64,000 nt of DNA from a virus: positions 1-64,000 of the IMG/VR virus record IMGVR_UViG_3300028025_003274; one strand, 5' to 3'. A model generated the notes under the pieces. That model was not told the origin of the DNA. It searched no databases and saw only the letters and a program-made list of their open reading frames with translations. Both the position numbers and the translations under genes were made by a program. Within the stretch, counting starts at the first letter, position 1. Each line of letters starts with the position of its first letter. Shown piece after piece: positions 1-64,000 of the stretch.

Positions 1-2
1 GT

Positions 3-3000
3 GGTAGCGCTGGTTCATCAGGGTCTAGTGGATCCTCAGGATCATCTGGTTCTTCAGGAACAGGATTTAATACAATAAACAGTCCTGCTATAGGAAGAGT
101 TCTCATAGCAGATGCCTCAACTAATGCTGCAACTGCCTCAGTTATACTAACTGTTAATAATGGTGCAGTTAGTGTATCGGGAAGCACATTTATTACTGGC
201 TCTTTAACTGTAACTAATACGATAAATGCCTTAACATTAGTAGTACAAACTATAAGCTCTTCTGTAGAGTTTGTAACAGGTTCTACTAGATTTGGTAGCA
301 CTATATCAAACAATCATGAGTTTACAGGCAGCTTAAGAATTAGTGGATCTTTATTTATAAACGGCACATCATACACTGCTGCCACATCTGGTACTAGTGG
401 AACAGCAGGATCTTCCGGATCAACTGGTTCTAGCGGATCTTCTGGATCGACAGGATCATCAGGAAGTACGGGATCATCTGGTTCATCTGGATCTACAGGT
501 TCTTCTGGTAGTAGCGGAACAAGCGGAACAAGAGGAAGCTCCGGTACCTCAGGTACATCTGGAACTTCAGGTACAGCAGGAACAACAGGGACTTCTGGCA
601 CCTCAGGAACTACTGGGACAAGTGGATCAACAGGTTCTTCTGGATCTTCTGGCTCAACTGGTTCATCTGGGTCTACAGGTACATCTGGTAGTAGTGGTTC
701 TACAGGATCTTCTGGTTCATCAGGAAGCACAGGTACATCTGGAACTTCAGGTACTAGTGGACAAACAGGATCATCTGGATCTTCTGGTAGTACAGGAACA
801 AGTGGAAGCTCAGGTACAGCAGGAACTTCTGGAGTTACAGGCTCTAGCGGTTCATCAGGCTCTTCTGGTAGCACAGGAACTTCTGGCACCTCCGGTCAAA
901 CTGGTTCTTCAGGTAGTTCAGGATCTTCTGGTAGTACAGGTACTTCAGGTACTAGTGGTACAACTGGTAGCTCTGGATCATCAGGTTCTGCAGGAAGCTC
1001 AGGTTCATCAGGTTCATCAGGTAGCACAGGAACTAGTGGATCTAGCGGCACATCTGGTAGTAGTGGATCAACAGGATCTAGTGGTTCCACAGGAACTTCC
1101 GGCTCATCAGGCTCTACAGGTTCTTCTGGATCTAGCGGCTCCACAGGCACTTCTGGTTCCTCAGGAACTTCTGGCACAAGTGGATCTTCCGGTAGCTCAG
1201 GTTCTACAGGTTCTAGCGGCTCTTCTGGTAGCACAGGATCTTCAGGTTCAACTGGTTCATCAGGAACTTCAGGTACAGGATTCAATACTGTATCAAATCC
1301 TGCGGATAATAGAATACTTACCTCCGATGGAACAACAAACGCTGCTGTAGCAGAGACAAACTTAAGGTTTGATGGATCTATTTTTGAAGTAACAGGATCT
1401 GTTAGAATAACAGGTTCTATTACAAGCAGTAATGATATAAGAGTATCAGGACATAACTTAGGAAGAGGTGGTGGATTTTTAGTAGAAAACTCAGTATTAG
1501 GATTTGAAGCCTTAGGAAGAAACACTTCGGCAACTAGAAACACAGCTATAGGCTGGTATGCACTTTCTGCAAGTACAACTAATGGAAGTAACACTGCTAT
1601 AGGGGCAGTATCCATGAGGTTTAATACAGGTGGAACAGGAAACACAGCTATAGGTGAGGGATCTCAATTTTCTTTAACAACTGGTAACTATAATGCTTCT
1701 TTAGGACAAAGTTCTTTAGGAGGTAATACAAATGGTTCCAATAATGTAGCCATAGGTTGGTACGCAGGAGATACTTTAGGTGATGGAGTTACTGCAAACT
1801 CTACTCCTGATAATAGCGTATATATAGGATCTACAGCATATGCTTCTCAAAGTAATGGACAGAATGAGATTGTAATTGGCGCTAATAATGTTGGCCACGG
1901 CTCAAATACAGTTACCTTAGGTAATAGTAGTATTACAACAACTGTACTTAGAGGAAATGTCGGTATAGGAACTACAAGTCCAGCCTCAGGTAAATTACAA
2001 GTAGTTATAGGTGGTGATGGTAATGGTATAATATTAGAAAGAACTTCTGGTGGATTTTTTACAGGTCATGGATTTGCAAGTAGTAATCCATATTTTACTT
2101 ATTATGCAAATACTCAATTTATAATAGGATATGGAACTTCTACTGGAGCTGCTCCAACTTTAAATACATTAATATTAAAAAATACTGGACAAGCACAATT
2201 ACCTCAATATACTACAACTACATCATTTACTGGAACTGCTGCCGGAGTATTAGCATTTGATTCATCAGGTAATATATTAACAATCGCTACACCCGGTGGT
2301 GGTGGTGGAGGTACTGCTGGTTCATCAGGCACATCAGGCAGTTCTGGTTCCTCTGGAAGCTCTGGATCTACAGGTACCAGCGGATCCTCAGGTACCAGCG
2401 GATCCTCAGGATCAACAGGTAGCTCTGGTTCTACTGGCACATCAGGGTCTAGCGGATCTACAGGATCATCTGGATCTTCTGGATCAACTGGATCGTCCGG
2501 TACATCAGGCGTAACTCCAACAGGTCAAATTATATTAACAGCTGGTGGCGGTTGGCCTTCAATTACAGCTGGTGCACAATCTCCAACATTAACTGCAACT
2601 GCAACAAATGCAGTAAACTTTTACTCTATAAACTTTGCTGATGGTTCACAAACCTTTGCAAACTGGGCAATGCCTATGCCATCAGATTATAATGGTGGTA
2701 CAATAACTGCAGTATTCTATTGGATGTCAAATAACGCAACAACAAACTCTGTTGTTTGGGGATTCCAAGGAAGAGCATACGCTGATTCTGATTTGATAGA
2801 CCAAGCTTTTGGTACTGCTCAAACAGTTACCGATGCTAACCAGGCTACGAGAGACGTGAATATATCTGCAGCAACAGCGGCAATAACACTAGGGGGTACC
2901 CCAGCAGCTAGTAATTTTGTGCAATTTAGATGCTATAGAGATGGTGCAGCAGGTGGTGATACATTAGCGGCGGTGGCTGAATTATTAGCAATTAAAATAA

Positions 3001-3017
3001 CTTATACAAGAGCATAA
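3..3017 (+). CDS. Tail fibre protein with collagen-like Gly-X-Y repeats (5' end outside window)
   Basis: The reading frame is open from base 3 to the stop at 3017, about 1004 residues, and its start lies left of the window. The order seen is: end of a Gly-Ser-Ser block, a linker domain beginning GTGFNTINSPA, a block of about 99 Gly-X-Y triplets (390-1280), a second linker beginning GTGFNTVSNPA, a part with GNTAIG and GSNNVAIGWYA repeats and a VGIGTTSPASGKL motif as in many phage fibres, a third Gly-X-Y block (2310-2510), and a C-terminal domain of about 165 residues. Gly-X-Y repeats form triple helices, so a trimeric, rod-like adhesin with a receptor-binding tip is inferred. The first internal ATG at 1614 is not a credible start because the frame is open and repetitive far upstream. 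Confidence 0.85.
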   Translation, partial: GSAGSSGSSGSSGSSGSSGTGFNTINSPAIGRVLIADASTNAATASVILTVNNGAVSVSGSTFITGSLTVTNTINALTLVVQTISSSVEFVTGSTRFGSTISNNHEFTGSLRISGSLFINGTSYTAATSGTSGTAGSSGSTGSSGSSGSTGSSGSTGSSGSSGSTGSSGSSGTSGTRGSSGTSGTSGTSGTAGTTGTSGTSGTTGTSGSTGSSGSSGSTGSSGSTGTSGSSGSTGSSGSSGSTGTSGTSGTSGQTGSSGSSGSTGTSGSSGTAGTSGVTGSSGSSGSSGSTGTSGTSGQTGSSGSSGSSGSTGTSGTSGTTGSSGSSGSAGSSGSSGSSGSTGTSGSSGTSGSSGSTGSSGSTGTSGSSGSTGSSGSSGSTGTSGSSGTSGTSGSSGSSGSTGSSGSSGSTGSSGSTGSSGTSGTGFNTVSNPADNRILTSDGTTNAAVAETNLRFDGSIFEVTGSVRITGSITSSNDIRVSGHNLGRGGGFLVENSVLGFEALGRNTSATRNTAIGWYALSASTTNGSNTAIGAVSMRFNTGGTGNTAIGEGSQFSLTTGNYNASLGQSSLGGNTNGSNNVAIGWYAGDTLGDGVTANSTPDNSVYIGSTAYASQSNGQNEIVIGANNVGHGSNTVTLGNSSITTTVLRGNVGIGTTSPASGKLQVVIGGDGNGIILERTSGGFFTGHGFASSNPYFTYYANTQFIIGYGTSTGAAPTLNTLILKNTGQAQLPQYTTTTSFTGTAAGVLAFDSSGNILTIATPGGGGGGTAGSSGTSGSSGSSGSSGSTGTSGSSGTSGSSGSTGSSGSTGTSGSSGSTGSSGSSGSTGSSGTSGVTPTGQIILTAGGGWPSITAGAQSPTLTATATNAVNFYSINFADGSQTFANWAMPMPSDYNGGTITAVFYWMSNNATTNSVVWGFQGRAYADSDLIDQAFGTAQTVTDANQATRDVNISAATAAITLGGTPAASNFVQFRCYRDGAAGGDTLAAVAELLAIKITYTRA
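390..1280 (+). repeat. Collagen-like Gly-X-Y coding repeat, about 99 triplets
   Basis: Every third residue is Gly and the X and Y positions are nearly all Ser or Thr, with rare Ala, Gln, Val and one Arg. The codons vary (tca, tct, agc, tcc; ggt, gga, ggc), so the protein repeat is kept although the DNA repeat has drifted. Ser/Thr replaces the Pro usual in animal collagen. Confidence 0.9.
2310..2510 (+). repeat. Second collagen-like Gly-X-Y coding repeat
   Basis: About 22 Gly-Ser/Thr-Ser/Thr triplets follow a run of five Gly codons (near 2295-2309). The block joins the GIGTTSP-containing part of the fibre to its C-terminal domain and repeats short DNA units such as ggtaccagcggatcctca twice in tandem near 2375-2410. 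Confidence 0.85.
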
Positions 3018-3019
3018 TT

Positions 3020-4303
3020 ATGGCATTTGGTTACGCACAAGGTGCAATTCAATGGTTAACAAGTGATGCTTTAAATGCAACTAAAGTAGTTACTGGTTTA
3101 GGATTCTGTCCTAAAGCAATAAGATTTTATTGGATGGGTCATCAATCAGCTACAGATTCTTTTACTCAAACTGTTTCTGAAAGAAGAGGTATAGGTTTTT
3201 GTGTTGACGCAACTACAAGAAGAGCAGTTGGCACATTTAGTGCTGATAACGTAGCAGACTCTGATTGTGGTTCAGTTGCTGCAAACGATTGTGTTTGTAT
3301 CACTGTTACTGGAGCTGGTGCTATAGATGGTAAATTAGACATTAGTAGTATAGATACAGACGGTTTTACTTTAATAGTAGATGATGTAACACCGGCTAAC
3401 TTAACTGTATTTTATGAAGCATGGGGTTTAGATGATATACAACAAGTAACAATAGGTGATATAGCAGAACCTGCAGCAACAGGAACCCAAAACTATACTG
3501 CTAATGGGTTTAATTCTAGAGGAGACAATCAATGTGTAATGTTTGCAGGAGTACAATCTACAGCGGCATTAAATACAGGACAAGTGAATGATTCTGGTTT
3601 ATGTGTAGGAGCATCAACAGGAACTGCAACTGCTCAAAATATTGTGGTTGTTGGTAATTCTGATGATGGGTCAGCTACTATGGATACAGATGGATATGCA
3701 CGTGCTAGTGAATGTTTAGCAATGATAGTTGTTGCAGGAGGTAACCCAAATGCTAGAGCTGTATTATCAGCTTTTGGTACAGACCAATTTACACTTAACT
3801 GGACTAATCTAGGTACAACAAATAGAAGATATATTTATATGGCTATTAAAGGTGGTGGTTGGCAAGCGGGTTCATATACTATACGTCAAGATGTTAATAG
3901 AACCGCAGCTGTTACTGGTCTTCCGTTTATACTCAAAGGTATATCATTTATGGGAGCAATGAAGACTCAAGCAGCAGCAGGTACAGCAACAGCTCAAGAT
4001 AGAATTGGTTTAGGTAGTGCCGCTGGTTTAACTACTAGACAAGCTATGGGTGTTTTAGATGAGGATGCTACAGCATCTTCAGAAATAGATTTGGCTATAT
4101 CATATGATAGTATATCTTCATATCCGAGTACAACAGGTACAGAACAAGCAAGGCAAGATATGGATATTTTTGGATATAATAACTTCCAGGTAATAAATGA
4201 AATTGATGCTGGTGGTCCTGAAAACGAATGGATGGGTTATTTAGCATTTGGGGCTACAAAATTACCTATGCAAGGTACAATAGGTCATCCTTTTGTAATT
4301 TAA
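3020..4303 (+). CDS. Fibre-associated virion protein with three internal repeats
   Basis: The 427-residue protein starts two bases after the fibre gene stops and is probably co-translated with it. It appears to contain three related modules of about 130-140 residues. Modules 1 and 3 share a TGLxFxxKxIxF opening (residues about 24 and 297) and a later GIG/GLG...TTRxAxG segment. Module 2 (from about residue 155) is more divergent but keeps the Ala/Thr-rich strand pattern. No signal peptide or membrane segment is seen. Placement suggests a fibre tip, adhesin or decoration protein; the family is not recognised. Confidence 0.6.
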   Translation: MAFGYAQGAIQWLTSDALNATKVVTGLGFCPKAIRFYWMGHQSATDSFTQTVSERRGIGFCVDATTRRAVGTFSADNVADSDCGSVAANDCVCITVTGAGAIDGKLDISSIDTDGFTLIVDDVTPANLTVFYEAWGLDDIQQVTIGDIAEPAATGTQNYTANGFNSRGDNQCVMFAGVQSTAALNTGQVNDSGLCVGASTGTATAQNIVVVGNSDDGSATMDTDGYARASECLAMIVVAGGNPNARAVLSAFGTDQFTLNWTNLGTTNRRYIYMAIKGGGWQAGSYTIRQDVNRTAAVTGLPFILKGISFMGAMKTQAAAGTATAQDRIGLGSAAGLTTRQAMGVLDEDATASSEIDLAISYDSISSYPSTTGTEQARQDMDIFGYNNFQVINEIDAGGPENEWMGYLAFGATKLPMQGTIGHPFVI

Positions 4304-4315
4304 AAATATAACAAT

Positions 4316-4591
4316 ATGAGTTACACAACAAACGATTTTATTTACATTAGAACAGAATTAACAGGAGAAGAATCTATTAAAATTGTTACTTTTGAGTATA
4401 TGAATTTTCTTTATTATGTTAGATGTTTTGAAAACATAATTCAATTTATTAAAGGACAAAGACATAGTGAACTATTAACAAACGGAGAAGTTCCAACTCC
4501 TGAACAACATATAGAACATGATCTTAGGAGAGAGTTATATAATGGAGATAGACAACCATTACAAGATTGGTTAGATACTAATGGATACTAG
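4316..4591 (+). CDS. Small protein of unknown function after fibre genes
   Basis: The 91-residue protein follows the fibre pair after a 12-base gap. It has an aromatic-rich middle (EYMNFLYYVRCFENIIQF) and an acidic C-terminal end (LQDWLDTNGY). No known domain is recognised. Proteins of this size after fibre genes are sometimes fibre assembly factors, but nothing here proves that. Confidence 0.55.
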   Translation: MSYTTNDFIYIRTELTGEESIKIVTFEYMNFLYYVRCFENIIQFIKGQRHSELLTNGEVPTPEQHIEHDLRRELYNGDRQPLQDWLDTNGY

Positions 4592-4649
4592 TAAAAATAC
4601 TTTATTATAAAAAATATATAAAATTCATTAGAAAAAATATATATTTGCT

Positions 4650-4659
4650 TATATTTATT
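4650..4659 (+). promoter_or_regulatory. Phage-type promoter motif TATATTTATT
   Basis: This AT-only motif lies 20 bases before the ATG at 4680. A host-like TATATTTG (4640-4647) sits just upstream of it. It is one of the recurring DATATTTATW sites in this window. Confidence 0.45.
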
Positions 4660-4679
4660 ATAGAACAAAAAAACTATTT

Positions 4680-5018
4680 ATGAACTTAGTAATTATCGTA
4701 TTAGTCGCTGCTGTTATAGTAGCAATGGTTATTATCTCCAACAGATCTAAAAAAACAGCAGACGAAACACCAGAACCTCTGGTCAATCCAAACTTTGGTT
4801 TAGATTTGGAAGACCCAGCAGCCCCCGTACAAGCTCCAGAAGAATTGGTAGAAACAAAGTCTGAAGTATTTAACGAATCGTTGCATAAACTGGAAGAGCC
4901 TGTAGTTAGTACTAAAAAAGCAGTAAAAGCCCCGGCTGTAAAAAAAGCAGATAAGCCTGTAGCAAAGACATCTGCAAAACCAGCGCCTAAAAAGACAGTT
5001 GTTAAAAAAATTAAATAA
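4680..5018 (+). CDS. Small membrane-anchored protein with Lys/Pro/Ala tail
   Basis: The 112-residue protein begins with a hydrophobic helix (about residues 2-20, rich in Val, Ile and Ala) followed by a basic NRSKK stop-transfer sequence. The middle is acidic and the C-terminal third is a Lys-Ala-Pro tail with several KPA or KKA units. It probably sits in the inner membrane with the tail in the cytoplasm or bound to nucleic acid. The next gene starts 3 bases downstream. No family is recognised. Confidence 0.6.
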   Translation: MNLVIIVLVAAVIVAMVIISNRSKKTADETPEPLVNPNFGLDLEDPAAPVQAPEELVETKSEVFNESLHKLEEPVVSTKKAVKAPAVKKADKPVAKTSAKPAPKKTVVKKIK

Positions 5019-5021
5019 TAT

Positions 5022-5489
5022 ATGCAAAAAGTTACGTTAAAGATCTATGAGATGTTAGCCCTAGACGTGGAATTGAACGGGTATACAGATCCTCAAAGCG
5101 GAAAACTGTTAGCTGATGGCATCCTAAGTAAAGATTTGAAACTTACTTTGAAGTACTGGTTAAGTGATCTTTCTGATAAAGTAAGTAAAGAAAAGGATAA
5201 GGTATCAAAATTAAGGGAGGGTATCATTAAGAAGTTTGGTACCGAAGACGAGAAAGGAGGGGTGTTTATCCCGATGTACGTAAATCAAGTTCTTGACGAA
5301 CAAGGTAAAATGATATCAGGAGATGTAAACCCAGCATACGATAGCTTTCAAAAGGAATACCAACTCCTATTAGAAGAAACAGTAGAACTTGAGTATAAGG
5401 AGTTGAAGCTGTCTGATATAGAAGGTATTGCCCTTAAAGACACTCCTAGAGTATTTTTTAAACTAATATCAAAGCCAGAAAGTGAATAA
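5022..5489 (+). CDS. Unknown protein upstream of tail sheath
   Basis: The 155-residue protein is soluble and mixed in charge. A helical middle (about residues 40-70) has Lys/Asp heptad character and could form a short coiled coil. It overlaps the next gene by 8 bases, so the two are probably translationally coupled. No family is recognised. Confidence 0.6.
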   Translation: MQKVTLKIYEMLALDVELNGYTDPQSGKLLADGILSKDLKLTLKYWLSDLSDKVSKEKDKVSKLREGIIKKFGTEDEKGGVFIPMYVNQVLDEQGKMISGDVNPAYDSFQKEYQLLLEETVELEYKELKLSDIEGIALKDTPRVFFKLISKPESE

Positions 5490-5715
5490 ACTACTAGAAA
5501 TAGCATCAGCTTGGATAACTGCTGCAAACCCTAGTGAAGAAGACAAAGAAAAAGCTGAGAAGAGAATAGCCACTTGTAATGGGTGCGAAGAAAACAAACT
5601 CAGCGAAATATTGGAATATCACTACTGTGGTAAGTGTGGATGTCCACTTAAAAAGAAAATCTTTTCTCCTTTACCTGGAAGTGAGGCATGTCCTTTAGGC
5701 AAATGGGAAATATAA
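5482..5715 (+). CDS. Cys-rich zinc-ribbon-like protein
   Basis: The start is GTG at 5482, inside the end of the previous gene. The 77-residue protein has Cys at about 32, 35, 49, 52, 54 and 70, arranged CNGC ... CGKCGC ... C, which suits a bound zinc or a small iron-sulphur site. Similar short proteins with one CxxC pair and one CxxCxC group are common in phage structural regions, but the role is unknown. Confidence 0.6.
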   Translation: MNKLLEIASAWITAANPSEEDKEKAEKRIATCNGCEENKLSEILEYHYCGKCGCPLKKKIFSPLPGSEACPLGKWEI

Positions 5716-5725
5716 AACCAAAGTT

Positions 5726-5998
5726 ATGGCAGAAACAAAAATGCTAAATGCACAAGAGATCAATAGTCTTAAAGATCTTAATAAAAAGTTTGGAAATACT
5801 CTAAACTCTTTAGGAGATATAGAAATTAAATTAAATCTTCTAAAACAAAAAGAAGCAGAACTACTTAAAGACAAGGAAGGACACCTATCAGATTATAATA
5901 CTTTAAGAATTAAGGAGACAGAAATAACTACTCAGCTGTTAGAGAAATACGGAGAGGGTCAAATAGACATAGAATCGGGAAAAATAGAGTTGTTATAA
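5726..5998 (+). CDS. Short coiled-coil protein
   Basis: The 90-residue protein is predicted by eye to be nearly all helix, with Leu/Ile heptads from residue 10 to 75 and many Lys and Glu residues. It has no Cys and no membrane segment. It ends 80 bases before the tail sheath gene and closes the small-gene group that starts at 4680. The function is unknown; a scaffolding or chaperone role for tail assembly would fit. Confidence 0.55.
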   Translation: MAETKMLNAQEINSLKDLNKKFGNTLNSLGDIEIKLNLLKQKEAELLKDKEGHLSDYNTLRIKETEITTQLLEKYGEGQIDIESGKIELL

Positions 5999-6030
5999 AG
6001 TAGGTTTTGTCATTTTTGCTGGAAAATATT

Positions 6031-6040
6031 GATATTTATT
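6031..6040 (+). promoter_or_regulatory. Phage-type promoter motif GATATTTATT before tail sheath
   Basis: The motif lies 38 bases before the tail sheath ATG in an untranslated gap. It sits between ATTGAT and ATCAAT half-sites, which could form a small hairpin. Confidence 0.45.
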
Positions 6041-6078
6041 AACGTATCATCAATAATATTTTTCAAATTTTATAGAAA

Positions 6079-8325
6079 ATGACAGAACAAATTCTTTCTG
6101 CTGGAGTATACTCCTACGAAAATGACCAGAGTTTTTTTACTCAAGGCACGAATGAGACGGGTTTAGCCCTTGTAGGACCTACTGAAAAGGGTGCTGCTTT
6201 CGTTCCTACCGATGTATCTAGCTACAGTCAATACACAGCTTTATTTGGAGCAGACCCTAACGTGTCTTATCTTCCACAAACTGCTTACAACTACTTGCAA
6301 GCAGGAAATACCGTTAAAGTAACTCGTGTACTTGGTAACGGTGGGTTTGTTTACAACACTACTAGACCGTTGGTAGCTATAACAAGTGGATCTTATATCC
6401 TTACAGTACTTTATCCTACAAAGAATGACACCCCTACTGTGGGTATTTCTGGTTCCATCACAGGAACTTTTAGTGCTTTTGGTGCTAAGATGCACGGGTT
6501 TAGCGGATCGGGAGTACTTGGAACTGCATCTTTTAGTGCCTCTTTGAATCCAACATCTGCTAACTTTATTTCAAAAGTATTGGGATCAGATGAAAACTAC
6601 GCAACTAGTTCAGTATTCCCTTATTTACTTTTTAGTAACTTTATTACTGGAAGTGGCGCATTAGCTTCTACAGCTGACATTGGTGCAAAACTAGAATACC
6701 TTGCAGGTAAGTGTGAATTCTCTAGCTCTAACTCTAGCGGATACGATCATGCAATAACCCCATGGGTTAATTCAGATAGCGGTGTTCCTTTGTTTAGGTT
6801 CCACCACCGGTCTGATGGCTTCAAAACCAACAAAGACGTTAAAGTATGTATAACTAATATCTCAGCAGGAGTTACAGCAGCAGATTACTCTACCTTTAGT
6901 GTAATAGTTCGTTCATGGAATGACTCAGACAGGGCTCCTTCTATCATAGAACAATACAATAATCTAACTTTAAACCCAGACGCTCCTAACTATATTGCAA
7001 AAGCAATAGGTGACAAGTATCAGCAGTTTAATGAATTGAGTTTAAATGTACTAGAATATGGTGATTTTGTTAACGTATCTAATTACATTCGTGTAGAAGT
7101 AGCAGGTGGGGTAGCTGGAAAAGCAACTCATCCTCAATTGTATCCAAATGGACACGCTGCATTGTATGAAACTATAACAGGATTTACCAATAGGAATATA
7201 CCATCAGCATCCATGGTTCAAAGCACAGCATCAAGCGCAACATTCTCAGGATTTGACTATGCAAATGCTGACAACTACAACTATCTTAATCCAATACCTA
7301 CTAACGCAGGTAATGGTCTGAACTTAGTATTTACTAAGCCAGCAGGTGATAACAAGTTTGTTCTTCCTTTCCAAGGTGGTACAGACGGTGTAAACTACAC
7401 AGTAATCAAGAAATCAGGTGCTGATATTGCACAGGGTAACTTGTTTGGATATGATTTGACTACCAGCACATCCCCTGGATCTGTTGCTTACATCAAAGCT
7501 TTGAATATCTTAGCTAATAAAGAACTTTACAACTTCGATCTAATAGTATTACCGGGTGTTCTTGAAGAATTACACTCAGGAGTAACAGCTATAGCTGAAA
7601 ACATAGCAGAAGAGCGCACAGATTGTGTATATCTTCGTGACTTGACTACCCTCAATGCCTCTGTGGTAACAGCTATAACCACAGCAGCTGGTCTTGATTC
7701 TAGCTACAGTGCTGCTTATTTCCCTTGGATTAAGGTTCGCAGTATCGGTAGCTCTAAAGACATCTACGTTCCACCAACAGTATTGGTTCCACAAGCATAT
7801 GCCTACAATGATAAGGTAGCTGCCGAATGGTTCGCTCCTGCAGGTTTGAATCGTGGTGGCCTTGGTGGTGCAATCGACACTCGTATCCGTCTTACTAAGG
7901 CTGATAGAGACGCTCTTTACAATGGTAGGGTTAACCCAATCGCTAAATTCCAGAACACTGGAGTAGTAATATGGGGTCAGAAGACTCTTCAAGTTAGAGA
8001 CACAGCTCTTAACCGCATCAATGTACGTAGGTTGTTAATCAATCTCCGTGAATACATTAGTGGTGTAGCTCTCAACTACGTGTTCGAGAACAACACTGCA
8101 GCTACTAGGAACAGGTTGATCTCTGCTATCACCCCATACATGGAGAATGTACAGTCTCGTCAAGGTCTGTATGCCTTCAGAATTGATATCAGCGACTCAT
8201 TGAACACTAACGATGTAATCGATCGTAACCAGCTTGTAGGTAAGATCTACGTATCTCCTGTCAAGTCTATCGAATTCATCTTGTTGGAATTCAACATCAC
8301 AGGTACTGGAGTAAGTTTTGAATAA
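6079..8325 (+). CDS. Tail sheath protein (T4 gp18-like)
   Basis: The 748-residue protein has the N-terminal pattern of contractile sheaths, with a first strand reading ILSAGVYSYENDQS, followed by GLALVGPTEKG and the YLPQTAYNYLQAGN segment. The C-terminal third carries the conserved sheath core: NDKVAAEWFAPAGLNRGG, a TRIRLTKADRDALY stretch, VVIWGQKTLQ and the RRLLINLREYI helix. Sheath subunits polymerise around the tail tube and contract at infection. It is longer than T4 gp18 (659 residues), probably through a larger variable surface domain in residues 90-400. The tube gene follows at once, as expected. Confidence 0.93.
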   Translation: MTEQILSAGVYSYENDQSFFTQGTNETGLALVGPTEKGAAFVPTDVSSYSQYTALFGADPNVSYLPQTAYNYLQAGNTVKVTRVLGNGGFVYNTTRPLVAITSGSYILTVLYPTKNDTPTVGISGSITGTFSAFGAKMHGFSGSGVLGTASFSASLNPTSANFISKVLGSDENYATSSVFPYLLFSNFITGSGALASTADIGAKLEYLAGKCEFSSSNSSGYDHAITPWVNSDSGVPLFRFHHRSDGFKTNKDVKVCITNISAGVTAADYSTFSVIVRSWNDSDRAPSIIEQYNNLTLNPDAPNYIAKAIGDKYQQFNELSLNVLEYGDFVNVSNYIRVEVAGGVAGKATHPQLYPNGHAALYETITGFTNRNIPSASMVQSTASSATFSGFDYANADNYNYLNPIPTNAGNGLNLVFTKPAGDNKFVLPFQGGTDGVNYTVIKKSGADIAQGNLFGYDLTTSTSPGSVAYIKALNILANKELYNFDLIVLPGVLEELHSGVTAIAENIAEERTDCVYLRDLTTLNASVVTAITTAAGLDSSYSAAYFPWIKVRSIGSSKDIYVPPTVLVPQAYAYNDKVAAEWFAPAGLNRGGLGGAIDTRIRLTKADRDALYNGRVNPIAKFQNTGVVIWGQKTLQVRDTALNRINVRRLLINLREYISGVALNYVFENNTAATRNRLISAITPYMENVQSRQGLYAFRIDISDSLNTNDVIDRNQLVGKIYVSPVKSIEFILLEFNITGTGVSFE

Positions 8326-8328
8326 TCA

Positions 8329-8338
8329 AATATTTATA
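8329..8338 (+). promoter_or_regulatory. Phage-type promoter motif AATATTTATA before tail tube
   Basis: The motif lies 20 bases before the tail tube ATG in the 33-base gap after the sheath gene, so the tube can be made from its own, more abundant message. Confidence 0.4.
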
Positions 8339-8358
8339 ATAGAATAAAATAACATAAA

Positions 8359-8847
8359 ATGGCATTACTTAGTACAGATGAGATGTTGGGTACCTTGTTC
8401 GAGCCCATGCTGCAACACAGGTTTATCATGTATATCGATGGTATCCCTTCATACTTGATTAAAAAAGTAGGCGGTATAGGATACGATGACGGTGAGGTAA
8501 TCATAGATCATATCAATAGCTACGTTAAATTCCGTGCAAAGCGCAGGTGGAATGACGTTACCCTTAGCCTTTATAACCCAGTAACTCCTTCAGGTGCGCA
8601 AGCAGTAATGGAGTGGGCTCGTCTCGGATATGAGACAGTAACTGGTAGGGCTGGATACGGTGACTTCTACTGGAAGGATATCACTTTCAATGCGATAGAT
8701 CCTGTAGGTAACGTAGTTAATGAGTGGGTGATTAAGAAGGCCTTCATTAGGAGCGTAAGTTCTTTTGGAGACTGGGATTGGTCAGCTGATGCTTACACTA
8801 CAATTGAAATGACCCTAGGAAATTCAGGGATGATCTTGAACTTCTAG
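8359..8847 (+). CDS. Tail tube protein (T4 gp19-like)
   Basis: The 162-residue protein is the size of T4 gp19 (163 residues) and follows the sheath gene. It shows the usual tube start (a short helix, then HRFIMYIDGIPSYLIKKVG), a central RRWNDVTLSLYNPVTPSGA strand pair and a final SVSSFGDWDWSADAYTTIEMTL beta hairpin region. It polymerises into the inner tube through which DNA leaves the particle. A strong terminator follows. Confidence 0.92.
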   Translation: MALLSTDEMLGTLFEPMLQHRFIMYIDGIPSYLIKKVGGIGYDDGEVIIDHINSYVKFRAKRRWNDVTLSLYNPVTPSGAQAVMEWARLGYETVTGRAGYGDFYWKDITFNAIDPVGNVVNEWVIKKAFIRSVSSFGDWDWSADAYTTIEMTLGNSGMILNF

Positions 8848-8864
8848 ATCTATAAACTATCAAG

Positions 8865-8900
8865 AAAGCCCGTATCATAGCAATATGACGGGCTTTTTTT
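8865..8900 (+). terminator. Intrinsic terminator after tail tube gene
   Basis: AAAGCCCGT (8865-8873) pairs with ACGGGCTTT (8888-8896) and is followed by a run of T. It lies 18 bases past the tail tube stop. Confidence 0.85.
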
Positions 8901-8911
8901 ATCTCTATAAT

Positions 8912-9505
8912 ATGAAAACAGCAGCCTCAAATTTTATAGAACACGTTAAATCAGAGTGCGAACACTACCATATCAAGTGTGATTTGAGGGATACTACATA
9001 TGTAAAGGTATCAGATTCAATAAAAGCCTCAGGGTACTTCGATGAATCAGTTCCTACCTTAGTATGTTCTATGAAACGTAAGGATAGCATAGAGATACTG
9101 GCCCATGAGTACGGACATTTGACTCAGTGGGTAGATAACATACCCCTGTGGAAGACTGTGGAATATAGTATGCCAAAGTTAGATGCCTGGCTAGGAGGTG
9201 AAGAAGTTCCAGATATAGAAGAACATATTTCAAACTGTAGAGATTTAGAACTAGATAATGAAAAACGCACAATTAACATTATAAAGAAGTTCAAACTACC
9301 TATAGACTTAGGAAACTACAGGAAGAAAGCCAACAGCTATGTTATGTTTTACAACTATATGCTTATTTCTAGAAGGTGGTGTACTCCGGAAAACAGTCCA
9401 TACGGTAATAAAAGGATTATAGAGGCTATGCCAAATAGATTTAATATGAATTATACCAAGCTTCCTAAAAGATTAGAGAGGATTTTTACAGAAGAAGGTT
9501 TCTAA
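8912..9505 (+). CDS. Putative zinc metallopeptidase (HExxH)
   Basis: The frame is open from an ATG at 8885, but that ATG lies in the 3' arm of the terminator, so ATG 8912 is preferred, giving 197 residues. The protein has the zincin motif HEYGH at about residues 65-69, in a helix following a KRKDSIEILAHE segment, and the hydrophobic flank expected for a zinc peptidase. No signal peptide is seen, so it would act in the cytoplasm or in the virion. Lying within the tail module, it may process a structural protein. The third zinc ligand could not be assigned. Confidence 0.6.
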   Translation: MKTAASNFIEHVKSECEHYHIKCDLRDTTYVKVSDSIKASGYFDESVPTLVCSMKRKDSIEILAHEYGHLTQWVDNIPLWKTVEYSMPKLDAWLGGEEVPDIEEHISNCRDLELDNEKRTINIIKKFKLPIDLGNYRKKANSYVMFYNYMLISRRWCTPENSPYGNKRIIEAMPNRFNMNYTKLPKRLERIFTEEGF

Positions 9506-9509
9506 TATT

Positions 9510-9539
9510 GATATTTATACCGTATATTTGATATTTATA
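9510..9539 (+). promoter_or_regulatory. Two phage-type promoter motifs flanking a TATATTTG
   Basis: GATATTTATA occurs at 9510-9519 and again at 9530-9539, with a host-like TATATTTG (9523-9530) between. They lie 20-49 bases before the ATG at 9559. Confidence 0.45.
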
Positions 9540-9558
9540 TACACAAATTGTATTAAAA

Positions 9559-10578
9559 ATGAAGCAAACTCAAAAGCTTGACTCACTTATTAACAGGATA
9601 ATTAAAGAAGAGTTAGGAAATATAAAGGGTATTAGTGAAGATAGCAAAAAAAAGTTATATCAAAATCCTGAAATGGAAGATGAAGATGGTATTCATTATC
9701 TAGGCAGCGATGATGAGCATGATTATTATTACGATGAAACAGGAGGAGATAATGGAGGTACATTTTTGGCACAGTTTGATAATGGCGTAGGCCAACACCA
9801 ATCAGGGTTTCATGCCGCATATTCTAAGCGTTTGGGGTTAAACAAGGCATTAAAGATGGCTTATGATCAAAAGCTTCTTACAGCCAAAGATAAAAAAAGA
9901 CTTAAACAAATAGAATTAGAAAGACGTAGGCAAGGTGTGATAAAAGACGAAGATGATATATTCACTTTACCAGATGATATAAAAGAAGAAGAGAAAGAAT
10001 ATGTAACTCCAGATGGTACCTCAGCTAGCGCTAATGCTGATCAAATAGCATCTGCAACAAAAGCTAGACCAGGAACTATTGTTAAGTATAGAAAAGCCGG
10101 AGTTAAACCTATGAAAGAAAACGAAAAAGAAATGCAAGAACTAGATATGGAACAACAACCAACCGGTACAGAAATAGCTGGACAAGTAGCAGAGATAGTA
10201 GAAAAGCTAAAAGCAATGTCAGAAGTATCTGAAGATCCTAAGAAGCAAAAGCATGTTGTTAAGGTAATGAAGTATATGGAATCTGCTAAGGCTGCATTAG
10301 AGGCTCTTACAGCGCATGAAACAATGCTTGAAGAGAAAGACCAAGAACAACAAACAAAAGCGGCTGAGAAGCACAAGAAGAACATAGAGAAGATCTTCAA
10401 AAGTATTGTTAAGGATGAAAACATTGTTAATAGACTTAAAGACAAGCTAACCCCTAAAGACATTGCTGATTTGACAAAAAAGTTAAAAGACAAAGGAAAA
10501 GAGCTTGACGAAGAGAAACTTGCACGAATAGTGCTAAATCGTTCTTTGAAAGAAGGCTGGGAAGTAAAAAAAAAGTAG
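9559..10578 (+). CDS. Charged helical virion-type protein, upstream part of a possible frameshift pair
   Basis: The 339-residue product opens with LDSLINRIIKEELGN, like the short N-terminal helix (RxIIxEEL) of many T4-like phage structural proteins. An acidic, Tyr/Asp-rich part (residues 35-60) is followed by long Lys/Glu helices to the end. The frame ends GTA AAA AAA AAG TAG. The A AAA AAG heptamer at 10569-10575 is a classic -1 slippery site, and the -1 frame stays open for 246 more codons. A full-length fusion of about 585 residues is therefore likely, either by programmed frameshifting or because the A-run length is misread. Family not recognised. Confidence 0.7.
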   Translation: MKQTQKLDSLINRIIKEELGNIKGISEDSKKKLYQNPEMEDEDGIHYLGSDDEHDYYYDETGGDNGGTFLAQFDNGVGQHQSGFHAAYSKRLGLNKALKMAYDQKLLTAKDKKRLKQIELERRRQGVIKDEDDIFTLPDDIKEEEKEYVTPDGTSASANADQIASATKARPGTIVKYRKAGVKPMKENEKEMQELDMEQQPTGTEIAGQVAEIVEKLKAMSEVSEDPKKQKHVVKVMKYMESAKAALEALTAHETMLEEKDQEQQTKAAEKHKKNIEKIFKSIVKDENIVNRLKDKLTPKDIADLTKKLKDKGKELDEEKLARIVLNRSLKEGWEVKKK

Positions 10579-11315
10579 AAACTGAACAGTTAGACGAAGG
10601 TCTTAAGGATGTTTTGGTAGGTGCTTTAATGAGTTTGTCATTTATGACACCTGCTAAAGCACAAAAAACAGCAAACGCCTTATCAGGCAATATCCCAGCG
10701 GCTAAAGTACAAGCATTAGCACAAGACATTAAATCTGCAGATAATACCGCAGACTTGTCTTCAATTATAAAATCCTATAGTGCTGATACAGAGGATATAA
10801 AGATTAATAAGAACATCGCTAAACCTTCAGGATACAAACCTTTAACTGTTCAACAAAGAAAAGATTGGAATGAATATCTACATTCTTTAGGAGATATGGC
10901 AGGAAGTCCTGAATTGGATAAAGGTGTGCCTACTTTAGGGAAACAAAAATTAGGAGCTTATTTAAAAGCTAATCCAAGTAATAGTTTAAATCAATTTAAA
11001 AATCAAGATGATTTAGTAAAAAGCATTCAATATGAAATGCAGCTTATTAGAAGAGGAGATGAGTTTCCTGGTATAACCCCGTTTGAATTAAAAGCCATAC
11101 AAACCTTACTATTAAAAAATAGAAAGGCATTTATGATGGTAAATAGATCAGAAACAGACGGAAATCCTGGTCAATTTACTACAGAGGAACATTATCCTGA
11201 ATTTAATAATGAAACAGATTATTCTAAAGTTATGACTAATGTATATAGAACATTAGTTAAATTGTATAATATTACAAATATAGATGGCACAGATATAACT
11301 AAACTGTTCAAGTAA
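10575..11315 (+). CDS. Downstream part of frameshift pair, unknown structural protein
   Basis: This frame is open from the slippery site and reads VETEQLDEGLKDVLVGALMS before a hydrophobic stretch that ends in PAKA. No ATG occurs until 10629, inside that stretch, and no ribosome-binding site is evident, which supports expression through the -1 shift. If started alone at TTG 10614 or ATG 10629 the product would be about 230 residues with a signal-like N-terminus. The rest is soluble, with Lys- and Asn-rich helices. A terminator follows. Function is unknown. Confidence 0.6.
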   Translation, partial: VETEQLDEGLKDVLVGALMSLSFMTPAKAQKTANALSGNIPAAKVQALAQDIKSADNTADLSSIIKSYSADTEDIKINKNIAKPSGYKPLTVQQRKDWNEYLHSLGDMAGSPELDKGVPTLGKQKLGAYLKANPSNSLNQFKNQDDLVKSIQYEMQLIRRGDEFPGITPFELKAIQTLLLKNRKAFMMVNRSETDGNPGQFTTEEHYPEFNNETDYSKVMTNVYRTLVKLYNITNIDGTDITKLFK

Positions 11316-11365
11316 AGATACCCATGCAAGTAAAGAGCCTGCTACCTCAGGGCGCCTCACATAGA

Positions 11366-11405
11366 AAGCCACATCTCTTAGACCGGGTGTGGTTTTTCTT
11401 TTTAT
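11366..11405 (+). terminator. Intrinsic terminator
   Basis: CCACATC (11369-11375) pairs with GGTGTGG (11386-11392) with one GU pair, extended by flanking A and T residues, and is followed by TTTTTCTTTTT. Confidence 0.8.
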
Positions 11406-11420
11406 AAAAACCCAAATCAA

Positions 11421-11430
11421 TATATTTATA
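11421..11430 (+). promoter_or_regulatory. Phage-type promoter motif TATATTTATA
   Basis: The motif lies 17 bases before the ATG at 11448 and downstream of a terminator, so it probably starts a new transcript. Confidence 0.5.
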
Positions 11431-11447
11431 TATACAAAATATAGTTT

Positions 11448-12212
11448 ATGTCAGATTTATTAAATGTTCCAACGCAAGCACTAGACTTACCATCTAAAGG
11501 ATTACTTTATCCAGAATCCAGTCCTCTCAGTTCAGGACAAATTGAACTCTACCTACCCACAGCAATGCATGAGGATATCCTAACCAATAGGAACTTTATC
11601 CAGCAAGGTACGGTTATAGACAAGTTCCTACAGGCTATTATAGCTTCAAAAATTGATTATAACGAACTTGTAGTCGGAGATAAGAACGCTATTATGATAG
11701 GAGCTAGGATCCTTGCATATGGAAGCAAGTACACATTCAAGTATACAGACCCTACTTCAAATCAATCAGAAGAGGTTACTATTGATCTTTCTGAATTAAA
11801 AGAGAAAGAACTTGACTGGGATTCTATTAAAAAAGGACAGAATGAGTTTGATTATCAACTCCCTATGTCAAAGCAACTTATAACCTTTAAGATCCTCACC
11901 CACAAAGATGAATCAGCTATTGAAGCCGAATTGAAGGGTTTACAAAAGGTAAACAAGAATATGTCTGCTGAGATTACCGTGCGTTTAGCACATTCTATTG
12001 TGGCTGTTAATGGAGACAGAGATAAGAAGGTTGTAAGAGAATTTATTAAGGCAATGCCAATGAGAGACTCACAAGATCTCAGAAAGCATATGACATCTTC
12101 TACACCAGACATCATAATGAAGTTTGATTTTACCAGAAAGAATGGAGAGGTAGTGGAGGGCCTAAGCATACCGATGACGGTTGACTTTTTTTGGCCTGAA
12201 CTCGGCGTATAG
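11448..12212 (+). CDS. T4 gp26-type baseplate protein / tail assembly chaperone position
   Basis: The 254-residue protein carries the LDLPSKGLLYP opening seen in the T4_baseplate (gp26) family, followed by QIELYLPTAMHEDILT and a Lys/Asp-rich middle. The C-terminus reads MTVDFFWPELGV. It lies two genes before a tape-measure-like protein, the position where tailed phages encode tail assembly chaperones, which often use frameshifting. The next frame overlaps its end by 32 bases and continues the sequence (see 12181). Family assignment rests on the LPSKG motif and gene order, not on a search. Confidence 0.65.
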   Translation: MSDLLNVPTQALDLPSKGLLYPESSPLSSGQIELYLPTAMHEDILTNRNFIQQGTVIDKFLQAIIASKIDYNELVVGDKNAIMIGARILAYGSKYTFKYTDPTSNQSEEVTIDLSELKEKELDWDSIKKGQNEFDYQLPMSKQLITFKILTHKDESAIEAELKGLQKVNKNMSAEITVRLAHSIVAVNGDRDKKVVREFIKAMPMRDSQDLRKHMTSSTPDIIMKFDFTRKNGEVVEGLSIPMTVDFFWPELGV

Positions 12213-12462
12213 GAATCAACTATTTGATGAACTATTGTGGCTATCTATGAATAGCCAAGGCGCTATAAACTATGCAATGGCATATCACATGCCGATAGCA
12301 TATAGACTGATTAACATAAAGAAACTGTCTGACATCATTAAGAAACACAATGATGAGATGGAGAAGGCTAATAGTAAGGGAACAACCATGAGTATGGACG
12401 ATTTAGCCAAGAGAAAAGAACAGACCCCGGACTATAAGTCTCCGAGAGCCGCTAAAAAATAG
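12181..12462 (+). CDS. Overlapping-frame extension of gp26-like protein (recoding candidate)
   Basis: The frame opens only after a TGA at 12175 and has no ATG before residue 23, so independent initiation would need the TTG at 12181. Both frames read Phe-Phe across the T7 run (12186-12192 region) and then differ: the upstream frame gives WPELGV-stop, this one gives GLNSAYRNQLFDELL. A +1 (or -2) slip on the T-run would fuse the two into about 340 residues. The extension looks like the short helical partner (T4 gp51 or chaperone T domain type) with YHMPIAYRLINIKKL. A terminator-like hairpin overlaps its stop. Confidence 0.6.
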   Translation: MTFFGLNSAYRNQLFDELLWLSMNSQGAINYAMAYHMPIAYRLINIKKLSDIIKKHNDEMEKANSKGTTMSMDDLAKRKEQTPDYKSPRAAKK

Positions 12463-12470
12463 CGGCTTTC
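12447..12470 (+). terminator. Hairpin terminator overlapping a stop codon
   Basis: AGCCGCTA (12447-12454) and TAGCGGCT (12460-12467) form a perfect 8-bp stem with an A5 loop. The stop TAG at 12460 lies in the 3' arm. The T tail is short (TTTC), so termination may be partial. Confidence 0.6.
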
Positions 12471-12479
12471 ATATTTATA
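12470..12479 (+). promoter_or_regulatory. Phage-type promoter motif CATATTTATA
   Basis: The motif lies directly after the hairpin and 14 bases before the ATG of the tape-measure-like gene. Confidence 0.45.
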
Positions 12480-12493
12480 TATAAAGCACATAG

Positions 12494-14674
12494 ATGGCCA
12501 CCCCAGGACAAACTCCATTAGATAAAATAACTAGTGATGTAGCACAAACACAAGTAGAGTTTGCAGCAACTACAGATAGTGCAAGAATTTTAAAAGAAGT
12601 ATTAAAAGATACTAGTAGTCAGTCTCAACTTATTAGTGAGTATTCAACTCAAGTAAAGAACGCCCTTTTAGATACTCTATCTTTAGCATCTAAATTAGGA
12701 ACAGAGTATATTACTCTAGAACAGATAGAAAAAAGAAGAAACGAAACTCAAGGATTGGCTAATGGAGTAGCTGCACAAAGATTAAAAGTAGAACAATCAT
12801 TAACTAACGCAGGCACTAATGTAGCGGATGTAGAACAAAAAATAGAGGCATTACTATCATCAGGAATTAAAATAAAGAAAACCGCTCTTACTGTTGATGA
12901 GTATAGATTGTATAGAATAATAGGTCAAGAAAAAGCCTTAAAAGCAAATCTAGATAGATTAAATGAAATAGAGGGGGCCGTAGAAGCTGGTAATAAGCAG
13001 TTTAAAGAGATGAATGTAAAAGCTGCCGCTCTATCTAAAATATTTGGCACCTTCTCAGGAATACCCTTCCTAAAAGACTTTATGCAGTTTAATATTCTAG
13101 CAGATGCTTTTAAAAAAGGAACCAAAGAGGGTTTTACTGAGTTACGGTCTCAATTAAAAAATATACTAACAAATCCTTTATTCTTAGCTGCTGCTGGAAT
13201 AGTAGCATTAATATCTGGTTTTAAAGCTTTAGTAAAATTAGCTTATGACTATGATAAGATTATAACAGATATAGCCAACAACACAGCTCTATCTAAAGAT
13301 TCTACAAAAAGTATGATGGACTCCTTCAGAGCGGTATCTGGAGAGAGTGTTAAATTAGTAGGTTCATTAGACGCAGCATACCTATCTGTAAAGAATCAGG
13401 CAAATGCCCTAATTGAATTAGGAGACAGCTTAGAGACTAATGCATTGTTTACCAACGAGATGATTCAAAATCAAATGTTGTTGACAAAACAAATGAAAAT
13501 GTCCAAAGAAGAAGCTGCAGGTATTCAAAAAATGTCTTTACTAACTGGACAGTCAGCCGAAAAGATATTGAATACTGCTATGAAGCAGAACACAACTGCA
13601 GTATCATACAAAAAGATATTTTCAGAAATATCAAAAGTTAATTCAGAAATAGCAACAGCATATAAAAATAATCCGGAATTAATAGCCAAAGCTGTAGTAG
13701 AAGCTAATAAACTTGGAATGTCTTTAGAACAGACTAAAAGCATATCTAAAAGCTTGTTAGATTTCGAAACATCAATAGCCGGAGAATTAGAATCAGAGCT
13801 TTTATTAGGAAAAAGATTTAACTTTGAAAAGGCAAGAGCATTAGCACTTGATGGAAAATCAGTAGAAGCCGCCAGTGAGTTAATGGGTCAGATAGGTGGC
13901 ATAAATGCTTTGACCCAAATGAACGTTATCCAACGTGAGAGATTGGCTGCATCTATAGGAATGTCTGCAGAAGAGCTAACTAAATCTGCTAGAGAACAAG
14001 CTATATTAAATTCTTTAGGAGCTCAGAATAAGAAAGCATTAGAAGAAAGGTATGAGATATTAAGAAGGAATGGGGATGTAGTAGGAATGGAAAAGCTTAA
14101 AGCAGAAGCTGCTAGAAAAGAAGGAGGCCAAGCATTAATACAAGACATAGCAAGAGCTAATCTACAAGATAGGTTTAATGAGTCTATGGAAAGGATAAAG
14201 CAGATATTCACTGAATTAGCTGCTGGTCCTATGATGACTTTTTTAGGAGGTATTACAAAAATATTACAGAATACTACACTATTAAAAACTGTATTAATAG
14301 CAACTGCTGTTGTTGTGGGCGCAATAACTGCAAGTTTAATAGCAGCAGCAGCTGCAATAACTGTAGCCCTGGGAGGAGCCAATTTAGCAATTGGTGCAGC
14401 AGTAACGGGAGGGCTTGTTGGATTAGGAGCTGTTGGGATACCAATGATGCTTAGCGGAACTAATACTGCAGGAGAAGCGGACATGGCAGTTACAAAACCA
14501 ACTCTACCAAATAGAAATAATAATTTGCCTAGTTATAATAACAATCAAGGAAATAACTCAGCAGGAAATCAAAGAAGTGATGAACAAAGAAGAATTGAGA
14601 TTTACAACACCTTGAATATGGACGGTAAAGCTGTATCAACAGTTATGAAGACTTCTGACTACAAATACTCTTAA
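12494..14674 (+). CDS. Tape measure-like protein
   Basis: The 726-residue protein is mostly helical, with long Lys/Glu/Ala heptad stretches (residues 20-200 and 330-580) and two hydrophobic zones: about residues 228-255 (LFLAAAGIVALISGFKALVK) and about 595-660, which is very rich in Ala, Val and Gly. The tail is rich in Asn and Gln. Long helices broken by membrane-active segments are the hallmark of tape measure proteins, which set tail length and help DNA cross the inner membrane. Position after the chaperone-like pair and before baseplate genes agrees. It is shorter than many such proteins, so the tail is probably of moderate length. Confidence 0.7.
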   Translation: MATPGQTPLDKITSDVAQTQVEFAATTDSARILKEVLKDTSSQSQLISEYSTQVKNALLDTLSLASKLGTEYITLEQIEKRRNETQGLANGVAAQRLKVEQSLTNAGTNVADVEQKIEALLSSGIKIKKTALTVDEYRLYRIIGQEKALKANLDRLNEIEGAVEAGNKQFKEMNVKAAALSKIFGTFSGIPFLKDFMQFNILADAFKKGTKEGFTELRSQLKNILTNPLFLAAAGIVALISGFKALVKLAYDYDKIITDIANNTALSKDSTKSMMDSFRAVSGESVKLVGSLDAAYLSVKNQANALIELGDSLETNALFTNEMIQNQMLLTKQMKMSKEEAAGIQKMSLLTGQSAEKILNTAMKQNTTAVSYKKIFSEISKVNSEIATAYKNNPELIAKAVVEANKLGMSLEQTKSISKSLLDFETSIAGELESELLLGKRFNFEKARALALDGKSVEAASELMGQIGGINALTQMNVIQRERLAASIGMSAEELTKSAREQAILNSLGAQNKKALEERYEILRRNGDVVGMEKLKAEAARKEGGQALIQDIARANLQDRFNESMERIKQIFTELAAGPMMTFLGGITKILQNTTLLKTVLIATAVVVGAITASLIAAAAAITVALGGANLAIGAAVTGGLVGLGAVGIPMMLSGTNTAGEADMAVTKPTLPNRNNNLPSYNNNQGNNSAGNQRSDEQRRIEIYNTLNMDGKAVSTVMKTSDYKYS

Positions 14675-14691
14675 TATAAAACAAACACAAC

Positions 14692-16533
14692 GTGCCATCA
14701 TTACAAGATTTAGCAACTAACTTAGCAAACCACCAGTATTATAGTGGGGTAGGTGTGTTTAATGCAAATAATCTCCCTTTTGGTAGAGATACTCCAGGAG
14801 GAGGTGATAGCGGACAGCCTTTTGTAGTAAGGAGAATAGATCAAAGATGGTCTCCATCTAATATGACAGACTCTCTAACTCCCTTTGGAGCTGTCACAAC
14901 TGTTACTAGAACTTTGAAAGATGTAGAGAGGGTATCTAAGTTTATGTATACTAGTATTATGGGCCCTATGTTTTTAATAAAACAGACGGGATTACAGGCT
15001 ACAAATCCTGATACACAACAGCTGGGGAATAAATTAGGTAGTCTAAGGACATACAATCCTTTAGGAATTAACACACTTGCACAAGTAGCAGTAAATGCTA
15101 GTGGAGTTAAATTTACAAAACACGGATTAACCCCAACTGTTAGTAAACAAGACTCGTATGAAAAGTTTGCTTTAAAAAGAGATGAAGATTATGTAGACAG
15201 GTTGTACATATTGACGGATAAACTAAGTAATAAAGAAAGACGTAACTACATAGACAAGTATGTAGGAGGACCAGAATCTTTCTTTGGAATAGGAAGCACT
15301 ACTATCAATAGATCCTATTATACTTTAAATAATGGAGTAGCAGATGATTTTAGTGGTTTTATATCTGTACCTATATCCAATCTTTACAAGATATTTCCAA
15401 CTATGACTGGAGGGGGAATACCTACTTCTAGAGATATATATGTAGACCCTACTAAGACTATAGAAGCAGAAGGAGAATTTGTACCCCCTAATTTAATAGC
15501 CCCAGGAATAATAACTCCAGAAGCAAGAGGAAATACTTATATTCTTGGGAGTAATTATGACTTTAGAATATATAAAAATGCTTTAAATAAAAAAAGTTCT
15601 CCTAAAGGAAATGAATTACCGGAATCTAATTACACAATTTATAATTTAGAATCTAGAATAGGTGTAGCTAGAGTAAGGAAACCAGAACATAGAATAAAAT
15701 ACGAAGCTACAGCAAGTGCAGATGGAAGGTATAATTTTGAAAAAGAGTATTCAGATAGAATAAATGCCATTGGTTTGTACTATGCAGCAGGTCCAGCAGC
15801 ACCTTCTACAGATGTAAATGGCAAACCAGTGAATGACGACACATCAGAAACTTCTATTAGAGACATCATAAAGTTCCGTATAAAAATACTGGATAACGAT
15901 AAAAGACCGGTTGCAAAAACAGGAGACAGTTTCGGAGTATATATAGTGTTCAGAGCATACATATCAAACATCAGAAGGAACATTGTATCTAAATGGGACG
16001 CATATAAGTATGTAGGAAGAGGTGAGTCATTCTACGCTTATGATGGTTTTACAGAAACTATAACATACTCTTTTGTTATAGCTGCCTCTTCTCGTGCAGA
16101 AATGAAACCATTATATCAAAAGCTAAACTATTTGATATCTTCAATGGCTCCGGACTATAGAGACAATTTGATGAGAGGAAATATTGCAGAATTAACTATA
16201 GGAGATTTTGTCTTGTATCAACCAGGCATTATTACTAACTTCGATATGAACATAGACGAAGATTCTAACTGGGAAATAGCATTGCAAGAACCGGAAGCTG
16301 GTGCTACAGGGGTAGATGCAGATATGCACGAACTACCACACCTTATAAAGTGCAATATGACATTTATACCTATTTACAACTTCTTGCCTAGGAAGTCTTT
16401 CAAAGCTCCATTTATAGGAATAGATGGAATGTCAGAACCAAAAAAAATAAATAAACAGTGGTTACAAGATCCTAATAATTATTTAAAGGAAAATAAAAGT
16501 AAGGTAATTGTAGGAGACGCAACTAAAGCATAA
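14692..16533 (+). CDS. Baseplate/tail structural protein
   Basis: The gene starts with GTG at 14692, 18 bases after the tape-measure-like gene. The 613-residue protein has a Gly/Asn-rich N-terminus and a C-terminal half of beta strands: FRAYISNIRRNIVSKWDAYKY, YAYDGFTETITYSFVIAAS and IGDFVLYQPGIITNFDMNID, patterns typical of tube-initiator or baseplate proteins with a tube-like fold. In T4 terms it could match gp48/gp54, but this is inference from order and strand pattern. No enzymatic motif is seen. Confidence 0.55.
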   Translation: MPSLQDLATNLANHQYYSGVGVFNANNLPFGRDTPGGGDSGQPFVVRRIDQRWSPSNMTDSLTPFGAVTTVTRTLKDVERVSKFMYTSIMGPMFLIKQTGLQATNPDTQQLGNKLGSLRTYNPLGINTLAQVAVNASGVKFTKHGLTPTVSKQDSYEKFALKRDEDYVDRLYILTDKLSNKERRNYIDKYVGGPESFFGIGSTTINRSYYTLNNGVADDFSGFISVPISNLYKIFPTMTGGGIPTSRDIYVDPTKTIEAEGEFVPPNLIAPGIITPEARGNTYILGSNYDFRIYKNALNKKSSPKGNELPESNYTIYNLESRIGVARVRKPEHRIKYEATASADGRYNFEKEYSDRINAIGLYYAAGPAAPSTDVNGKPVNDDTSETSIRDIIKFRIKILDNDKRPVAKTGDSFGVYIVFRAYISNIRRNIVSKWDAYKYVGRGESFYAYDGFTETITYSFVIAASSRAEMKPLYQKLNYLISSMAPDYRDNLMRGNIAELTIGDFVLYQPGIITNFDMNIDEDSNWEIALQEPEAGATGVDADMHELPHLIKCNMTFIPIYNFLPRKSFKAPFIGIDGMSEPKKINKQWLQDPNNYLKENKSKVIVGDATKA

Positions 16534-16537
16534 AATA

Positions 16538-16840
16538 ATGGCCAGATATTCAAACATAAAAGTATTAAAAGACAGTGAGAATAGCAGAAGGTATTATAGG
16601 GCTTCTAAATATCCTGATATAGCTTTTTCTGATACTGATATTTACATTGAGGCAGCTTATGGAGACAGGCTCGATATAATATCTTACGACTACTATAAGT
16701 CCACAGAATACTACTGGATATTATTAGTAGCAAACAATCTCCCAGGGGATAGTATCTTTGTGCCACCAGGCACACAATTAAGAATACCAGAAAACTTAGA
16801 CCAGATATTAGCCGATTATGAAGCACTAAATAGTATATAA
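16538..16840 (+). CDS. LysM-like baseplate wedge protein (T4 gp53-type)
   Basis: The 100-residue protein contains a LysM-like unit: YGDRLDIISYDYYKSTEYYW followed by ILLVANNLPGDSIFVPPGTQLRIP. This is the pattern of phage gp53 and tail protein X families, which sit in the baseplate wedge or hub and help join it to the tube. It lies 4 bases after one baseplate gene and 5 before the next, so it belongs to the same operon. Confidence 0.7.
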   Translation: MARYSNIKVLKDSENSRRYYRASKYPDIAFSDTDIYIEAAYGDRLDIISYDYYKSTEYYWILLVANNLPGDSIFVPPGTQLRIPENLDQILADYEALNSI

Positions 16841-16845
16841 AAGTT

Positions 16846-19830
16846 ATGTCAATATTCAAAAGCACTTTAAAACCTTATGTAGTAAGACAAATAAATACTA
16901 GGCAGAATCTTCTTTCTGAATCTGGAGTAAAGAGACCTGTAGAGTTTGCTCACTATGTATCCAGCAAGTCCCCTTGGATAAGAATGACTTCTTTTGTAAA
17001 TTACGGACCAGTAGGTAGTGAAAACGCAGACCTAGCAAAGAAGTATATACTAATGGGAGGGTCTCTGTATAATATGAAATCTGGGGGCTATTCTCAAAGG
17101 AGTGGAGTAGGAGGTGCTGGTTCTGTTTATGGAGGAGATTTAGGAACTAATCAATACGGTATTAGACCTATGCCGGGCATATCAGAATTGAATACAAGAT
17201 CTCTAGGGGCATATGGATCTCTTACAGAAGCTACTGTTAAATTTTATGCGTGGGATGTAAAGCAACTAGAAGACTTGACGGTCCTTTTTATGAGACCGGG
17301 ATATAAAGTATTATTAGAATGGGGATGGTCAATGTATTTAGATACCCTTATTAGCGGAGAAGATTACAAAAAGAAATCAGACCCTAACTCTTTGAAAGGT
17401 AGCTTTACTAATTACAGTATAGAGACTATGCCTTTTAATACCATAGATTGTTTTAACACAGGTATAACTCAAGATGCTATATATGATCAACTGGAAAAAA
17501 TAAGACATAGGTATTCTGGTAATTATGATGGGGTTCTAGGATCTATAAAAAACTACCAATACACTTTACTTCCTAATGGTGCATATGAGTGTACTGTTAC
17601 TTTAATTAGTATTGGAGATGTAATAGATACCATAAGACTTAACGATACTTTAGGGTACGAAGCCTCAGAAGGAGGAGAACAAACCTCACAAACAGCAACC
17701 ACAGGATCAGTTACCCCAGACATAAAAAGTGATTTTGAGATTATATTTGATGAGTATGCTAAATTAAGCCCATTTAATAGTAGGGAAAATTCTCCTATAA
17801 TAAAAACAATTGATAGCAGAATAAAACCTAAAGACGCCAAATATATAGATCCATACGTGTATAATTACCAACTACCGGAAAATTCTATATTTGGAAAACA
17901 ACAAATTATACAACAAGGCATATTTAAACAGGGCGGTAAAAGATCATATTTTTATCTTCAATTTGGATACGTTTTACATATACTTAACTCTTTAAAGAAT
18001 GTATTTGCTAGTAAAGGCCAAACTCTATTTGAAATAGAAATACCATCAGATCCAAATAATCCCGACAGCTTATCTAACGGATTATGCCAAGCTTCGTACA
18101 ATGTGGTATCCGTAGATCCTAGTGTTTGTTTAATTAGAAATAGTAATGCTACATTATTTATTTCTAAGGAAGAAGACCCTATTGATAATACTAATATTTT
18201 AGATAAAAAAGGATTTAGACCTAACATATATAAAAATGAAAATTTTATAGTAAAACAGGTACCTTCTGATTTAGTATCTAACAATAATGATATAAAAGAG
18301 TATCTTTATTCTAATACAAACTTTGGATTAATAAGTAACATATATGTGAATATCCTTGAAATAATATCAATATATAAAGAACAATCTATATCTAATAACG
18401 GATATGTTTATTTAGGGGAGTTTATATCTGCTTTATTGTCTAAGATGTCTTATTCTTTAGGATCTATAAATGATTTTGATAAGTTTGTTAGCAACAATAA
18501 AGTAGTAATTATAGACAAACACTATACAGAAGTAGGCGCGGACTCAGCGTACAATAATAAGTTTAAAATTAATATTTCTGGTAACAATAGTATAGTAAGG
18601 TCTCATAAGATAGAATCAAAGATATTCCCTTCTCAAGCTACTATGATAGCAGTAGCTGCACAAAGTAGAGAGAATATATCTGCAATCCAAACATCTACAT
18701 ACAATTATATAAATGAGGGATTGGTAGATAGATTGTTAGGGGATAAAACAAACAAAAAAGAAGACCAAGGAGATAATAAAGAGGGACTGGCGGAAGAAAG
18801 AGCTAAAGAAGCAAAATTAAATAGCATACTTAAACTCATCCAGTACGTAAACAATTATGTTATTCCAAATAATATAAATAGCGATTCATACGCCTCTAAC
18901 TTATCCACTATGAATGGATATTTGAATACATTGTTGGTAGAGATGGAAGGCGGCACTAACTATAAAGCAGTTATACCTATATCAGTAAATTTAACTGTAG
19001 ACGGACTATCTGGACTAACAATAGGGGAAATATTCACAGTAGATAAAAAGGTACTACCAAGGGATCACAAGGATAAATCTATAGGTTTTATAATAACTAA
19101 GTTGGCTAATCAAATTATAGGAGGTTCTTGGACAACCAATATAGAATCTCAGATGTGTGTGTTAGACCAAGAAAGTAAGCAAATAAAAACAAAAGAAAAA
19201 GCAGATCAATTATTAAGAGAACTTTTGAATTTAGGGGAGAAAAACAAATTAAAAAATATAGCATCTATAACATATTTTAACATACTAGCAGCATTAACAG
19301 CTGACGTACTATCTGGTAGAATAAAAGTTGAAAATGAGTACGGCGATTTAGTGGTTAGAGACAATTCAAAAGTATTGTACACAAGAGCAGCTTTAGCTGA
19401 GTTTGTTCCAGGAGGAAAAATAACTTTGGAAGATGTCTTAAAAGATCTTAATCGTTCTTATTTGAGATTTTATCCGGATGCTAAAAAAAGAAATTTTTAC
19501 GATACGTTTTTCTATAGGGATGATAATTTAAACGATGCACAAGTAGCAACTAATATAATCTATGGAATGTACTACTATAGCTACATGGTAGATGAAATAA
19601 AGACACAGTTTGATGCCGAGTTTAATAGAATTATAGGAAGATATGTAAAAGGAGATTTGACACAACAAACAGTAACAAGAGATGGAAAAGGAACAGTAGC
19701 AACCTCAGTAGTATTTGATCTTGTGTTTTCTAAAATAGATATAAAAAATGCAGTAGATATGAATACTGGGATATTAATTCCAAATGTACCATTAATAGCA
19801 GGATATGCAATATTACCCATAGTAAAATAA
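16846..19830 (+). CDS. Large baseplate hub-type protein
   Basis: The 994-residue protein is the largest complete product here. It has an N-terminal part with EATVKFYAWDVKQLEDLTVLF and KVLLEWGWSMY, a central Asn/Ser-rich variable part, and a segment near residues 705-770 (VNLTVDGLSGLTIGEIFTV ... SIGFIITKLANQI ... SWTTNIESQ) that matches the late-control/hub proteins of contractile tails, where it forms part of the gp27/gpD-like hub. No lysozyme motif was found. Its place between the gp53-like gene and the end of the tail module supports a baseplate role. Confidence 0.6.
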   Translation: MSIFKSTLKPYVVRQINTRQNLLSESGVKRPVEFAHYVSSKSPWIRMTSFVNYGPVGSENADLAKKYILMGGSLYNMKSGGYSQRSGVGGAGSVYGGDLGTNQYGIRPMPGISELNTRSLGAYGSLTEATVKFYAWDVKQLEDLTVLFMRPGYKVLLEWGWSMYLDTLISGEDYKKKSDPNSLKGSFTNYSIETMPFNTIDCFNTGITQDAIYDQLEKIRHRYSGNYDGVLGSIKNYQYTLLPNGAYECTVTLISIGDVIDTIRLNDTLGYEASEGGEQTSQTATTGSVTPDIKSDFEIIFDEYAKLSPFNSRENSPIIKTIDSRIKPKDAKYIDPYVYNYQLPENSIFGKQQIIQQGIFKQGGKRSYFYLQFGYVLHILNSLKNVFASKGQTLFEIEIPSDPNNPDSLSNGLCQASYNVVSVDPSVCLIRNSNATLFISKEEDPIDNTNILDKKGFRPNIYKNENFIVKQVPSDLVSNNNDIKEYLYSNTNFGLISNIYVNILEIISIYKEQSISNNGYVYLGEFISALLSKMSYSLGSINDFDKFVSNNKVVIIDKHYTEVGADSAYNNKFKINISGNNSIVRSHKIESKIFPSQATMIAVAAQSRENISAIQTSTYNYINEGLVDRLLGDKTNKKEDQGDNKEGLAEERAKEAKLNSILKLIQYVNNYVIPNNINSDSYASNLSTMNGYLNTLLVEMEGGTNYKAVIPISVNLTVDGLSGLTIGEIFTVDKKVLPRDHKDKSIGFIITKLANQIIGGSWTTNIESQMCVLDQESKQIKTKEKADQLLRELLNLGEKNKLKNIASITYFNILAALTADVLSGRIKVENEYGDLVVRDNSKVLYTRAALAEFVPGGKITLEDVLKDLNRSYLRFYPDAKKRNFYDTFFYRDDNLNDAQVATNIIYGMYYYSYMVDEIKTQFDAEFNRIIGRYVKGDLTQQTVTRDGKGTVATSVVFDLVFSKIDIKNAVDMNTGILIPNVPLIAGYAILPIVK

Positions 19831-19836
19831 AAATAT

Positions 19837-20352
19837 ATGTATTATCCTAAATCAGAAATATTAAAAGTAGACTATACATCAGGAAGTGAGTTCTTAATAA
19901 AAAGTACCTTAGTATTTTATAAGGGAGACTACTATGCTACTAATGATGGAAAGTTCTTTTCAGGAAAAGAGTATAGCCCGTCTACTCAACAACTGGTACC
20001 GGTATCTGATAATATTCAAAACATAAATGAAAAAGAATCATACGGATTTCATTATGCAATGCCATCTGAAGATGATTATTCTAATGGATCGTTCACCAGA
20101 TATACAATAAAAAGAGTAAACAGTGGGTTTGAAACCATATTAGAAGTAGATCAAACTGAGTACGAGAGAGCCATTAAAGATCCCTTGTACTCAGCAGTAA
20201 AGTTTTTCTGGAAAATAACTGGCCCTCTGTATACAACTCCTGAAGGAATTCCAGGAATAGTAAACGCCAATCAGAAAACTCTAGAAAATTTAGAGAAAAA
20301 TATACCGGGTATATCAAATTATTTTACAAATTTGGCACAGTACGCAAAATAA
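19837..20352 (+). CDS. Unknown baseplate-adjacent protein
   Basis: The 171-residue protein starts 6 bases after the hub-type gene. It is beta-rich in its first half (LKVDYTSGSEFLIKSTLVFYKGDYY), with an ISNYF-containing helix near the end. It is the last gene of the tail module; a host-type promoter begins inside its final codons. No family is recognised. Confidence 0.55.
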   Translation: MYYPKSEILKVDYTSGSEFLIKSTLVFYKGDYYATNDGKFFSGKEYSPSTQQLVPVSDNIQNINEKESYGFHYAMPSEDDYSNGSFTRYTIKRVNSGFETILEVDQTEYERAIKDPLYSAVKFFWKITGPLYTTPEGIPGIVNANQKTLENLEKNIPGISNYFTNLAQYAK

Positions 20353-20363
20353 CCCTATCTTTG
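20331..20363 (+). promoter_or_regulatory. Host-type promoter TTTG-N21-TATCTTTG
   Basis: TTTG at 20331-20334 and TATCTTTG at 20356-20363 match the Bacteroidota -33/-7 pattern. The GTG start of the next gene lies 16 bases further on. It marks the switch from tail genes to replication genes. Confidence 0.6.
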
Positions 20364-20379
20364 TACAAAGGTTATAAAC

Positions 20380-21717
20380 GTGTATTACATAATAGAGACT
20401 GAAGAGCAGCTTCAGAAATTTTCTGCATACGACTTCACTAATTGTATTGTTGATGTAATTCCATCAAACGATAACTGTCATCCTAAACTGGCAGACATCT
20501 CCCTGATCTATATAAAGCCTTTTAGATCCCGTATGGGATTTATGCTATGCCTTGATCATACAGAAGCGTTTTCTCTCCCTAAAGAGTCTGTAGAGGCCTT
20601 TATAGTCAATAAGCTTGGCAATATCTACGCTATAGATGGAAAGAGGATGAGATACTTCACTAAAAGAGATAGCGCCTTATACTGCCTTAAAATGGCCAAG
20701 TATCTATCTACTGGGGAAATCATAGACGAGTCTAAGTTCAATACTACAGCACACAACTTCTTTTGTCAGAAATATGAATACCGTCCTGATATAAATAAGA
20801 TCATCCCTATAGCTAAACACTTTGAAAAGTATGAGAAATTAGCCGCTTCTATCAAGATAGACCAGGCTTGGTTCAAACCTAAGTACTATAAACTGTATGG
20901 GGAGGTAGCCCCTAGACTGTTTAATTCAATAGAATCTAATGGAATTAGTATAGATAATGTAGGATTTTTCAGTCATTATACCCCAAAAGAGGCCTTAATG
21001 TCGGTTAAATCAGACAAAACATACACTCAATACAACCTTTATACTACTACCGGAAGGCCTTCAAATGCCTTCAATGGTATCAATTATGGGGCCATGAACA
21101 AGACAGATGGCAGCAGGAAGTCTTTCATAGCCGGTAAAGATAGATTGGTTGAGTTTGATTACAGTTCGTATCACATTCGTATATTAGCGTATCATATCGG
21201 ATATATTTTTGACGATGAAGATATACATACTCACTTAGCCAAGTACTATTTTGATACTAAAGACATCACTAAGGAACAATATGAAGAGAGTAAAGGTCTG
21301 ACTTTTAAACTGCTGTATACTGATTCTATTGCTGAAGAGGTTAAGGATATACCTTTTTTTGCAAAAGTCAAACAATTTAAAGAGTCATTGTGGAATTTAT
21401 ATAGAAAACAGGGGTATATTGAAAGTTTTTTATCTAAAAGACCTATTAGAGGAATAACTTCTAAGACTCAAGTACTACCTTTTATTTTACAGAACTACGA
21501 AACTGAGAGAAATATCTTTGTTCTTAATGAACTTATTGCCTATCTTTGTAATAAGAACACAAAATTAGTGTTGTATAACTACGATTCTTTCTTATTTGAC
21601 TATAGTAAATCGGACGGAAAGCAGACGCTTTGCGACATACAGATGATTTTGGAACAAGACGGATACAAAACATCTTGTAAATACGGCCAGAACTATCAGG
21701 AAATGAAGAATTTATAA
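20380..21717 (+). CDS. Divergent family A DNA polymerase-like protein (no exonuclease domain)
   Basis: The GTG-started, 445-residue protein keeps the palm signature of DNA polymerase I: TTGRPSNAF near residue 225, motif A LVEFDYSSYHIRILAYHIG with Asp260, an O-helix-like stretch with Lys305 (KGLTFKLLY, where the usual Tyr is Phe and the YG is YT), and motif C YNYDSFLFD with Asp402 in place of the usual VHDE. Both metal-binding Asp residues are present, so catalysis is possible. There is no 3'-5' exonuclease domain and the N-terminal 200 residues are unique. A normal family A polymerase is encoded at 29320, so this is a second, specialised or accessory enzyme. Confidence 0.7.
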   Translation: MYYIIETEEQLQKFSAYDFTNCIVDVIPSNDNCHPKLADISLIYIKPFRSRMGFMLCLDHTEAFSLPKESVEAFIVNKLGNIYAIDGKRMRYFTKRDSALYCLKMAKYLSTGEIIDESKFNTTAHNFFCQKYEYRPDINKIIPIAKHFEKYEKLAASIKIDQAWFKPKYYKLYGEVAPRLFNSIESNGISIDNVGFFSHYTPKEALMSVKSDKTYTQYNLYTTTGRPSNAFNGINYGAMNKTDGSRKSFIAGKDRLVEFDYSSYHIRILAYHIGYIFDDEDIHTHLAKYYFDTKDITKEQYEESKGLTFKLLYTDSIAEEVKDIPFFAKVKQFKESLWNLYRKQGYIESFLSKRPIRGITSKTQVLPFILQNYETERNIFVLNELIAYLCNKNTKLVLYNYDSFLFDYSKSDGKQTLCDIQMILEQDGYKTSCKYGQNYQEMKNL

Positions 21718-21736
21718 ATTTTTAGCACAATTATTA

Positions 21737-21746
21737 GATATTTATA
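21737..21746 (+). promoter_or_regulatory. Phage-type motif GATATTTATA adjoining a start codon
   Basis: The motif ends one base before the ATG at 21748. If it is a -10 element, the start site would fall at or inside the start codon, or the transcript would be leaderless. Confidence 0.4.
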
Positions 21747-21747
21747 T

Positions 21748-22182
21748 ATGAATAATAATTTTTTTGATCTAACTTACGATTACTTGAACAAGCTTTTTTG
21801 CACGTTTACCAAAAAGGAAGACCTTCAGGTCACCATATCGGATATAAAATCCAGGTATGAAGTAATCTATTCTAAGATATTCATATTAGAAACAGATAAC
21901 GACAACGAGTACGTGTGCACATATAACATTGATAGCGACAATATCAATAAAAACAATGTACTTCCTAATACAATTCTTATGCATCGCCGTAAAGAATGCA
22001 ATGTTCTTTACACTATAAACTCCCTCAACAAGCTTATCGAGTCACTTAATGGTGGTGTTAGGGATAATAGCTATAAGGTTAACTGGAAAGACTATGAGAA
22101 TAGCATACTCCTTACCCAGAAGGACCAGTTCGTTCAACTCAAGACCAAGATCCACGATATAGTTAATGTGGATAAAAAATAA
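21748..22182 (+). CDS. Unknown protein preceding SSB gene
   Basis: The 144-residue protein is soluble and Asn/Asp-rich. The C-terminal half (residues 85-140) has RRKECNVLYTINSLNKLIE and a WKDYENSILL segment. It sits between the second polymerase and the SSB gene, so a replication role is plausible, but no motif shows it. Confidence 0.55.
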   Translation: MNNNFFDLTYDYLNKLFCTFTKKEDLQVTISDIKSRYEVIYSKIFILETDNDNEYVCTYNIDSDNINKNNVLPNTILMHRRKECNVLYTINSLNKLIESLNGGVRDNSYKVNWKDYENSILLTQKDQFVQLKTKIHDIVNVDKK

Positions 22183-22213
22183 TTTGGAGTAATTGTATTA
22201 TTCCTTACTTTTG
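22183..22213 (+). promoter_or_regulatory. Host-type promoter TTTG-N19-TACTTTTG before SSB
   Basis: TTTG at 22183-22186 and TACTTTTG at 22206-22213, spaced by exactly 19 bases, lie directly upstream of the SSB gene (ATG 22239). This is a strong match to the Bacteroidota housekeeping promoter and suits early expression of replication genes. Confidence 0.7.
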
Positions 22214-22238
22214 TTCTTCACTTTTTAAAAAACAAGTT

Positions 22239-23108
22239 ATGTCCAAGATTGATTTGATCAAAGAAAGACTGAATAAGCTACAGTCTAAAAACTCAGGCTC
22301 CGCATTCGAAAAGATCGACTTCACAACCATTTTCTGGAAACCAAAGTTGGGAAAACAAGTAGTTAGGATCCTACCCAGGAAAACTAACAAAGACTTCCCA
22401 TTTGCAGAGGTCAGCTTCCATCAGTACAACATTTTCAAAAAGAATGTTTACAGTCTTGAAAACTTCGGTGAGAAAGATCCTGTAGTTCAATTGATGCGTG
22501 AACTCTATGATGAGAACACAGAAGAAAGTAAAGATTTGGCTCGTAAGCTCAGGCCTCGTACTAAATTCTTCGCACAAGTATTGGTTCGTGGAGAAGAAGG
22601 TATGGGTGCTAGACTTTGGGAGTTTAACAAAACTACTTACGAGAAGTTGCTTAGTATCATGGCCGATGATGATTTTGGTGACGTATCAGATGTAACAGAA
22701 GGTACTGACCTTACTGTAGAAGGATACAACGATGTGATCAAGATTGGTAAGCGTGATGTCAACTACGTTGCAGTGAACGTAACTCCAAAGAGAAACATTT
22801 CTCCTATCTCCGAAGATGCTACTCTAGTACAGAAAGTATTGGAAACACAAAAAGAGATTACTGAAATCTACAAGAAGTATTCTTATGATGAAATTAAGAA
22901 GATGCTTCATGATTACATTAATCCACAGGAAACTCAACCGGAAGAAGTATCCACTCCTACAGTAGAAGCAGCTGCTCCAACAGCAACGGAAGATGACGAC
23001 ACTCCTCCATTTGACGGTCCTTACAAAACAGTAGCACCTGCAGCAACGGCGCCAAAGCCTAGCTCAGTAGCATCTAAGTTTGATGATTTATTTGGAGAAG
23101 AAAATTAA
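22239..23108 (+). CDS. Single-stranded DNA-binding protein (T4 gp32-like)
   Basis: The 289-residue protein has a gp32-like N-terminal basic helix (IDLIKERLNKLQ), then the core opening FWKPKLGKQVVRILP and a LWEFNKTTYEKLLSIM segment. The C-terminus is acidic and ends DDLFGEEN, the type of tail that docks replication partners. The zinc-binding Cys/His cluster of T4 gp32 is absent. It would coat single-stranded DNA at the fork and organise UvsX, helicase and polymerase, encoded just downstream. Confidence 0.85.
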   Translation: MSKIDLIKERLNKLQSKNSGSAFEKIDFTTIFWKPKLGKQVVRILPRKTNKDFPFAEVSFHQYNIFKKNVYSLENFGEKDPVVQLMRELYDENTEESKDLARKLRPRTKFFAQVLVRGEEGMGARLWEFNKTTYEKLLSIMADDDFGDVSDVTEGTDLTVEGYNDVIKIGKRDVNYVAVNVTPKRNISPISEDATLVQKVLETQKEITEIYKKYSYDEIKKMLHDYINPQETQPEEVSTPTVEAAAPTATEDDDTPPFDGPYKTVAPAATAPKPSSVASKFDDLFGEEN

Positions 23109-23118
23109 AAACTAACAT

Positions 23119-24237
23119 ATGGCAGAATCAAAAAACATCAAAGGTGCTGTAGCCAGCGCCTTAGGTAAGAGTACGTCTTTTAATTTAGAAAATTTTAAGA
23201 AGTCAAAGAATTTAACCGAGAACGGATCCTTTAAGAAACAAGAGTGGATCCCATTATCAGAAGCTTTTCAACAAGCAATTAGTTTACCAGGACTTCCTCA
23301 TGGGCACGTTATTAATCTTCGTGGTCATAGCGATACTGGAAAAACCACAGCATTGATTGAAGCAGCGGTTAGTGTACAGAAAATGGGAAAACTACCAGTC
23401 TTTATCATCACTGAGATGAAGTGGGATTGGAGTCATGCTAAGATCATGGGATTTGAAGTAGAAACAAAAGTTAAAAATGTTACAGATAAAGTTACAGGAG
23501 AGGTAACCCAAGTAATATCTTATGAAGGTAATTTTATCTATATTGATAAGAGTAGTATAACTACCGTAGAAGATGTGGCTGAGTTTATTTTGGATTTGTT
23601 GGATGAACAAGCCAAAGGAGTGCTTCCTGTTGATTTAGTATTCCTTTGGGATTCTGTAGGATCCTTGCCATGTAAGCTATCCGTAGAATCTAATAAGAAC
23701 AATAATGAGTGGAATGCAGGAGCAATGTCTCAACAGTTCGGCAACTTTATAAACCAAAGAATTGTCGGCTCTAGAAAAGATAGTTCTCAGTATACAAACA
23801 CCCTTATTGCTGTAAATAAAGTTTGGGTGGAGAAACCATCTTCATATGGTGAAATGCCAAAGATAAAGAACAAGGGAGGAAATACAATGTTCTTTGATTC
23901 AACAATAGTAGTAACCTTTGGTAACTCTACTGGAGCAGGAACAAACAAGATCAAAGCCACTAAGAATGGTAAGGATGTTGAGTTTGCAAAGAGAACTAAG
24001 ATCTCAGTAGACAAGAATCACATCAATGGTGTAACAACCACTGGTAAGATTATTGCAACTCCCCATGGATTTATTATAGATGATAAGAAATACATTGACG
24101 CCTATAAGAAACAACATTCAGCAGAGTGGTTAAAGATTCTTGGAAGCGAAGACTTCGATGTAATAGAAGAAGTGGATAATGGAGATATGATAGATAATCA
24201 TGGAGATGCTACCATTAACAATTTAGGGAATGAATAA
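23119..24237 (+). CDS. UvsX/RecA-like recombinase
   Basis: The 372-residue ATPase has Walker A GHSDTGKT at residues 69-76 and Walker B VDLVFLWDS at 171-179, with the RecA-fold order between them. A loop with NNEWNAGAMSQQFGNF matches the conserved region after Walker B. Phage UvsX proteins form filaments on single-stranded DNA and drive strand exchange for repair and recombination-dependent replication. It follows the SSB gene by 10 bases and overlaps the exonuclease gene by 8. Confidence 0.88.
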   Translation: MAESKNIKGAVASALGKSTSFNLENFKKSKNLTENGSFKKQEWIPLSEAFQQAISLPGLPHGHVINLRGHSDTGKTTALIEAAVSVQKMGKLPVFIITEMKWDWSHAKIMGFEVETKVKNVTDKVTGEVTQVISYEGNFIYIDKSSITTVEDVAEFILDLLDEQAKGVLPVDLVFLWDSVGSLPCKLSVESNKNNNEWNAGAMSQQFGNFINQRIVGSRKDSSQYTNTLIAVNKVWVEKPSSYGEMPKIKNKGGNTMFFDSTIVVTFGNSTGAGTNKIKATKNGKDVEFAKRTKISVDKNHINGVTTTGKIIATPHGFIIDDKKYIDAYKKQHSAEWLKILGSEDFDVIEEVDNGDMIDNHGDATINNLGNE

Positions 24238-25267
24238 GGAGAGACTCCTTAATATATTCTCTAGACTTAAAAACGATGAGAAGCCTGCTAATCTACACTA
24301 CAATAGTAAAGTGTTGATTATAGATGGGATGAATACATTCCTCAGAAGCTTCGCAGTAGTTAACCGAGTAAACCTAGCAGGTAATGACGTAGGTGGACTT
24401 ATTGGATTTTTGAAATCACTTGGGCATGCAATAAAACTGTTATCCCCGACTCGTGTAGTAATCGTCTTTGATGGTGAAGGCGGGTCGGGCAACAGGAAGT
24501 ATCTCTACAACCAATACAAAGGAAATAGGGATACCGGGAGAATTATGAATTATAAATCCTTCCAGACAAAAGGTGCAGAAGAAGATTCTAAATACAATCA
24601 GATAACCAGGCTGATAGACTATCTACAATTATTACCTGTGACCTTACTATCTTTTGATAAGCTTGAGGCAGATGATGTCATGGGGTATTTAACAGGAAGG
24701 ATCTACAAAGAGTATGACGATTCCCAAGTGTACCTTATGTCTTCAGATAATGATTTTATGCAGCTGGTAAATGATAGAGTCAAAGTATATAGCCCAACAA
24801 AGAAAAAGATATATGGGGTTGAGAATGTGGTAGAAGATTTTGGTATACACCCGGATAACTTCTTATTGTATAAAGCCCTAGTAGGAGACACATCGGACAA
24901 TATACCTGGAGTAAATGGATTAGGTGAAAAGAATGTAGTAAAGCTTTTTGAGTTTGTATCAAAGCCAGAAAGAAAAACATTACAGGACGTTTATCAGGTA
25001 TGCCAAAACCCTCCTAAGAAGTCAGCACTATATGAAAGAATATTGAGTGTTAGTAAGCAAGTAGAGATCTTCTACAAGATTATGAACATCATGGAACCTA
25101 ATATATCTGAGGAAACGGTTGCAGAGATTATGAAAAAATATTATATTAAGGCTCCGGCTTTAAAGAAGTATGATTTCATGAAACTATACAATCACGATAA
25201 GATGGGAGATGCTATACCGCATTTAGATCTATGGATAAATTTATATTCCACATTGAACAATTATTAA
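24230..25267 (+). CDS. 5'-3' exonuclease / RNase H (FEN family)
   Basis: The 345-residue protein shows the PIN-type nuclease acids in order: VLIIDGMNTF (residues 27-36), VVIVFDGEGG, LEADDVMGYL and SSDNDFMQL. After them comes a helix-hairpin-helix clamp, VGDTSDNIPGVNGLGEKNV. This is the fold of T4 RNase H and the PolA 5' nuclease, which remove RNA primers at Okazaki fragments. The family A polymerase at 29320 lacks such a domain, so this gene supplies it. Confidence 0.9.
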   Translation: MNKERLLNIFSRLKNDEKPANLHYNSKVLIIDGMNTFLRSFAVVNRVNLAGNDVGGLIGFLKSLGHAIKLLSPTRVVIVFDGEGGSGNRKYLYNQYKGNRDTGRIMNYKSFQTKGAEEDSKYNQITRLIDYLQLLPVTLLSFDKLEADDVMGYLTGRIYKEYDDSQVYLMSSDNDFMQLVNDRVKVYSPTKKKIYGVENVVEDFGIHPDNFLLYKALVGDTSDNIPGVNGLGEKNVVKLFEFVSKPERKTLQDVYQVCQNPPKKSALYERILSVSKQVEIFYKIMNIMEPNISEETVAEIMKKYYIKAPALKKYDFMKLYNHDKMGDAIPHLDLWINLYSTLNNY

Positions 25268-25274
25268 ATAAGTT

Positions 25275-26627
25275 ATGACGCAGCAAAGATTAACAAGTTA
25301 TGGACATCAATTTCAAATAAAAGTTCTATACTCCTTACTAAACGATAAACAGTTCCTTCAAAACATAGCGGATGTAATCACAGCTGATTACTTTGAATCT
25401 CCTGCACACAAGTGGATCATTGGAATTATTCTTGATTATTATGGAAAGTATAATACTTTTCCTACTATGGAAGTTCTCAAGATAGAACTTAAGAAGGAAA
25501 AGAATGAGGTACTTCAAATATCAATCAAGGAAGAACTTAAGCAGGCTTACACAGCAACACAGGATGATATTGATTACGTAAAAGAAGAGTTCTTCAACTT
25601 CTGTAAAAACCAGAAGCTAAAAGACGCATTACTATCATCAGTGGATCTGCTTACAAGCGGAGAGTTCGAAGGAATCAGAAAGATTATTGATGAGGCATTG
25701 AGGGCCGGTGCTACAAAGGAGATAGGACACGAGTACGATAAAGATATTGAATCCAGATTTAGAGAAGAAGAGGATAAAAAGATTCCATTCCCATGGAAAG
25801 TATTTAATGATATTACAGATGGAGGAATAGGAGGAAGCAATCTTATGCTTCTATTTGCACCTCCTGGTATTGGTAAATCTACTGTGGTTTGTAATATTGC
25901 ATCCCACTGTCTTAAGATGGGGTATAATGTAATCTATTACACTTTAGAGTTGGATGAAAGGTATGTAGGTAAAAAGATTGACTCTATTCTGACCGGAGTA
26001 GAAGTTAAGATGCTAAAGTTCCATCGTAAAGAAGTGGAAGCTGCTGTAAAGAATCTTAAAGGTAAGATTGTTATCAAGGAGTATTCACCTGGCAGGGCTT
26101 CGCTAAGTACCATAGAATCTCATATAAAACAATTACAGTCCAATAATGACTTCATTCCAGATCTAATCATCATAGACTACCCGGATCTATTAAAGCCTCG
26201 TAAATCTAGAAAAGAAAGCAAAGAAGAACTAGATGACATCTATACCGATCTAAAAGGGATGGCTAAAGATCTCAAGATACCATTTGTTTGTCCTTCCCAG
26301 ATTAATCGTATGGGAGCTAAGGATGAGATTATCGAGGGTGATAAAGTAGCCGGAAGTTTCCAAAAGATGATGATTGCCGATTTAAGCGTGTCATTGTCTA
26401 GGCGCAGGAAGGATAAGATAAACGGTACCGGGAGGTTTCACATAATGAAATCCAGACTAGGACCGGATGGACAAACTTATGCTGCTAAAATAGATTTGAA
26501 TAAAGGGTTTATTGACATATCAGAAGATCTTTATGAGGAAGAGTCTGATAGTGAGGACGTTGGGTCCAAAGGAGATTTTAGTTCAGACGATATGTCTTTG
26601 CTAAAGAAAAAGTTCCTTAAATCATAA
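25275..26627 (+). CDS. Replicative DNA helicase (DnaB/T4 gp41-like)
   Basis: The 450-residue protein has a helical N-terminal domain and a RecA-type motor: Walker A APPGIGKST at residues 195-203, the H1a-like LELDERYVGKKID segment, and Walker B DLIIIDYPDLL near residue 290. A late DKVAGSFQKMMIADLSVSLSR matches the region with the arginine finger and DNA-binding loop. It would unwind DNA at the fork as a hexamer. No separate primase gene is visible in the window. Confidence 0.88.
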   Translation: MTQQRLTSYGHQFQIKVLYSLLNDKQFLQNIADVITADYFESPAHKWIIGIILDYYGKYNTFPTMEVLKIELKKEKNEVLQISIKEELKQAYTATQDDIDYVKEEFFNFCKNQKLKDALLSSVDLLTSGEFEGIRKIIDEALRAGATKEIGHEYDKDIESRFREEEDKKIPFPWKVFNDITDGGIGGSNLMLLFAPPGIGKSTVVCNIASHCLKMGYNVIYYTLELDERYVGKKIDSILTGVEVKMLKFHRKEVEAAVKNLKGKIVIKEYSPGRASLSTIESHIKQLQSNNDFIPDLIIIDYPDLLKPRKSRKESKEELDDIYTDLKGMAKDLKIPFVCPSQINRMGAKDEIIEGDKVAGSFQKMMIADLSVSLSRRRKDKINGTGRFHIMKSRLGPDGQTYAAKIDLNKGFIDISEDLYEEESDSEDVGSKGDFSSDDMSLLKKKFLKS

Positions 26628-26651
26628 TCTCATAAGCATCAAAAAAGTAGC

Positions 26652-26684
26652 AAAAAAAAAGCTGAGCAAGTCAACTTTTTTTCC
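26652..26684 (+). terminator. Intrinsic terminator after helicase gene
   Basis: AAAAAAAG (26654-26661) pairs with CTTTTTTT (26675-26682), continued by TGA/TCA with one C-A mismatch. The A-rich 5' arm makes the signal possibly active on both strands. Confidence 0.65.
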
Positions 26685-26735
26685 CTTTTGAGTGGGTATT
26701 TATTTTTACCTTTATAAAAATTTAAAACAAAAAAC

Positions 26736-28589
26736 ATGGAATTAGGATCGGAGATACTAAGTCAGATAACTATTTTTTCTAAGTACGCCAAGTACATCCC
26801 TGAAGTAAAAAGAAGGGAGACATGGGAAGAAATAGTATCTAGGTATGAGGTTATGTTAATGCAGAAGTTCCCAAATCTAAAGAAAGAGATAATGGAGAAC
26901 GCTGGTTATATTGTGGATAAGAAAGTACTCCCATCAATGAGAGCCCTTCAGTTTTCAGGTGTGGCCGCTGAAGTAAACAATGCACGTATATACAACTGTT
27001 GCTACCTTCCAATGGATAGCGTACATTGTTTTTCAGAGTCTATGTTTCTTTTGCTTGGTGGTACCGGAGTAGGATATTCCGTTCAGTTTCAACACGTAGA
27101 GAAGTTACCAGAGATTATAAAGCCAATAAAACAAAAAAGGTATTTAGTACAAGATAGTATTATTGGATGGGCTGATGCTGTAAAAGTATTGATGAAGTCT
27201 TATTTTGGTAAAGGGGCTAAGCCTGTATTCGATTACAGAGATGTACGTCCTAAAGGAGCTAGACTCATTACTGCAGGTGGAAAAGCACCTGGACCAGAGC
27301 CTCTTAAGATTTGCCTTACCCATATAGAAGCTATATTGGATCGTAAGCAAAATGGTGAGAAGCTGACTACCTTAGAAGTTCACGATATCATGTGCCATAT
27401 TGCTAACAGCGTATTGTCTGGTGGTATTAGAAGGGCTGCTATGATTGCATTGTTTAGCCATGATGATGAAGAAATGCTTACCTGTAAGTACGGTAATTGG
27501 TGGGAGCTGAACGAACAAAGGGGAAGGTCAAACAACTCCGCAGTATTAGAAAGAGGCCAGATTACAGAAGAACAGTTCAAAGCTTTGTGGAAGAAGATAG
27601 AGTTGAGTAACTCTGGAGAGCCTGGGTTCTATTGGACAAAGAATGCTGAGTGGGGAACTAACCCATGCTGCGAAATAGCCCTGCGTCCATATCAATTCTG
27701 TAACCTGTGTGAGGTGAACGTATCTGATATCAAAGATGAACAAGATCTATTCGATAGAGTGCGTGTAGCTGCGTTCTTTGGAACCTTACAAGCATCGTTC
27801 ACTGATTTCCATTATCTACGTCCTATTTGGCAGAAGACTACTGAAAAGGATGCTTTGCTTGGAATAGGTATGACAGGCATCGGAAGTGGAGAGATTCTTA
27901 AATATGATCTTGAAAAAGCCGCTGAGATTGCAAAAGAAGTAAATGCGGAGTATGCAGATCTTATAGGAATTAACAGAGCTGCCCGTGTAACTTGTATAAA
28001 ACCTTCAGGAACAACATCTTGCGTATTGGGTACAGCTTCTGGAATACATGCATGGCATAACGATTATTATCTCAGAACAGTGAGATTTAATAAGAGTGAG
28101 GACATTGCTAAGTATCTAATGGCAAACCATCCTGAGATGTGTGAGGACGATGTGTTGAGATCTCATGATACTCTGTGTGCAAGGATCCCTATCAAAGCAC
28201 CAGAAGGTTCAATAATGAGAAGCGAAACTCCAATAGAGTTATTGGAAAGGGTAAAGCACTTCTCAGTTAATTGGATTAAGAGTGGTCATAGAAATGGATA
28301 CAACACCCACAACGTATCAGCTACTATATCTCTTAAAGAAGATGAATGGCTTCCAGTAGGAGAATGGATGTGGAAAAACAGAGAACATTATAATGGGTTG
28401 TCAGTATTACCTTATTGGGGAGGTACTTATCAACAGGCTCCTTTTGAAGATATTACTAAAGAGGAGTATGAAGAAAGAGTAAGCCGTCTTACTTCTATGG
28501 ACTTAACTAGTATTGTAGAAGAAGATGATACTGTAAACTTTGGCCAAATAGCTGCCTGTGCCGGGGCTAACTGTAGCGTTGAACAGTAA
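26736..28589 (+). CDS. nrdJ: Class II (B12-dependent) ribonucleoside-triphosphate reductase
   Basis: The 617-residue protein has the catalytic N-x-C-x-E motif of ribonucleotide reductases as NPCCE (Asn309, Cys311, Glu313), the partner Cys at 88 or 89 (RIYNCCY), the phosphate-site PSGTTS segment and a C-terminal CAGANC pair (608 and 613) that would re-reduce the active site. The NCCYLPMDSV and PYQFCNLCEVN stretches are those of the monomeric adenosylcobalamin enzyme of the Lactobacillus leichmannii type. It makes dNTPs without oxygen dependence but needs cobalamin from the host. It is shorter than the 739-residue Lactobacillus enzyme. Confidence 0.88.
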   Translation: MELGSEILSQITIFSKYAKYIPEVKRRETWEEIVSRYEVMLMQKFPNLKKEIMENAGYIVDKKVLPSMRALQFSGVAAEVNNARIYNCCYLPMDSVHCFSESMFLLLGGTGVGYSVQFQHVEKLPEIIKPIKQKRYLVQDSIIGWADAVKVLMKSYFGKGAKPVFDYRDVRPKGARLITAGGKAPGPEPLKICLTHIEAILDRKQNGEKLTTLEVHDIMCHIANSVLSGGIRRAAMIALFSHDDEEMLTCKYGNWWELNEQRGRSNNSAVLERGQITEEQFKALWKKIELSNSGEPGFYWTKNAEWGTNPCCEIALRPYQFCNLCEVNVSDIKDEQDLFDRVRVAAFFGTLQASFTDFHYLRPIWQKTTEKDALLGIGMTGIGSGEILKYDLEKAAEIAKEVNAEYADLIGINRAARVTCIKPSGTTSCVLGTASGIHAWHNDYYLRTVRFNKSEDIAKYLMANHPEMCEDDVLRSHDTLCARIPIKAPEGSIMRSETPIELLERVKHFSVNWIKSGHRNGYNTHNVSATISLKEDEWLPVGEWMWKNREHYNGLSVLPYWGGTYQQAPFEDITKEEYEERVSRLTSMDLTSIVEEDDTVNFGQIAACAGANCSVEQ

Positions 28590-28755
28590 ATTAAAAGAAG
28601 AGATAGATTATTATATAGATGAGCAGACTGGATACTTTGTATTCACTGCTCTCTATCTTTCCCAAAGAGGTAAGTGCTGTGGTAATAAATGTAAAGAATG
28701 CCCTTACGATCCTAAATGGGTAAAAGGAAATAATAATTTGATAGAACAGGAATAG
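28579..28755 (+). CDS. Small Cys-rich DUF5522-like protein
   Basis: The frame overlaps the end of the reductase gene. TTG at 28579 is preferred to the GTG at 28558 because it overlaps the reductase stop by 11 bases only. The 58-residue product has YYIDEQTGYFVFTALYL and a GKCCGNKCKECPYDP cluster, as in the DUF5522 family of small bacterial proteins. The Cys group could bind zinc. Its link to the reductase is positional only. Confidence 0.55.
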   Translation: MNSKLKEEIDYYIDEQTGYFVFTALYLSQRGKCCGNKCKECPYDPKWVKGNNNLIEQE

Positions 28756-28767
28756 TTCTTATATTTG
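28737..28767 (+). promoter_or_regulatory. Host-type promoter TTTG-N19-TATATTTG
   Basis: TTTG at 28737-28740 and TATATTTG at 28760-28767 have exactly 19 bases between them and lie 15 bases before the ATG at 28782. This is the closest match in the window to the Bacteroidota consensus. Confidence 0.75.
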
Positions 28768-28781
28768 TTAAAATAATAGTT

Positions 28782-28979
28782 ATGGTTGTATATGCTATAT
28801 GTACCGGTATAAATCTTTTAGGAATGGGGTTCCTGTTTTATATTTACGAGCAGCAGAAGATTATAAACACAGAGTTTTTAAAAAATGCTATTCTACATAA
28901 CGCAGTATTAGAAATGCTAAAAGAAAAAACAGATGAGCTAGAAAAGCTTATTAAAGATTTACAAACAGAAAAAAAATAA
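28782..28979 (+). CDS. Small membrane protein with coiled-coil tail
   Basis: The 65-residue protein has one hydrophobic helix (about residues 3-24, ending FLFYIYEQQ) followed by a Leu/Glu/Lys heptad tail (EMLKEKTDELEKLIKDL). It may be an inner-membrane protein with a cytoplasmic coil. No family is recognised. It heads the operon with MazG and polymerase. Confidence 0.55.
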   Translation: MVVYAICTGINLLGMGFLFYIYEQQKIINTEFLKNAILHNAVLEMLKEKTDELEKLIKDLQTEKK

Positions 28980-28989
28980 AGGTTATATT

Positions 28990-29304
28990 ATGCAATTTAA
29001 AGAGTATCAAGAGTTAGCAAAGACAACTGCCATATACCCAGAATCCGCCAGAATATTCTACCCATGCTTAGGACTAGCTGGAGAAGTTGGTGAAGTATGT
29101 GAGAAAGTAAAGAAGCACGTAAGAGATGGCAGACTGTTAGATAAAGAAGATCTTAAGAAGGAACTGGGAGATATACTATGGTATCTATCAGCAGTAGCAA
29201 CTGATTTAGGAATTGATCTAGATGACGTAGCTGTTACTAATTACGAAAAGTTAAAATCTAGACAAGAGAGAAACGTTCTGCAGGGATCAGGAGACAATAG
29301 ATAA
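28990..29304 (+). CDS. MazG-type nucleotide pyrophosphohydrolase
   Basis: The 104-residue protein carries the MazG metal site: LAGEVGEVCEKVKKHVRDG (residues about 27-45) and KKELGDILWYLSAV (about 58-71), the EExxE...ExxD helical pattern. Phage MazG proteins hydrolyse NTPs, dNTPs or alarmones such as ppGpp and so may delay stress responses or clean the nucleotide pool. It lies between a small membrane protein and DNA polymerase. Confidence 0.85.
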   Translation: MQFKEYQELAKTTAIYPESARIFYPCLGLAGEVGEVCEKVKKHVRDGRLLDKEDLKKELGDILWYLSAVATDLGIDLDDVAVTNYEKLKSRQERNVLQGSGDNR

Positions 29305-29319
29305 TAAAAAATAAAGGTT

Positions 29320-31626
29320 ATGAGTGAGAAGAGATACGTCACGGTGGAAACACCGGATGCATTGAGGCAGATGGTCAAACACATTAGAGAGCATGACATT
29401 ATTGCTTTCGATACAGAGACAACCAGTCTTAATGTCAGGAAGGGAAAAATAATAGGAATATCAGTATCAGGAGAAGTTGGAGTGGGATATTACATGCCAA
29501 CCATGGTACTAAAAGAAGGAGAGTTAGTAGACGATACTATCTACGGAGAAAGTTGCCATGATCTAGCAAAGAAAGTAATAACTATCCTGTGCAGTAAAAA
29601 ACTTATAGGACACAACTTATCATTTGACTCCAGATTTGTAAAAGAGTTTTACGGGATTGATATAGTACCAGCTATATACGCAGATACGATGTTACTAGTA
29701 CATACAGTAGCAGAGGAAGGTGCAGGAGAGGGTTTTGGTAGTTCTTTTGGTCTTAAAGACATTGCAAAGGCTATACAAGAACACATCGGTCTAGACATGG
29801 AGAAAGAGGCCAATGAAGAACAAGTAGAGCTTAAAGAGTCTATAAAAGCCAATGGTGGCACCACCACTAAAGAAAATTATGAGATATGGAAGGCAGACCT
29901 GCCTATCCTATCCAAGTACGCTTGTGCGGATACAGACCTTACCCTAAGAGTATATAACTACTACATAGAGAAACTTAAGTCAGAAGGACTAGAGAAGTTC
30001 TTTTTTGAAGATGAGGTGATGCCGTTATACAAGGAAGTTACTATTCCTATGGAGAGTAATGGTATGAAGCTTGACATGGATCTTATAGTACAATCTAGAG
30101 AAGAGATAATAAAAGACCTTGAGGACTACAAATTACTTGTAATCAAAACTCTTTTAAAAGATCCTAGAGTAAAAGAATGGGTTATAGACAAGGCACTAGA
30201 AAAATATCCTCCTACACATAAAGGAAGTTATGCACAGCAACTGATAACAGAATCAGGACATACTTTACCGAAGTCTGAGAAGACTGGCAAGTATACGATG
30301 AATGCTGCGACACTAAAGACTTTAGAAGACGGTCCTATTAAGGAGTTCCTAACAACCGGCAACATGGATGTACTTGATGCCGACCTAGCTGTAAAAGTTA
30401 GCATGAAGTTATGGAAAGAAAGCCAGGATGGAGATTTCTTTAATATTCAATCTAAAGATCACTTAGGCAGTATTGCATTCACAGCTTTAGGCATGGAACC
30501 TATATCTACTACGGATAAAGGAAAAGACAAGTTTGATGATGACTTCATTCAGTCTATTGCAGATAAACATGAGTGGGCTAAGAATCTTCGCATTTATAAT
30601 AAACTGTTAAAGATAAAGTCTACTTACATGGACAGGTTCCTGGATAAACAGGAAGATGGGATGTATTACTTTTACTACAAACAGCATGCTACTGTATCAG
30701 GTAGATATGGATCTGATGCACAGCAATTACCTAGGCCTAAAGAAGAAGGGGAAGAGGATCCTATTGTACTTAAGTATAACAATATGATCCGTGCGTTCTT
30801 TGTTTGCAAACCGAGAACAGTGTTCATAGACTGCGACTACGAATCACTTGAACCTAAAGTATTCTCTCACGTAGCTGATGATGAGGGATTAAAAGACATC
30901 TTCCGAAATGGGTGGGATTTCTATTCTACAATCGCTATTAAAACAGAAAAGCTAGATCAGTATTCCCCAGATAAGAAAGCTCCTAACTTTCTAAAAAAAC
31001 ATGCAAACCACATTAGGCAGAAGGCTAAAGCATATTCTTTAGGAATACCTTATGGAATGGGATCATATGCTCTAGGTAAGAACATTGACGTATCCACTAA
31101 AGAAGCGCAGAAGCTTATTGATGGGTATCTTAATGGATTTCCTAATTTAAAGAAGTGGATGGAAGATTCTAAAGTGTTTGTAAAAGAACATGGGTATATA
31201 AAAACACAAGTGGGAAGAGTTAGACATTTGCCAAAAGTTTCATATCTTTACAAGAAGTTTGGAGATAGCTTATTAGATTGGGATTTTCAAAATAGACTTT
31301 CAGATCAACTGGGAAAAGAATTAGTATCTAATATGGCTAAAGATTATAAGAATGGGCTCAACAACTCTCTTAACGTACAGATACAAGGACTAGCTGCATC
31401 TATTGTAAATAGAGCTGCTATATCCATAAACAGGGAATTTAAAAAAGCTGGCATAAAGGGACAAGTGGTAGCACAGATTCATGACCAGTTAGTTATGGAA
31501 GTTGAAGAAGGAAGGTCTGAAGAGGCGGCAGCTATTGTTAAAGATAGGATGGAGAATACTACAAAATTGTCATTAGAGTTAGTAGCGCCTCCTGCTTTGG
31601 CACATAATTTGAAGGAAGGTCACTAA
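29320..31626 (+). CDS. Family A DNA polymerase with 3'-5' exonuclease
   Basis: The 768-residue protein starts with a DnaQ-like exonuclease domain (IIAFDTETTSL, Asp31 and Glu33; GHNLSFDSRF near 100; YACADTDLTLRVY near 205). The polymerase domain has motif A with Asp506 (DCDYESLEP), the O-helix near Lys568 (QKAKAYSLGIPYGMG) and motif C with His721-Asp722 (AQIHDQLV). It lacks a 5' nuclease domain, which is encoded separately at 24230. It is the probable replicative polymerase. Compared with T7 and Bst enzymes the motif A Ser/Gln pair is changed to Glu-Ser. Confidence 0.93.
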   Translation: MSEKRYVTVETPDALRQMVKHIREHDIIAFDTETTSLNVRKGKIIGISVSGEVGVGYYMPTMVLKEGELVDDTIYGESCHDLAKKVITILCSKKLIGHNLSFDSRFVKEFYGIDIVPAIYADTMLLVHTVAEEGAGEGFGSSFGLKDIAKAIQEHIGLDMEKEANEEQVELKESIKANGGTTTKENYEIWKADLPILSKYACADTDLTLRVYNYYIEKLKSEGLEKFFFEDEVMPLYKEVTIPMESNGMKLDMDLIVQSREEIIKDLEDYKLLVIKTLLKDPRVKEWVIDKALEKYPPTHKGSYAQQLITESGHTLPKSEKTGKYTMNAATLKTLEDGPIKEFLTTGNMDVLDADLAVKVSMKLWKESQDGDFFNIQSKDHLGSIAFTALGMEPISTTDKGKDKFDDDFIQSIADKHEWAKNLRIYNKLLKIKSTYMDRFLDKQEDGMYYFYYKQHATVSGRYGSDAQQLPRPKEEGEEDPIVLKYNNMIRAFFVCKPRTVFIDCDYESLEPKVFSHVADDEGLKDIFRNGWDFYSTIAIKTEKLDQYSPDKKAPNFLKKHANHIRQKAKAYSLGIPYGMGSYALGKNIDVSTKEAQKLIDGYLNGFPNLKKWMEDSKVFVKEHGYIKTQVGRVRHLPKVSYLYKKFGDSLLDWDFQNRLSDQLGKELVSNMAKDYKNGLNNSLNVQIQGLAASIVNRAAISINREFKKAGIKGQVVAQIHDQLVMEVEEGRSEEAAAIVKDRMENTTKLSLELVAPPALAHNLKEGH

Positions 31627-31649
31627 ATAAAATAAAAAACAAATAAACA

Positions 31650-31946
31650 ATGAGTAAATTAATTGCGTTACACGACAAGGTCATCCTTAAAAAGATTGAC
31701 TCAGAAGACAAAACAGTAGGTGGTATTATTGTACCAGACATGGGAGCTGAAAAATCAAACTACTTTGAAGTAGTTAGTGCAGGTCTAGGCATGTACGATA
31801 CCAATAACGGTAAGTATTATCCTATGCATGTAGAAGTAGGAGATACAGTTATTGTACCAAAAGCAGTAGTAACACAAATCATTGTAGACGGTGATGAGTA
31901 TTATGTATGCCGTGAAGTAGAAATTCTTTCAATTATTAAAGACTAA
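31650..31946 (+). CDS. groES: Co-chaperonin GroES
   Basis: The 98-residue protein has the GroES plan: the opening LIALHDKVILKKID, the mobile loop with GGIIVPD (residues about 24-30), the VVSAGLGMYD turn, VEVGDTVIVPKAV and the final EYYVCREVEILSII strand. GroES caps the GroEL cavity. Its stop overlaps the next ATG (TAATG), so expression is probably coupled through the 83-residue gene to GroEL. Confidence 0.92.
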   Translation: MSKLIALHDKVILKKIDSEDKTVGGIIVPDMGAEKSNYFEVVSAGLGMYDTNNGKYYPMHVEVGDTVIVPKAVVTQIIVDGDEYYVCREVEILSIIKD

Positions 31947-32197
31947 TGGATATAGTATATTCTATAACAGAGTTTAAATGGGTTAAGAAAGATAATACTT
32001 TCTATGCTGAGGCAGATAACCTGCACCCTGATGGAGATTATAAGTGTACTTTTCCAAACGGTAGGAAAAAGTTTTATATAAAGAACCATAGGACAAAAGG
32101 ATTTAGAAGATTTATACTAAACAAAGAATATGATAACGTCTTACAATTTACAAGCGAAGACGGTATATTATGTAAAATACAAACAAAAACAAAATGA
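31946..32197 (+). CDS. Unknown protein between groES and groEL
   Basis: The 83-residue, Lys/Phe/Asn-rich protein is coupled to groES at TAATG and to groEL at ATGA. It is basic and beta-rich (YKCTFPNGRKKFYIKNH). No family is recognised. Its fixed place inside the chaperonin unit makes a link to folding or to substrate choice possible, without proof. Confidence 0.55.
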   Translation: MDIVYSITEFKWVKKDNTFYAEADNLHPDGDYKCTFPNGRKKFYIKNHRTKGFRRFILNKEYDNVLQFTSEDGILCKIQTKTK

Positions 32198-33849
32198 TAA
32201 AGACAGAATTTGGAACAGACCTCAAAAAGAAACTCCTAGAGGGGGTTAACAAGATTAATGCAAGTGTATCCTCTACACTGGGACCTGCAGGTAGGAATGT
32301 AATCATTAGAGGTGCTGACGGTACTATTAAGATTACTAAGGATGGTGTTACAGTAGCACAATCATTTAGTAAGCTTGAAGATCCTATTGAGGATATCGGA
32401 GCTCAAATGATTAAAAGCGTATCAGTAAGATCAGCAGATAAAGCTGGAGACGGTACAACAACTTCTACATTACTTGCGTCCGTAATGGTGAATGAAGGTA
32501 TTAAAGCTATCACACAGGGATCTAACGCAGTAGAAGTAAAGAAAGGCATAGATAAAGCTGTATCAGCAGTAGTGGCCGGTTTAAAGTCTATCTCTAAGGA
32601 TATCTCCTCAGAAGATCAGATTAAACAAGTAGCAACTATTTCTGCTAACAACGATACTGAGATTGGTACATTAATCGCAACTGCTTTGGATAAAGTGGGT
32701 ACTGATGGTATAGTAGCTATTGAAGAGTCAAAGTCTGGTGAGACTTCTTTAGAAGTAGTAGAAGGTATGATGTTTGACAGAGGTTTCAAATCTCCATACT
32801 TTGTTACAGACAACTCCACAATGCAGGCTGTATTTGATAAGCCGTTGATCTTCTTGTACGATGGCAGACTTACTAGCACTGCACAGGTGTTGCCATTGTT
32901 GCAAGCAGCTCACGCAGAAAGCCTTCCGCTACTTATCGTTGCTGAGGACATTGAGCATGAGGCACTGGCTATCTTGGTAGTTAACAAAGCAAACGCTACA
33001 ATTAAAGTATGTGCTGTAAAGGCTCCTGACTTTGGTGATCGTAGGACTGCAATCTTAGAAGACATTGCAATCCTTACTGGTGGTACTGTTGTATCTCCTA
33101 CTAAAGGTAATAAGATTGAAAAGATGAAGCCTGATGAGTTCAAGCCATTGTTCGGTAAAGCTCGTATGGTAAATGTATCATCTAAAGATACCACTATCAT
33201 TGATGGTAAAGGATCAGTAGAAGGAATTGAGCAGAGGTTGAATGATATTAAAAAACAAATCGAGATTGCCAAATCTAACTTTGAAATTGAAAAACTCCAA
33301 GAGAGATTGTCAAAACTTACTGGCGGTGTTGCTATTATCAATGTTGGTGGTATGAGTGAGATTGAGATGAAGGAGAAGAAGGACCGTGTAGACGATGCAC
33401 TACACGCTACTAAAGCTGCCTTAGATCAAGGTATTGTTCCTGGTGGTGGTATGGCATTAATCAACTGTATAGACTTGCTTAAAGAGGCTGTATTGAATTG
33501 TGATAACGATGATCAAGAACTGGGTGTACGTATTGTTACTAAAGCTTTGTATGCACCATTTAAAACCATCCTTACCAATGCTGGTATTGAGAATGCATAC
33601 GAGATCCTAAGCAATGTAAAGAGCGATGCTAACGGTGAAGAAGATAGCACATGGTACGGATATAATGCCAAGACTGGAGAGATTCAAAACTTCTTCACAG
33701 CAGGTATCTTAGATCCTACTAAAGTAACAAGGACTGCTATTGAGAATGCTGCCAGTGTAGCTGGAACTATCCTCACCACAGAATCAGCAGTATACTTTAC
33801 AGGAGATGAGAAGAAAGATGATATCGATTATAGTCAATTCATGCAATAA
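32194..33849 (+). CDS. groEL: Chaperonin GroEL
   Basis: The 551-residue protein is full length for GroEL. It has the nucleotide-binding GDGTTTS (residues 85-91), [11 protein letters not shown] near 26-36, [10 protein letters not shown] near 47-55, an apical domain with the hydrophobic [20 protein letters not shown], and the [21 protein letters not shown] return segment. The C-terminus lacks the usual GGM repeats and ends [11 protein letters not shown] phage-borne GroEL with its own GroES probably folds large virion proteins. The gene is somewhat diverged from bacterial GroEL, so it is not a recent host copy. Confidence 0.95.
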
Positions 33850-33860
33850 AAATAAATAAT

Positions 33861-34139
33861 ATGCAACAACAAAACCCGTTAGCAAATGTAAGATTTGACC
33901 AGACTACTGGAGTAGTATGTGAAAAATGTGGTAGTAATCTATTCACTGAAGGTTTATACCTTCGTAAGGTTTCTAAATTCCTTGTAGCTGCTACTAGCGA
34001 TAAGGATCAAGTTATCCCAGTTCCAACATTCTTCTGCGTGAAGTGTAAGCATGTGAACAAAGAGTTTTCACCGCTAGGAATGGAAGAAGAAACAAAAGGA
34101 GGAGATGAAGAAATGGATAATTACAATCCTATTTTCTAA
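33861..34139 (+). CDS. Zinc-ribbon protein
   Basis: The 92-residue protein has two CxxC knuckles, CEKCG (about residues 20-24) and CVKCK (about 58-62), spaced as in zinc ribbons of T4-like phages. The rest is short and ends in an acidic tail (EETKGGDEEMDNY). It follows groEL by 11 bases. Function is unknown. Confidence 0.6.
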   Translation: MQQQNPLANVRFDQTTGVVCEKCGSNLFTEGLYLRKVSKFLVAATSDKDQVIPVPTFFCVKCKHVNKEFSPLGMEEETKGGDEEMDNYNPIF

Positions 34140-34150
34140 AAATAAATGTT

Positions 34151-34345
34151 ATGACATTAGATGAAATAAACGAAGGTGTTGAACAGTGCAACAAAAAGTT
34201 AGACGATTACAATATTCAGATAGAAGCCCTATCTAATAAGGACGATCTAATGTCTGAAGATGTTCAAGCACAATTTGACTATTTGCTAAGAGAGATAGAG
34301 AAAACAACAGGAGAGCTAGAAGATTTGATAAAACAAATACAATGA
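34151..34345 (+). CDS. Small coiled-coil protein
   Basis: The 64-residue acidic protein is almost entirely helical with Leu/Ile heptads (KLDDYNIQIEALSN ... LLREIEKTTGELEDL). It overlaps the nuclease gene by 4 bases (ATGA) and may be a partner of it. No family is recognised. Confidence 0.55.
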   Translation: MTLDEINEGVEQCNKKLDDYNIQIEALSNKDDLMSEDVQAQFDYLLREIEKTTGELEDLIKQIQ

Positions 34346-35283
34346 AAGAAGCAATCGCTTTATCAGAAAGCTTAGCTCCAAGAATCAGAAGAGAGAAGGG
34401 AGAGGGACAAAAACAAATATCCTTCTCCCAATACTCTGTTTATGAGTCATGCCCTCACCGTTGGTACCTTACTTACGCTCAAGGTCATTATTTATTTTCA
34501 GCAAGTATTAATACTGTTTTTGGTACAGCTATACATGAAGCCATACAAAAGTACTTGGCTATATTATTTAAAGAGTCTGTTAAAGCATCTGATGCTTTTG
34601 ATATGGTAGAACACTTCGAGAAAGTATTCAGAGATGAGTACATTAAAGAAGTTACTAATAACGGAGGCGCACACTTCTCTACAAAACAAGAGATGGCAGA
34701 GTTTTATCAGGATGGAGTAGATATACTTAATTACTTTAGAAAGAAGAGAGTTGCTTATTTTTCTACAAAGGATATGGAATTACTTGGTATGGAAATCCCT
34801 CTACTAACAGAGATCCGTGATATAACAGATACTTTCTTATTTAATGGGTATATAGATCTAGTTCTTAGAGATAAGACTGACGGTACCATTTATATTGAGG
34901 ATTTCAAAACATCTACTAAGGGATGGAGAGATTACGAGAAGAAGGATGAAATAAAACAAGCGCAGATCCTTTTGTATAAGAAGTATTTTGCAAAACAATT
35001 TGCAGTAGATGAATCTAAGATTGTTCCTAGATTTAGAATCCTTAAGAGAAAGCTGTATGAAAATGCTGATTTTCCTCAATCTAGAGTGCAAGTACATGAA
35101 CCTGCTAATGGAAAGGCTAAAGTACATCAAGCTGGACAACGCCTTATCAATTTCATAAACGAATGTTTTAATGAAGATGGTACTGCTAAGGAGAAATATC
35201 ATACCAAAATATCATCCGGTAACAACTGCAGATTCTGTCCATTTAAAGATAGGGATGATCTTTGTGATAAAAAAAATATGTGA
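34342..35283 (+). CDS. Cas4/AddB-like PD-(D/E)XK nuclease with iron-sulphur Cys
   Basis: The 313-residue protein has the RecB-family nuclease order: ISFSQYSVYESCPHRWYL (Cys37), GTAIHEAIQKY with the motif His, GYIDLVLRDK with the metal Asp, and IEDFKTSTKGW with the D-x-K pair. Cys at 37, 296, 299 and 308 match the four ligands of the [4Fe-4S] cluster in AddB and Cas4. There is no helicase domain and no CRISPR repeats in the window, so a role in phage DNA end processing or recombination is more likely than spacer uptake. Confidence 0.85.
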   Translation: MKEAIALSESLAPRIRREKGEGQKQISFSQYSVYESCPHRWYLTYAQGHYLFSASINTVFGTAIHEAIQKYLAILFKESVKASDAFDMVEHFEKVFRDEYIKEVTNNGGAHFSTKQEMAEFYQDGVDILNYFRKKRVAYFSTKDMELLGMEIPLLTEIRDITDTFLFNGYIDLVLRDKTDGTIYIEDFKTSTKGWRDYEKKDEIKQAQILLYKKYFAKQFAVDESKIVPRFRILKRKLYENADFPQSRVQVHEPANGKAKVHQAGQRLINFINECFNEDGTAKEKYHTKISSGNNCRFCPFKDRDDLCDKKNM

Positions 35284-35309
35284 TAGACTTCATTTTAATG
35301 TAATTTTTA

Positions 35310-35319
35310 TATATTTATT
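35310..35319 (+). promoter_or_regulatory. Phage-type promoter motif TATATTTATT
   Basis: The motif lies 15 bases before the ATG at 35335, within an AT-only stretch that also reads TATAAATA at 35323-35330. Confidence 0.45.
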
Positions 35320-35334
35320 ATATATAAATACATT

Positions 35335-35529
35335 ATGAAAGATAAATTAAAACTAACAAGTGTTAAAATACACAAAGATCTATCTGAAAATTTTAAGATA
35401 GAAAGTGCAAGGACAGGGTTATCATTACAAAAATTTGTAAATAGGACTATACATTTGTATCTGACAGATCCCGAATTTCAAGTTAAAATGTTGACTTATA
35501 ATAACTTAGCAACTAGCGGAAGTCTTTAA
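35335..35529 (+). CDS. Ribbon-helix-helix-like small DNA-binding protein
   Basis: The 64-residue protein fits the ribbon-helix-helix layout: a basic strand KLTSVKIHKDL, a first helix SENFKIESARTG and a turn LSLQKFVNRTIHLYL leading to helix two. Such proteins bind DNA as dimers and regulate small operons. It has its own promoter-like motif and stands before the glycosyltransferase island, so it may control that island or other phage genes. Confidence 0.6.
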   Translation: MKDKLKLTSVKIHKDLSENFKIESARTGLSLQKFVNRTIHLYLTDPEFQVKMLTYNNLATSGSL

Positions 35530-35546
35530 AAAAATAAAAACAAATA

Positions 35547-36986
35547 ATGAAAGCAGGTTATATCAAAAAAGAAGACAGGAAAAAAATCCTCTTCATAGGG
35601 GACGATATTAGGTTTTTCTCAGGTATCGCAACTATTTCCAGGGAGTTAGTAATAGGAACAGCCCATGCATTTAACTACGCTTGTATAGGGGGAGCTATAG
35701 ATCATCCGGACAAAAATAAAAGGATGGATCTATCACAGTCTACAAATGAAATTGCAGGTATCCCAGATGCATCAGTTGTATTGTATCCCACTAATGGATA
35801 TGGGACACAAGATTTAATAAGACAGCTTGTCAATGTAGAAAAGCCTGACTTACTAGTATTTATAACTGATCCTAGATATTACGAGTGGTTGTTTAGATTA
35901 GAACAGGAGATTAGAAAAACTATTCCAATGGTTTATATTAACATTTGGGATTGCGAACCTGCTCCTCTGTATAACAAGAACTACTACAGATCTTGTGATA
36001 CTCTTTTGGCTATTTCTAAACAAACTAAGATACTTAATGAAGTTGTTTTAGGAGAGTATGCAAAAGACAAAACTATTAAATACTTTCCACACGGTATTAA
36101 TGAGAATAATTTTTACCCTATAAGAAAAGGTCACGACCTATATCTAAAATTACAATCCTTTAAAAACAATCTTCTTAAGGATAGAGATTTTGAATTTGTT
36201 CTATTGTTCAACAGTAGAAACATCAGAAGGAAATCTATACCAGATACCATAATGGCGTTCAGACATTTCCTAGATCAACTACCTTCAGAAAAAGCAAACA
36301 AGTGTTGTTTAGTGCTGCATACTCATAAAGTAGATGATAACGGTACAGATCTGCCAGCAGTTATTGATTTAGTAATGGGAGAAAGAGGAGATCAAATAAT
36401 CTTTTCAAATCCTGGAGAAGGAATTGAATACATGAATATGTTGTACAATTCTTCTGATGCTACTGTTTTATTATCTTCTAACGAAGGTTGGGGATTATCT
36501 CTTACAGAATCAATGATGTGCGGTAGAATGATTATTGCAAACGTAACTGGCGGTATGCAAGATCAAATGAGATTTGAAGATGAAAAAGGTAACTGGATTG
36601 AGTTTGATGAGTCTTTCTGTACTAACCATCTGGGAAGATACAAGAAGTGCGGAGAGTGGGCCATTCCGGTATTCCCTTGCGGAATAAGCATCCAAGGGTC
36701 TCCCCCAACTCCATACATCTCAGATGATAGAATAGACTTCAGAGATGCGTCTAAAGCTATTATGGAAGTTTATAATATGGGTGCAGAAGAGAGAGATAGA
36801 AGAGGTTTGATAGCTAGGGATTGGGTAACTTCTTCTGAATCTATGATGAGCGCAAGAGCTATGTCAGAGAATTTTGTATCAACTATTTACGAGACTTTGG
36901 ATAAGTGGAAACCTAGAGAGAGGTTTCATATTAAAAAAATAGAAGAAAGACCGTTAAAAACTCTTAAACATTATATATCTTTGTAA
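35547..36986 (+). CDS. Glycosyltransferase, GT-B fold (GT4-like)
   Basis: The 479-residue protein has a GT-B C-terminal half with LFNSRNIRRKSIPDTIMAF (start of the donor-binding domain) and the SSNEGWGLSLTESMMCG donor motif with its E-x7-E spacing. A GGMQDQ turn follows, typical of group 1 transferases. It would transfer an activated sugar, with unknown acceptor. It opens the glycosylation operon that runs to 46987. Confidence 0.8.
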   Translation: MKAGYIKKEDRKKILFIGDDIRFFSGIATISRELVIGTAHAFNYACIGGAIDHPDKNKRMDLSQSTNEIAGIPDASVVLYPTNGYGTQDLIRQLVNVEKPDLLVFITDPRYYEWLFRLEQEIRKTIPMVYINIWDCEPAPLYNKNYYRSCDTLLAISKQTKILNEVVLGEYAKDKTIKYFPHGINENNFYPIRKGHDLYLKLQSFKNNLLKDRDFEFVLLFNSRNIRRKSIPDTIMAFRHFLDQLPSEKANKCCLVLHTHKVDDNGTDLPAVIDLVMGERGDQIIFSNPGEGIEYMNMLYNSSDATVLLSSNEGWGLSLTESMMCGRMIIANVTGGMQDQMRFEDEKGNWIEFDESFCTNHLGRYKKCGEWAIPVFPCGISIQGSPPTPYISDDRIDFRDASKAIMEVYNMGAEERDRRGLIARDWVTSSESMMSARAMSENFVSTIYETLDKWKPRERFHIKKIEERPLKTLKHYISL

Positions 36987-36995
36987 TCAATTGTT

Positions 36996-38261
36996 ATGAA
37001 TAAACTTACTTGTGTTGTTTCTTGTCCTATAGATATTATTTCGGGATATGGATCTCGGAGCAGAGACTTTGTTAAAGCTTTAATTAAAGCTAAAGGAGAG
37101 GATTGGGATATTAAAATACTGTCCCAAAGATGGGGAGAATGTCCTTACGGGGCATTAAGTAGAGAAGTTCCGGAAGAGATGGATCTCATTAATAGGGTAA
37201 TACCTCAGATGGATACTCAGCCAGATATATGGTTTCAGATTACAGTAGCTAATGAATTTCAACCTGTAGGTAAAGTTAGCATTGGAGTATCTGCTTTAGT
37301 AGAAACTACAATCTTACCAGCTGAATTATTAGAAGGCCTCAATAGAATGAATTTTAATATCGTATCTTCTAACTTTGTAAAAGAAGTAGCACAGAGGACA
37401 AGTTTTGATATGATGGATCCTAACACAAATCAAAAACAAAAAACGGTTAAATTAAATAAACCTATAGAAGTTTTGTTTGAAGGAGTTGACACTACAAAAT
37501 ATAAAAGATTAGAGAAGTCTAATTTTGATCTATCTGAAATAAAAGAAGAGTTTTGTTTTCTGTCTGTAGGTCATTGGCTAACTGGAGTGATGGGTGAAGA
37601 TAGGAAGCAGTTGACTATTTTAATAAAAGCATTTCTTACTGCATTCAAAGATAAAAAGAAAAGGCCTGCCCTCATATTAAAAACAAGCTTAGCTGGTTTC
37701 AGTATTATTGAAGAAGAAAGTATACTGGACAGTCTAGATATTATAAGAAAGACTGTAGGTGGTGATATGCCAAACATTTACTTATTGTATGGAGAGCTTA
37801 CTGAAGAGGAGATGAACAATCTTTATAATCATGAAAAGGTAAAAGCCTTTGCTTTGGTAGGTAATGAAGGATTTGGTAGACCTTACTTAGAGTTCTCTGC
37901 TGCGTCTAGTAAGCCTGTAATTGCTTCTCCTTTTAGTGGACATACTGACTTTTTAAATGAAGAGTATAATATCTTTGTACAAGGAAAAGTAGAACAGCTA
38001 CACCCTTCAGCTGTAAATCAATTTTTGATAAAAGAAGCTAGTTGGTTTAAAGCAGATCCTAAATCAGTAGAGGATACGCTAAAAGCTGTATATGAAAACT
38101 ATAATAAGTACGTAGATAATGCAAAGAGACAAGGACACCAATCAAGGACACAGTTCAGCTACGACAGTATGGTAGAAAAATTGGCTGAGATACTTGAGAA
38201 TAACGTTCCTAAGTTGAGCGTCCCTCAAATGATAAAACTTCCAAAGCTTAAAACTTTATAG
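36996..38261 (+). CDS. Glycosyltransferase, GT-B fold
   Basis: The 421-residue protein resembles the preceding one in plan. The N-terminal CPIDIISGYGSRSRDFVKAL segment and the late VGNEGFGRPYLEFSAASSKPVI motif followed by SPFSGHTDFL mark a group 1 transferase. A TATCTTTG host-like -7 element lies at 36976-36983, 12 bases before the ATG, but no clear -33 TTTG accompanies it. Confidence 0.78.
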   Translation: MNKLTCVVSCPIDIISGYGSRSRDFVKALIKAKGEDWDIKILSQRWGECPYGALSREVPEEMDLINRVIPQMDTQPDIWFQITVANEFQPVGKVSIGVSALVETTILPAELLEGLNRMNFNIVSSNFVKEVAQRTSFDMMDPNTNQKQKTVKLNKPIEVLFEGVDTTKYKRLEKSNFDLSEIKEEFCFLSVGHWLTGVMGEDRKQLTILIKAFLTAFKDKKKRPALILKTSLAGFSIIEEESILDSLDIIRKTVGGDMPNIYLLYGELTEEEMNNLYNHEKVKAFALVGNEGFGRPYLEFSAASSKPVIASPFSGHTDFLNEEYNIFVQGKVEQLHPSAVNQFLIKEASWFKADPKSVEDTLKAVYENYNKYVDNAKRQGHQSRTQFSYDSMVEKLAEILENNVPKLSVPQMIKLPKLKTL

Positions 38262-38262
38262 T

Positions 38263-38589
38263 ATGACAAGTTATGAATTTGTAATTTGGTTAAAAGGATT
38301 TACAGAAGCTTGTAACGATTACACTGCTACTCCAAAGCAGTGGGATCGTATTAAAGAAGTGTTGAATGAAGTAGAAGACTATGAAGAGGATAATGGATTA
38401 GATTTAGAAATAGATGATTTTGAACCTGAGGCTCCTCTACACAATCCTTCCTATACAGGAAGTCCTATATTATTTAACCCAGGTTCCTCAGGAACAATCC
38501 CAATCCATGGATCAGGATTTGGATACTATACCAGTACCACACTGCATAAAACAACCCCAGAAGAAACAAAAAAACAATTATTAGATTAA
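38263..38589 (+). CDS. Unknown acidic protein in glycosylation operon
   Basis: The 108-residue protein has an N-terminal segment FVIWLKGFTEACNDYTATPKQW that resembles short phage proteins of unknown role, an acidic middle and a Gly/Ser/Pro-rich C-terminus (PGSSGTIPIHGSG). It starts 1 base after the previous stop. No catalytic motif is seen. Confidence 0.55.
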   Translation: MTSYEFVIWLKGFTEACNDYTATPKQWDRIKEVLNEVEDYEEDNGLDLEIDDFEPEAPLHNPSYTGSPILFNPGSSGTIPIHGSGFGYYTSTTLHKTTPEETKKQLLD

Positions 38590-38590
38590 T

Positions 38591-39034
38591 ATGCAAGATC
38601 AATTAACAACCTGCCGAAAATGTAAGAGTCCATTATGTTATGAACGCCATAATGATGGAGTAGTGAGCTGGGACTGTTTACAGTGTGGATTCACTACAAA
38701 TACTTTATTACTTCAAAATACAGAAACTGTAGTATCTTATGAGTCTATGATTCCAAACTTGTTTAGAGATATTAAGTATTTAGATGAGGATGGATTTGTA
38801 TGGTACCCGACAACTATAACTAAAGAGGGTGTAGGTATTGTATTTGCGGATGGTACGTCTAAAGATAGTTGGAAGTGGGCATTCGCTCCTCATGTGCCAG
38901 TAACTGAGGAAGAGAAGGAGAGGTTCAAGAAAGCAGATGGAACTTACCACCAGTACAAGACAGACATGAAACATGTTCTTCATTTTGATCAAGAATATTT
39001 CTCAAGGGCTTTAGAGGCCGCAGGATTAATTTAA
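38591..39034 (+). CDS. Zinc-ribbon protein in glycosylation operon
   Basis: The 147-residue protein starts with CRKCKSPLCYERHNDGVVSW and CLQCGFTT, two CxxC knuckles that make a zinc ribbon in residues 8-38. The remainder has a KYLDEDGFVWYPTTI segment and a Lys/Glu-rich helix. It may be a regulator or adaptor. No family is recognised. Confidence 0.55.
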   Translation: MQDQLTTCRKCKSPLCYERHNDGVVSWDCLQCGFTTNTLLLQNTETVVSYESMIPNLFRDIKYLDEDGFVWYPTTITKEGVGIVFADGTSKDSWKWAFAPHVPVTEEEKERFKKADGTYHQYKTDMKHVLHFDQEYFSRALEAAGLI

Positions 39035-39038
39035 TATC

Positions 39039-39662
39039 ATGGTACCTATATCATATTGTATAACGACTCATAATGAAGGAGAAGCTTATATAAGACCGCT
39101 CCTAGAAAGATTATTAAAGCACCTACAACCGGAAGATGAGGTTGTAATAGTAGATGATTTCTCTACAGACGAATCTACAGTAGCCGTATTAGAGGAGTAT
39201 AGAGATAGAGTTAATTTGTATTTCAATTCATTGGATAATGATTTTGCAGCACATAAAAACTTTGCTAAGTCTAAATGTACAAAAGATTACATCTTCTTTA
39301 TAGATGCTGACGAGAACTTACATGAGAATTTATTGATAACTCTAAAAGAGATACTACTTAATAATTTAAATGTAGACATGTTCCTAGTACCAAGGATTAA
39401 CGTAGTACCCGGACTTACCCAACAGCACATTCAGAAATGGGGATGGCAAGTAAATGATAAAGGGTATATTAATTACCCAGATCTTCAAACCAGGATCGTA
39501 GTAAACAAACCTGAGATAGTGTGGGAGAACAAGGTACATGAGAGATTGGTTGGTCATAACACCCACGCAGCACTTCCATTTGAAACCGAGGACTATTGTC
39601 TTCTCCATGTGAAAAGTATAAAAAGACAGGAGGATCAGAATAACTTCTATAATACTTTGTAA
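39039..39662 (+). CDS. Glycosyltransferase family 2 (GT-A fold)
   Basis: The 207-residue protein has the GT2 start ISYCITTHNEGEAYIRPLLE, the nucleotide-binding VVIVDDFSTDES and the DxD motif in FFIDADENL near residue 88. It ends in a short helical tail typical of small transferases. The stop overlaps the next ATG (TAATG). Confidence 0.85.
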   Translation: MVPISYCITTHNEGEAYIRPLLERLLKHLQPEDEVVIVDDFSTDESTVAVLEEYRDRVNLYFNSLDNDFAAHKNFAKSKCTKDYIFFIDADENLHENLLITLKEILLNNLNVDMFLVPRINVVPGLTQQHIQKWGWQVNDKGYINYPDLQTRIVVNKPEIVWENKVHERLVGHNTHAALPFETEDYCLLHVKSIKRQEDQNNFYNTL

Positions 39663-40585
39663 TGAATATACTATTCCACTCCAACCAATTAGGAGTTAGA
39701 GGAACTGAAGTGGCTTTATATGACTATGCCCACTATAATGAAACTATATTAGGTAATGTATCTTATATAGCAGCTCCTGCTAATTCTGATATGTCTGCTT
39801 TAGAAAAGTTTAAAAGTAGATTTGGAGATAGAGTTGTATTGTATAATACTTTTGGAGAGTTAGGACTATCCTCTTCTTATAAAATAGATGTTGCTTATTT
39901 TATAAAGGCTGGATTTAATGATGGTATATTGTTTCCTGGGGCTAAAAACATTGTACATGCAGTATTCGATGCCTCTGACAAACATGGAGATGTGTATGTA
40001 GCAGTTAGTGAGTGGCTGGGTAAAAAGCACAATGTAGACTATCTTCCTCACATCGTATCTCTACCTGATATAAAAGAAGACTTTAGAGACTTCATTGGAG
40101 CCTCTCATAGCGATATTATATTTGGAAGATATGGAGGGCTTGATCAATTTGATATTCCATATTTAGGAGAAGTTATAAAAGCAGCTGCAGACAAAGGAAT
40201 TAAATTCTTGTTAATGAATACAAAGCAGTTTAATTTTCAACACCCTAACGTTATGTATTCAGAAGCTAATACAGATATGAATACAAAGACAGCCTTCATT
40301 AATACATGCGATGCTATGATACATGGAAGAAGCGATGGAGAGTCTTTTGGTTTAGCGGTGGCAGAGTTCCTACATCAAAATAAACCAGTAGTCACTAACA
40401 TACAATGCAGAGATAGAAATCATATACATGTTCTTGGGGACAAAGGTTTATACTATAGCAATGGCAATGAGCTGTATGCAATACTTACATCTTTTGAAAA
40501 GAAGAATTACAATGTTAAGCCCCTGGTAGATCAATTTAAACCTGAGGTCATTATGCAAAAATTTAAAATAATAACAAATGGCTGA
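39662..40585 (+). CDS. Glycosyltransferase-like protein, GT-B fold
   Basis: The 307-residue protein opens MNILFHSNQLGVRGTEVALYDYAHY, the Rossmann-like start of GT-B enzymes with the substrate loop RGTE. Later it reads MIHGRSDGESFGLAVAEFLHQNKPV, which matches the donor-binding region of group 1 transferases. It overlaps the next gene by 8 bases. Confidence 0.72.
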   Translation: MNILFHSNQLGVRGTEVALYDYAHYNETILGNVSYIAAPANSDMSALEKFKSRFGDRVVLYNTFGELGLSSSYKIDVAYFIKAGFNDGILFPGAKNIVHAVFDASDKHGDVYVAVSEWLGKKHNVDYLPHIVSLPDIKEDFRDFIGASHSDIIFGRYGGLDQFDIPYLGEVIKAAADKGIKFLLMNTKQFNFQHPNVMYSEANTDMNTKTAFINTCDAMIHGRSDGESFGLAVAEFLHQNKPVVTNIQCRDRNHIHVLGDKGLYYSNGNELYAILTSFEKKNYNVKPLVDQFKPEVIMQKFKIITNG

Positions 40586-41213
40586 TTACAGTGGCTGGGA
40601 TGCCACATTAAAATCCACACTAGACAAAGAAGTTCAAGAGGCAGTTGACAGTTTAGAACCTAATGGAGTGTTATATGACGTAGGTGGAAATGTAGGATCC
40701 TTTACAGACTTAGTTTTACAAAAACTTCCTGATGTAGAGGTGTATATATTTGAGCCTATTAAAGATTATTATAATTACATTGTGGAACGATTTCAAGATA
40801 AACCTAATGTAAAAGCATTTAACTACGCTCTTATAGAATCCAATAGAGAAGTGTCTATATCTAGATCAGGAGAAAATCCTGGATGGAATACTCTTTCCGA
40901 AATAGTTTCTTACGGGCAACAAGAACTAGTATCAGGTAGATCTTTATCAGATTTAATTAATACAGATAAGATACCCCTACCACAAGTTATAAAAGTAGAT
41001 ATAGAACAATCAGAATATTTATTTATAGAAGGATGTAAAGAGTTGTTCAAACAACATATACCAAGTAAAATAGTTATGGAGATTGGTTTTATACCTGGAA
41101 ATCCTATGTGGGATAAAGAGAGAGATATGATAGAATATCTATTCAGCTTAGGGTATAAAAGATATGAGTATGAAAATAAAACCTCAACTTACGATGCAGT
41201 GTTCAGCAAATAA
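40578..41213 (+). CDS. FkbM-type SAM methyltransferase
   Basis: The 211-residue protein has SAM motif I YDVGGNVGSFTDLV (residues about 35-48), an acidic end of strand two (VYIFEPIKDYY) and IKVDIEQSEYLFIEG, the FkbM signature. FkbM enzymes O-methylate sugars and related groups, which suits its place among glycosyltransferases. Confidence 0.85.
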   Translation: MADYSGWDATLKSTLDKEVQEAVDSLEPNGVLYDVGGNVGSFTDLVLQKLPDVEVYIFEPIKDYYNYIVERFQDKPNVKAFNYALIESNREVSISRSGENPGWNTLSEIVSYGQQELVSGRSLSDLINTDKIPLPQVIKVDIEQSEYLFIEGCKELFKQHIPSKIVMEIGFIPGNPMWDKERDMIEYLFSLGYKRYEYENKTSTYDAVFSK

Positions 41214-42117
41214 AATAGCGTTCATATTTGCACACCGTCCTACGGATGTTTGGAACACGCCATTGAGCTTGGTTAAAGATTTTGAGTCTAGAGGATGGGA
41301 AACTAGAATATACTCTCTATTTGATATATACGACAATTATGTAGATATCAATATACAACGTCTTATCGATGATAGTACATCAAAAGAATTTAACCCAGAC
41401 ATTGTAATGTACATGGATTGGGGCAGATTTGATTCTCCTTTACTAGATAGTAAAAATATACCTGGAGCTTTCTGGGTAATGGAATCAGGAGATGATCCTC
41501 AGAACTTTGAACGTAATTCTAGCAAAGCCTCTAAGTTTCATCTTACTTTAACTCCGGCCCATGATTCTTACTTAGAATATAAGAGGAGGCATATAAATGC
41601 AGAGTGGTGGACACACTTTGCAGATAGCAATATACATAAGCCATATTCAGGGTTTACTCCGTTTGATGAACTTCCAAAGGTTAGATCTACTAGAGGCCCT
41701 GGCGGATCTAATCTTATGGATTACTTAAGTCAGATAATGCCTGATAAGTTTATAAATAGGAATGGTTTATCTGGAATGGAGTATGGTGACTTTCTTAACA
41801 GCGGAGTTATAGTATTTCAACAGAGTAGGTGGCACGAGATAACTAGAAGATTGTTTGAAGGTATGGCTTGTGGAAAGTTAGTTATAACAGATAGACTTCC
41901 TATTCAAAGTAACATAGATGGATTGTTTATAGAAAATGAAGATATAATATATTATGATAGTTTAGGGGAATGTATTTCAAAAATAAACTACTACCTTAGC
42001 GAAGAAGCAAAATTAGAAAGAGAAAGAATAGCTTTAAATGGATACAATAAAGTTATTAATAATCATACTCAAATTCAAAGAGTAGATATTATTTTAAAGA
42101 AATTCAAAGAGTACTGA
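41194..42117 (+). CDS. Glycosyltransferase, GT-B fold (CgeB-like)
   Basis: ATG 41194 is preferred because its 20-base overlap with the previous gene matches others in this operon; ATG 41164 would add ten residues. The protein begins NKIAFIFAHRPTDVWN, has a DWGRF and WVMESGDDPQNFER central part and a late RRLFEGMACGKLVITDRL donor-binding motif. The last resembles spore-maturation CgeB-type transferases. Confidence 0.75.
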   Translation: MQCSANKIAFIFAHRPTDVWNTPLSLVKDFESRGWETRIYSLFDIYDNYVDINIQRLIDDSTSKEFNPDIVMYMDWGRFDSPLLDSKNIPGAFWVMESGDDPQNFERNSSKASKFHLTLTPAHDSYLEYKRRHINAEWWTHFADSNIHKPYSGFTPFDELPKVRSTRGPGGSNLMDYLSQIMPDKFINRNGLSGMEYGDFLNSGVIVFQQSRWHEITRRLFEGMACGKLVITDRLPIQSNIDGLFIENEDIIYYDSLGECISKINYYLSEEAKLERERIALNGYNKVINNHTQIQRVDIILKKFKEY

Positions 42118-42119
42118 CA

Positions 42120-42779
42120 ATGAATAGGAAGTTTTCAATTGTAATACCTACAATGTTTAAATGTCCGGACATTACAAATGAGTTGCTAGGCAATCTGTAT
42201 GATGATCCTGCTGTTTCTGAAGTGATAGTGATAAACAATACGGAAGAGCCTAACAATGTTACTAAGATAAACGTAAGTAGCAAATTACAAATACAATCAC
42301 AAAGTAAGAATTTATATGTAAACCCTTCTTGGAATCTGGGGGTATCTGTTGCTAAAGAGCCTTATGTAGGTATTCTTAATGATGACATTATAATTGCTGA
42401 GGGTTTGTTTTCTGGTCTTTCTAATGTTCCTATTGAAAATTTAGGTGTAATAGGGGCATCACATGGGTCTCTTATGCAATTAGATAAGCCGGAAAGGTTT
42501 ATGTCAAAGGAATTTCAAATTAAAGGTATGCCGGAAAGAACGTGGGGATTTGGTATTTTTATGGTTTTACATAAAAATCACTACCCACCAATACCAGAAG
42601 ACATGAAAATATGGTGTGGAGATGATTATATATACCACCAGAATAGAATAGCAGGAAGACAAAATTGCATACTTATTTGCCCTATTCAAACTAAAATGAG
42701 TACTACTTCTGATAATCCTATCTTTGATGAAATAAAAAACAATGATGTAGAGATATATAATTCAAAATATAAAGTATGA
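42120..42779 (+). CDS. Glycosyltransferase family 2-like (GT-A fold)
   Basis: The 219-residue protein has the GT-A strand FSIVIPTMFKCPDITNELL, VIVINNTEEPNN and a DxD-like LNDDIIIAEG near residue 88. The later KIWCGDDYIYHQ is the acceptor or base region found in small GT2 enzymes. It overlaps the next gene by 4 bases. Confidence 0.78.
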   Translation: MNRKFSIVIPTMFKCPDITNELLGNLYDDPAVSEVIVINNTEEPNNVTKINVSSKLQIQSQSKNLYVNPSWNLGVSVAKEPYVGILNDDIIIAEGLFSGLSNVPIENLGVIGASHGSLMQLDKPERFMSKEFQIKGMPERTWGFGIFMVLHKNHYPPIPEDMKIWCGDDYIYHQNRIAGRQNCILICPIQTKMSTTSDNPIFDEIKNNDVEIYNSKYKV

Positions 42780-43405
42780 AAAGATACGAAATTATAAACA
42801 AGTTCATAAAAGAAAGGGGATATAAAGATTATTTAGAGATAGGAGTATACACCGGACAATGCATGAGAGAAGTCATTGCAGAAAATAGAACCGGAGTAGA
42901 TCCAGGATCCGAAGGTCATATAGCTGAAGAAGTAACTCACCCAGTAACATCAGATGCTTTCTTTAAGAGTATTAAAGGATCTGATAAGATGTACGATATT
43001 ATCTTCATAGATGGATTACATCATTCCTATCAAGTAGACGTTGATATAGAAAACGCATTAGTACATCTTAAAGATGGTGGAGTTATAGTAATGCATGACT
43101 GTAACCCAGAACAAGAGGTATACACATTAGTACCTAGAGTAAGCCCTATATGGCATGGAGATGTCTATAAGTCTGTTTTAAGGTTTAGATCTAAGAGCTT
43201 ACATAGTTTCTTTACAGTAGACACAGACTGCGGATGTGGGGTTATATTTAAAGATTATAAAGGTGACTCACATAATAGTGTAGAAGATTACAAAAAAGCA
43301 TTATCTTCTTGGAGTTATTTCTTTGACAACAAACAAAGACTTTTAAATTTAATTAGTATAGAAGCCTTTATAAACACAGATTACAATGAGGTGGGACGTA
43401 ATTAA
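42776..43405 (+). CDS. Class I SAM methyltransferase, first of a tandem pair
   Basis: The 209-residue protein reads YLEIGVYTGQCM as SAM motif I, then GVDPGSEG, and IIFIDGLHHSYQVDVDIENAL followed by LKDGGVIVMHDCNPE. This is the Methyltransf_24 pattern often found with glycosyltransferases. The next gene is a clear paralog, starting at the same relative Met, so the pair arose by tandem duplication. Confidence 0.8.
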   Translation: MKRYEIINKFIKERGYKDYLEIGVYTGQCMREVIAENRTGVDPGSEGHIAEEVTHPVTSDAFFKSIKGSDKMYDIIFIDGLHHSYQVDVDIENALVHLKDGGVIVMHDCNPEQEVYTLVPRVSPIWHGDVYKSVLRFRSKSLHSFFTVDTDCGCGVIFKDYKGDSHNSVEDYKKALSSWSYFFDNKQRLLNLISIEAFINTDYNEVGRN

Positions 43406-43985
43406 TTATTTAGTAGAGCAAAACAACTACAAAAGATATCTAGAGATAGGGGTGCAAGAATACTACTCAAACTGCGATAAAATAAAGGTAGAATTTAAAA
43501 TAGCAGTAGACCCAGCCCCCAAAAGTAAATGTGATTTTATAGGTACATCAGACGAGTATTTTTCTTCTATAGATAAAGATGTTATGTTTGATATAGTCTT
43601 TATAGACGGGTTGCATCAAAGCGATCAAGTATTAAAAGATATACAGAATTCTTTAGATCACTTATCTGAAGGGGGTTCTATAGTTGTACATGACTGTCTT
43701 CCAGAAGCGGAATATCAGCAAGTAAGAGAGGATAATCATAGGGAGTGGACAGGAGATGTGTGGAAAGCTATAGCTATGTTAAAAGGCACTAGAGAAGATT
43801 TGGATATTAAAGTTTTAGATCATGATTGGGGATGTGGGATTATACAAAAAGGTATCCAAGAACTAGGCAAATATAAGACAGTAGAAGAGCTTAACTGGCC
43901 AATATTTGAGTTTAATAGGAACACATTGATGGGAGTTATCTCAGAGGGAGAATTTATAAATTACTACAAAAATGACAAAGCTTAA
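43386..43985 (+). CDS. Class I SAM methyltransferase, second of a tandem pair
   Basis: The 199-residue protein aligns with its neighbour along the whole length: YLEIGVQEYYSNC, IVFIDGLHQSDQVLKDI, GGSIVVHDCLPE and DWGCGIIQKG match YLEIGVYTGQCM, IIFIDGLHHSYQVDVDI, GGVIVMHDCNPE and DCGCGVIFKD. SAM motif I is less standard here because its Gly-rich turn is changed, so catalysis is less certain. Confidence 0.75.
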   Translation: MRWDVINYLVEQNNYKRYLEIGVQEYYSNCDKIKVEFKIAVDPAPKSKCDFIGTSDEYFSSIDKDVMFDIVFIDGLHQSDQVLKDIQNSLDHLSEGGSIVVHDCLPEAEYQQVREDNHREWTGDVWKAIAMLKGTREDLDIKVLDHDWGCGIIQKGIQELGKYKTVEELNWPIFEFNRNTLMGVISEGEFINYYKNDKA

Positions 43986-44694
43986 TCTATCTATAGGCAT
44001 CCTTACGTGGAATGCACACAGTACTCTTAAGAATACTTTAGAAAGTTATAAATTATCTGGGTTACTAGACATGGTAAACGATGTCTGTATTTTCGCACAA
44101 GAAGGAAAAGAATTAGATTACAAAATAGCATCTGACTATGGTACGGATATAATAATGAGTCCTACCAACGTAGGTATAGGAAAGGGTTTAAGTACTTTAG
44201 CACACGCAGCAGAGACTGATAATATATTACTTCTAGAGAATGATTGGATTATTCTGCCTGAACTTTTTCCTGTCGTATACAGTGAGGTATTTAAAGGACT
44301 GTATATGGTAGAACAAAAAAAGGCAGACGTAGTTAAATTTAGGAGTAGAAGAGCTCCAGGAGATCCTTTATACACTTTGCAATTCGCAAATTGCGAAATG
44401 ACTAGCCCTAAGCATTTGTTTGAGTGTGTTCATTGGAGAGAAAATCCAGACCAAGATTTCCCTGAATACATTAGTAAAGATCCAGAAACAGGACTGTACT
44501 ATGCTAAAGCAAAGTACGCTAACCAAACTAACAATCCTTGTATTTATAATAAAGAGTTCTATATTAAAACCATATCACCATTTTCCGGAGAGGGTAATGA
44601 ACTAGAGGGTAAGATAGATGGATGGTGGCAAGAACAGGATATCACAGTTGCGCATGGAGAAGGATTGTTTACACATTACAGACTTGATAGATGA
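43972..44694 (+). CDS. Glycosyltransferase-like protein (GT-A fold)
   Basis: The 240-residue protein opens LNLSIGILTWNAHSTLKNTLESY, a GT2-like start, and has LLLENDWIILPE as the metal-binding strand, where END replaces DxD. A GWWQEQDITVAHGEGLF segment near the end holds acidic and His residues. It overlaps the nuclease gene by 4 bases. Confidence 0.7.
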   Translation: MTKLNLSIGILTWNAHSTLKNTLESYKLSGLLDMVNDVCIFAQEGKELDYKIASDYGTDIIMSPTNVGIGKGLSTLAHAAETDNILLLENDWIILPELFPVVYSEVFKGLYMVEQKKADVVKFRSRRAPGDPLYTLQFANCEMTSPKHLFECVHWRENPDQDFPEYISKDPETGLYYAKAKYANQTNNPCIYNKEFYIKTISPFSGEGNELEGKIDGWWQEQDITVAHGEGLFTHYRLDR

Positions 44695-45323
44695 AACAAA
44701 TAACGCTTGCTACTTTATTAGTAATTTTAAGTATTACCGCATTTACACAGCACACAGTATTGCTAAAGCATAAACAATACGAAACCAATTTTGATACGTC
44801 TTTAAAGTATCCTAAAAAAGTTTATTGGGTAGTAACTAAGAAATCATTAACTTGCGTTACCAAGTATCCAAGATCTAATAGATTTGTATCTGACCCTTTA
44901 CTGCCTAAACAGACTGATCTAGATAAAGATTATGTGAGGTCTGGGTATGATAGAGGCCATAATTTTACAGCGGCTGATGCTGCTTGTGATTCCACATCTA
45001 TGAGAGAATCTTTTTTCTTTTCTAATATGACACCCCAACACCCTACAGTAAATAGGGGAGACTGGAAACAACTAGAAGAGTTTACAAGAGAACTATCTCT
45101 AAAGCATGACTCAGTAAAAGTATGGTCAGGATCTTGGGGAGTTCAAAGTAAGATAGGAAGAGTTACAGTACCAACCGATTGTTGGAAAGTTATTTATATA
45201 GTTAGTAGTAAAGAGTGGATGGCATTTCATTTCTTTAATACAAGGTCTGGTACTTTAGGATTAAAAGCCCACGAGGTATCTTTAGACTTCATAGAAAAGC
45301 AAACAGGTTATAAATTTAAATAA
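44691..45323 (+). CDS. Secreted-type DNA/RNA non-specific endonuclease (NUC1, beta-beta-alpha-Me)
   Basis: The 210-residue protein starts with a lipophilic signal peptide (about residues 1-19, ITLATLLVILSITAF). The NUC1 motif D87-R-G-H90 in YDRGHNFTAADAA, followed by FFFSNMTPQHPTVNRGDWKQLE with the metal Asn and Glu, marks the Serratia NucA family. Such enzymes cut DNA and RNA in the periplasm or outside the cell. It is an odd member of a glycosyltransferase operon; it might destroy DNA in the periplasm or block other phages. Confidence 0.85.
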   Translation: MKQITLATLLVILSITAFTQHTVLLKHKQYETNFDTSLKYPKKVYWVVTKKSLTCVTKYPRSNRFVSDPLLPKQTDLDKDYVRSGYDRGHNFTAADAACDSTSMRESFFFSNMTPQHPTVNRGDWKQLEEFTRELSLKHDSVKVWSGSWGVQSKIGRVTVPTDCWKVIYIVSSKEWMAFHFFNTRSGTLGLKAHEVSLDFIEKQTGYKFK

Positions 45324-45330
45324 TGTTATT

Positions 45331-46182
45331 ATGATTTTTGATTGTTTTACTTTCTTCAATGAACTCGATCTACTTGAGTTTAGGCTAAGGTTATTGTCAA
45401 ATGTAGTAGATAAATTTGTTATATGTGAATCCAACTACACACATAGTGGTAAACTAAAGCCATATTATTTTGAAGAGAACAAAAGTAGGTATGCTAAATG
45501 GATAGATAAAATAATATACCTACCTATAGAACAATCTGTAGAAGGTTTAAATTTTGATAAAGTAACTACATACACTCCTACAAATGGTTCTTGGATATTA
45601 GAAAACGAACAAAGGATGGCACTGCTACATGCTGGGGAGATTATGAAGGATGATGACTTTATATTAGTAGGAGACCTAGATGAAATACCTAACCCAGAAG
45701 CTATACTAGCATTAGAACAAAGCGGTATAATAGTAAACGGTATAAACAATGCAGTTTCTTTTCCAATGATATTCCATTACTATTATATGAATTGTCAGAT
45801 GGAAGGGTATGATAGAATTTGGAATGGAACTGTTGCATGTTTTGCAGACTACTTTAAACAGGTTGGACCTCAATATTTTAGAGATCATAGGAACCACTTT
45901 ACCCGAATACCAGTAAATGCAGGATACCATTTCTCATATCTGGGAGGGCCTGATAAAGTTAAAACAAAGATTGAATCATTTGCACACACTGAATTTAATA
46001 GGCCGGATATAACATCTGACGTTAATATATCTAATGCTGTTAACAATGGACAGGATATATTCAAAAGACCTGGAATATCTTATAAGGTAGTGCCCATTGA
46101 AAGCTATCCAGAATCTATAAGATCCCTAATGCTTGAGTATCCACAATTCATTAAAAATGAAGTTACAGTCCCTAACTCCTAA
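45331..46182 (+). CDS. Glycosyltransferase family 17-like
   Basis: The 283-residue protein starts IFDCFTFFNELDLLEFRLRLL, then VICESNYTHSGKLKP and a LVGDLDEIPNPEAI DxD segment, which together fit GT17 (beta-1,4-N-acetylglucosaminyltransferase family). The later HYYYMNCQMEG and HFSYLGGPDKVKTKIESFAH agree with that family. Acceptor unknown. Confidence 0.85.
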   Translation: MIFDCFTFFNELDLLEFRLRLLSNVVDKFVICESNYTHSGKLKPYYFEENKSRYAKWIDKIIYLPIEQSVEGLNFDKVTTYTPTNGSWILENEQRMALLHAGEIMKDDDFILVGDLDEIPNPEAILALEQSGIIVNGINNAVSFPMIFHYYYMNCQMEGYDRIWNGTVACFADYFKQVGPQYFRDHRNHFTRIPVNAGYHFSYLGGPDKVKTKIESFAHTEFNRPDITSDVNISNAVNNGQDIFKRPGISYKVVPIESYPESIRSLMLEYPQFIKNEVTVPNS

Positions 46183-46987
46183 GTCTTGCTACGCAACCAT
46201 AGCTACTATTACTAAAGATAGTATGGATAAGCTGAATTTATTTATGCAGTATAATGCTGACTTGATAAAACAGTTCCCACACGTCATTATCTCCACAAAT
46301 AGCTTGGATGACACTTCAATACACACAATCAACCTATATCATAATACATGGCGTAAATTGGTCCCTAATTGCATTATACTGAACTCTACTGTAAATAGAG
46401 GACATATGTTCGGTACTATAGACCTGGAAGAGGCTATATTAAAGTATATCAAGAGAGAACTGCCTGAAGTTCAATATTTATGGAAGTCGATGGATGATGT
46501 TATAACTACTACCGATCTATTAAATTTAGAAGTAGAAGAGGCTGAGTTTTACTATATTCCGGGATTTAGCTATGAATCAATACAAAAAGCAGGTGGAAGA
46601 GAGAATCTACGTAAAGTTTATGAAGTGTTTGACTCAGGTTTTTACACTCCTCAAACTACTTTTTTTATTCTTAATGTCACTAATATTGATAGTATTTACG
46701 GGAACGATGTCGATACTAAGATTAATATTTATCAGGAAGTTAAGGCACGGAACCCGTCTATAAAGCCTTGGGAAGTTCCTTTTGATATTAAATTTGATTG
46801 TGAGACTCACTTGGGTAGGACTACCAAAGATCTAAGAAAATATTGTTTAATCGAAGACCAATTCGAGGAACTTCTCGAAATGGTGTACTATCACAGAATG
46901 GGAGACCCATCCCACAAGAATATATATTTCTACAAACCAGGAGTTTGTCATTACCATTTTTATAAAGATTTGATATATAACGTATAA
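46157..46987 (+). CDS. Putative glycosyltransferase, last gene of the operon
   Basis: The frame extends to a TTG at 46133, but ATG 46157 gives a typical start and a 26-base overlap. The 276-residue protein has strands CYATIATITKDSMDKL and HVIISTNSLDD, and WKSMDDVITT as a possible DxD site. A late HKNIYFYKPGVCHYHFYKDL segment carries several His. It looks like a GT-A enzyme of an unrecognised family. Confidence 0.6.
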   Translation: MKLQSLTPKSCYATIATITKDSMDKLNLFMQYNADLIKQFPHVIISTNSLDDTSIHTINLYHNTWRKLVPNCIILNSTVNRGHMFGTIDLEEAILKYIKRELPEVQYLWKSMDDVITTTDLLNLEVEEAEFYYIPGFSYESIQKAGGRENLRKVYEVFDSGFYTPQTTFFILNVTNIDSIYGNDVDTKINIYQEVKARNPSIKPWEVPFDIKFDCETHLGRTTKDLRKYCLIEDQFEELLEMVYYHRMGDPSHKNIYFYKPGVCHYHFYKDLIYNV

Positions 46988-47014
46988 TAACTATCTTTGC
47001 TATAGATATTTATA
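46969..47014 (+). promoter_or_regulatory. Double promoter: TTTG-N19-TATCTTTG plus phage motif GATATTTATA
   Basis: TTTG (46969-46972) and TATCTTTG (46992-46999) are spaced by exactly 19 bases. The phage motif GATATTTATA follows at 47005-47014, 3 bases before the GTG start at 47018. The two signals might serve different times of infection. Confidence 0.65.
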
Positions 47015-47017
47015 TGC

Positions 47018-47809
47018 GTGAGAAACTTAATTAATTTACTACTAGAAGCCCCCATGGACGATGCTACAGCACAGAAGATGCTATCTTCTGGTAAGCAAGT
47101 GTCTATATACTATCAAGGGGATAACGATTCCAAAAAAGGCTGGAGAAAGATAGAACCTGTTCGCATAGAAGGCGAAGGGGATGATAAGGCCATGGTAGCC
47201 TATGAGATAGAAGGGTTAGGTAAGAAGCCAGTCCTCAAAAAGTATGTACAGAAGAAGATTACCAACTGGAACGTACTGAGTACAACCCCTGCTACTATAG
47301 CTGCTAAGGAGAAAGAGAAAGAAAAGAAGGCACCAAAAAAGCCTGGAGCTAAGCCTCCCACCCCACAAAAAAGAAGTTTAGGTACTCAAGGAGATGACTT
47401 CTGTGATGCAATAACTAACAAAAGGATAGTTAAGATGTATTATAAAGGAGACGAAGAAGAAGCTCCTGGATGGCGTACAGATGTGCAGGCCGTGTGTTAT
47501 GGATCTCGTAAAGGAGTTAAGTATGTCAGGGCTTGGGTAGGCGCAGGTAAATCAGTAAGTGCAGACAAAAGTCCAGAAAAGAAAGCATTACCAGGGTGGA
47601 GGTTTTTCCGTCAAGACAGAATACAGAAGTGGGAAGTAGATGCTACTAAAACATTTAAAGCACCTCCTAAGGCAGACTTTAATCCTAAAGGAGATAAACT
47701 TATGGATACCGTATTCTGTATATCAGACTTTGCACCAGACGCACCACCAACAGGATTGCAAGAAGCTACTATGCTATCAGCAATAAAGGAGGCTATCAAT
47801 ATTTTTTAA
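47018..47809 (+). CDS. Two-domain protein with repeated WYL/SH3-like unit
   Basis: The start is GTG 47018; ATG 47014 is out of frame and stops after six codons. The 263-residue protein opens with a short LINLLLEAP helix, then has two related units: residues about 20-90 (VSIYYQGDNDSKKGWRKIEP) and 125-210 (VKMYYKGDEEEAPGWRTDV). Both read xxxYYxGDxxxxxGWRxxxx and resemble the SH3-like beta barrel of WYL domains. A Lys/Pro-rich linker joins them. Function is unknown; ligand or nucleic acid binding is possible. Confidence 0.6.
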   Translation: MRNLINLLLEAPMDDATAQKMLSSGKQVSIYYQGDNDSKKGWRKIEPVRIEGEGDDKAMVAYEIEGLGKKPVLKKYVQKKITNWNVLSTTPATIAAKEKEKEKKAPKKPGAKPPTPQKRSLGTQGDDFCDAITNKRIVKMYYKGDEEEAPGWRTDVQAVCYGSRKGVKYVRAWVGAGKSVSADKSPEKKALPGWRFFRQDRIQKWEVDATKTFKAPPKADFNPKGDKLMDTVFCISDFAPDAPPTGLQEATMLSAIKEAINIF

Positions 47810-47812
47810 ACT

Positions 47813-48175
47813 ATGAATATGAACCAGAAAAGAAATAAGGAGCTTAAGAAAAAGAGAACGGTGCCTTTTCTGAATTATACCGTTAGAGACTTCTCTGACT
47901 ATAGTGAGATATCTTCTATGCCGGAGACTCAAAAAATAGTATTTGATAATCTTATAGATGCGATAAACTTTAGTATACAAAAGAAAAAAGAGTATGCTGA
48001 AATTTTTAAAGTAAGTGAAGATAACTCCGTATCTTTAAGTAAAGATAATTGGGTTCCTGCTGTAGAGAAAGCAATAGAGTTCTACGCAGAACTTGAGGAT
48101 TATGAGAAGTGTAAACAGTGTAAAGATATAATACAAACAGTAAGTTATGAGAAAGGAATTCGATCCACAGAATAG
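47813..48175 (+). CDS. Unknown protein
   Basis: The 120-residue, Lys/Glu-rich protein starts with a basic tail (KRNKELKKKRTVPFLNY) and ends with CKQCKD. It overlaps the next gene by 29 bases. No family is recognised. Confidence 0.5.
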   Translation: MNMNQKRNKELKKKRTVPFLNYTVRDFSDYSEISSMPETQKIVFDNLIDAINFSIQKKKEYAEIFKVSEDNSVSLSKDNWVPAVEKAIEFYAELEDYEKCKQCKDIIQTVSYEKGIRSTE

Positions 48176-48560
48176 CCACGATCAGAATGTTAAAGTAGCT
48201 ATAGATAAAATAATAGGGCAAGAGACTTCATTTAGAAAAGTAAAGAAGACTCAAGACGATCATAAAAGAATACTGTTCAATAGAATAATAGAGTCCATTA
48301 TAGTAGCTGAAGAAAGATCTGTAATGTTAGATGAGGCTCACAGCATGGACATGTCTAAGTATAATCAAGTATTCTTTGATGTAATCACAGATTTCCTATC
48401 GTTTAGTTTTAACAAACAGCAAGTAAACCTAATAAACTTTTTCTTGTATGACAGGTATTGTACAGATGGTTCTGTACTGGATCTGATAGACGATGATGGC
48501 AATACGGTGCCATTAAACACAGCAAGCGATCTGTGGTATCTAGTAAGTAAAAACGCGTAG
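48147..48560 (+). CDS. Unknown helical protein
   Basis: The 137-residue protein is charged in its first half (KVKKTQDDHKRILFNRIIES) and has a mixed alpha/beta second half ending NTASDLWYLVSKN. The ATG is preceded by agtt, the common start context in this window. No family is recognised; it belongs to the same operon as the HNH-like gene. Confidence 0.5.
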   Translation: MRKEFDPQNSHDQNVKVAIDKIIGQETSFRKVKKTQDDHKRILFNRIIESIIVAEERSVMLDEAHSMDMSKYNQVFFDVITDFLSFSFNKQQVNLINFFLYDRYCTDGSVLDLIDDDGNTVPLNTASDLWYLVSKNA

Positions 48561-48562
48561 TT

Positions 48563-49261
48563 ATGGAAATCAAATCATTTAAAAAGCAGAAGTCCAACAG
48601 AGGACAAGACTTAAATATAGAAAGGCAAGCTATTGAAAGGGCCATGCGTGATACCATGTCTAATAAAGCCGCTGCTAAATCCATAGGAGTATCATTCAAG
48701 ACTTACAAGAAGTATGCCCAGATGTATCGTAATGCAGAGGGTATAACCCTGTACGATCTACATAAGAACCAAGCTGCTAAAGGTATCCCCAAGTTCGGTA
48801 AGAGAAGACATGATAAAGCTTCCATCATAGATATAATGGAGGGGAAAGTATCTAAAAGCTTCGTATCAATTAAGATATTAAAGCATCAGATTATACAGCA
48901 CGGTATATTAAAAGAAGAATGTTGTAGGTGTGGATTCAAAGAGCAGAGAGTGTTAGATTACAAAACACCTTTGATAATGAACTTCAGAGATGGGGATAAG
49001 AAGAACTGGGCTCTAGATAACGTAGAATTCTTATGTTATAACTGTTTTTTTCTTTGTGTAGGAGAAGTATTTACAAACAAACAACTCTCTGTAATAGAGG
49101 ACTATACAGATTTAAGATCTGTCAATATAGATCTAGACCTGCCGGTAAAACATGAACAGGCTATAAAGGAATCCATTAACCTAGAAAATAAGAATATTTA
49201 TAGTAGTGATGAGAGGCCGGAGGACTATGGAAGTGATTTGATATCTACATACAGGAAGTGA
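48563..49261 (+). CDS. HTH plus HNH-like zinc endonuclease
   Basis: The 232-residue protein has an N-terminal helix-turn-helix (IERAMRDTMSNKAAAKSIGV, then SFKTYKKYAQMY). The second half has a Cys-rich ECCRCGFKEQRVLDYKTPLI and NWALDNVEFLCYNC segment, giving two CxxC pairs and the NxxN helix of HNH-type folds, though the classic His are weak. It could be a homing-like nuclease or a DNA-binding regulator. It is not inserted into another gene. Confidence 0.55.
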   Translation: MEIKSFKKQKSNRGQDLNIERQAIERAMRDTMSNKAAAKSIGVSFKTYKKYAQMYRNAEGITLYDLHKNQAAKGIPKFGKRRHDKASIIDIMEGKVSKSFVSIKILKHQIIQHGILKEECCRCGFKEQRVLDYKTPLIMNFRDGDKKNWALDNVEFLCYNCFFLCVGEVFTNKQLSVIEDYTDLRSVNIDLDLPVKHEQAIKESINLENKNIYSSDERPEDYGSDLISTYRK

Positions 49262-49626
49262 TGACTAGAAAAGATTATGTTGACAAGACAGCTGATGATC
49301 TTATAAAGAAGAAAGATGCATCAGAAAAGTTGTTAGCATTTGCCAATAGAGCCTCAGGACTTACTGCATTTCTGGTGAACAAATCTAAAGACGATGTACT
49401 ACTAAAGGAGGTTAATAATAAACTACCTGCCTTAAAAGAAAAGTTAGTAGAGCATAAAGCGTTTTTTGAAAGGAAAGAATTTAAAAGCGACCACATTAGA
49501 AACTTAAACAATGAGATCACCAAGTGTGAAAAGTTTATCGAAGGGTTGGGAGAAAAAACTACTCTTGAAGATCTCAAGCTTATTATGGACTGGTACTATA
49601 AAACCTCGGAGAAGTATGGATTTTGA
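49261..49626 (+). CDS. Unknown helical protein
   Basis: ATG 49261 is chosen over GTG 49258 because it gives the usual TGATG stop-start overlap. The 121-residue protein is helical and Lys-rich (ADDLIKKKDASEKLLAF ... NEITKCEKFIEGLG). No family is recognised. Confidence 0.5.
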   Translation: MTRKDYVDKTADDLIKKKDASEKLLAFANRASGLTAFLVNKSKDDVLLKEVNNKLPALKEKLVEHKAFFERKEFKSDHIRNLNNEITKCEKFIEGLGEKTTLEDLKLIMDWYYKTSEKYGF

Positions 49627-49954
49627 TAAGGAAAACTTGTACATTATAGAGGTCTTAGATAAGGAGAAGACGATTAAAGATGTTCTATCAGAACATGAAA
49701 GAGATCTTTCTATGGCTATAGTTGAAAAGATATGCTATGCAATGGATAATGATATAAAGAAAATTAACATAGCTAGAATATACACAGACTCAATAGCAAT
49801 AACCTTACACACATCATTCCCAAACTTCCAGGAGACATTAGAAACAAACATACAGAATCTAATAAAGCACGAGGAGTATGAGATGTGCGCCATAGGTAAA
49901 AAGCATTTAGATATTCTAAAAGAAAAACCTAATAGAAAATATTTGAATATATAA
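49616..49954 (+). CDS. Unknown protein before tmRNA
   Basis: The frame extends upstream to 49511, but ATG 49616 removes a Lys/Ser-rich part that overlaps the previous gene by over 100 bases. The 112-residue protein is acidic in the first half (DKENLYIIEVLDKEKTIKD) and ends KEKPNRKYLNI. The tmRNA promoter begins inside its last codons. No family is recognised. Confidence 0.5.
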   Translation: MDFDKENLYIIEVLDKEKTIKDVLSEHERDLSMAIVEKICYAMDNDIKKINIARIYTDSIAITLHTSFPNFQETLETNIQNLIKHEEYEMCAIGKKHLDILKEKPNRKYLNI

Positions 49955-49973
49955 AAATATATATTTATATTTG
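49942..49973 (+). promoter_or_regulatory. Promoter of the tmRNA: TTTG-N20-TATATTTG with phage motif inside
   Basis: TTTG (49942-49945) and TATATTTG (49966-49973) are 20 bases apart, and the mature tmRNA 5' end lies 10 bases downstream. A phage motif TATATTTATA (49960-49969) overlaps the -7 region. Confidence 0.65.
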
Positions 49974-49983
49974 TAAAACATAT

Positions 49984-50392
49984 GGGCCTAACCGGTATCG
50001 ATTCGTAATCGGAGGGTAGTACCACACGCAGAGACACCGTACTAGTTCTCTTTAAATCTGTACGAAACAATAAATGACGAGATGTCAACTATGACCTTCG
50101 ATGACCTTATGGCCTTCGTTGGTGCCGATGAAGCAACATTTGCTTAATCCGCCGAGGTGTCTACAACCTCGCTTCAAACAAAGTGGAACACAGAGTTTCC
50201 CCGATCGACTCATTAAATAAGGACTGGGGTGGTGGTTAGCTGTCTCCGGACATCCCCTTACTGATCAGCTTGCAGATCAAAACTACGGTGCAGATGACGG
50301 GGGATCTCCCTCTTGATTGTCAGTACTAAGCGTGTGAGATGCTGGTGCTATTGTTCATTGCGAAGACGTGGGTTCGAATCCCACTAGGTCCA
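49984..50392 (+). ncRNA. ssrA: Transfer-messenger RNA (tmRNA) encoded by the phage
   Basis: The 409-nt RNA has a tRNA-like acceptor stem of 7 bp: GGGCCTA (49984-49990) with TAGGTCC (50385-50391), including the G3-U70 pair that identifies alanine acceptors, then the discriminator A at 50392. CCA is not encoded. The T arm GTGGG-TTCGAAT-CCCAC (50368-50384) is perfect. The internal tag frame runs to a TAA at 50145-50147. It reads Asn-Asp-Glu from 50073 and ends Ala-Thr-Phe-Ala, about 24-26 residues, near twice the length of E. coli's. A CGAGGT/ACCTCG stem follows the tag. tmRNA rescues stalled ribosomes and tags the nascent chain for proteolysis. An intrinsic terminator lies downstream. The exact resume codon (aca or ata before aat) is uncertain. 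Confidence 0.92.
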
Positions 50393-50426
50393 CTCAAAGG
50401 TTTAGGTTAGGATTATGGTTAAAACG

Positions 50427-50458
50427 AAGGGGGGTGTCTACCCCCTTTCTCTTTTTTC
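50427..50458 (+). terminator. Intrinsic terminator of the tmRNA
   Basis: AAGGGGG (50427-50433) pairs with CCCCCTT (50441-50447), followed by TCTCTTTTTT. It lies 35 bases past the mature 3' end. Confidence 0.85.
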
Positions 50459-50459
50459 C

Positions 50460-50469
50460 TATATTTATA
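50460..50469 (+). promoter_or_regulatory. Phage-type promoter motif TATATTTATA
   Basis: It lies straight after the tmRNA terminator and 7 bases before the ATG at 50477, so it probably starts transcription of the membrane protein cluster. Confidence 0.5.
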
Positions 50470-50476
50470 TAGGAAT

Positions 50477-50638
50477 ATGTGTCCTATATGTATAACAACT
50501 ATGGTTCTTAATGGTCTATTCTGGTTAGCAGGATCACTAGGATTATTAAAGGCAGTTAGTTATGTAAAAAAAAGATACTATCTCTGGAGTAGTAAAAAAT
50601 GCAAAAAGTGCAGAGATAGAGAATGTTCTTCTGAATAA
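50477..50638 (+). CDS. Small Cys-rich membrane protein
   Basis: This 53-residue gene lies between the terminator and the 50690 gene. The N-terminus carries CPIC, then a hydrophobic helix (about residues 9-30, VLNGLFWLAGSLGLLKAVSYV), then a basic CKKCRDREC tail. The Cys pairs could bind a metal on the cytoplasmic side. It opens the cluster of small membrane proteins. No family is recognised. Confidence 0.6.
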   Translation: MCPICITTMVLNGLFWLAGSLGLLKAVSYVKKRYYLWSSKKCKKCRDRECSSE

Positions 50639-50650
50639 ATTAGTGTTTTG

Positions 50651-50687
50651 TAATAATAGGTTTCGGTTTATTAAAACCTTATTATTA
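50651..50687 (+). promoter_or_regulatory. Long hairpin just upstream of a start codon
   Basis: TAATAATAGGTTT (50651-50663) pairs with AAACC and TATTATTA (50674-50687), with one bulged T, and the stem ends 2 bases before ATG 50690. It could block the start codon of the holin-like gene or protect the mRNA end. No T tract follows, so it is not a terminator. Confidence 0.55.
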
Positions 50688-50689
50688 TT

Positions 50690-50947
50690 ATGAAAAAATT
50701 TCTCTCTCAATTGTTTAATGACAAGAATACTATTAACGAAAAAAGTTTTATTGGATTTTGTGCGTTCCTAATGATGGTAGTGTTTGCTATTGCAGATATT
50801 ATAACAGGGTCTTTAGGCAAAGAGCTTATTATTCAAGACTTTATATTTAATTCTTTCTTATGGATGACTTTAGGATGTTTTGGTATAGCATCCGTAGATA
50901 AGTTTATAAATAAGAAAAACGAAACCAATAACGAAGAACAATTATAA
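50690..50947 (+). CDS. Holin-like two-helix membrane protein
   Basis: The 85-residue protein has two hydrophobic helices, about residues 20-41 (FIGFCAFLMMVVFAIADIITG) and 52-70 (FIFNSFLWMTLGCFGIASV), with a Lys/Asn/Glu-rich C-terminus (KFINKKNETNNEEQ). Size and layout are those of class II holins. A hairpin ends right before its start codon. Lysis is an inference; no endolysin gene was found nearby. Confidence 0.55.
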   Translation: MKKFLSQLFNDKNTINEKSFIGFCAFLMMVVFAIADIITGSLGKELIIQDFIFNSFLWMTLGCFGIASVDKFINKKNETNNEEQL

Positions 50948-50958
50948 AAAACAAATAA

Positions 50959-51216
50959 ATGAAAAAAGTACCAGTAAACAAATTGATCTCCCTGATTAAC
51001 GCAGTAAAAGGAAAAAAGCCAGTGGTAATCATAGCTTCTGTAGTCGCCATTGCTGCAGCTATATTTGCAATAAGTAAAGGCTATATATCAGAAGATATGT
51101 TAAATGTAGACGCTGTAGTTAGTTTTATAGAGGACGCTGTTAGTAAAGAAGCCGAAGTAAATGTTATTGATACTGTGGCTACACAAGTTGTAGTTGATAG
51201 TGTAATAACTCAATAA
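50959..51216 (+). CDS. Small single-pass membrane protein
   Basis: The 85-residue protein has a basic N-terminus, one hydrophobic helix (about residues 21-40, VVIIASVVAIAAAIFAISKG) and an acidic, beta-prone C-terminal part ending VVVDSVITQ. Its stop touches the next start (TAA ATG, no gap), so it is coupled to the PAS protein. It may face the periplasm as an accessory lysis factor or partner of the PAS protein. No family is recognised. Confidence 0.55.
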   Translation: MKKVPVNKLISLINAVKGKKPVVIIASVVAIAAAIFAISKGYISEDMLNVDAVVSFIEDAVSKEAEVNVIDTVATQVVVDSVITQ

Positions 51217-52329
51217 ATGAAGAATCTATCTAAAGAAGAACTACTTAGTAGGCTTGAAGCGATTAATCGTAGCAATGCTATCATCTATTTTGATCTAAAT
51301 GGAAAAATTTTAGGCGTTAATGCTATTTTTCTACAAGCAATGGGATATGGTGTAGATGAACATGAGGAGCTTATTGGTAAGCACCATAGTATTTTTGTAT
51401 GTGAAGATTATGCAAGGTCATTGGAGTATGAAAAGTTTTGGGATATATTAAGGAGTGGTAAATACTATCAAGGAGAATTCGAAAGAAGGAAAAGAGATGG
51501 TAGTCTTATCAACTTACAAGCAACATACAATCCTATTTACGATGAGAGTGGTACTATTACTAAAGTAATGAAAGTTGCTACTGACATTACTACGATTGTT
51601 AATAGTAAAAAACAGATAGATGCTATTAATAAGAGTACTGCAACTATTAGTTTTGATATGGATGGTTTTATTTTAGATGCCAATGCTGTGTTTTTAGAAA
51701 CAATGGGTTATAAGGCTAATGAAAAAAACCAAGTAATAGGAAAGCATCATAGTATTTTTGTAACTTATGAGTATTCAAAATCAGATGAGTATAGTAAGTT
51801 TTGGAAATCCTTAAAAAGTGGTAAGTTTTTTGATGGGATATTTGAAAGAAAAAGAGTAGATGGCTCTACTATCTATTTACAAGCCACATATAATCCAGTC
51901 TTTGACAGCAAAGGAAACGTTACAAATGTAATTAAAATTGCTACTGACGTTACTGAAGCTGTCAATAGTAAAAACAAGATAGACACTCTCTCAAAAGATT
52001 TACAGATTGAGTTAGATAACTCCAAAAAACTTAAAGACGCAATTGAAGTAGAGAAGAACGCTGCGTTAAATGATTTGGATATAGTGATGAAGAAAAGCCA
52101 ATCTGAGCTAATCAAGACGATTGTAAAAGTAGCATTAGGGGTAATTGTTGGTGTTGGATTAGTAACAACTGTACTATATTGGATGGCAATTGTTACACAG
52201 AAGGATACCCAAATAATTGGATCAACTTGGTCAAACATGTTCAGCGTATTACTGACCAATGCATTTTCAATAGTTGGAACAATTATGGGTATAAAATATG
52301 CTACTCAAGATGATAAAAATAAAAAATAA
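51217..52329 (+). CDS. Tandem PAS-domain membrane protein with C-terminal two-helix hairpin
   Basis: The 370-residue protein has two closely related PAS domains (about residues 10-125 and 134-247). Each reads GKHHSIFV, FWxxLxSGK, GxFER, DGSxIxLQATYNP, then ATDI/VT, the style of PAS units in chemoreceptors. A coiled coil (about 255-298) leads to membrane helices at about 300-325 and 341-361, joined by a 15-residue loop, with a Lys-rich end. There is no HAMP, methyl-accepting, kinase or cyclase domain, so the membrane hairpin is the likely output. Cofactor unknown; redox or oxygen sensing would be usual for PAS. It is coupled to two small membrane proteins, so a sensor-gated holin or antiholin is a reasonable hypothesis. 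Confidence 0.85.
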   Translation: MKNLSKEELLSRLEAINRSNAIIYFDLNGKILGVNAIFLQAMGYGVDEHEELIGKHHSIFVCEDYARSLEYEKFWDILRSGKYYQGEFERRKRDGSLINLQATYNPIYDESGTITKVMKVATDITTIVNSKKQIDAINKSTATISFDMDGFILDANAVFLETMGYKANEKNQVIGKHHSIFVTYEYSKSDEYSKFWKSLKSGKFFDGIFERKRVDGSTIYLQATYNPVFDSKGNVTNVIKIATDVTEAVNSKNKIDTLSKDLQIELDNSKKLKDAIEVEKNAALNDLDIVMKKSQSELIKTIVKVALGVIVGVGLVTTVLYWMAIVTQKDTQIIGSTWSNMFSVLLTNAFSIVGTIMGIKYATQDDKNKK

Positions 52330-52336
52330 ATTGGTT

Positions 52337-52346
52337 TATATTTATT
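52337..52346 (+). promoter_or_regulatory. Phage-type promoter motif TATATTTATT
   Basis: The motif lies 30 bases before ATG 52377, right after the PAS protein gene ends. Confidence 0.45.
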
Positions 52347-52376
52347 ATATATATAACTTTGGTAAAAATAACAGTT

Positions 52377-52547
52377 ATGAACAATACAAACATTACTCCA
52401 GAACAGCAACTGATCATAGAAAAAGTTGAATATCAACTATCTAATATAAAAGATCAGGATCTTCTTTACTCTTCCATCAGAGAACTTCTTTGTAAAATAC
52501 CCAATAACTACGATCTAGGGGTAGCAATCAGACGATTATTTAGTTAA
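52377..52547 (+). CDS. Small unknown protein
   Basis: ATG 52377, in the acagttATG start context, is chosen over TTG 52359. The 56-residue product is helical and charged (EQQLIIEKVEYQLSNIKD). No family is recognised. Confidence 0.5.
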   Translation: MNNTNITPEQQLIIEKVEYQLSNIKDQDLLYSSIRELLCKIPNNYDLGVAIRRLFS

Positions 52548-52562
52548 AAACATATTAACAGT

Positions 52563-52853
52563 ATGGAAAAGTTTTCAAAACAGTGGTGCGAGATATGGGA
52601 CCCCTCTAGGCCTTATGACTTTGATATTGAGGCAATTGTAAAAGATATGCATAACGATAGGTACTATCCTATATTTTGTGAAGGGTTTGGTTTTAATTGT
52701 ATTCATAAAGATGGTTATGATAACATATGGTTATCTTTTGGGTATGATAAAAATGGCAATAGTGCTGTCTGGAGAAGATATAAATCTTTAATAATAGAAC
52801 AAGAGAAAAAAGCAACCAAGAATGAAAGTAGCAGTATTCAGCGACACTCATAA
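52563..52853 (+). CDS. Unknown protein
   Basis: The 96-residue protein is Tyr/Trp/Asp-rich (WCEIWDPSRPYDFDIEAI; DNIWLSFGYDKNGN) and ends in a basic Ser tail. It overlaps the phosphoesterase gene by 32 bases. No family is recognised. Confidence 0.5.
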   Translation: MEKFSKQWCEIWDPSRPYDFDIEAIVKDMHNDRYYPIFCEGFGFNCIHKDGYDNIWLSFGYDKNGNSAVWRRYKSLIIEQEKKATKNESSSIQRHS

Positions 52854-53559
52854 TAAACATAAACAGGTAATACTCCCGGAGTGTGACATTGCTATATTTG
52901 GTGGAGATTTATCCTCTGTGGGACACAGGCACGAAGTAGAAAGCTTTCTTAATTGGTATGGTAAGCAACACCAGTGTAAGCACAAGGTATTTATTGCTGG
53001 CAACCATGATAAATCATTTGATAAGAAATTCTTCCATAGCTTTGAAGATCATGACTTATTCAAACAAAATGAACATCTAGGTAAGCCTGGGTGGTTAGTA
53101 GACATGCTGGATAGAGCCAAGGCTGTATTACATATACACTATCTTGAGAATAGTTCTGTCATAATAGAAGGTATAAAGATATGGGGTAGTCCTATTACTC
53201 CAAGCTTTTATAAGCAGTACTGGGCCTTCAATGCCGATAGGAACGAAGATATCCAATCTTATTGGAATACTATACCCAAAGATGCTAACATCGTTGTAAC
53301 TCACGGACCAGTGCATGGCAAGCTAGATTTTATACCAGAGAGTAGCGAGTATGTAGGATGTATAGATCTTAAAGCTAAGATAGAGGAAATAAGCCCTATG
53401 ATGTTTGTTTGCGGTCATATACATTCAGGAAGAGGTATATTTAGGACAGATAAAACATTTTATGTCAACGCTTCTATAATGGATAATACCTATAACAAAC
53501 AAGGAGATCCCATGGTTTTTAATGTAGATGTGGATAACATGTCTATGGATTTTAGATAA
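52822..53559 (+). CDS. Calcineurin-like metallophosphoesterase
   Basis: The 245-residue protein has the metallophosphoesterase motifs in order: VFSDTHN (D-x-H), IFGGDLSS (GD), FIAGNHDKSF (GNHD), VVTHGPVHG and CGHIHSG (GHxH). A two-metal site that cleaves phosphodiesters or phosphomonoesters follows from this. Phage members include nucleases, cyclic nucleotide phosphodiesterases and Ap4A-type hydrolases; the substrate is not shown by the sequence. It is the last gene before the convergent minus-strand unit. Confidence 0.88.
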   Translation: MKVAVFSDTHNKHKQVILPECDIAIFGGDLSSVGHRHEVESFLNWYGKQHQCKHKVFIAGNHDKSFDKKFFHSFEDHDLFKQNEHLGKPGWLVDMLDRAKAVLHIHYLENSSVIIEGIKIWGSPITPSFYKQYWAFNADRNEDIQSYWNTIPKDANIVVTHGPVHGKLDFIPESSEYVGCIDLKAKIEEISPMMFVCGHIHSGRGIFRTDKTFYVNASIMDNTYNKQGDPMVFNVDVDNMSMDFR

Positions 53560-53592
53560 AATATCTGTACATTTGCTACAGATCTTTGAAAT

Positions 53593-53620
53593 AAAAAAAG
53601 GGCCGATGTAAATCGACCCT
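53593..53620 (-). terminator. Intrinsic terminator of the minus-strand holin-like gene
   Basis: On the minus strand a 9-position stem with one mismatch (AGGGTCGAT with ATCGGCCCT, loop TTAC) is followed by TTTTTTT. It lies 28-55 bases past the minus-strand stop. Confidence 0.75.
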
Positions 53621-53647
53621 AGTGTTTTAAAAATAAACTTGGTTATA

Positions 53648-53809
53648 CTACTTCTTTTTAGAAGCAATAGACCAACCAGCACCGACAAGTGTCATGATGC
53701 CTCCGAGTACTTCTTGGAATAATACGTCATCAACTAAACCTTTTGCAACGATAACGCCACCAACAAAGGTTAATGCATGTCTGATGAGTCCTAATACTTG
53801 ATCTTTCAT
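53648..53809 (-). CDS. Small holin-like protein (Pam3-gp28 type), the only minus-strand gene
   Basis: Translated from 53809 down to a TAG at 53648, this 53-residue protein begins MKDQVLGLIRHALTFVGG, has hydrophobic helices at about residues 10-25 and 34-48 (VLGGIMTLVGAGWSIAS) and ends in Lys residues. The RHALTFxGG ... TLVGAxWS pattern is that of the Pam3-gp28 family of putative phage holins. It has its own promoter motif and terminator, so it is expressed as a single unit, opposite to every other gene here. Confidence 0.75.
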   Translation of the reverse strand: MKDQVLGLIRHALTFVGGVIVAKGLVDDVLFQEVLGGIMTLVGAGWSIASKKK

Positions 53810-53854
53810 TTTGATTGATTTAAGTTTAAAAAAAATTCATAACATTTGATCACA

Positions 53855-53864
53855 TATAAATATC
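53855..53864 (-). promoter_or_regulatory. Phage-type promoter motif on the minus strand
   Basis: On the minus strand this reads GATATTTATA, 45 bases before the ATG of the minus-strand holin-like gene. The motif is inverted together with the gene, which argues that it is directional. Confidence 0.5.
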
Positions 53865-53879
53865 TGAAAAACCAAAATA

Positions 53880-54457
53880 ACAAGCCCGAAGGCCACGGGA
53901 TCGAAAACTCAGGAACGCCTCTCTAATTGCCTTGAGATAGTATCGACTAGGATTACGAAGCGCACCAATCCTCTAAATCGTTAGTTAGCGGTGTAAAGCA
54001 ACCCCCACTGGAGAATAGGATTGCAATTAAGGTTGATTGGGATAGGGTTGCAGGGTAATGCCTGACCTGACAGGTTAGAAATGCCAATCGTAAAAGCAGA
54101 TGTCCACGCACCCATCTTCTGCTTTCCTAAACTTTTGACACGCACGACAACTTGGAATGGTGCACGCTGAACAAGCTCTGTGAACGAACACGAAGAATAC
54201 CTCACGGTGCGTAGGTAAGTATCAAGTTCTTCTGACTGTGGGGAATAGACCCACTCTATAGTCGGGAGGCGTAATGAGGAATGGTTCCAAGTCCTTTAAA
54301 AAGGTTGCTTTACCGGTTCGATTCCGGCCCTGACTGCGAGGCCAAAGTAACTTAAAGAGAGGGCCAAATGGAGAATCTCGTAAACTATTCTTAGTTATGA
54401 CGAGTGCGACCGCCGGTAAAGATCTCAGCAAGTGACACACGGGGAGAGACCCGACCA
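53880..54457 (+). other. GC-rich untranslated region with strong hairpins, no identified RNA family
   Basis: No convincing gene lies between the holin promoter and tRNA-Leu; the long minus-strand frames here run across the tRNA and look spurious. The stretch is visibly richer in G and C than the rest. It holds a hairpin with AAAGCAGA (54094-54101) and TCTGCTTT (54118-54125), a GTGGG/CCCAC stem near 54237-54254 and a degenerate tRNA-like element at 54260-54336. I looked for signatures of RNase P RNA and of group I introns and did not find them. A structured RNA or eroded tRNA cluster is likely. Confidence 0.5.
54260..54336 (+). pseudogene. Degenerate tRNA-like element
   Basis: AGTCGGG (54260-54266) pairs with CCTGACT (54329-54335) as a 7-bp acceptor stem with one GU pair, followed by G. 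A T-arm-like CCGG-TTCGATT-CCGG precedes it. The total is 77 nt, tRNA-sized. The D arm does not pair and the central hairpin around CTTTAAAAAG has a C-A mismatch if a 7-nt loop (anticodon UAA) is forced. It shares acceptor sequence and the CTTTAAAAAG core with the 57231 element. Probably a decayed or unusual tRNA. Confidence 0.4.
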
Positions 54458-54542
54458 GCCTCGGTGGTGGAATTGGTAGACACGCAAGACTTAAAATCTT
54501 GTTCGCTGAAAGCGAGTACGGGTTCGATTCCCGTTTGAGGCA
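54458..54542 (+). tRNA. tRNA-Leu (UAA)
   Basis: The 85-nt tRNA has acceptor GCCTCGG/TTGAGGC with two GU pairs, anticodon stem CAAGA/TCTTG with loop CTTAAAA (anticodon UAA), a long variable arm TCGCT-GAAA-GCGA and T arm ACGGG-TTCGATT-CCCGT. Discriminator A at 54542 is right for Leu. CCA is not encoded. UUA is a frequent Leu codon in this AT-rich phage, which explains the gene. Confidence 0.95.
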
Positions 54543-54544
54543 CA

Positions 54545-54848
54545 GCTGTTGTTCTTTGACATATAAGGAGAAATAAATTATGGAAACATTATCATTCATT
54601 TTAGGGATAGCGTTTGTGGTAGTTATTGTAATTGCAATAGTTGCTGTTTATGCTTTCGTTAAGGTAAACAAAACAAGAAAAGAACTAGATGACACTCAAA
54701 GAGACGTATCTCATAACATAGAAGAAGTCTATAGGCACATAGGAGATCGTGCTGAAGAGATTATTCGTATGGTAGATTCACGTTGTGACAAATTAGAAAA
54801 CAAATTAATTAACAAAAAGTAAAATAAAATAAGTTAAAGAACAACAGC
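54545..54848 (+). repeat. 13-bp inverted repeat around a small gene between two tRNAs
   Basis: GCTGTTGTTCTTT (54545-54557) and AAAGAACAACAGC (54836-54848) are perfect reverse complements. They begin 2 bases after tRNA-Leu and end 4 bases before the CAU tRNA. In one transcript they would pair and loop out the gene at 54580, leaving a helix that an RNase III-like enzyme could cut to free both tRNAs. Confidence 0.75.
54580..54822 (+). CDS. Small membrane protein with coiled coil
   Basis: The 80-residue protein has one long hydrophobic helix (about residues 5-30, rich in Val and Ile) followed by a charged helix (TRKELDDTQRDVSHNIEEVY) and a Lys/Asn end. A clear Shine-Dalgarno AAGGAG lies 10 bases before the ATG, unusual in this window. 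It sits between two tRNA genes, inside the inverted repeat. No family is recognised. Confidence 0.6.
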   Translation: METLSFILGIAFVVVIVIAIVAVYAFVKVNKTRKELDDTQRDVSHNIEEVYRHIGDRAEEIIRMVDSRCDKLENKLINKK

Positions 54849-54852
54849 AAAA

Positions 54853-54926
54853 GGACTTATAGCTCAGTCGGTTAGAGCATCTGACTCATAATCAGAGGGT
54901 CCCTGGTTCAAGTCCAGGTGGGTCCA
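54853..54926 (+). tRNA. tRNA with CAU anticodon (Met, or Ile2 if lysidine-modified)
   Basis: The 74-nt tRNA has acceptor GGACTTA/TGGGTCC, D arm GCTC/GAGC, anticodon stem TCTGA/TCAGA with loop CTCATAA (anticodon CAU) and T arm CCTGG-TTCAAGT-CCAGG, then discriminator A. It is not an initiator type. CAU tRNAs read AUG, or AUA after lysidine modification by host TilS. The T arm resembles bacterial Ile2 tRNAs, and AUA codons are common here, so Ile2 is quite possible. Confidence 0.92.
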
Positions 54927-54948
54927 CAAACTTTAAAAACAAACAGTT

Positions 54949-55119
54949 ATGACAGCACAAGCACTAACAATGACAATCGCATGGGTATTATTAATCGCAT
55001 CATGGATTATCCCATTTGCATTTAAAACAAAAGCAAACTCAAGAGTTATAGGGATTATTATATCTGCTATATCTTGTGGCATGTTTTTATCTTCTTGGAT
55101 CTTCACAATTTTTAAATAA
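54949..55119 (+). CDS. Small two-helix membrane protein
   Basis: This 56-residue gene lies between the CAU tRNA and the 55125 gene. It has two hydrophobic helices (about residues 7-25, MTIAWVLLIASWIIPFAF, and 33-55, VIGIIISAISCGMFLSSW) joined by KTKANSR. It starts in the acagttATG context. It may be another holin-like or membrane-stress protein. Confidence 0.6.
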   Translation: MTAQALTMTIAWVLLIASWIIPFAFKTKANSRVIGIIISAISCGMFLSSWIFTIFK

Positions 55120-55124
55120 CAATT

Positions 55125-55349
55125 ATGAAAGCAATATTAGAATTTAACTTACCAGATGATGATAGCGAGTTTACTTTTGCAACCAAAGGTTCAAAGTATT
55201 ATGTAGCTCTTTGGGATATAGACCAATGGCTCAGAGCTAGAATTAAGTATGACGATACTGTAACCGGAGAACAGTATGAGGCATATGAAAAGACTAGAGA
55301 GGAGTTAAGAGACATAATGTCCAGCCGGGGTGTTAGCTTTGACGATTAA
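55125..55349 (+). CDS. Small conserved-type phage protein
   Basis: The 74-residue protein has the layout of short phage proteins with MKAILEFNLPDDDSEFTFAT at the start and WDIDQWLRARIKYDD in the middle, found near replication or nucleotide genes in many phages. No catalytic site is visible. Confidence 0.65.
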   Translation: MKAILEFNLPDDDSEFTFATKGSKYYVALWDIDQWLRARIKYDDTVTGEQYEAYEKTREELRDIMSSRGVSFDD

Positions 55350-55358
55350 AAAATACAA

Positions 55359-55982
55359 ATGAAAAACAGTAAGTTCTATGTAAAAACTCCTTTCAAAGAA
55401 AGACTGATTGACTTTATGAAAGGGTTATTGTTTTGGAAAGGCAGGAAAAAAGGCATGATCCATACTAGAGATATTAAGTGGGACGACATCCGTGCTGTGT
55501 TCTTTCCTAAAGACTTCTACGAGAAGTACAAATACTTAGGATCTGTACCATGGAAGGAAGATGGGGATATCTTTAAGGCTATGGAACCTTTAGTTATATT
55601 CATGGACCACAAGGCAAAACCATGGTGGTGTCCAAGATGGTTCTTAAGATTCTTACATTTGTTTGGTTCTGATAATTCCATTGTAAGAGTTAGGAACAGA
55701 GTTTTATCTAACTTGCTACAAAGAATAACTAAAGGCTATTTAATCTTTGATTATAAAACAAAGTGGCATGATTACGATCTTAGAATCAGTGTACATGGCA
55801 CTAGTCAGATGCAGGACCTGTCTGACGCAATAGAACGTAAATTCTACGATGATGGACTTAGGGTAGATTTGTATGAACAAATCCTAGGACTAGACCCCCA
55901 TACAAAGTATAGCTCAGGACATCTACCATCAGATTTAAGAAAAGAACTTGATAGGTTAGAAGATATTAACGAAGAAAATTAA
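55359..55982 (+). CDS. Unknown basic protein
   Basis: The 207-residue protein is basic and aromatic-rich, with FMKGLLFWKGRKKG near residue 20 and KPWWCPRWFLRFLHLFG near 88-104. It has no membrane helix long enough to span. It lies 7 bases before the RNA ligase gene and may work with it. No family is recognised. Confidence 0.5.
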   Translation: MKNSKFYVKTPFKERLIDFMKGLLFWKGRKKGMIHTRDIKWDDIRAVFFPKDFYEKYKYLGSVPWKEDGDIFKAMEPLVIFMDHKAKPWWCPRWFLRFLHLFGSDNSIVRVRNRVLSNLLQRITKGYLIFDYKTKWHDYDLRISVHGTSQMQDLSDAIERKFYDDGLRVDLYEQILGLDPHTKYSSGHLPSDLRKELDRLEDINEEN

Positions 55983-55988
55983 AACAAT

Positions 55989-57122
55989 ATGCAGAATCAA
56001 AACTCAGTATGTTACGTAGCCAGAATAAATGAAATCAAACCAATCGAAGGGGCAGACAAGATTGAACTAGCTGTTGTAGGTGGATGGAATTGTATTATTC
56101 AAAAAGGCCAATATGCAGAAGGAGGCTTAGTAGTTGTAGCGACTACTGACGCTGTTATACCTCAGGAACTATCTGATGCCATGAATGTAACCAGTTACTT
56201 ACGTAAAGGCCAGAGAGTCAGAACTGTGAAACTAAAAGGAGTATACTCAGAATGTTTAATTATTCCATTTAGTATGACAGTGGGAAGGACTAAGGTTGTC
56301 AAGACTTGGAAAGAAGGAGATGATCTAATGGAAGCAATGGGCGTGTTCAAATATGAACCTCCAGTTAAAACAATATCATTAGGCGGTGGTAGGAAGATAA
56401 AGTACAAAGACAATCCTAACTTTGGTGTTTACTACAAGTTTCCAAACATTAAGAACGTGCCTGATATGTTCACTGGAAGTGATCTTGTAGAGATTACAAG
56501 AAAGATACATGGCACCAATGCCAGATACGGTATTGTAAAAAAGAATAAGCTTTCTATTTGGGATAAGATAAAAAGATTCTTTGGAGATCGTTGGGTAGGG
56601 TATGAGTTTGTTGTAGGCTCACACAACGTGGAGAAAGGATCTGATTCACAAGGATACTACGATACTAATGTATGGTATGAGATTGCAGAGAAGTATAACC
56701 TAAAAGAGAAAATGTGGAACATAGCTAAGACTAGAGGTGTGGATGATATTGGTTCTGGAATGGTGTTATATGGAGAAATATACGGAGCTGGCATTCAGAA
56801 AGGGTATGACTATGGGCTTAGTGAGATTAAGTTTGTTGGGTTTGATGTTATGATCAATGGTAAATATGTAGACACCCAAAAAGCTAAATACATTATAGAA
56901 GCGCACTTTAGAGTACCATATGTGCCTATTCTATACGTAGGATTCTGGTCTAAGGAAACCCAGGATTCATATGTGATTGATAATTTTATCGAGGGTACTA
57001 AAGTGCCTCATGAAGGAGTTGTTGTGAAGGAAGTATCAGGAGACAGAAGAAAGATTGCTAAGGTTATTAATCCAGCATATCTTATCTTTGGGGAGAAGCA
57101 TGATATTGGTGACTCTCATTAA
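55989..57122 (+). CDS. RNA ligase with N-terminal OB-like domain (Rnl5/DraRnl-like)
   Basis: The 377-residue protein has an N-terminal OB-like part (CYVARINEIKPIEGADKIEL) and a ligase core: the nucleotidyl Lys172 in ITRKIHGTNARYG (KxxG), VLYGEIYGAGIQ, IKFVGFDVMINGKYV and EGVVVKE. A final VINPAYLI closes motif V. This order fits the Rnl5 family (Deinococcus DraRnl type), which seals 3'-OH/5'-PO4 nicks in RNA. In phages such ligases repair tRNAs cut by host anticodon nucleases. A tRNA-like gene lies 108 bases downstream. Confidence 0.85.
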   Translation: MQNQNSVCYVARINEIKPIEGADKIELAVVGGWNCIIQKGQYAEGGLVVVATTDAVIPQELSDAMNVTSYLRKGQRVRTVKLKGVYSECLIIPFSMTVGRTKVVKTWKEGDDLMEAMGVFKYEPPVKTISLGGGRKIKYKDNPNFGVYYKFPNIKNVPDMFTGSDLVEITRKIHGTNARYGIVKKNKLSIWDKIKRFFGDRWVGYEFVVGSHNVEKGSDSQGYYDTNVWYEIAEKYNLKEKMWNIAKTRGVDDIGSGMVLYGEIYGAGIQKGYDYGLSEIKFVGFDVMINGKYVDTQKAKYIIEAHFRVPYVPILYVGFWSKETQDSYVIDNFIEGTKVPHEGVVVKEVSGDRRKIAKVINPAYLIFGEKHDIGDSH

Positions 57123-57230
57123 AAGTATATTTAAACGCATACTGGTTTTTGATACCGCTTTACCGTTAGGAATGGGTATACCCCAGAACAGAATACAAAG
57201 TGGTATGACAGCTCGGAAAGACGAGCAAAT

Positions 57231-57333
57231 AGTCAGGTGGCGGAATTGGTAGACGCATAGGTTGAAATAGGATTTGCTTTAAAAAGCTACCTAACTCATT
57301 AAGGGTGTACAGGTTCGAGTCCTGTCCTGACTG
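57231..57333 (+). tRNA. Leu/Ser-type tRNA-like gene with 26-nt anticodon loop
   Basis: AGTCAGG (57231-57237) and CCTGACT (57326-57332) form a perfect 7-bp acceptor stem, with G at 57333. The D arm GCG/CGC has the Leu-type GGAATTGGTAGA loop and the T arm ACAGG-TTCGAGT-CCTGT is perfect. A class II variable arm ACTC-ATTAA-GGGT is present. The anticodon stem TAGGT/ACCTA closes a loop of 26 nt instead of 7, a surplus of 19. The surplus holds a hairpin-like GCTTTAAAAAGC and a near-repeat of ATAGGTT/ATAGGATT. A short intron, a damaged tRNA and a decoy are all possible. The G discriminator is unusual for Leu. Confidence 0.6.
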
Positions 57334-57348
57334 CAAAAATAAAAGTAT

Positions 57349-57564
57349 ATGAGTCCATTAGAGTTAGCAACTAAAATCTATAACCATGTTACTGGTCTTA
57401 ATAGAAGCAGAGAACAGTGGGATGAATGGGATGATAAACGAGAGATTGAATTTATTAAAAATCTAATTGTTGATAACGAACATAAACCAGTAAGAGAACA
57501 TAAACGTTTTACCGATGAATGGGGTAAGAGTGATTGGAGAGACACTGGTGAAATGAAAGGATAA
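57349..57564 (+). CDS. Small unknown protein
   Basis: The 71-residue protein is charged and Trp-rich (EQWDEWDDKREIEF; TDEWGKSDWRDTG). No family is recognised. Confidence 0.5.
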   Translation: MSPLELATKIYNHVTGLNRSREQWDEWDDKREIEFIKNLIVDNEHKPVREHKRFTDEWGKSDWRDTGEMKG

Positions 57565-57576
57565 AAAAATAATATT

Positions 57577-57774
57577 ATGGACGAACAAGAATTTCTAGAC
57601 ACCCTAATTAATCTACCCGAAGAGGAAGCAACAAACAAAGCAAATGAGAACGGATATCACGTGAGAATTACTCAGAGAGATGATAGAGTGTATATGATAA
57701 CGTGTGATTTCACACTCAATAGAATTAATTTTCATATTGAAAATGGACTCGTAACAAAAGCAACAACTGGATAG
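57577..57774 (+). CDS. Small unknown protein
   Basis: The 65-residue acidic protein (MDEQEFLDTLINLPEEEA; RVYMITCDFTLNRINFHIEN) has an alpha/beta plan like short regulator or inhibitor proteins. No family is recognised. Confidence 0.5.
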   Translation: MDEQEFLDTLINLPEEEATNKANENGYHVRITQRDDRVYMITCDFTLNRINFHIENGLVTKATTG

Positions 57775-57777
57775 ATT

Positions 57778-58047
57778 ATGAAAACATACAGAAAAATAGC
57801 AACAGTACAAGCTAAACTATTTGAAGAAGGAGATGAAGACGGATTTATACATCCTCAAGGGTTTATGGGAATGTTGGAAGATGCACACTGGGGGATAAAA
57901 TCAACACCCATTCCATTTGTTAAGACGTTGGAAAACGATCATCACAAAGGAGAATTTGGTAAGCATTATATATGTGAAGGTGTTAAAGGAGAGAGGTGGC
58001 TTGTAGAAAAGGAAATATTTGAATCAACATACGAAGAAGTAAAATAA
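57778..58047 (+). CDS. Small unknown protein
   Basis: The 89-residue protein starts with KTYRKIATVQAKLFEEGDED, a short-strand pattern seen in small phage proteins with a PGDY-like site, and contains HHKGEFGKHYICEG. Function is unknown. Confidence 0.5.
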   Translation: MKTYRKIATVQAKLFEEGDEDGFIHPQGFMGMLEDAHWGIKSTPIPFVKTLENDHHKGEFGKHYICEGVKGERWLVEKEIFESTYEEVK

Positions 58048-58055
58048 AAACAGTT

Positions 58056-58331
58056 ATGAAAGAATACCAAATTATAAGGAAACAGTATATAGATGATCAG
58101 GGTAGAGAAGGTACTCCGTATTATGTAGTAAAATATAAGGTCCCATTTCTATGGTTTTGGAGGAGATGGAAATGGGTTAAACACGAAGTGTGTTATATGG
58201 ATTGTTACAGAACTATAACTGAGTTTGATACTTTGGCGAAAGCACAATTATTCGTGAATAAGTTTATATGTGGCGGAGAAATTCGTGATGGTTTTAAAAA
58301 GGAAATAGTTGAACATAAAGCTTGTAATTAA
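58056..58331 (+). CDS. Small unknown basic protein
   Basis: The 91-residue protein is basic and Trp-rich (FLWFWRRWKWVKHEVC) and starts in the acagttATG context. It has no membrane helix of full length. No family is recognised. Confidence 0.5.
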   Translation: MKEYQIIRKQYIDDQGREGTPYYVVKYKVPFLWFWRRWKWVKHEVCYMDCYRTITEFDTLAKAQLFVNKFICGGEIRDGFKKEIVEHKACN

Positions 58332-58337
58332 AATAAT

Positions 58338-58499
58338 ATGAAAACATTTGGACTATTTATGCTTTTAATGCTAGTGTGGATACTAGCTACATTTAATATA
58401 TTTAAAGGAGTTGGAGATCGTGAAATTCAACTAATGACTCTATCAGTACTAATGGCGTATATATCTTATAAATTAATTAAAGACGAATCAAAAAACTAA
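58338..58499 (+). CDS. Small two-helix membrane protein
   Basis: This 53-residue gene fills the gap before 58503. It has hydrophobic helices at about residues 4-21 (FGLFMLLMLVWILATFN) and 31-46 (LMTLSVLMAYISYKLI) and a short charged end. It is similar in plan to the gene at 54949. Confidence 0.6.
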   Translation: MKTFGLFMLLMLVWILATFNIFKGVGDREIQLMTLSVLMAYISYKLIKDESKN

Positions 58500-58502
58500 A
58501 TC

Positions 58503-58772
58503 ATGGAAAACAATCGTAGATCATTTTTTAAAGGACTAGCAGCATTCGCTAGCGGAGTAGTAGCAGCTAAAGTATCTGCTTATGTACCAAAGAAAGAAGA
58601 ACCAAAAGAAGAGCCGATGGTAACTAGCCATGTTACTATTGTGCACGAAGGAGTAGAATACCATCCGCTTATTGTAAAGAAGACAGATGAAGATAAAATG
58701 ATACCCCAACAACCAAAAAATCAATTCGACATAGTAGGATTCAAAGCAACACTCAGAAAAGCAAACGTATGA
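58503..58772 (+). CDS. Small protein with twin-arginine-like signal
   Basis: The 89-residue protein begins MENNRRSFFKGLAAFASG, a close match to the Tat signal (RRxFFK) followed by a mild hydrophobic stretch and an AKVSA cleavage-like site (about residue 25). The mature part is Lys/Glu/Pro-rich. Tat export of a phage protein would be unusual and would place it in the periplasm folded. It overlaps the next gene by ATGA. Confidence 0.6.
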   Translation: MENNRRSFFKGLAAFASGVVAAKVSAYVPKKEEPKEEPMVTSHVTIVHEGVEYHPLIVKKTDEDKMIPQQPKNQFDIVGFKATLRKANV

Positions 58773-59203
58773 GCCTAGAACCAATTCATAAGTTTAACGG
58801 GGGTAGAGGGGCAACCCTCTGCCACTCCTGCAGAGTAATCATATCTGAAGGGTTTACAGACTATCTATACTGTCAGGAGTGCGATCCTGTGTACTACAAA
58901 GCAAAGCAGGAAGAAGAGCTGGAGGTTGATTATGATGATGAGTCAAAGTACAGATTGTATAGATCGGACGGATTACAGAAAAGGGGACACAATGTTATGT
59001 GGATAGAGTGGAATGAAGATCGTACATTTAAAGCCGTCCATAAAGATCCGGCTGTAGGCAGGAGTCTTATTTTAGATGGGAATAGATTTACTTACACCTG
59101 GTTGACAACTCCTGTAAAAGAAATTTTGGAGCAGAAAGAAAATTTCATTAGCTTTACAACAGAGAATAGCCAGTATAAACTGTACACGTATGAACAACAT
59201 TGA
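58769..59203 (+). CDS. Zinc-ribbon protein before thymidylate synthase
   Basis: The 144-residue protein has CHSCRVIISEGFTDYLYCQEC near residues 18-38, two CxxC pairs forming a zinc ribbon. The rest is acidic, then beta-rich. It overlaps thyA by 14 bases, so the two are coupled. Function is unknown. Confidence 0.55.
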   Translation: MSLEPIHKFNGGRGATLCHSCRVIISEGFTDYLYCQECDPVYYKAKQEEELEVDYDDESKYRLYRSDGLQKRGHNVMWIEWNEDRTFKAVHKDPAVGRSLILDGNRFTYTWLTTPVKEILEQKENFISFTTENSQYKLYTYEQH

Positions 59204-60221
59204 TCGTCAGTATAAAGAACTTCTCGATCATATTCTACATTTCGGAGTAGATAAGAAAGATCGTACAGGTACAGGAACCAAATCAGTATTCGGTTGGCAG
59301 ATCAGACACAACATGAAGGAAGGATTTCCATTGCTAACTACAAAGAAGATGGCTTGGAAAACTATGGTGACAGAGTTGATATGGTTCTTGAGAGGTGATA
59401 CTAATATCAAATTCTTACACGATAATAATTGTCATATATGGGACGGTGACTATGAAAAATCAGGTAGAACAGATGGTGAATTAGGTCCAATCTATGGTAA
59501 GCAATGGAGAAATTGGAACGGAAAACCAGAACAAATATCAAACTATGGTGGAGGTGATGTGAATCCATATTTTTGTGATTGTCAAGAACTTTTTGAGGAT
59601 GGACATTCTAAAGTTAGAAAGAAAAATAAAGGTATAGACCAAATCTCAAACCTAATATCAGAACTCAAAACAAATCCAGATAGTAGAAGATTAATGGTTA
59701 GTGCTTGGAATGTAGGTGAATTAAATCAAATGGTACTTCCGCCTTGTCATTATGGTTTTCAAGTTTATACGAGAAAGTTGAGTTTAAAAGAAAGGTATAG
59801 CATTGCCAAATATGACTGGCCGCCAGATGGTTTACATAATGTAGCTATAAATCGTTTAGAACAACGAAACATTCCAAGAAGAGCAATCTCTCTAATGTGG
59901 AACCAACGTTCAGTAGATACATTTTTAGGTTTGCCGTTTAACATTGCTTCATACGCACTACTACTTGAGATTATTGCTAAAGAAGTAAACATGGTCCCTG
60001 AAGATTTGATTGGTAATTTAGGTGATGTTCATTTATATAATAATCATATTGAACAAGCTAAAGAGCAAATAACAAGAACACCATTTGAATTACCTAAATT
60101 AAAAATAGAAGATGAAGTAATATGGAAAGAATATGACTGTTTACCTTCATATAAAGTAGCTGATTTTACTTTAGAAAACTATCAATCACACCCAGCAATC
60201 AAAGCACCCCTCTCAAATTAA
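59190..60221 (+). CDS. thyA: Thymidylate synthase with two insertions
   Basis: The 343-residue enzyme has the catalytic Cys186 in LPPCHYGF, DRTGTGT near residue 23 for phosphate binding, VTELIWFLRGDTN with the catalytic Glu, and FLGLPFNIASYALL with the Asn that selects dUMP. It would convert dUMP to dTMP with methylene-tetrahydrofolate. At about 80 residues longer than the E. coli enzyme it has two insertions: one around residues 115-150, with PYFCDCQELFEDG, and one around 195-235 (RYSIAKYDWPPDGLHN). A hydroxymethylase variant cannot be ruled out, but the retained Asn favours dUMP. Confidence 0.9.
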   Translation: MNNIDRQYKELLDHILHFGVDKKDRTGTGTKSVFGWQIRHNMKEGFPLLTTKKMAWKTMVTELIWFLRGDTNIKFLHDNNCHIWDGDYEKSGRTDGELGPIYGKQWRNWNGKPEQISNYGGGDVNPYFCDCQELFEDGHSKVRKKNKGIDQISNLISELKTNPDSRRLMVSAWNVGELNQMVLPPCHYGFQVYTRKLSLKERYSIAKYDWPPDGLHNVAINRLEQRNIPRRAISLMWNQRSVDTFLGLPFNIASYALLLEIIAKEVNMVPEDLIGNLGDVHLYNNHIEQAKEQITRTPFELPKLKIEDEVIWKEYDCLPSYKVADFTLENYQSHPAIKAPLSN

Positions 60222-60226
60222 AAATA

Positions 60227-61372
60227 ATGAGATATAAAATAAGACCGGTAGGAGTAGGCAGACGATTAGTAGAAGAGGGAACAAGGTATTATGATACTGA
60301 ATACCCACACGATTTTCCCATAGGTAATTATTTTGTAGACAAGTTTAAATGTATCCCATCTTTCTTCGATAGCGGAAAGAATAGGTATAAGATGGACGTA
60401 CATAAGTGTTTCCTTAATGAAGACTTTGCTCTAATATGGGTATACAACAAACCAACAAAAGATGGTATGGATACCATAATGCAAGTGTTTGAAGGCGATA
60501 ACACGTTAGTAATCATTAAGTACAAAGGCACTTCTAAAAACTCATTAGGAGGATTAAACTACTTTGATCAAGAAGAGGAAGAGGTATCCCCAGACTATGC
60601 GTTGATAACAGTCTACCATAGCAATACAGAGTTACTATCCAGTATAAATAAAAAGATATGTAAGTATGTACAAGACTCAAAAATAAAGTCCAAGATATCT
60701 TTAGTAACAACTACTCGTGCAGGTTTAGGAACAGTAGAGCAAAACATAAAGCCAACCAATATAGACATACCAATGAACTATGGTGAAGGCTTTGTAAAGA
60801 TACATGATAAGATTGTAAGCAGGTTAAATGAAGATAAAGGGAAAGGGCTAGTATTACTACATGGTTTACCTGGAACAGGTAAGACCAATTACATCAGGCA
60901 CCTGTGCGGCCAGTTGAATAAAGAGATTATATTTATCCCACCATTCATGGCAGACAGCATATCCAGCCCAGACTTCATAACATTTCTTCTGGAGCATACC
61001 AATTCTATACTGGTAATAGAAGATGCAGAGAAGGTGGTTCTAGATAGAGATGGTGATGGCAGCAGCAGGCAGGGAGTATCCAATCTGTTAAACATCACAG
61101 ATGGATTGCTTAGCGACTGTCTGTCAATACAGATCATCGCCACGTTTAATACTAGCAGAGATAGAATAGATAAGGCACTGTTGAGGAAGGGAAGATTGAT
61201 TGCAGAATGGAAGTTTGACGCACTAAGCGTAGAAGATAGCAACAAGCTATTGAAGAGTATAGGAAGGGAAGACGTGACAAACAAGCCTATGACACTCACA
61301 GAGATCTATAACATGGACGAAGAAGTTAACGTAGTGCAGGAGGAGAGGAGGACTATAGGTTTCGGAAGATAG
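60227..61372 (+). CDS. AAA+ ATPase (BCS1/FtsH-like core)
   Basis: The 381-residue protein has Walker A HGLPGTGKTN at about residues 212-221, Walker B SILVIEDAEKVV near 265 and sensor 1 IIATFNTSRDRID, then the arginine-rich ALLRKGRLIAEW. The N-terminal 200 residues are not recognised. It resembles BCS1- and p97-type AAA+ cores, which remodel or unfold proteins as hexamers. Its target in the phage is unknown. Confidence 0.85.
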   Translation: MRYKIRPVGVGRRLVEEGTRYYDTEYPHDFPIGNYFVDKFKCIPSFFDSGKNRYKMDVHKCFLNEDFALIWVYNKPTKDGMDTIMQVFEGDNTLVIIKYKGTSKNSLGGLNYFDQEEEEVSPDYALITVYHSNTELLSSINKKICKYVQDSKIKSKISLVTTTRAGLGTVEQNIKPTNIDIPMNYGEGFVKIHDKIVSRLNEDKGKGLVLLHGLPGTGKTNYIRHLCGQLNKEIIFIPPFMADSISSPDFITFLLEHTNSILVIEDAEKVVLDRDGDGSSRQGVSNLLNITDGLLSDCLSIQIIATFNTSRDRIDKALLRKGRLIAEWKFDALSVEDSNKLLKSIGREDVTNKPMTLTEIYNMDEEVNVVQEERRTIGFGR

Positions 61373-61400
61373 TATTTAGTAACAATCAAAATAGACAGTT

Positions 61401-61610
61401 ATGGCAAACACAAAGAGTCAGCAACAAAAGTTGTTTAATTACCTCCGTAGGACAGGTAAGATCACAGCTAAGCAAGCAGAGAAGATGTTCGGAACTAAAA
61501 ACCTCCGGGCCAGGATCACTAACCTGCGTGAGCAAGGATGGGAAATCGAATCAGTTCGTAACCCTAAGAACCCACGTACAGTTACCTACATGGTAAAGAC
61601 CGCTGCTTAA
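61401..61610 (+). CDS. Winged-helix DNA-binding protein
   Basis: The 69-residue basic protein has QQQKLFNYLRRTGKITAKQA and FGTKNLRARITNLREQGWEI, the winged-helix plan of HTH_39-type phage regulators, then a wing NPKNPRTVTYMV. It starts in the acagttATG context and is followed by a terminator, so it is transcribed with the AAA+ gene. It may be a phage transcription factor. Confidence 0.7.
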   Translation: MANTKSQQQKLFNYLRRTGKITAKQAEKMFGTKNLRARITNLREQGWEIESVRNPKNPRTVTYMVKTAA

Positions 61611-61616
61611 TGAAAA

Positions 61617-61650
61617 AATCCGGAGGGAGCAATCTCTCCGGTTATTTTAT
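61617..61650 (+). terminator. Intrinsic terminator
   Basis: CCGGAG (61620-61625) pairs with CTCCGG (61636-61641) and is followed by TTATTTTATTT. The loop is 10 bases. Confidence 0.75.
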
Positions 61651-61664
61651 TTAAAACAACTACT

Positions 61665-62387
61665 ATGGCAATAATTGGAGTATTTGGATATGCCGGTTCA
61701 GGTAAAGACACTGTAGGGAAACTTATACAGTATAACATGTCTAAGACTAGGATTCCTATTAAAGAGGTAATAGAAGACTACAGCAATAATGAGTGGTGGT
61801 TGGAAGAACAGTCCGGATGGGAGATTAAGAAGTGGGCTGGTAAATTGAAAACTATTGCATCTCTGATCACCGGGATAGAGGTAGAAAAGTTTGAGGATCA
61901 GGAGTTCAAGAAAACCAACTTGGGTCCTGAGTGGAATATAACTAAACAATACGAGAGTGACGCTCCATGGATAGCTGAAGGTGGAGAATCATATGAAGAG
62001 CCTATGACTGTTAGAGACTTACTACAGATATTAGGGACTGAGGCTATGAGGGAAGGTCTCCATACCAACGTATGGGTCAACGCTTTGATGGCGGATTATA
62101 AACCAGGACCTTTCTATCCGGATGTATCTGCAGAAGATCATGCTAAGCTGCCCAACTGGATAATCACAGACACTAGGTTCCCTAATGAGGCTCAGGCTAT
62201 CAAAGATAAGGGAGGGATGGTTATAAAAGTAGACCGCCCAGGAGTTGGCCCAGTTAACGGGCACCCAAGTGAAGACGCTCTAAAAGATTACAACTTTGAC
62301 TATGTTATACATAACAATGGGAGTATCAATGACTTAGATAAAAAGGTCATAGAGTTTATCAACAATTTTATTTTTACACCAAATTAA
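61665..62387 (+). CDS. Deoxynucleoside monophosphate kinase (T4 gp1-like)
   Basis: The 240-residue protein has the P-loop GYAGSGKDT at residues 8-16, the RDLLQILGTEAMREGLHTNVWVNAL helix region and WIITDTRFPNEAQAIKDKGG. This is the pattern of phage dNMP kinases, which make dNDPs from dGMP, dTMP and modified dCMP. With RNR, MazG and ThyA it completes a dNTP pathway. Confidence 0.88.
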   Translation: MAIIGVFGYAGSGKDTVGKLIQYNMSKTRIPIKEVIEDYSNNEWWLEEQSGWEIKKWAGKLKTIASLITGIEVEKFEDQEFKKTNLGPEWNITKQYESDAPWIAEGGESYEEPMTVRDLLQILGTEAMREGLHTNVWVNALMADYKPGPFYPDVSAEDHAKLPNWIITDTRFPNEAQAIKDKGGMVIKVDRPGVGPVNGHPSEDALKDYNFDYVIHNNGSINDLDKKVIEFINNFIFTPN

Positions 62388-62397
62388 GATATTTATT
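62388..62397 (+). promoter_or_regulatory. Phage-type motif GATATTTATT close to a start codon
   Basis: The motif starts right after the dNMP kinase stop and ends 4 bases before the ATG at 62402. Confidence 0.4.
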
Positions 62398-62401
62398 ATA
62401 T

Positions 62402-62602
62402 ATGTCAATACCTAAGAACATGCCTCTTTTTGGATTTGAAATATTCAGAGAGATTGAAATAGAACTAGAGAGTGTGAAAAGCATATTTCCATACTCAACA
62501 AACAACGACTCTTACAGCGCAGTGGTGAACTTGTGTATAGAGAAAATGAGAGAGTTAGCCGAAAAAAAAAGAGCAGAGATAGAAAATAAGATTTGGGACT
62601 AA
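62402..62602 (+). CDS. Small unknown protein
   Basis: The 66-residue acidic helical protein (FEIFREIEIELESVKSIF; EKMRELAEKKRAEIENK) may form a short coil. No family is recognised. Confidence 0.5.
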   Translation: MSIPKNMPLFGFEIFREIEIELESVKSIFPYSTNNDSYSAVVNLCIEKMRELAEKKRAEIENKIWD

Positions 62603-62623
62603 CCCATTCACCAAACCCCATTT

Positions 62624-63811
62624 ATGGCAAATAAACCAGTTACAAAAAAAGCAAAGGCTAACAAGCCTGTTCCTTCAAAGACAGTTAATAGCATAGCAGA
62701 GAAAAAAAGAATACAGAAAGAAGCTGGGAGAAAAGCCGCTGAGACCAAGAGAAGAAACAAGGAACTCCTAGAAGGAGCAAAGTTCAGCACAGAAGAGCCG
62801 TTTAAGATTACCGAACAGATTGTTCTAAGGAGAGAGAATGCAGAGATCAAATCCCTAAAGAAACAATTAGAAGAAGCCGTAAAGGACTACGAGCAACTGT
62901 CAGATCTTTATGACATTGCTCTGGCTCTAAAGACTCAGGACATCTCAAAGATAAAGTCTCCTGAAGTTAAGCCAAACAATTCTATAAAGAATGAGGCAAC
63001 CGCCATAGTGCAGTTGTCCGATACTCACTTCGGTAAGATCATCTTGCCTGCCACGGTAAACGGTTTGAATGAGCACAATCCGGACATCGCTAAGAAGCGT
63101 ATGGACAAGTTGGCTGAGAACCTATTATCCCTAATAAACAAGGAGAGAGCGGAGGTAAAGATTGAAAACCTAGTACTTGGATTGGGTGGAGATTTCATGG
63201 AGAATTCCATGTTGCATGATCATAGCCAGATGGCTACAGCGTTCTCACAGATGGAAGAACTGTTATTCAGCAGGGAACTGTTGCATAAGTTCATAAAGAC
63301 TATTGCTGAGAATGGGAAGTTTAAAAAGATTATACTTCCTTGCGTAAGGGGCAACCACAGTAGGACTACTAAGAAGATGAACTCTACTATAGATTATAGA
63401 ACTAACTTTGAAGCCTTGCTATATAATCTGTTGAAGCAAGACTTCAGGGACAGTATGTTTGAATGGTATGCACCAGATAGTGATATCTGTGAGTTCCAAG
63501 TCTTTAACAAGAGGATCCGCAGCTTGCATGGATGGCAGGTGAAGAGTGGTGGAGGTATTGGAGGATTGACTATCCCACTTAACAAATACATTCTAAGGAT
63601 GGACCAGATCAGTAAGTGTGACTACAACCTAATGCACCACTACCACAGTCTGTCTTACCCTACAGCTAACTGTACATTGAATGGAAGCTTGTGTGGGTAT
63701 GATACCTTTGCAATGCAGATAGGAGCCAGCTTCCAGAAGCCAATGCAGTCATTTCAATTGCTAGATAAAAACAGAGGGTTTACAATCAAAGCACCTATTT
63801 TTTGCGATTAA
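62624..63811 (+). CDS. Metallophosphoesterase with long basic N-terminus
   Basis: The 395-residue protein starts with about 70 Lys/Ala/Arg-rich residues and a coil (to about 115). The catalytic part has VQLSDTHFGK (D-x-H), LGLGGDFMEN (GD), CVRGNHSR (GNH) and HHYHSLSY as the late His motif. It is a calcineurin-like phosphoesterase, in the style of phage SbcD/Mre11-like nucleases, though no capping domain was seen. The basic tail suggests nucleic-acid binding. It is not close to the enzyme at 52822. Confidence 0.8.
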   Translation: MANKPVTKKAKANKPVPSKTVNSIAEKKRIQKEAGRKAAETKRRNKELLEGAKFSTEEPFKITEQIVLRRENAEIKSLKKQLEEAVKDYEQLSDLYDIALALKTQDISKIKSPEVKPNNSIKNEATAIVQLSDTHFGKIILPATVNGLNEHNPDIAKKRMDKLAENLLSLINKERAEVKIENLVLGLGGDFMENSMLHDHSQMATAFSQMEELLFSRELLHKFIKTIAENGKFKKIILPCVRGNHSRTTKKMNSTIDYRTNFEALLYNLLKQDFRDSMFEWYAPDSDICEFQVFNKRIRSLHGWQVKSGGGIGGLTIPLNKYILRMDQISKCDYNLMHHYHSLSYPTANCTLNGSLCGYDTFAMQIGASFQKPMQSFQLLDKNRGFTIKAPIFCD

Positions 63812-63821
63812 AATAAAGTAT

Positions 63822-64000
63822 ATGACAATGTTAGAAGCTTTAATAGAAGCACATCCAGAGACAGAGTTTCTTATAGCAGACGGATTTGACGATGCTATTA
63901 TAGGGTACCACCCAGGATCAGAAAGACTTATCTATTCTATATCTAAAGCTATTAAGATATTAATAGAAGAAGGGATGAGTGAGGAAGATGCTATGGAACA
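63822..64000 (+). CDS. Unknown protein, cut by right edge
   Basis: The frame starts at ATG 63822 and runs off the window after 59 codons. It reads MTMLEALIEAHPETEFLIAD and contains GYHPGSERLIYSISKAIKI. Short phage proteins of this layout exist in other large phages, but no function can be given. Confidence 0.6.
   Translation, partial: MTMLEALIEAHPETEFLIADGFDDAIIGYHPGSERLIYSISKAIKILIEEGMSEEDAME

Follow-up and report, generated by a model that had tools for sequence, protein, structure and literature searches.

The window, as we call the 64,000-base stretch of DNA analyzed here (taken from a virus record of 68,168 bases), encodes a 370-residue protein in which two PAS domains are followed by a coiled coil and a two-helix membrane hairpin. 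Judged from its relatives and their gene neighborhoods, this 51217 protein (named, like its neighbors, for the first position of its gene) is probably a signal-controlled membrane effector that sets the timing of lysis, and would represent the one-component form of a phage signaling module. A wider proposal, to which we give about even chances, is that phages use a hitherto undescribed kind of signal transduction. Its direct output would be a near-invariant hairpin encoded in the lysis cassette, fed by cytosolic PAS sensors or by a complete two-component system of the phage; through it, lytic phages of aquatic bacteria would read the redox or energy state of the host and time lysis post-translationally. 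The first-pass annotation, made from the sequence alone, had suggested among other readings that a sensor might directly drive a membrane hairpin in lysis. This is now the best reading, as relatives of the protein lie beside endolysins and holins and the hairpin is shared with other sensory inputs.

Architecture of the PAS-PAS-hairpin protein

The description of the protein as two near-copy PAS domains followed by a coiled coil and a pair of membrane helices with a short turn is borne out by Pfam, AlphaFold and hydropathy (Table 1). Pfam matches to PAS_3 (3.8e-27) and PAS_9 (2.2e-23) exceed the curated cut-off, the two PAS domains are identical at 67 of 119 positions (56%), and, as the annotation had also held, Pfam finds no kinase, MCP, cyclase or other output domain. 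The AlphaFold model (pLDDT 78.5) shows two PAS folds followed by two helices, of which the first runs unbroken over residues 246-327 and the second, after a short turn, spans 332-364; the coiled coil and the first membrane helix (TM1) thus form a single helix. Hydropathy peaks at 2.37 in helix 1 and at 1.45 in helix 2 (TM2), and the latter is only moderately hydrophobic. An N-in/C-in two-helix layout is predicted for the hairpin from hydropathy and the AlphaFold model, the TM2 peak being weak. TM2 is moderately polar and carries a G-xxx-G-xxx-A motif at residues 354-362. Its amphipathicity was considered as evidence for a pore and dropped, its hydrophobic moment being matched by a fraction of 0.17 of shuffled sequences and not standing above them.

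Table 1. Features of the PAS-hairpin gene and of the small membrane ORFs upstream (window coordinates)
Feature	Coordinates	Strand	Basis
53-aa ORF, one hydrophobic segment, doubtful gene	50477..50638	+	weak PHROG holin match, E 0.0057
Small 2-TM protein, m85a family, class-II-holin-like layout	50690..50947	+	family adjacent to hairpin gene in most loci; homologue in phage immuto
Small 1-TM protein, stop codon abuts ATG of PAS gene	50959..51216	+	only in nearest relatives
PAS-PAS-coiled coil-membrane hairpin protein, 370 aa, ATG start	51217..52329	+	Pfam, AlphaFold, IMG/VR relatives
PAS domain 1, residues ~13-131	51253..51609	+	Pfam PAS_3; AlphaFold; N35, H57, W75 invariant
PAS domain 2, residues ~133-252, 56% identical to PAS 1	51613..51972	+	Pfam; AlphaFold; N156, H178, W196 invariant
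Signaling coiled-coil helix, residues ~253-302, continuous with TM1 in model	51973..52122	+	AlphaFold helix 246-327
Membrane helix 1, residues ~303-326	52123..52194	+	hydropathy 2.37
Membrane helix 2 invariant block GSTWSNMFSVLLTNAFSIVGTIMGIKYAT, residues 335-363	52219..52305	+	63-sequence divergence comparison; core in all input classes

Three small membrane proteins had been described as preceding the sensor gene without gaps. The ORFs exist, but the absence of gaps was slightly overstated: the intervals along the run from 50477 through 50690 and 50959 to 51217 are 51, 11 and 0 bases, and the first ORF is doubtful, having no counterpart at any other locus examined; 50477-50638 may not be a gene. 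The holin layout attributed to one of the three belongs to the 50690 product, which has two transmembrane segments and resembles class II holins. Of 82 loci, at least 55 have a member of its family, m85a, next to the hairpin gene; in 34 of 51 representatives m85a lies within 1 kb, upstream in some and downstream in others. The 50959 protein recurs in 5 loci only. Directly upstream of this run of membrane genes, the window encodes a phage tmRNA (49984-50395, + strand; Rfam RF00023, 67.4 bits; ARAGORN tag DEMSTMTFDDLMAFVGADEATFA).

Family, distribution and invariance of the hairpin

Searching IMG/VR with the whole 51217 protein gave 159 relatives, the best 80 of which are full length with 78-92% identity, and searching with the hairpin alone gave 289; the family is spread over hundreds of contigs from uncultured phages. 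Records of the PAS kind and of a short form described below both include terminase genes, and the carriers are therefore phages. The sheath family PF04984 had been tried as a phage marker and was replaced by terminase, being present in 3 of 36 records only and uninformative. Among 50,697 annotated phage records the hairpin is encoded in none, although BLAST, with its low-complexity filter, may miss membrane segments that are short, and the hairpin profile has no match among 395 Bacteroidota genomes; as a positive control, the profile matches 37 of 37 phage records, exactly once per record. The first match in the phage records, H1 (MT836939), was rejected as an ordinary PAS-PAS-MCP chemoreceptor in a record lacking phage annotation, and a scan of genome contigs with the PAS pattern alone recovered ordinary PAS proteins. 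A viral predicted-structure library holds one uncharacterized 218-aa phage protein, 53% identical over 125 columns, which is probably a relative. No family of Pfam, PHROG or PADLOC accounts for the hairpin, the sole match being a weak one of the unnamed phrog_1544 to the coiled coil and hairpin (3.7e-4). Neither Pfam nor PHROG holin families match it, and hhalign comparison with the m85a and Phage_holin_4_1 clusters gave a probability of 3% or less; homology of the hairpin to m85a, Phage_holin_4_1 or other small membrane neighbors was rejected, nothing convincing having been found.

Holins normally diverge fast, and conservation as strict as that of TM2 is unusual among them. The whole architecture is retained, beyond what chance would give, in 63 distinct coding sequences of 73-92% identity and about 0.4-0.5 divergence at fourfold sites, which were drawn from the nearest 80 relatives with TM2 playing no part in their selection. 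Across these sequences the amino acid difference at residues 335-363 is 0.000; fourfold-degenerate sites within the TM2 codons differ at 0.487 (0.40-0.57 in the remainder of the gene), and the PAS domains differ by 0.16-0.19 per residue. An unranked scan, using a DNA pattern in which residues 343-356 and 359 were left free and whose matches were not ordered by similarity, yielded 75 loci, and residues 345-348, 350-352 and 354-356 are identical in essentially all of the 73 usable sequences; the W-S-N-M-F and M-G-x-K-Y flanks were fixed by the pattern and give no evidence of conservation there.

Interchangeable inputs on a common hairpin

The unranked scan separates the loci by what precedes the hairpin: 26 encode PAS-PAS proteins, 11 single-PAS proteins and 33 short forms of 180-230 aa, the remainder being cut by contig ends. 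Each phage carries one input type (a PAS pair, a single PAS domain, or a short head accompanied by a kinase and receiver), and the TM2 core is common to all of these classes. In the structure model of the short form, a head of approximately 37 residues is followed by a helix (38-158) that continues into TM1, and then by TM2. A receiver-only response regulator of approximately 145 aa lies upstream of 32 of the 33 short forms, immediately or one gene removed; the single locus with no visible receiver ends at a contig edge at that point. Of 31 cases measured, 28 have the receiver gene overlapping the hairpin gene or no more than 8 bases from it, with a spacing that is mostly -4 or -1; in the other three, one membrane gene is inserted between the two. 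The receiver gene is itself preceded by that of a histidine kinase, which has membrane segments and a sensor portion that varies (PAS, GAF or other). Matches to HATPase_c (4.4e-15) and Response_reg (1.3e-7) are above cut-off in these loci, and the residues that define a two-component pair are conserved, namely the phosphoacceptor histidine and the N and G boxes of the kinase, and the D-D-S-K residues of the receiver (D, D, S/T and K in general form).

The receiver lacks a DNA-binding domain, and translational coupling joins its gene to that of the hairpin; its most likely target is therefore the hairpin head. A receiver with a membrane hairpin as its target, in place of DNA, an enzyme or the flagellar motor, would be an output type of which we know no other example. 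The PAS-hairpin protein, in turn, looks like a one-component shortcut of the kinase-receiver pathway, because PAS domains within the kinases reach 54% identity to those of the 51217 protein.

Across the short-form loci (L170-L234; e.g. L171 100-1332, L228 4041-6176, and L216), the sensor parts of the phage kinases are highly variable, comprising PAS, GAF+PAS+PAS, periplasmic-type and secreted coiled-coil-type arrangements on a conserved kinase core and receiver. Two of these loci (L212, L231) have a DnaK-like gene (MSKIIGIDLGTTNSCVAV...) downstream of the kinase-receiver-hairpin run.

What the PAS domains might sense

The best solved sequence relatives of the phage PAS domains are MmoS, NifL and Aer, all of them FAD redox sensors, and the best fold match is the tandem PAS of MmoS. 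In Aer, H53 stacks on the flavin and W70 on the adenine, while N85 and R115 contact the ring (PMC9668731). The equivalents of Aer N34, H53 and W70 are invariant in both phage domains; the equivalent of N85 is an arginine (residues 90 and 211) and that of R115 an alanine (121 and 242), and key FAD-pocket residues of both Aer and MmoS are replaced in the phage pair. PAS pairs of the BdlA type are predicted FAD binders (PMC8694187). The phage PAS pair is likely to bind a cofactor of some kind.

Neighborhood of the hairpin gene

To describe the surroundings of the hairpin gene, neighboring genes were clustered and then named by Pfam and PHROG. The gene usually lies in a lysis cassette, with endolysins, holins and m85a for neighbors. 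The neighbors include GH19 endolysins, GH24 Phage_lysozyme proteins, Peptidase_M15_3 endopeptidases, PG_binding_1 proteins and Phage_holin_4_1 proteins. Endolysins of four unrelated types lie at most 1.5 kb from the PAS-type gene in 33 of 39 non-redundant loci with enough flank, and all 49 endolysin matches found in flanks of 6 kb on either side fall within 2 kb of the hairpin gene. The unranked sample gives a similar picture, with an endolysin within 1.5 kb in 32 of 38 PAS-type loci and 37 of 37 such matches co-directional. On the PAS-hairpin tree the endolysin type switches at least 8 times and the neighborhood persists. Another known holin family is found within 6 kb in 15 of 51 loci.

Because the endolysin profiles had been built from these neighbors, whole records were searched with an outside model, phrog_181. 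With this model, 13 of 14 PAS records have an endolysin (GH19) no more than 2 kb from the hairpin, against 0.93 expected (P ~2e-15), and 6 of 8 short-form records have one no more than 4 kb away, against 1.08 expected (P ~7e-5); the P values are optimistic, a few of the records being near copies. In kinase-type loci, an endolysin is present in the examined flank in 14 of 33 cases, and the association with lysis genes is looser for the kinase form than for the PAS form.

The cassette is also found in an isolate. Flavobacterium phage immuto carries m85a, a GH19 chitinase/endolysin and a holin in a row, in the same order as at two PAS-hairpin loci (L028 and L029) and 74%, 82% and 88% identical to their respective genes, and a 10-base junction before the endolysin is common to immuto and these loci. 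The PAS-hairpin gene is missing from this otherwise matching cassette, which marks the sensor-hairpin module as an optional add-on; the immuto cassette keeps m85a and Phage_holin_4_1.

Neither the window nor the other 4.2 kb of its record contains a recognizable endolysin of the GH19, GH24, M15 or PG-binding types. In its nearest relatives, L001 and L003, the order is GH19, m85a, (small membrane ORF), PAS-hairpin, and the endolysin of the window's phage has been lost or moved, is unrecognized, or lies outside the incomplete record.

Several further genes were observed in these regions. The window encodes a Phage_holin_10 protein of the Pam3 gp28 family (53648-53809, - strand, 3.5e-17), located 1.3 kb from the PAS gene on the opposite strand, and several PAS-hairpin loci have homologues of it nearby. 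Spanin-like lipoproteins and single-TM proteins (clusters 15, 27 and 40) lie beside the hairpin gene at L006, L035, L065, L069, L173, L203, L221 and others. A secreted DNA/RNA non-specific endonuclease is encoded at 44691-45323 of the window (Endonuclease_NS, 5.3e-40), and a similar gene precedes the GH19 endolysin by two or three genes in L001 (3573-4217) and L003. A few genes after the PAS-hairpin, L001 encodes a 749-aa protein resembling TonB-dependent outer-membrane receptors (8190-10439; Plug 4.6e-7, OMP_b-brl_3 2.4e-23), and L003 has a gene of similar size. The window further encodes a WYL-domain protein (47018-47809, 7.1e-7), a domain that is unusual in phage outside defense or conflict loci.

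Proposed mechanism and alternative explanations

In the mechanism that we propose, a change in PAS state or in receiver phosphorylation would shift the coiled coil, and this shift would pass into TM1 and move it. The invariant TM2 could then change its oligomeric state or assembly, or its contact with a holin, for which the neighboring 2-TM m85a protein or a Phage_holin_4_1 protein is the candidate partner. As a result a lesion might be opened or formed, or the holin of the cassette released or blocked, such that lysis would come earlier or later depending on the host's metabolic or redox state. Within this scheme the 51217 protein is somewhat more likely to be a regulator or trigger of the cassette holin than the hole itself, because the immuto cassette does without a PAS-hairpin gene.

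A stricter version, in which the hairpin oligomerizes through TM2 into a hole or pinhole that the PAS pair keeps closed until a signal arrives, is possible though doubtful. It would suit the two-helix N-in/C-in layout, the moderately polar TM2 with its glycine-rich motif, the position in a lysis cassette and the many loci where no other recognized holin family is nearby; yet the immuto cassette retains m85a and Phage_holin_4_1 when the PAS-hairpin gene is absent, the hairpin matches no holin family, and TM2 is conserved far above what is expected of a holin. Class II holins are small and lack a large soluble domain; the 51217 protein has 370 residues and two PAS domains. The complete invariance of TM2 would be better suited to a fixed partner than to a self-made hole, and the PAS heads resemble energy-sensing PAS domains. 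These features could indicate that the hairpin binds a strictly conserved membrane protein of a Bacteroidota-type host and blocks or redirects it, for instance to maintain the envelope or the energy state at a late stage of infection; its location among lysis genes would then reflect late expression and no role in lysis. We consider this unlikely, since shared timing alone is hard to reconcile with a tight, repeated and co-directional link to four unrelated endolysin types and to m85a.

A superinfection exclusion or defense-type membrane effector carried by the phage would have precedent in some defense systems that combine a sensor with a small membrane effector, but PADLOC matches none of the components and the location is lysis-linked rather than within a defense or moron island, which makes this reading quite improbable. 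The first-pass annotation had also raised a decoy receptor that inserts into the chemotaxis arrays of the host. Such a role would draw on the PAS domains, which are approximately 50% identical to those of PAS-PAS-MCP receptors, but we now regard it as extremely improbable: the protein has no MCP signaling domain or tip, its C-terminal helices are hydrophobic membrane segments rather than the cytoplasmic coiled-coil hairpin of a chemoreceptor, the hairpin is never joined to an MCP domain, and the cassettes place it beside cell-wall enzymes.

Comparison with known systems

Lysis timing is usually pictured as an intrinsic clock of the holin, with T4-like lysis inhibition as the main exception in which a condition is sensed. 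We found no report in the open-access literature of a holin or lysis protein controlled by PAS domains or by a two-component system, in line with the first-pass annotation, which knew of no such lysis system, and the combination of sensing, by PAS or by kinase and receiver, with a hairpin of the lysis cassette appears to be undescribed. If the proposal is true, many environmental phages would take informed lysis decisions by means of standard bacterial sensors (PAS, GAF, kinase-receiver). With its inputs exchanged on an invariant hairpin, the module is directly testable, and could be used as a synthetic sensor-to-lysis device.

Known lysis regulators offer partial parallels. In lysis inhibition by the T4 holin T with antiholins RI and RIII, and by teaA/arrA of ICP1, membrane-linked regulation shifts the timing of lysis (PMC11413866, PMC8385771, PMC7182436), and phages can in this way sense conditions (PMC7182436). 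By analogy, the role proposed for the 51217 protein would be that of a membrane-linked lysis regulator that responds to the condition of the infected cell. No sequence relation between the T4 or ICP1 proteins and the 51217 family was found, and T4 RI is a periplasmic sensor of superinfection, neither PAS nor two-component, whereas the sensor of the 51217 family is cytoplasmic-side and swappable. In mycobacteriophages, two-holin cassettes (LysF1a/LysF1b, for example) encode a holin-like protein of 88 aa with a 2-TM N-in/C-in layout, and timing is controlled by a second membrane protein (PMC13056207). The layout of m85a is the same, but the mycobacteriophage system has no sensor domain or signaling pair and involves other sequences and other hosts.

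On the sensory side, PAS-PAS-MCP receptors of the BdlA/McpS type share the tandem PAS arrangement and a G-[KR]-H-H motif (PMC8694187), with an MCP domain where the 51217 protein has a coiled coil and two membrane helices. Likewise, Aer, MmoS and NifL are the closest PDB relatives of the phage PAS domains, which keep the N/H/W equivalents, but their output is a HAMP-MCP or a kinase rather than a membrane hairpin. Phages can carry kinases, as with the AgrC of phiCDHM1, which has no response regulator (PMC3901668), and unnamed kinases also occur in uncultured phages (e.g. A0A6J5L941). In contrast to phiCDHM1, the short-form loci unite kinase, receiver and membrane effector in one gene run.
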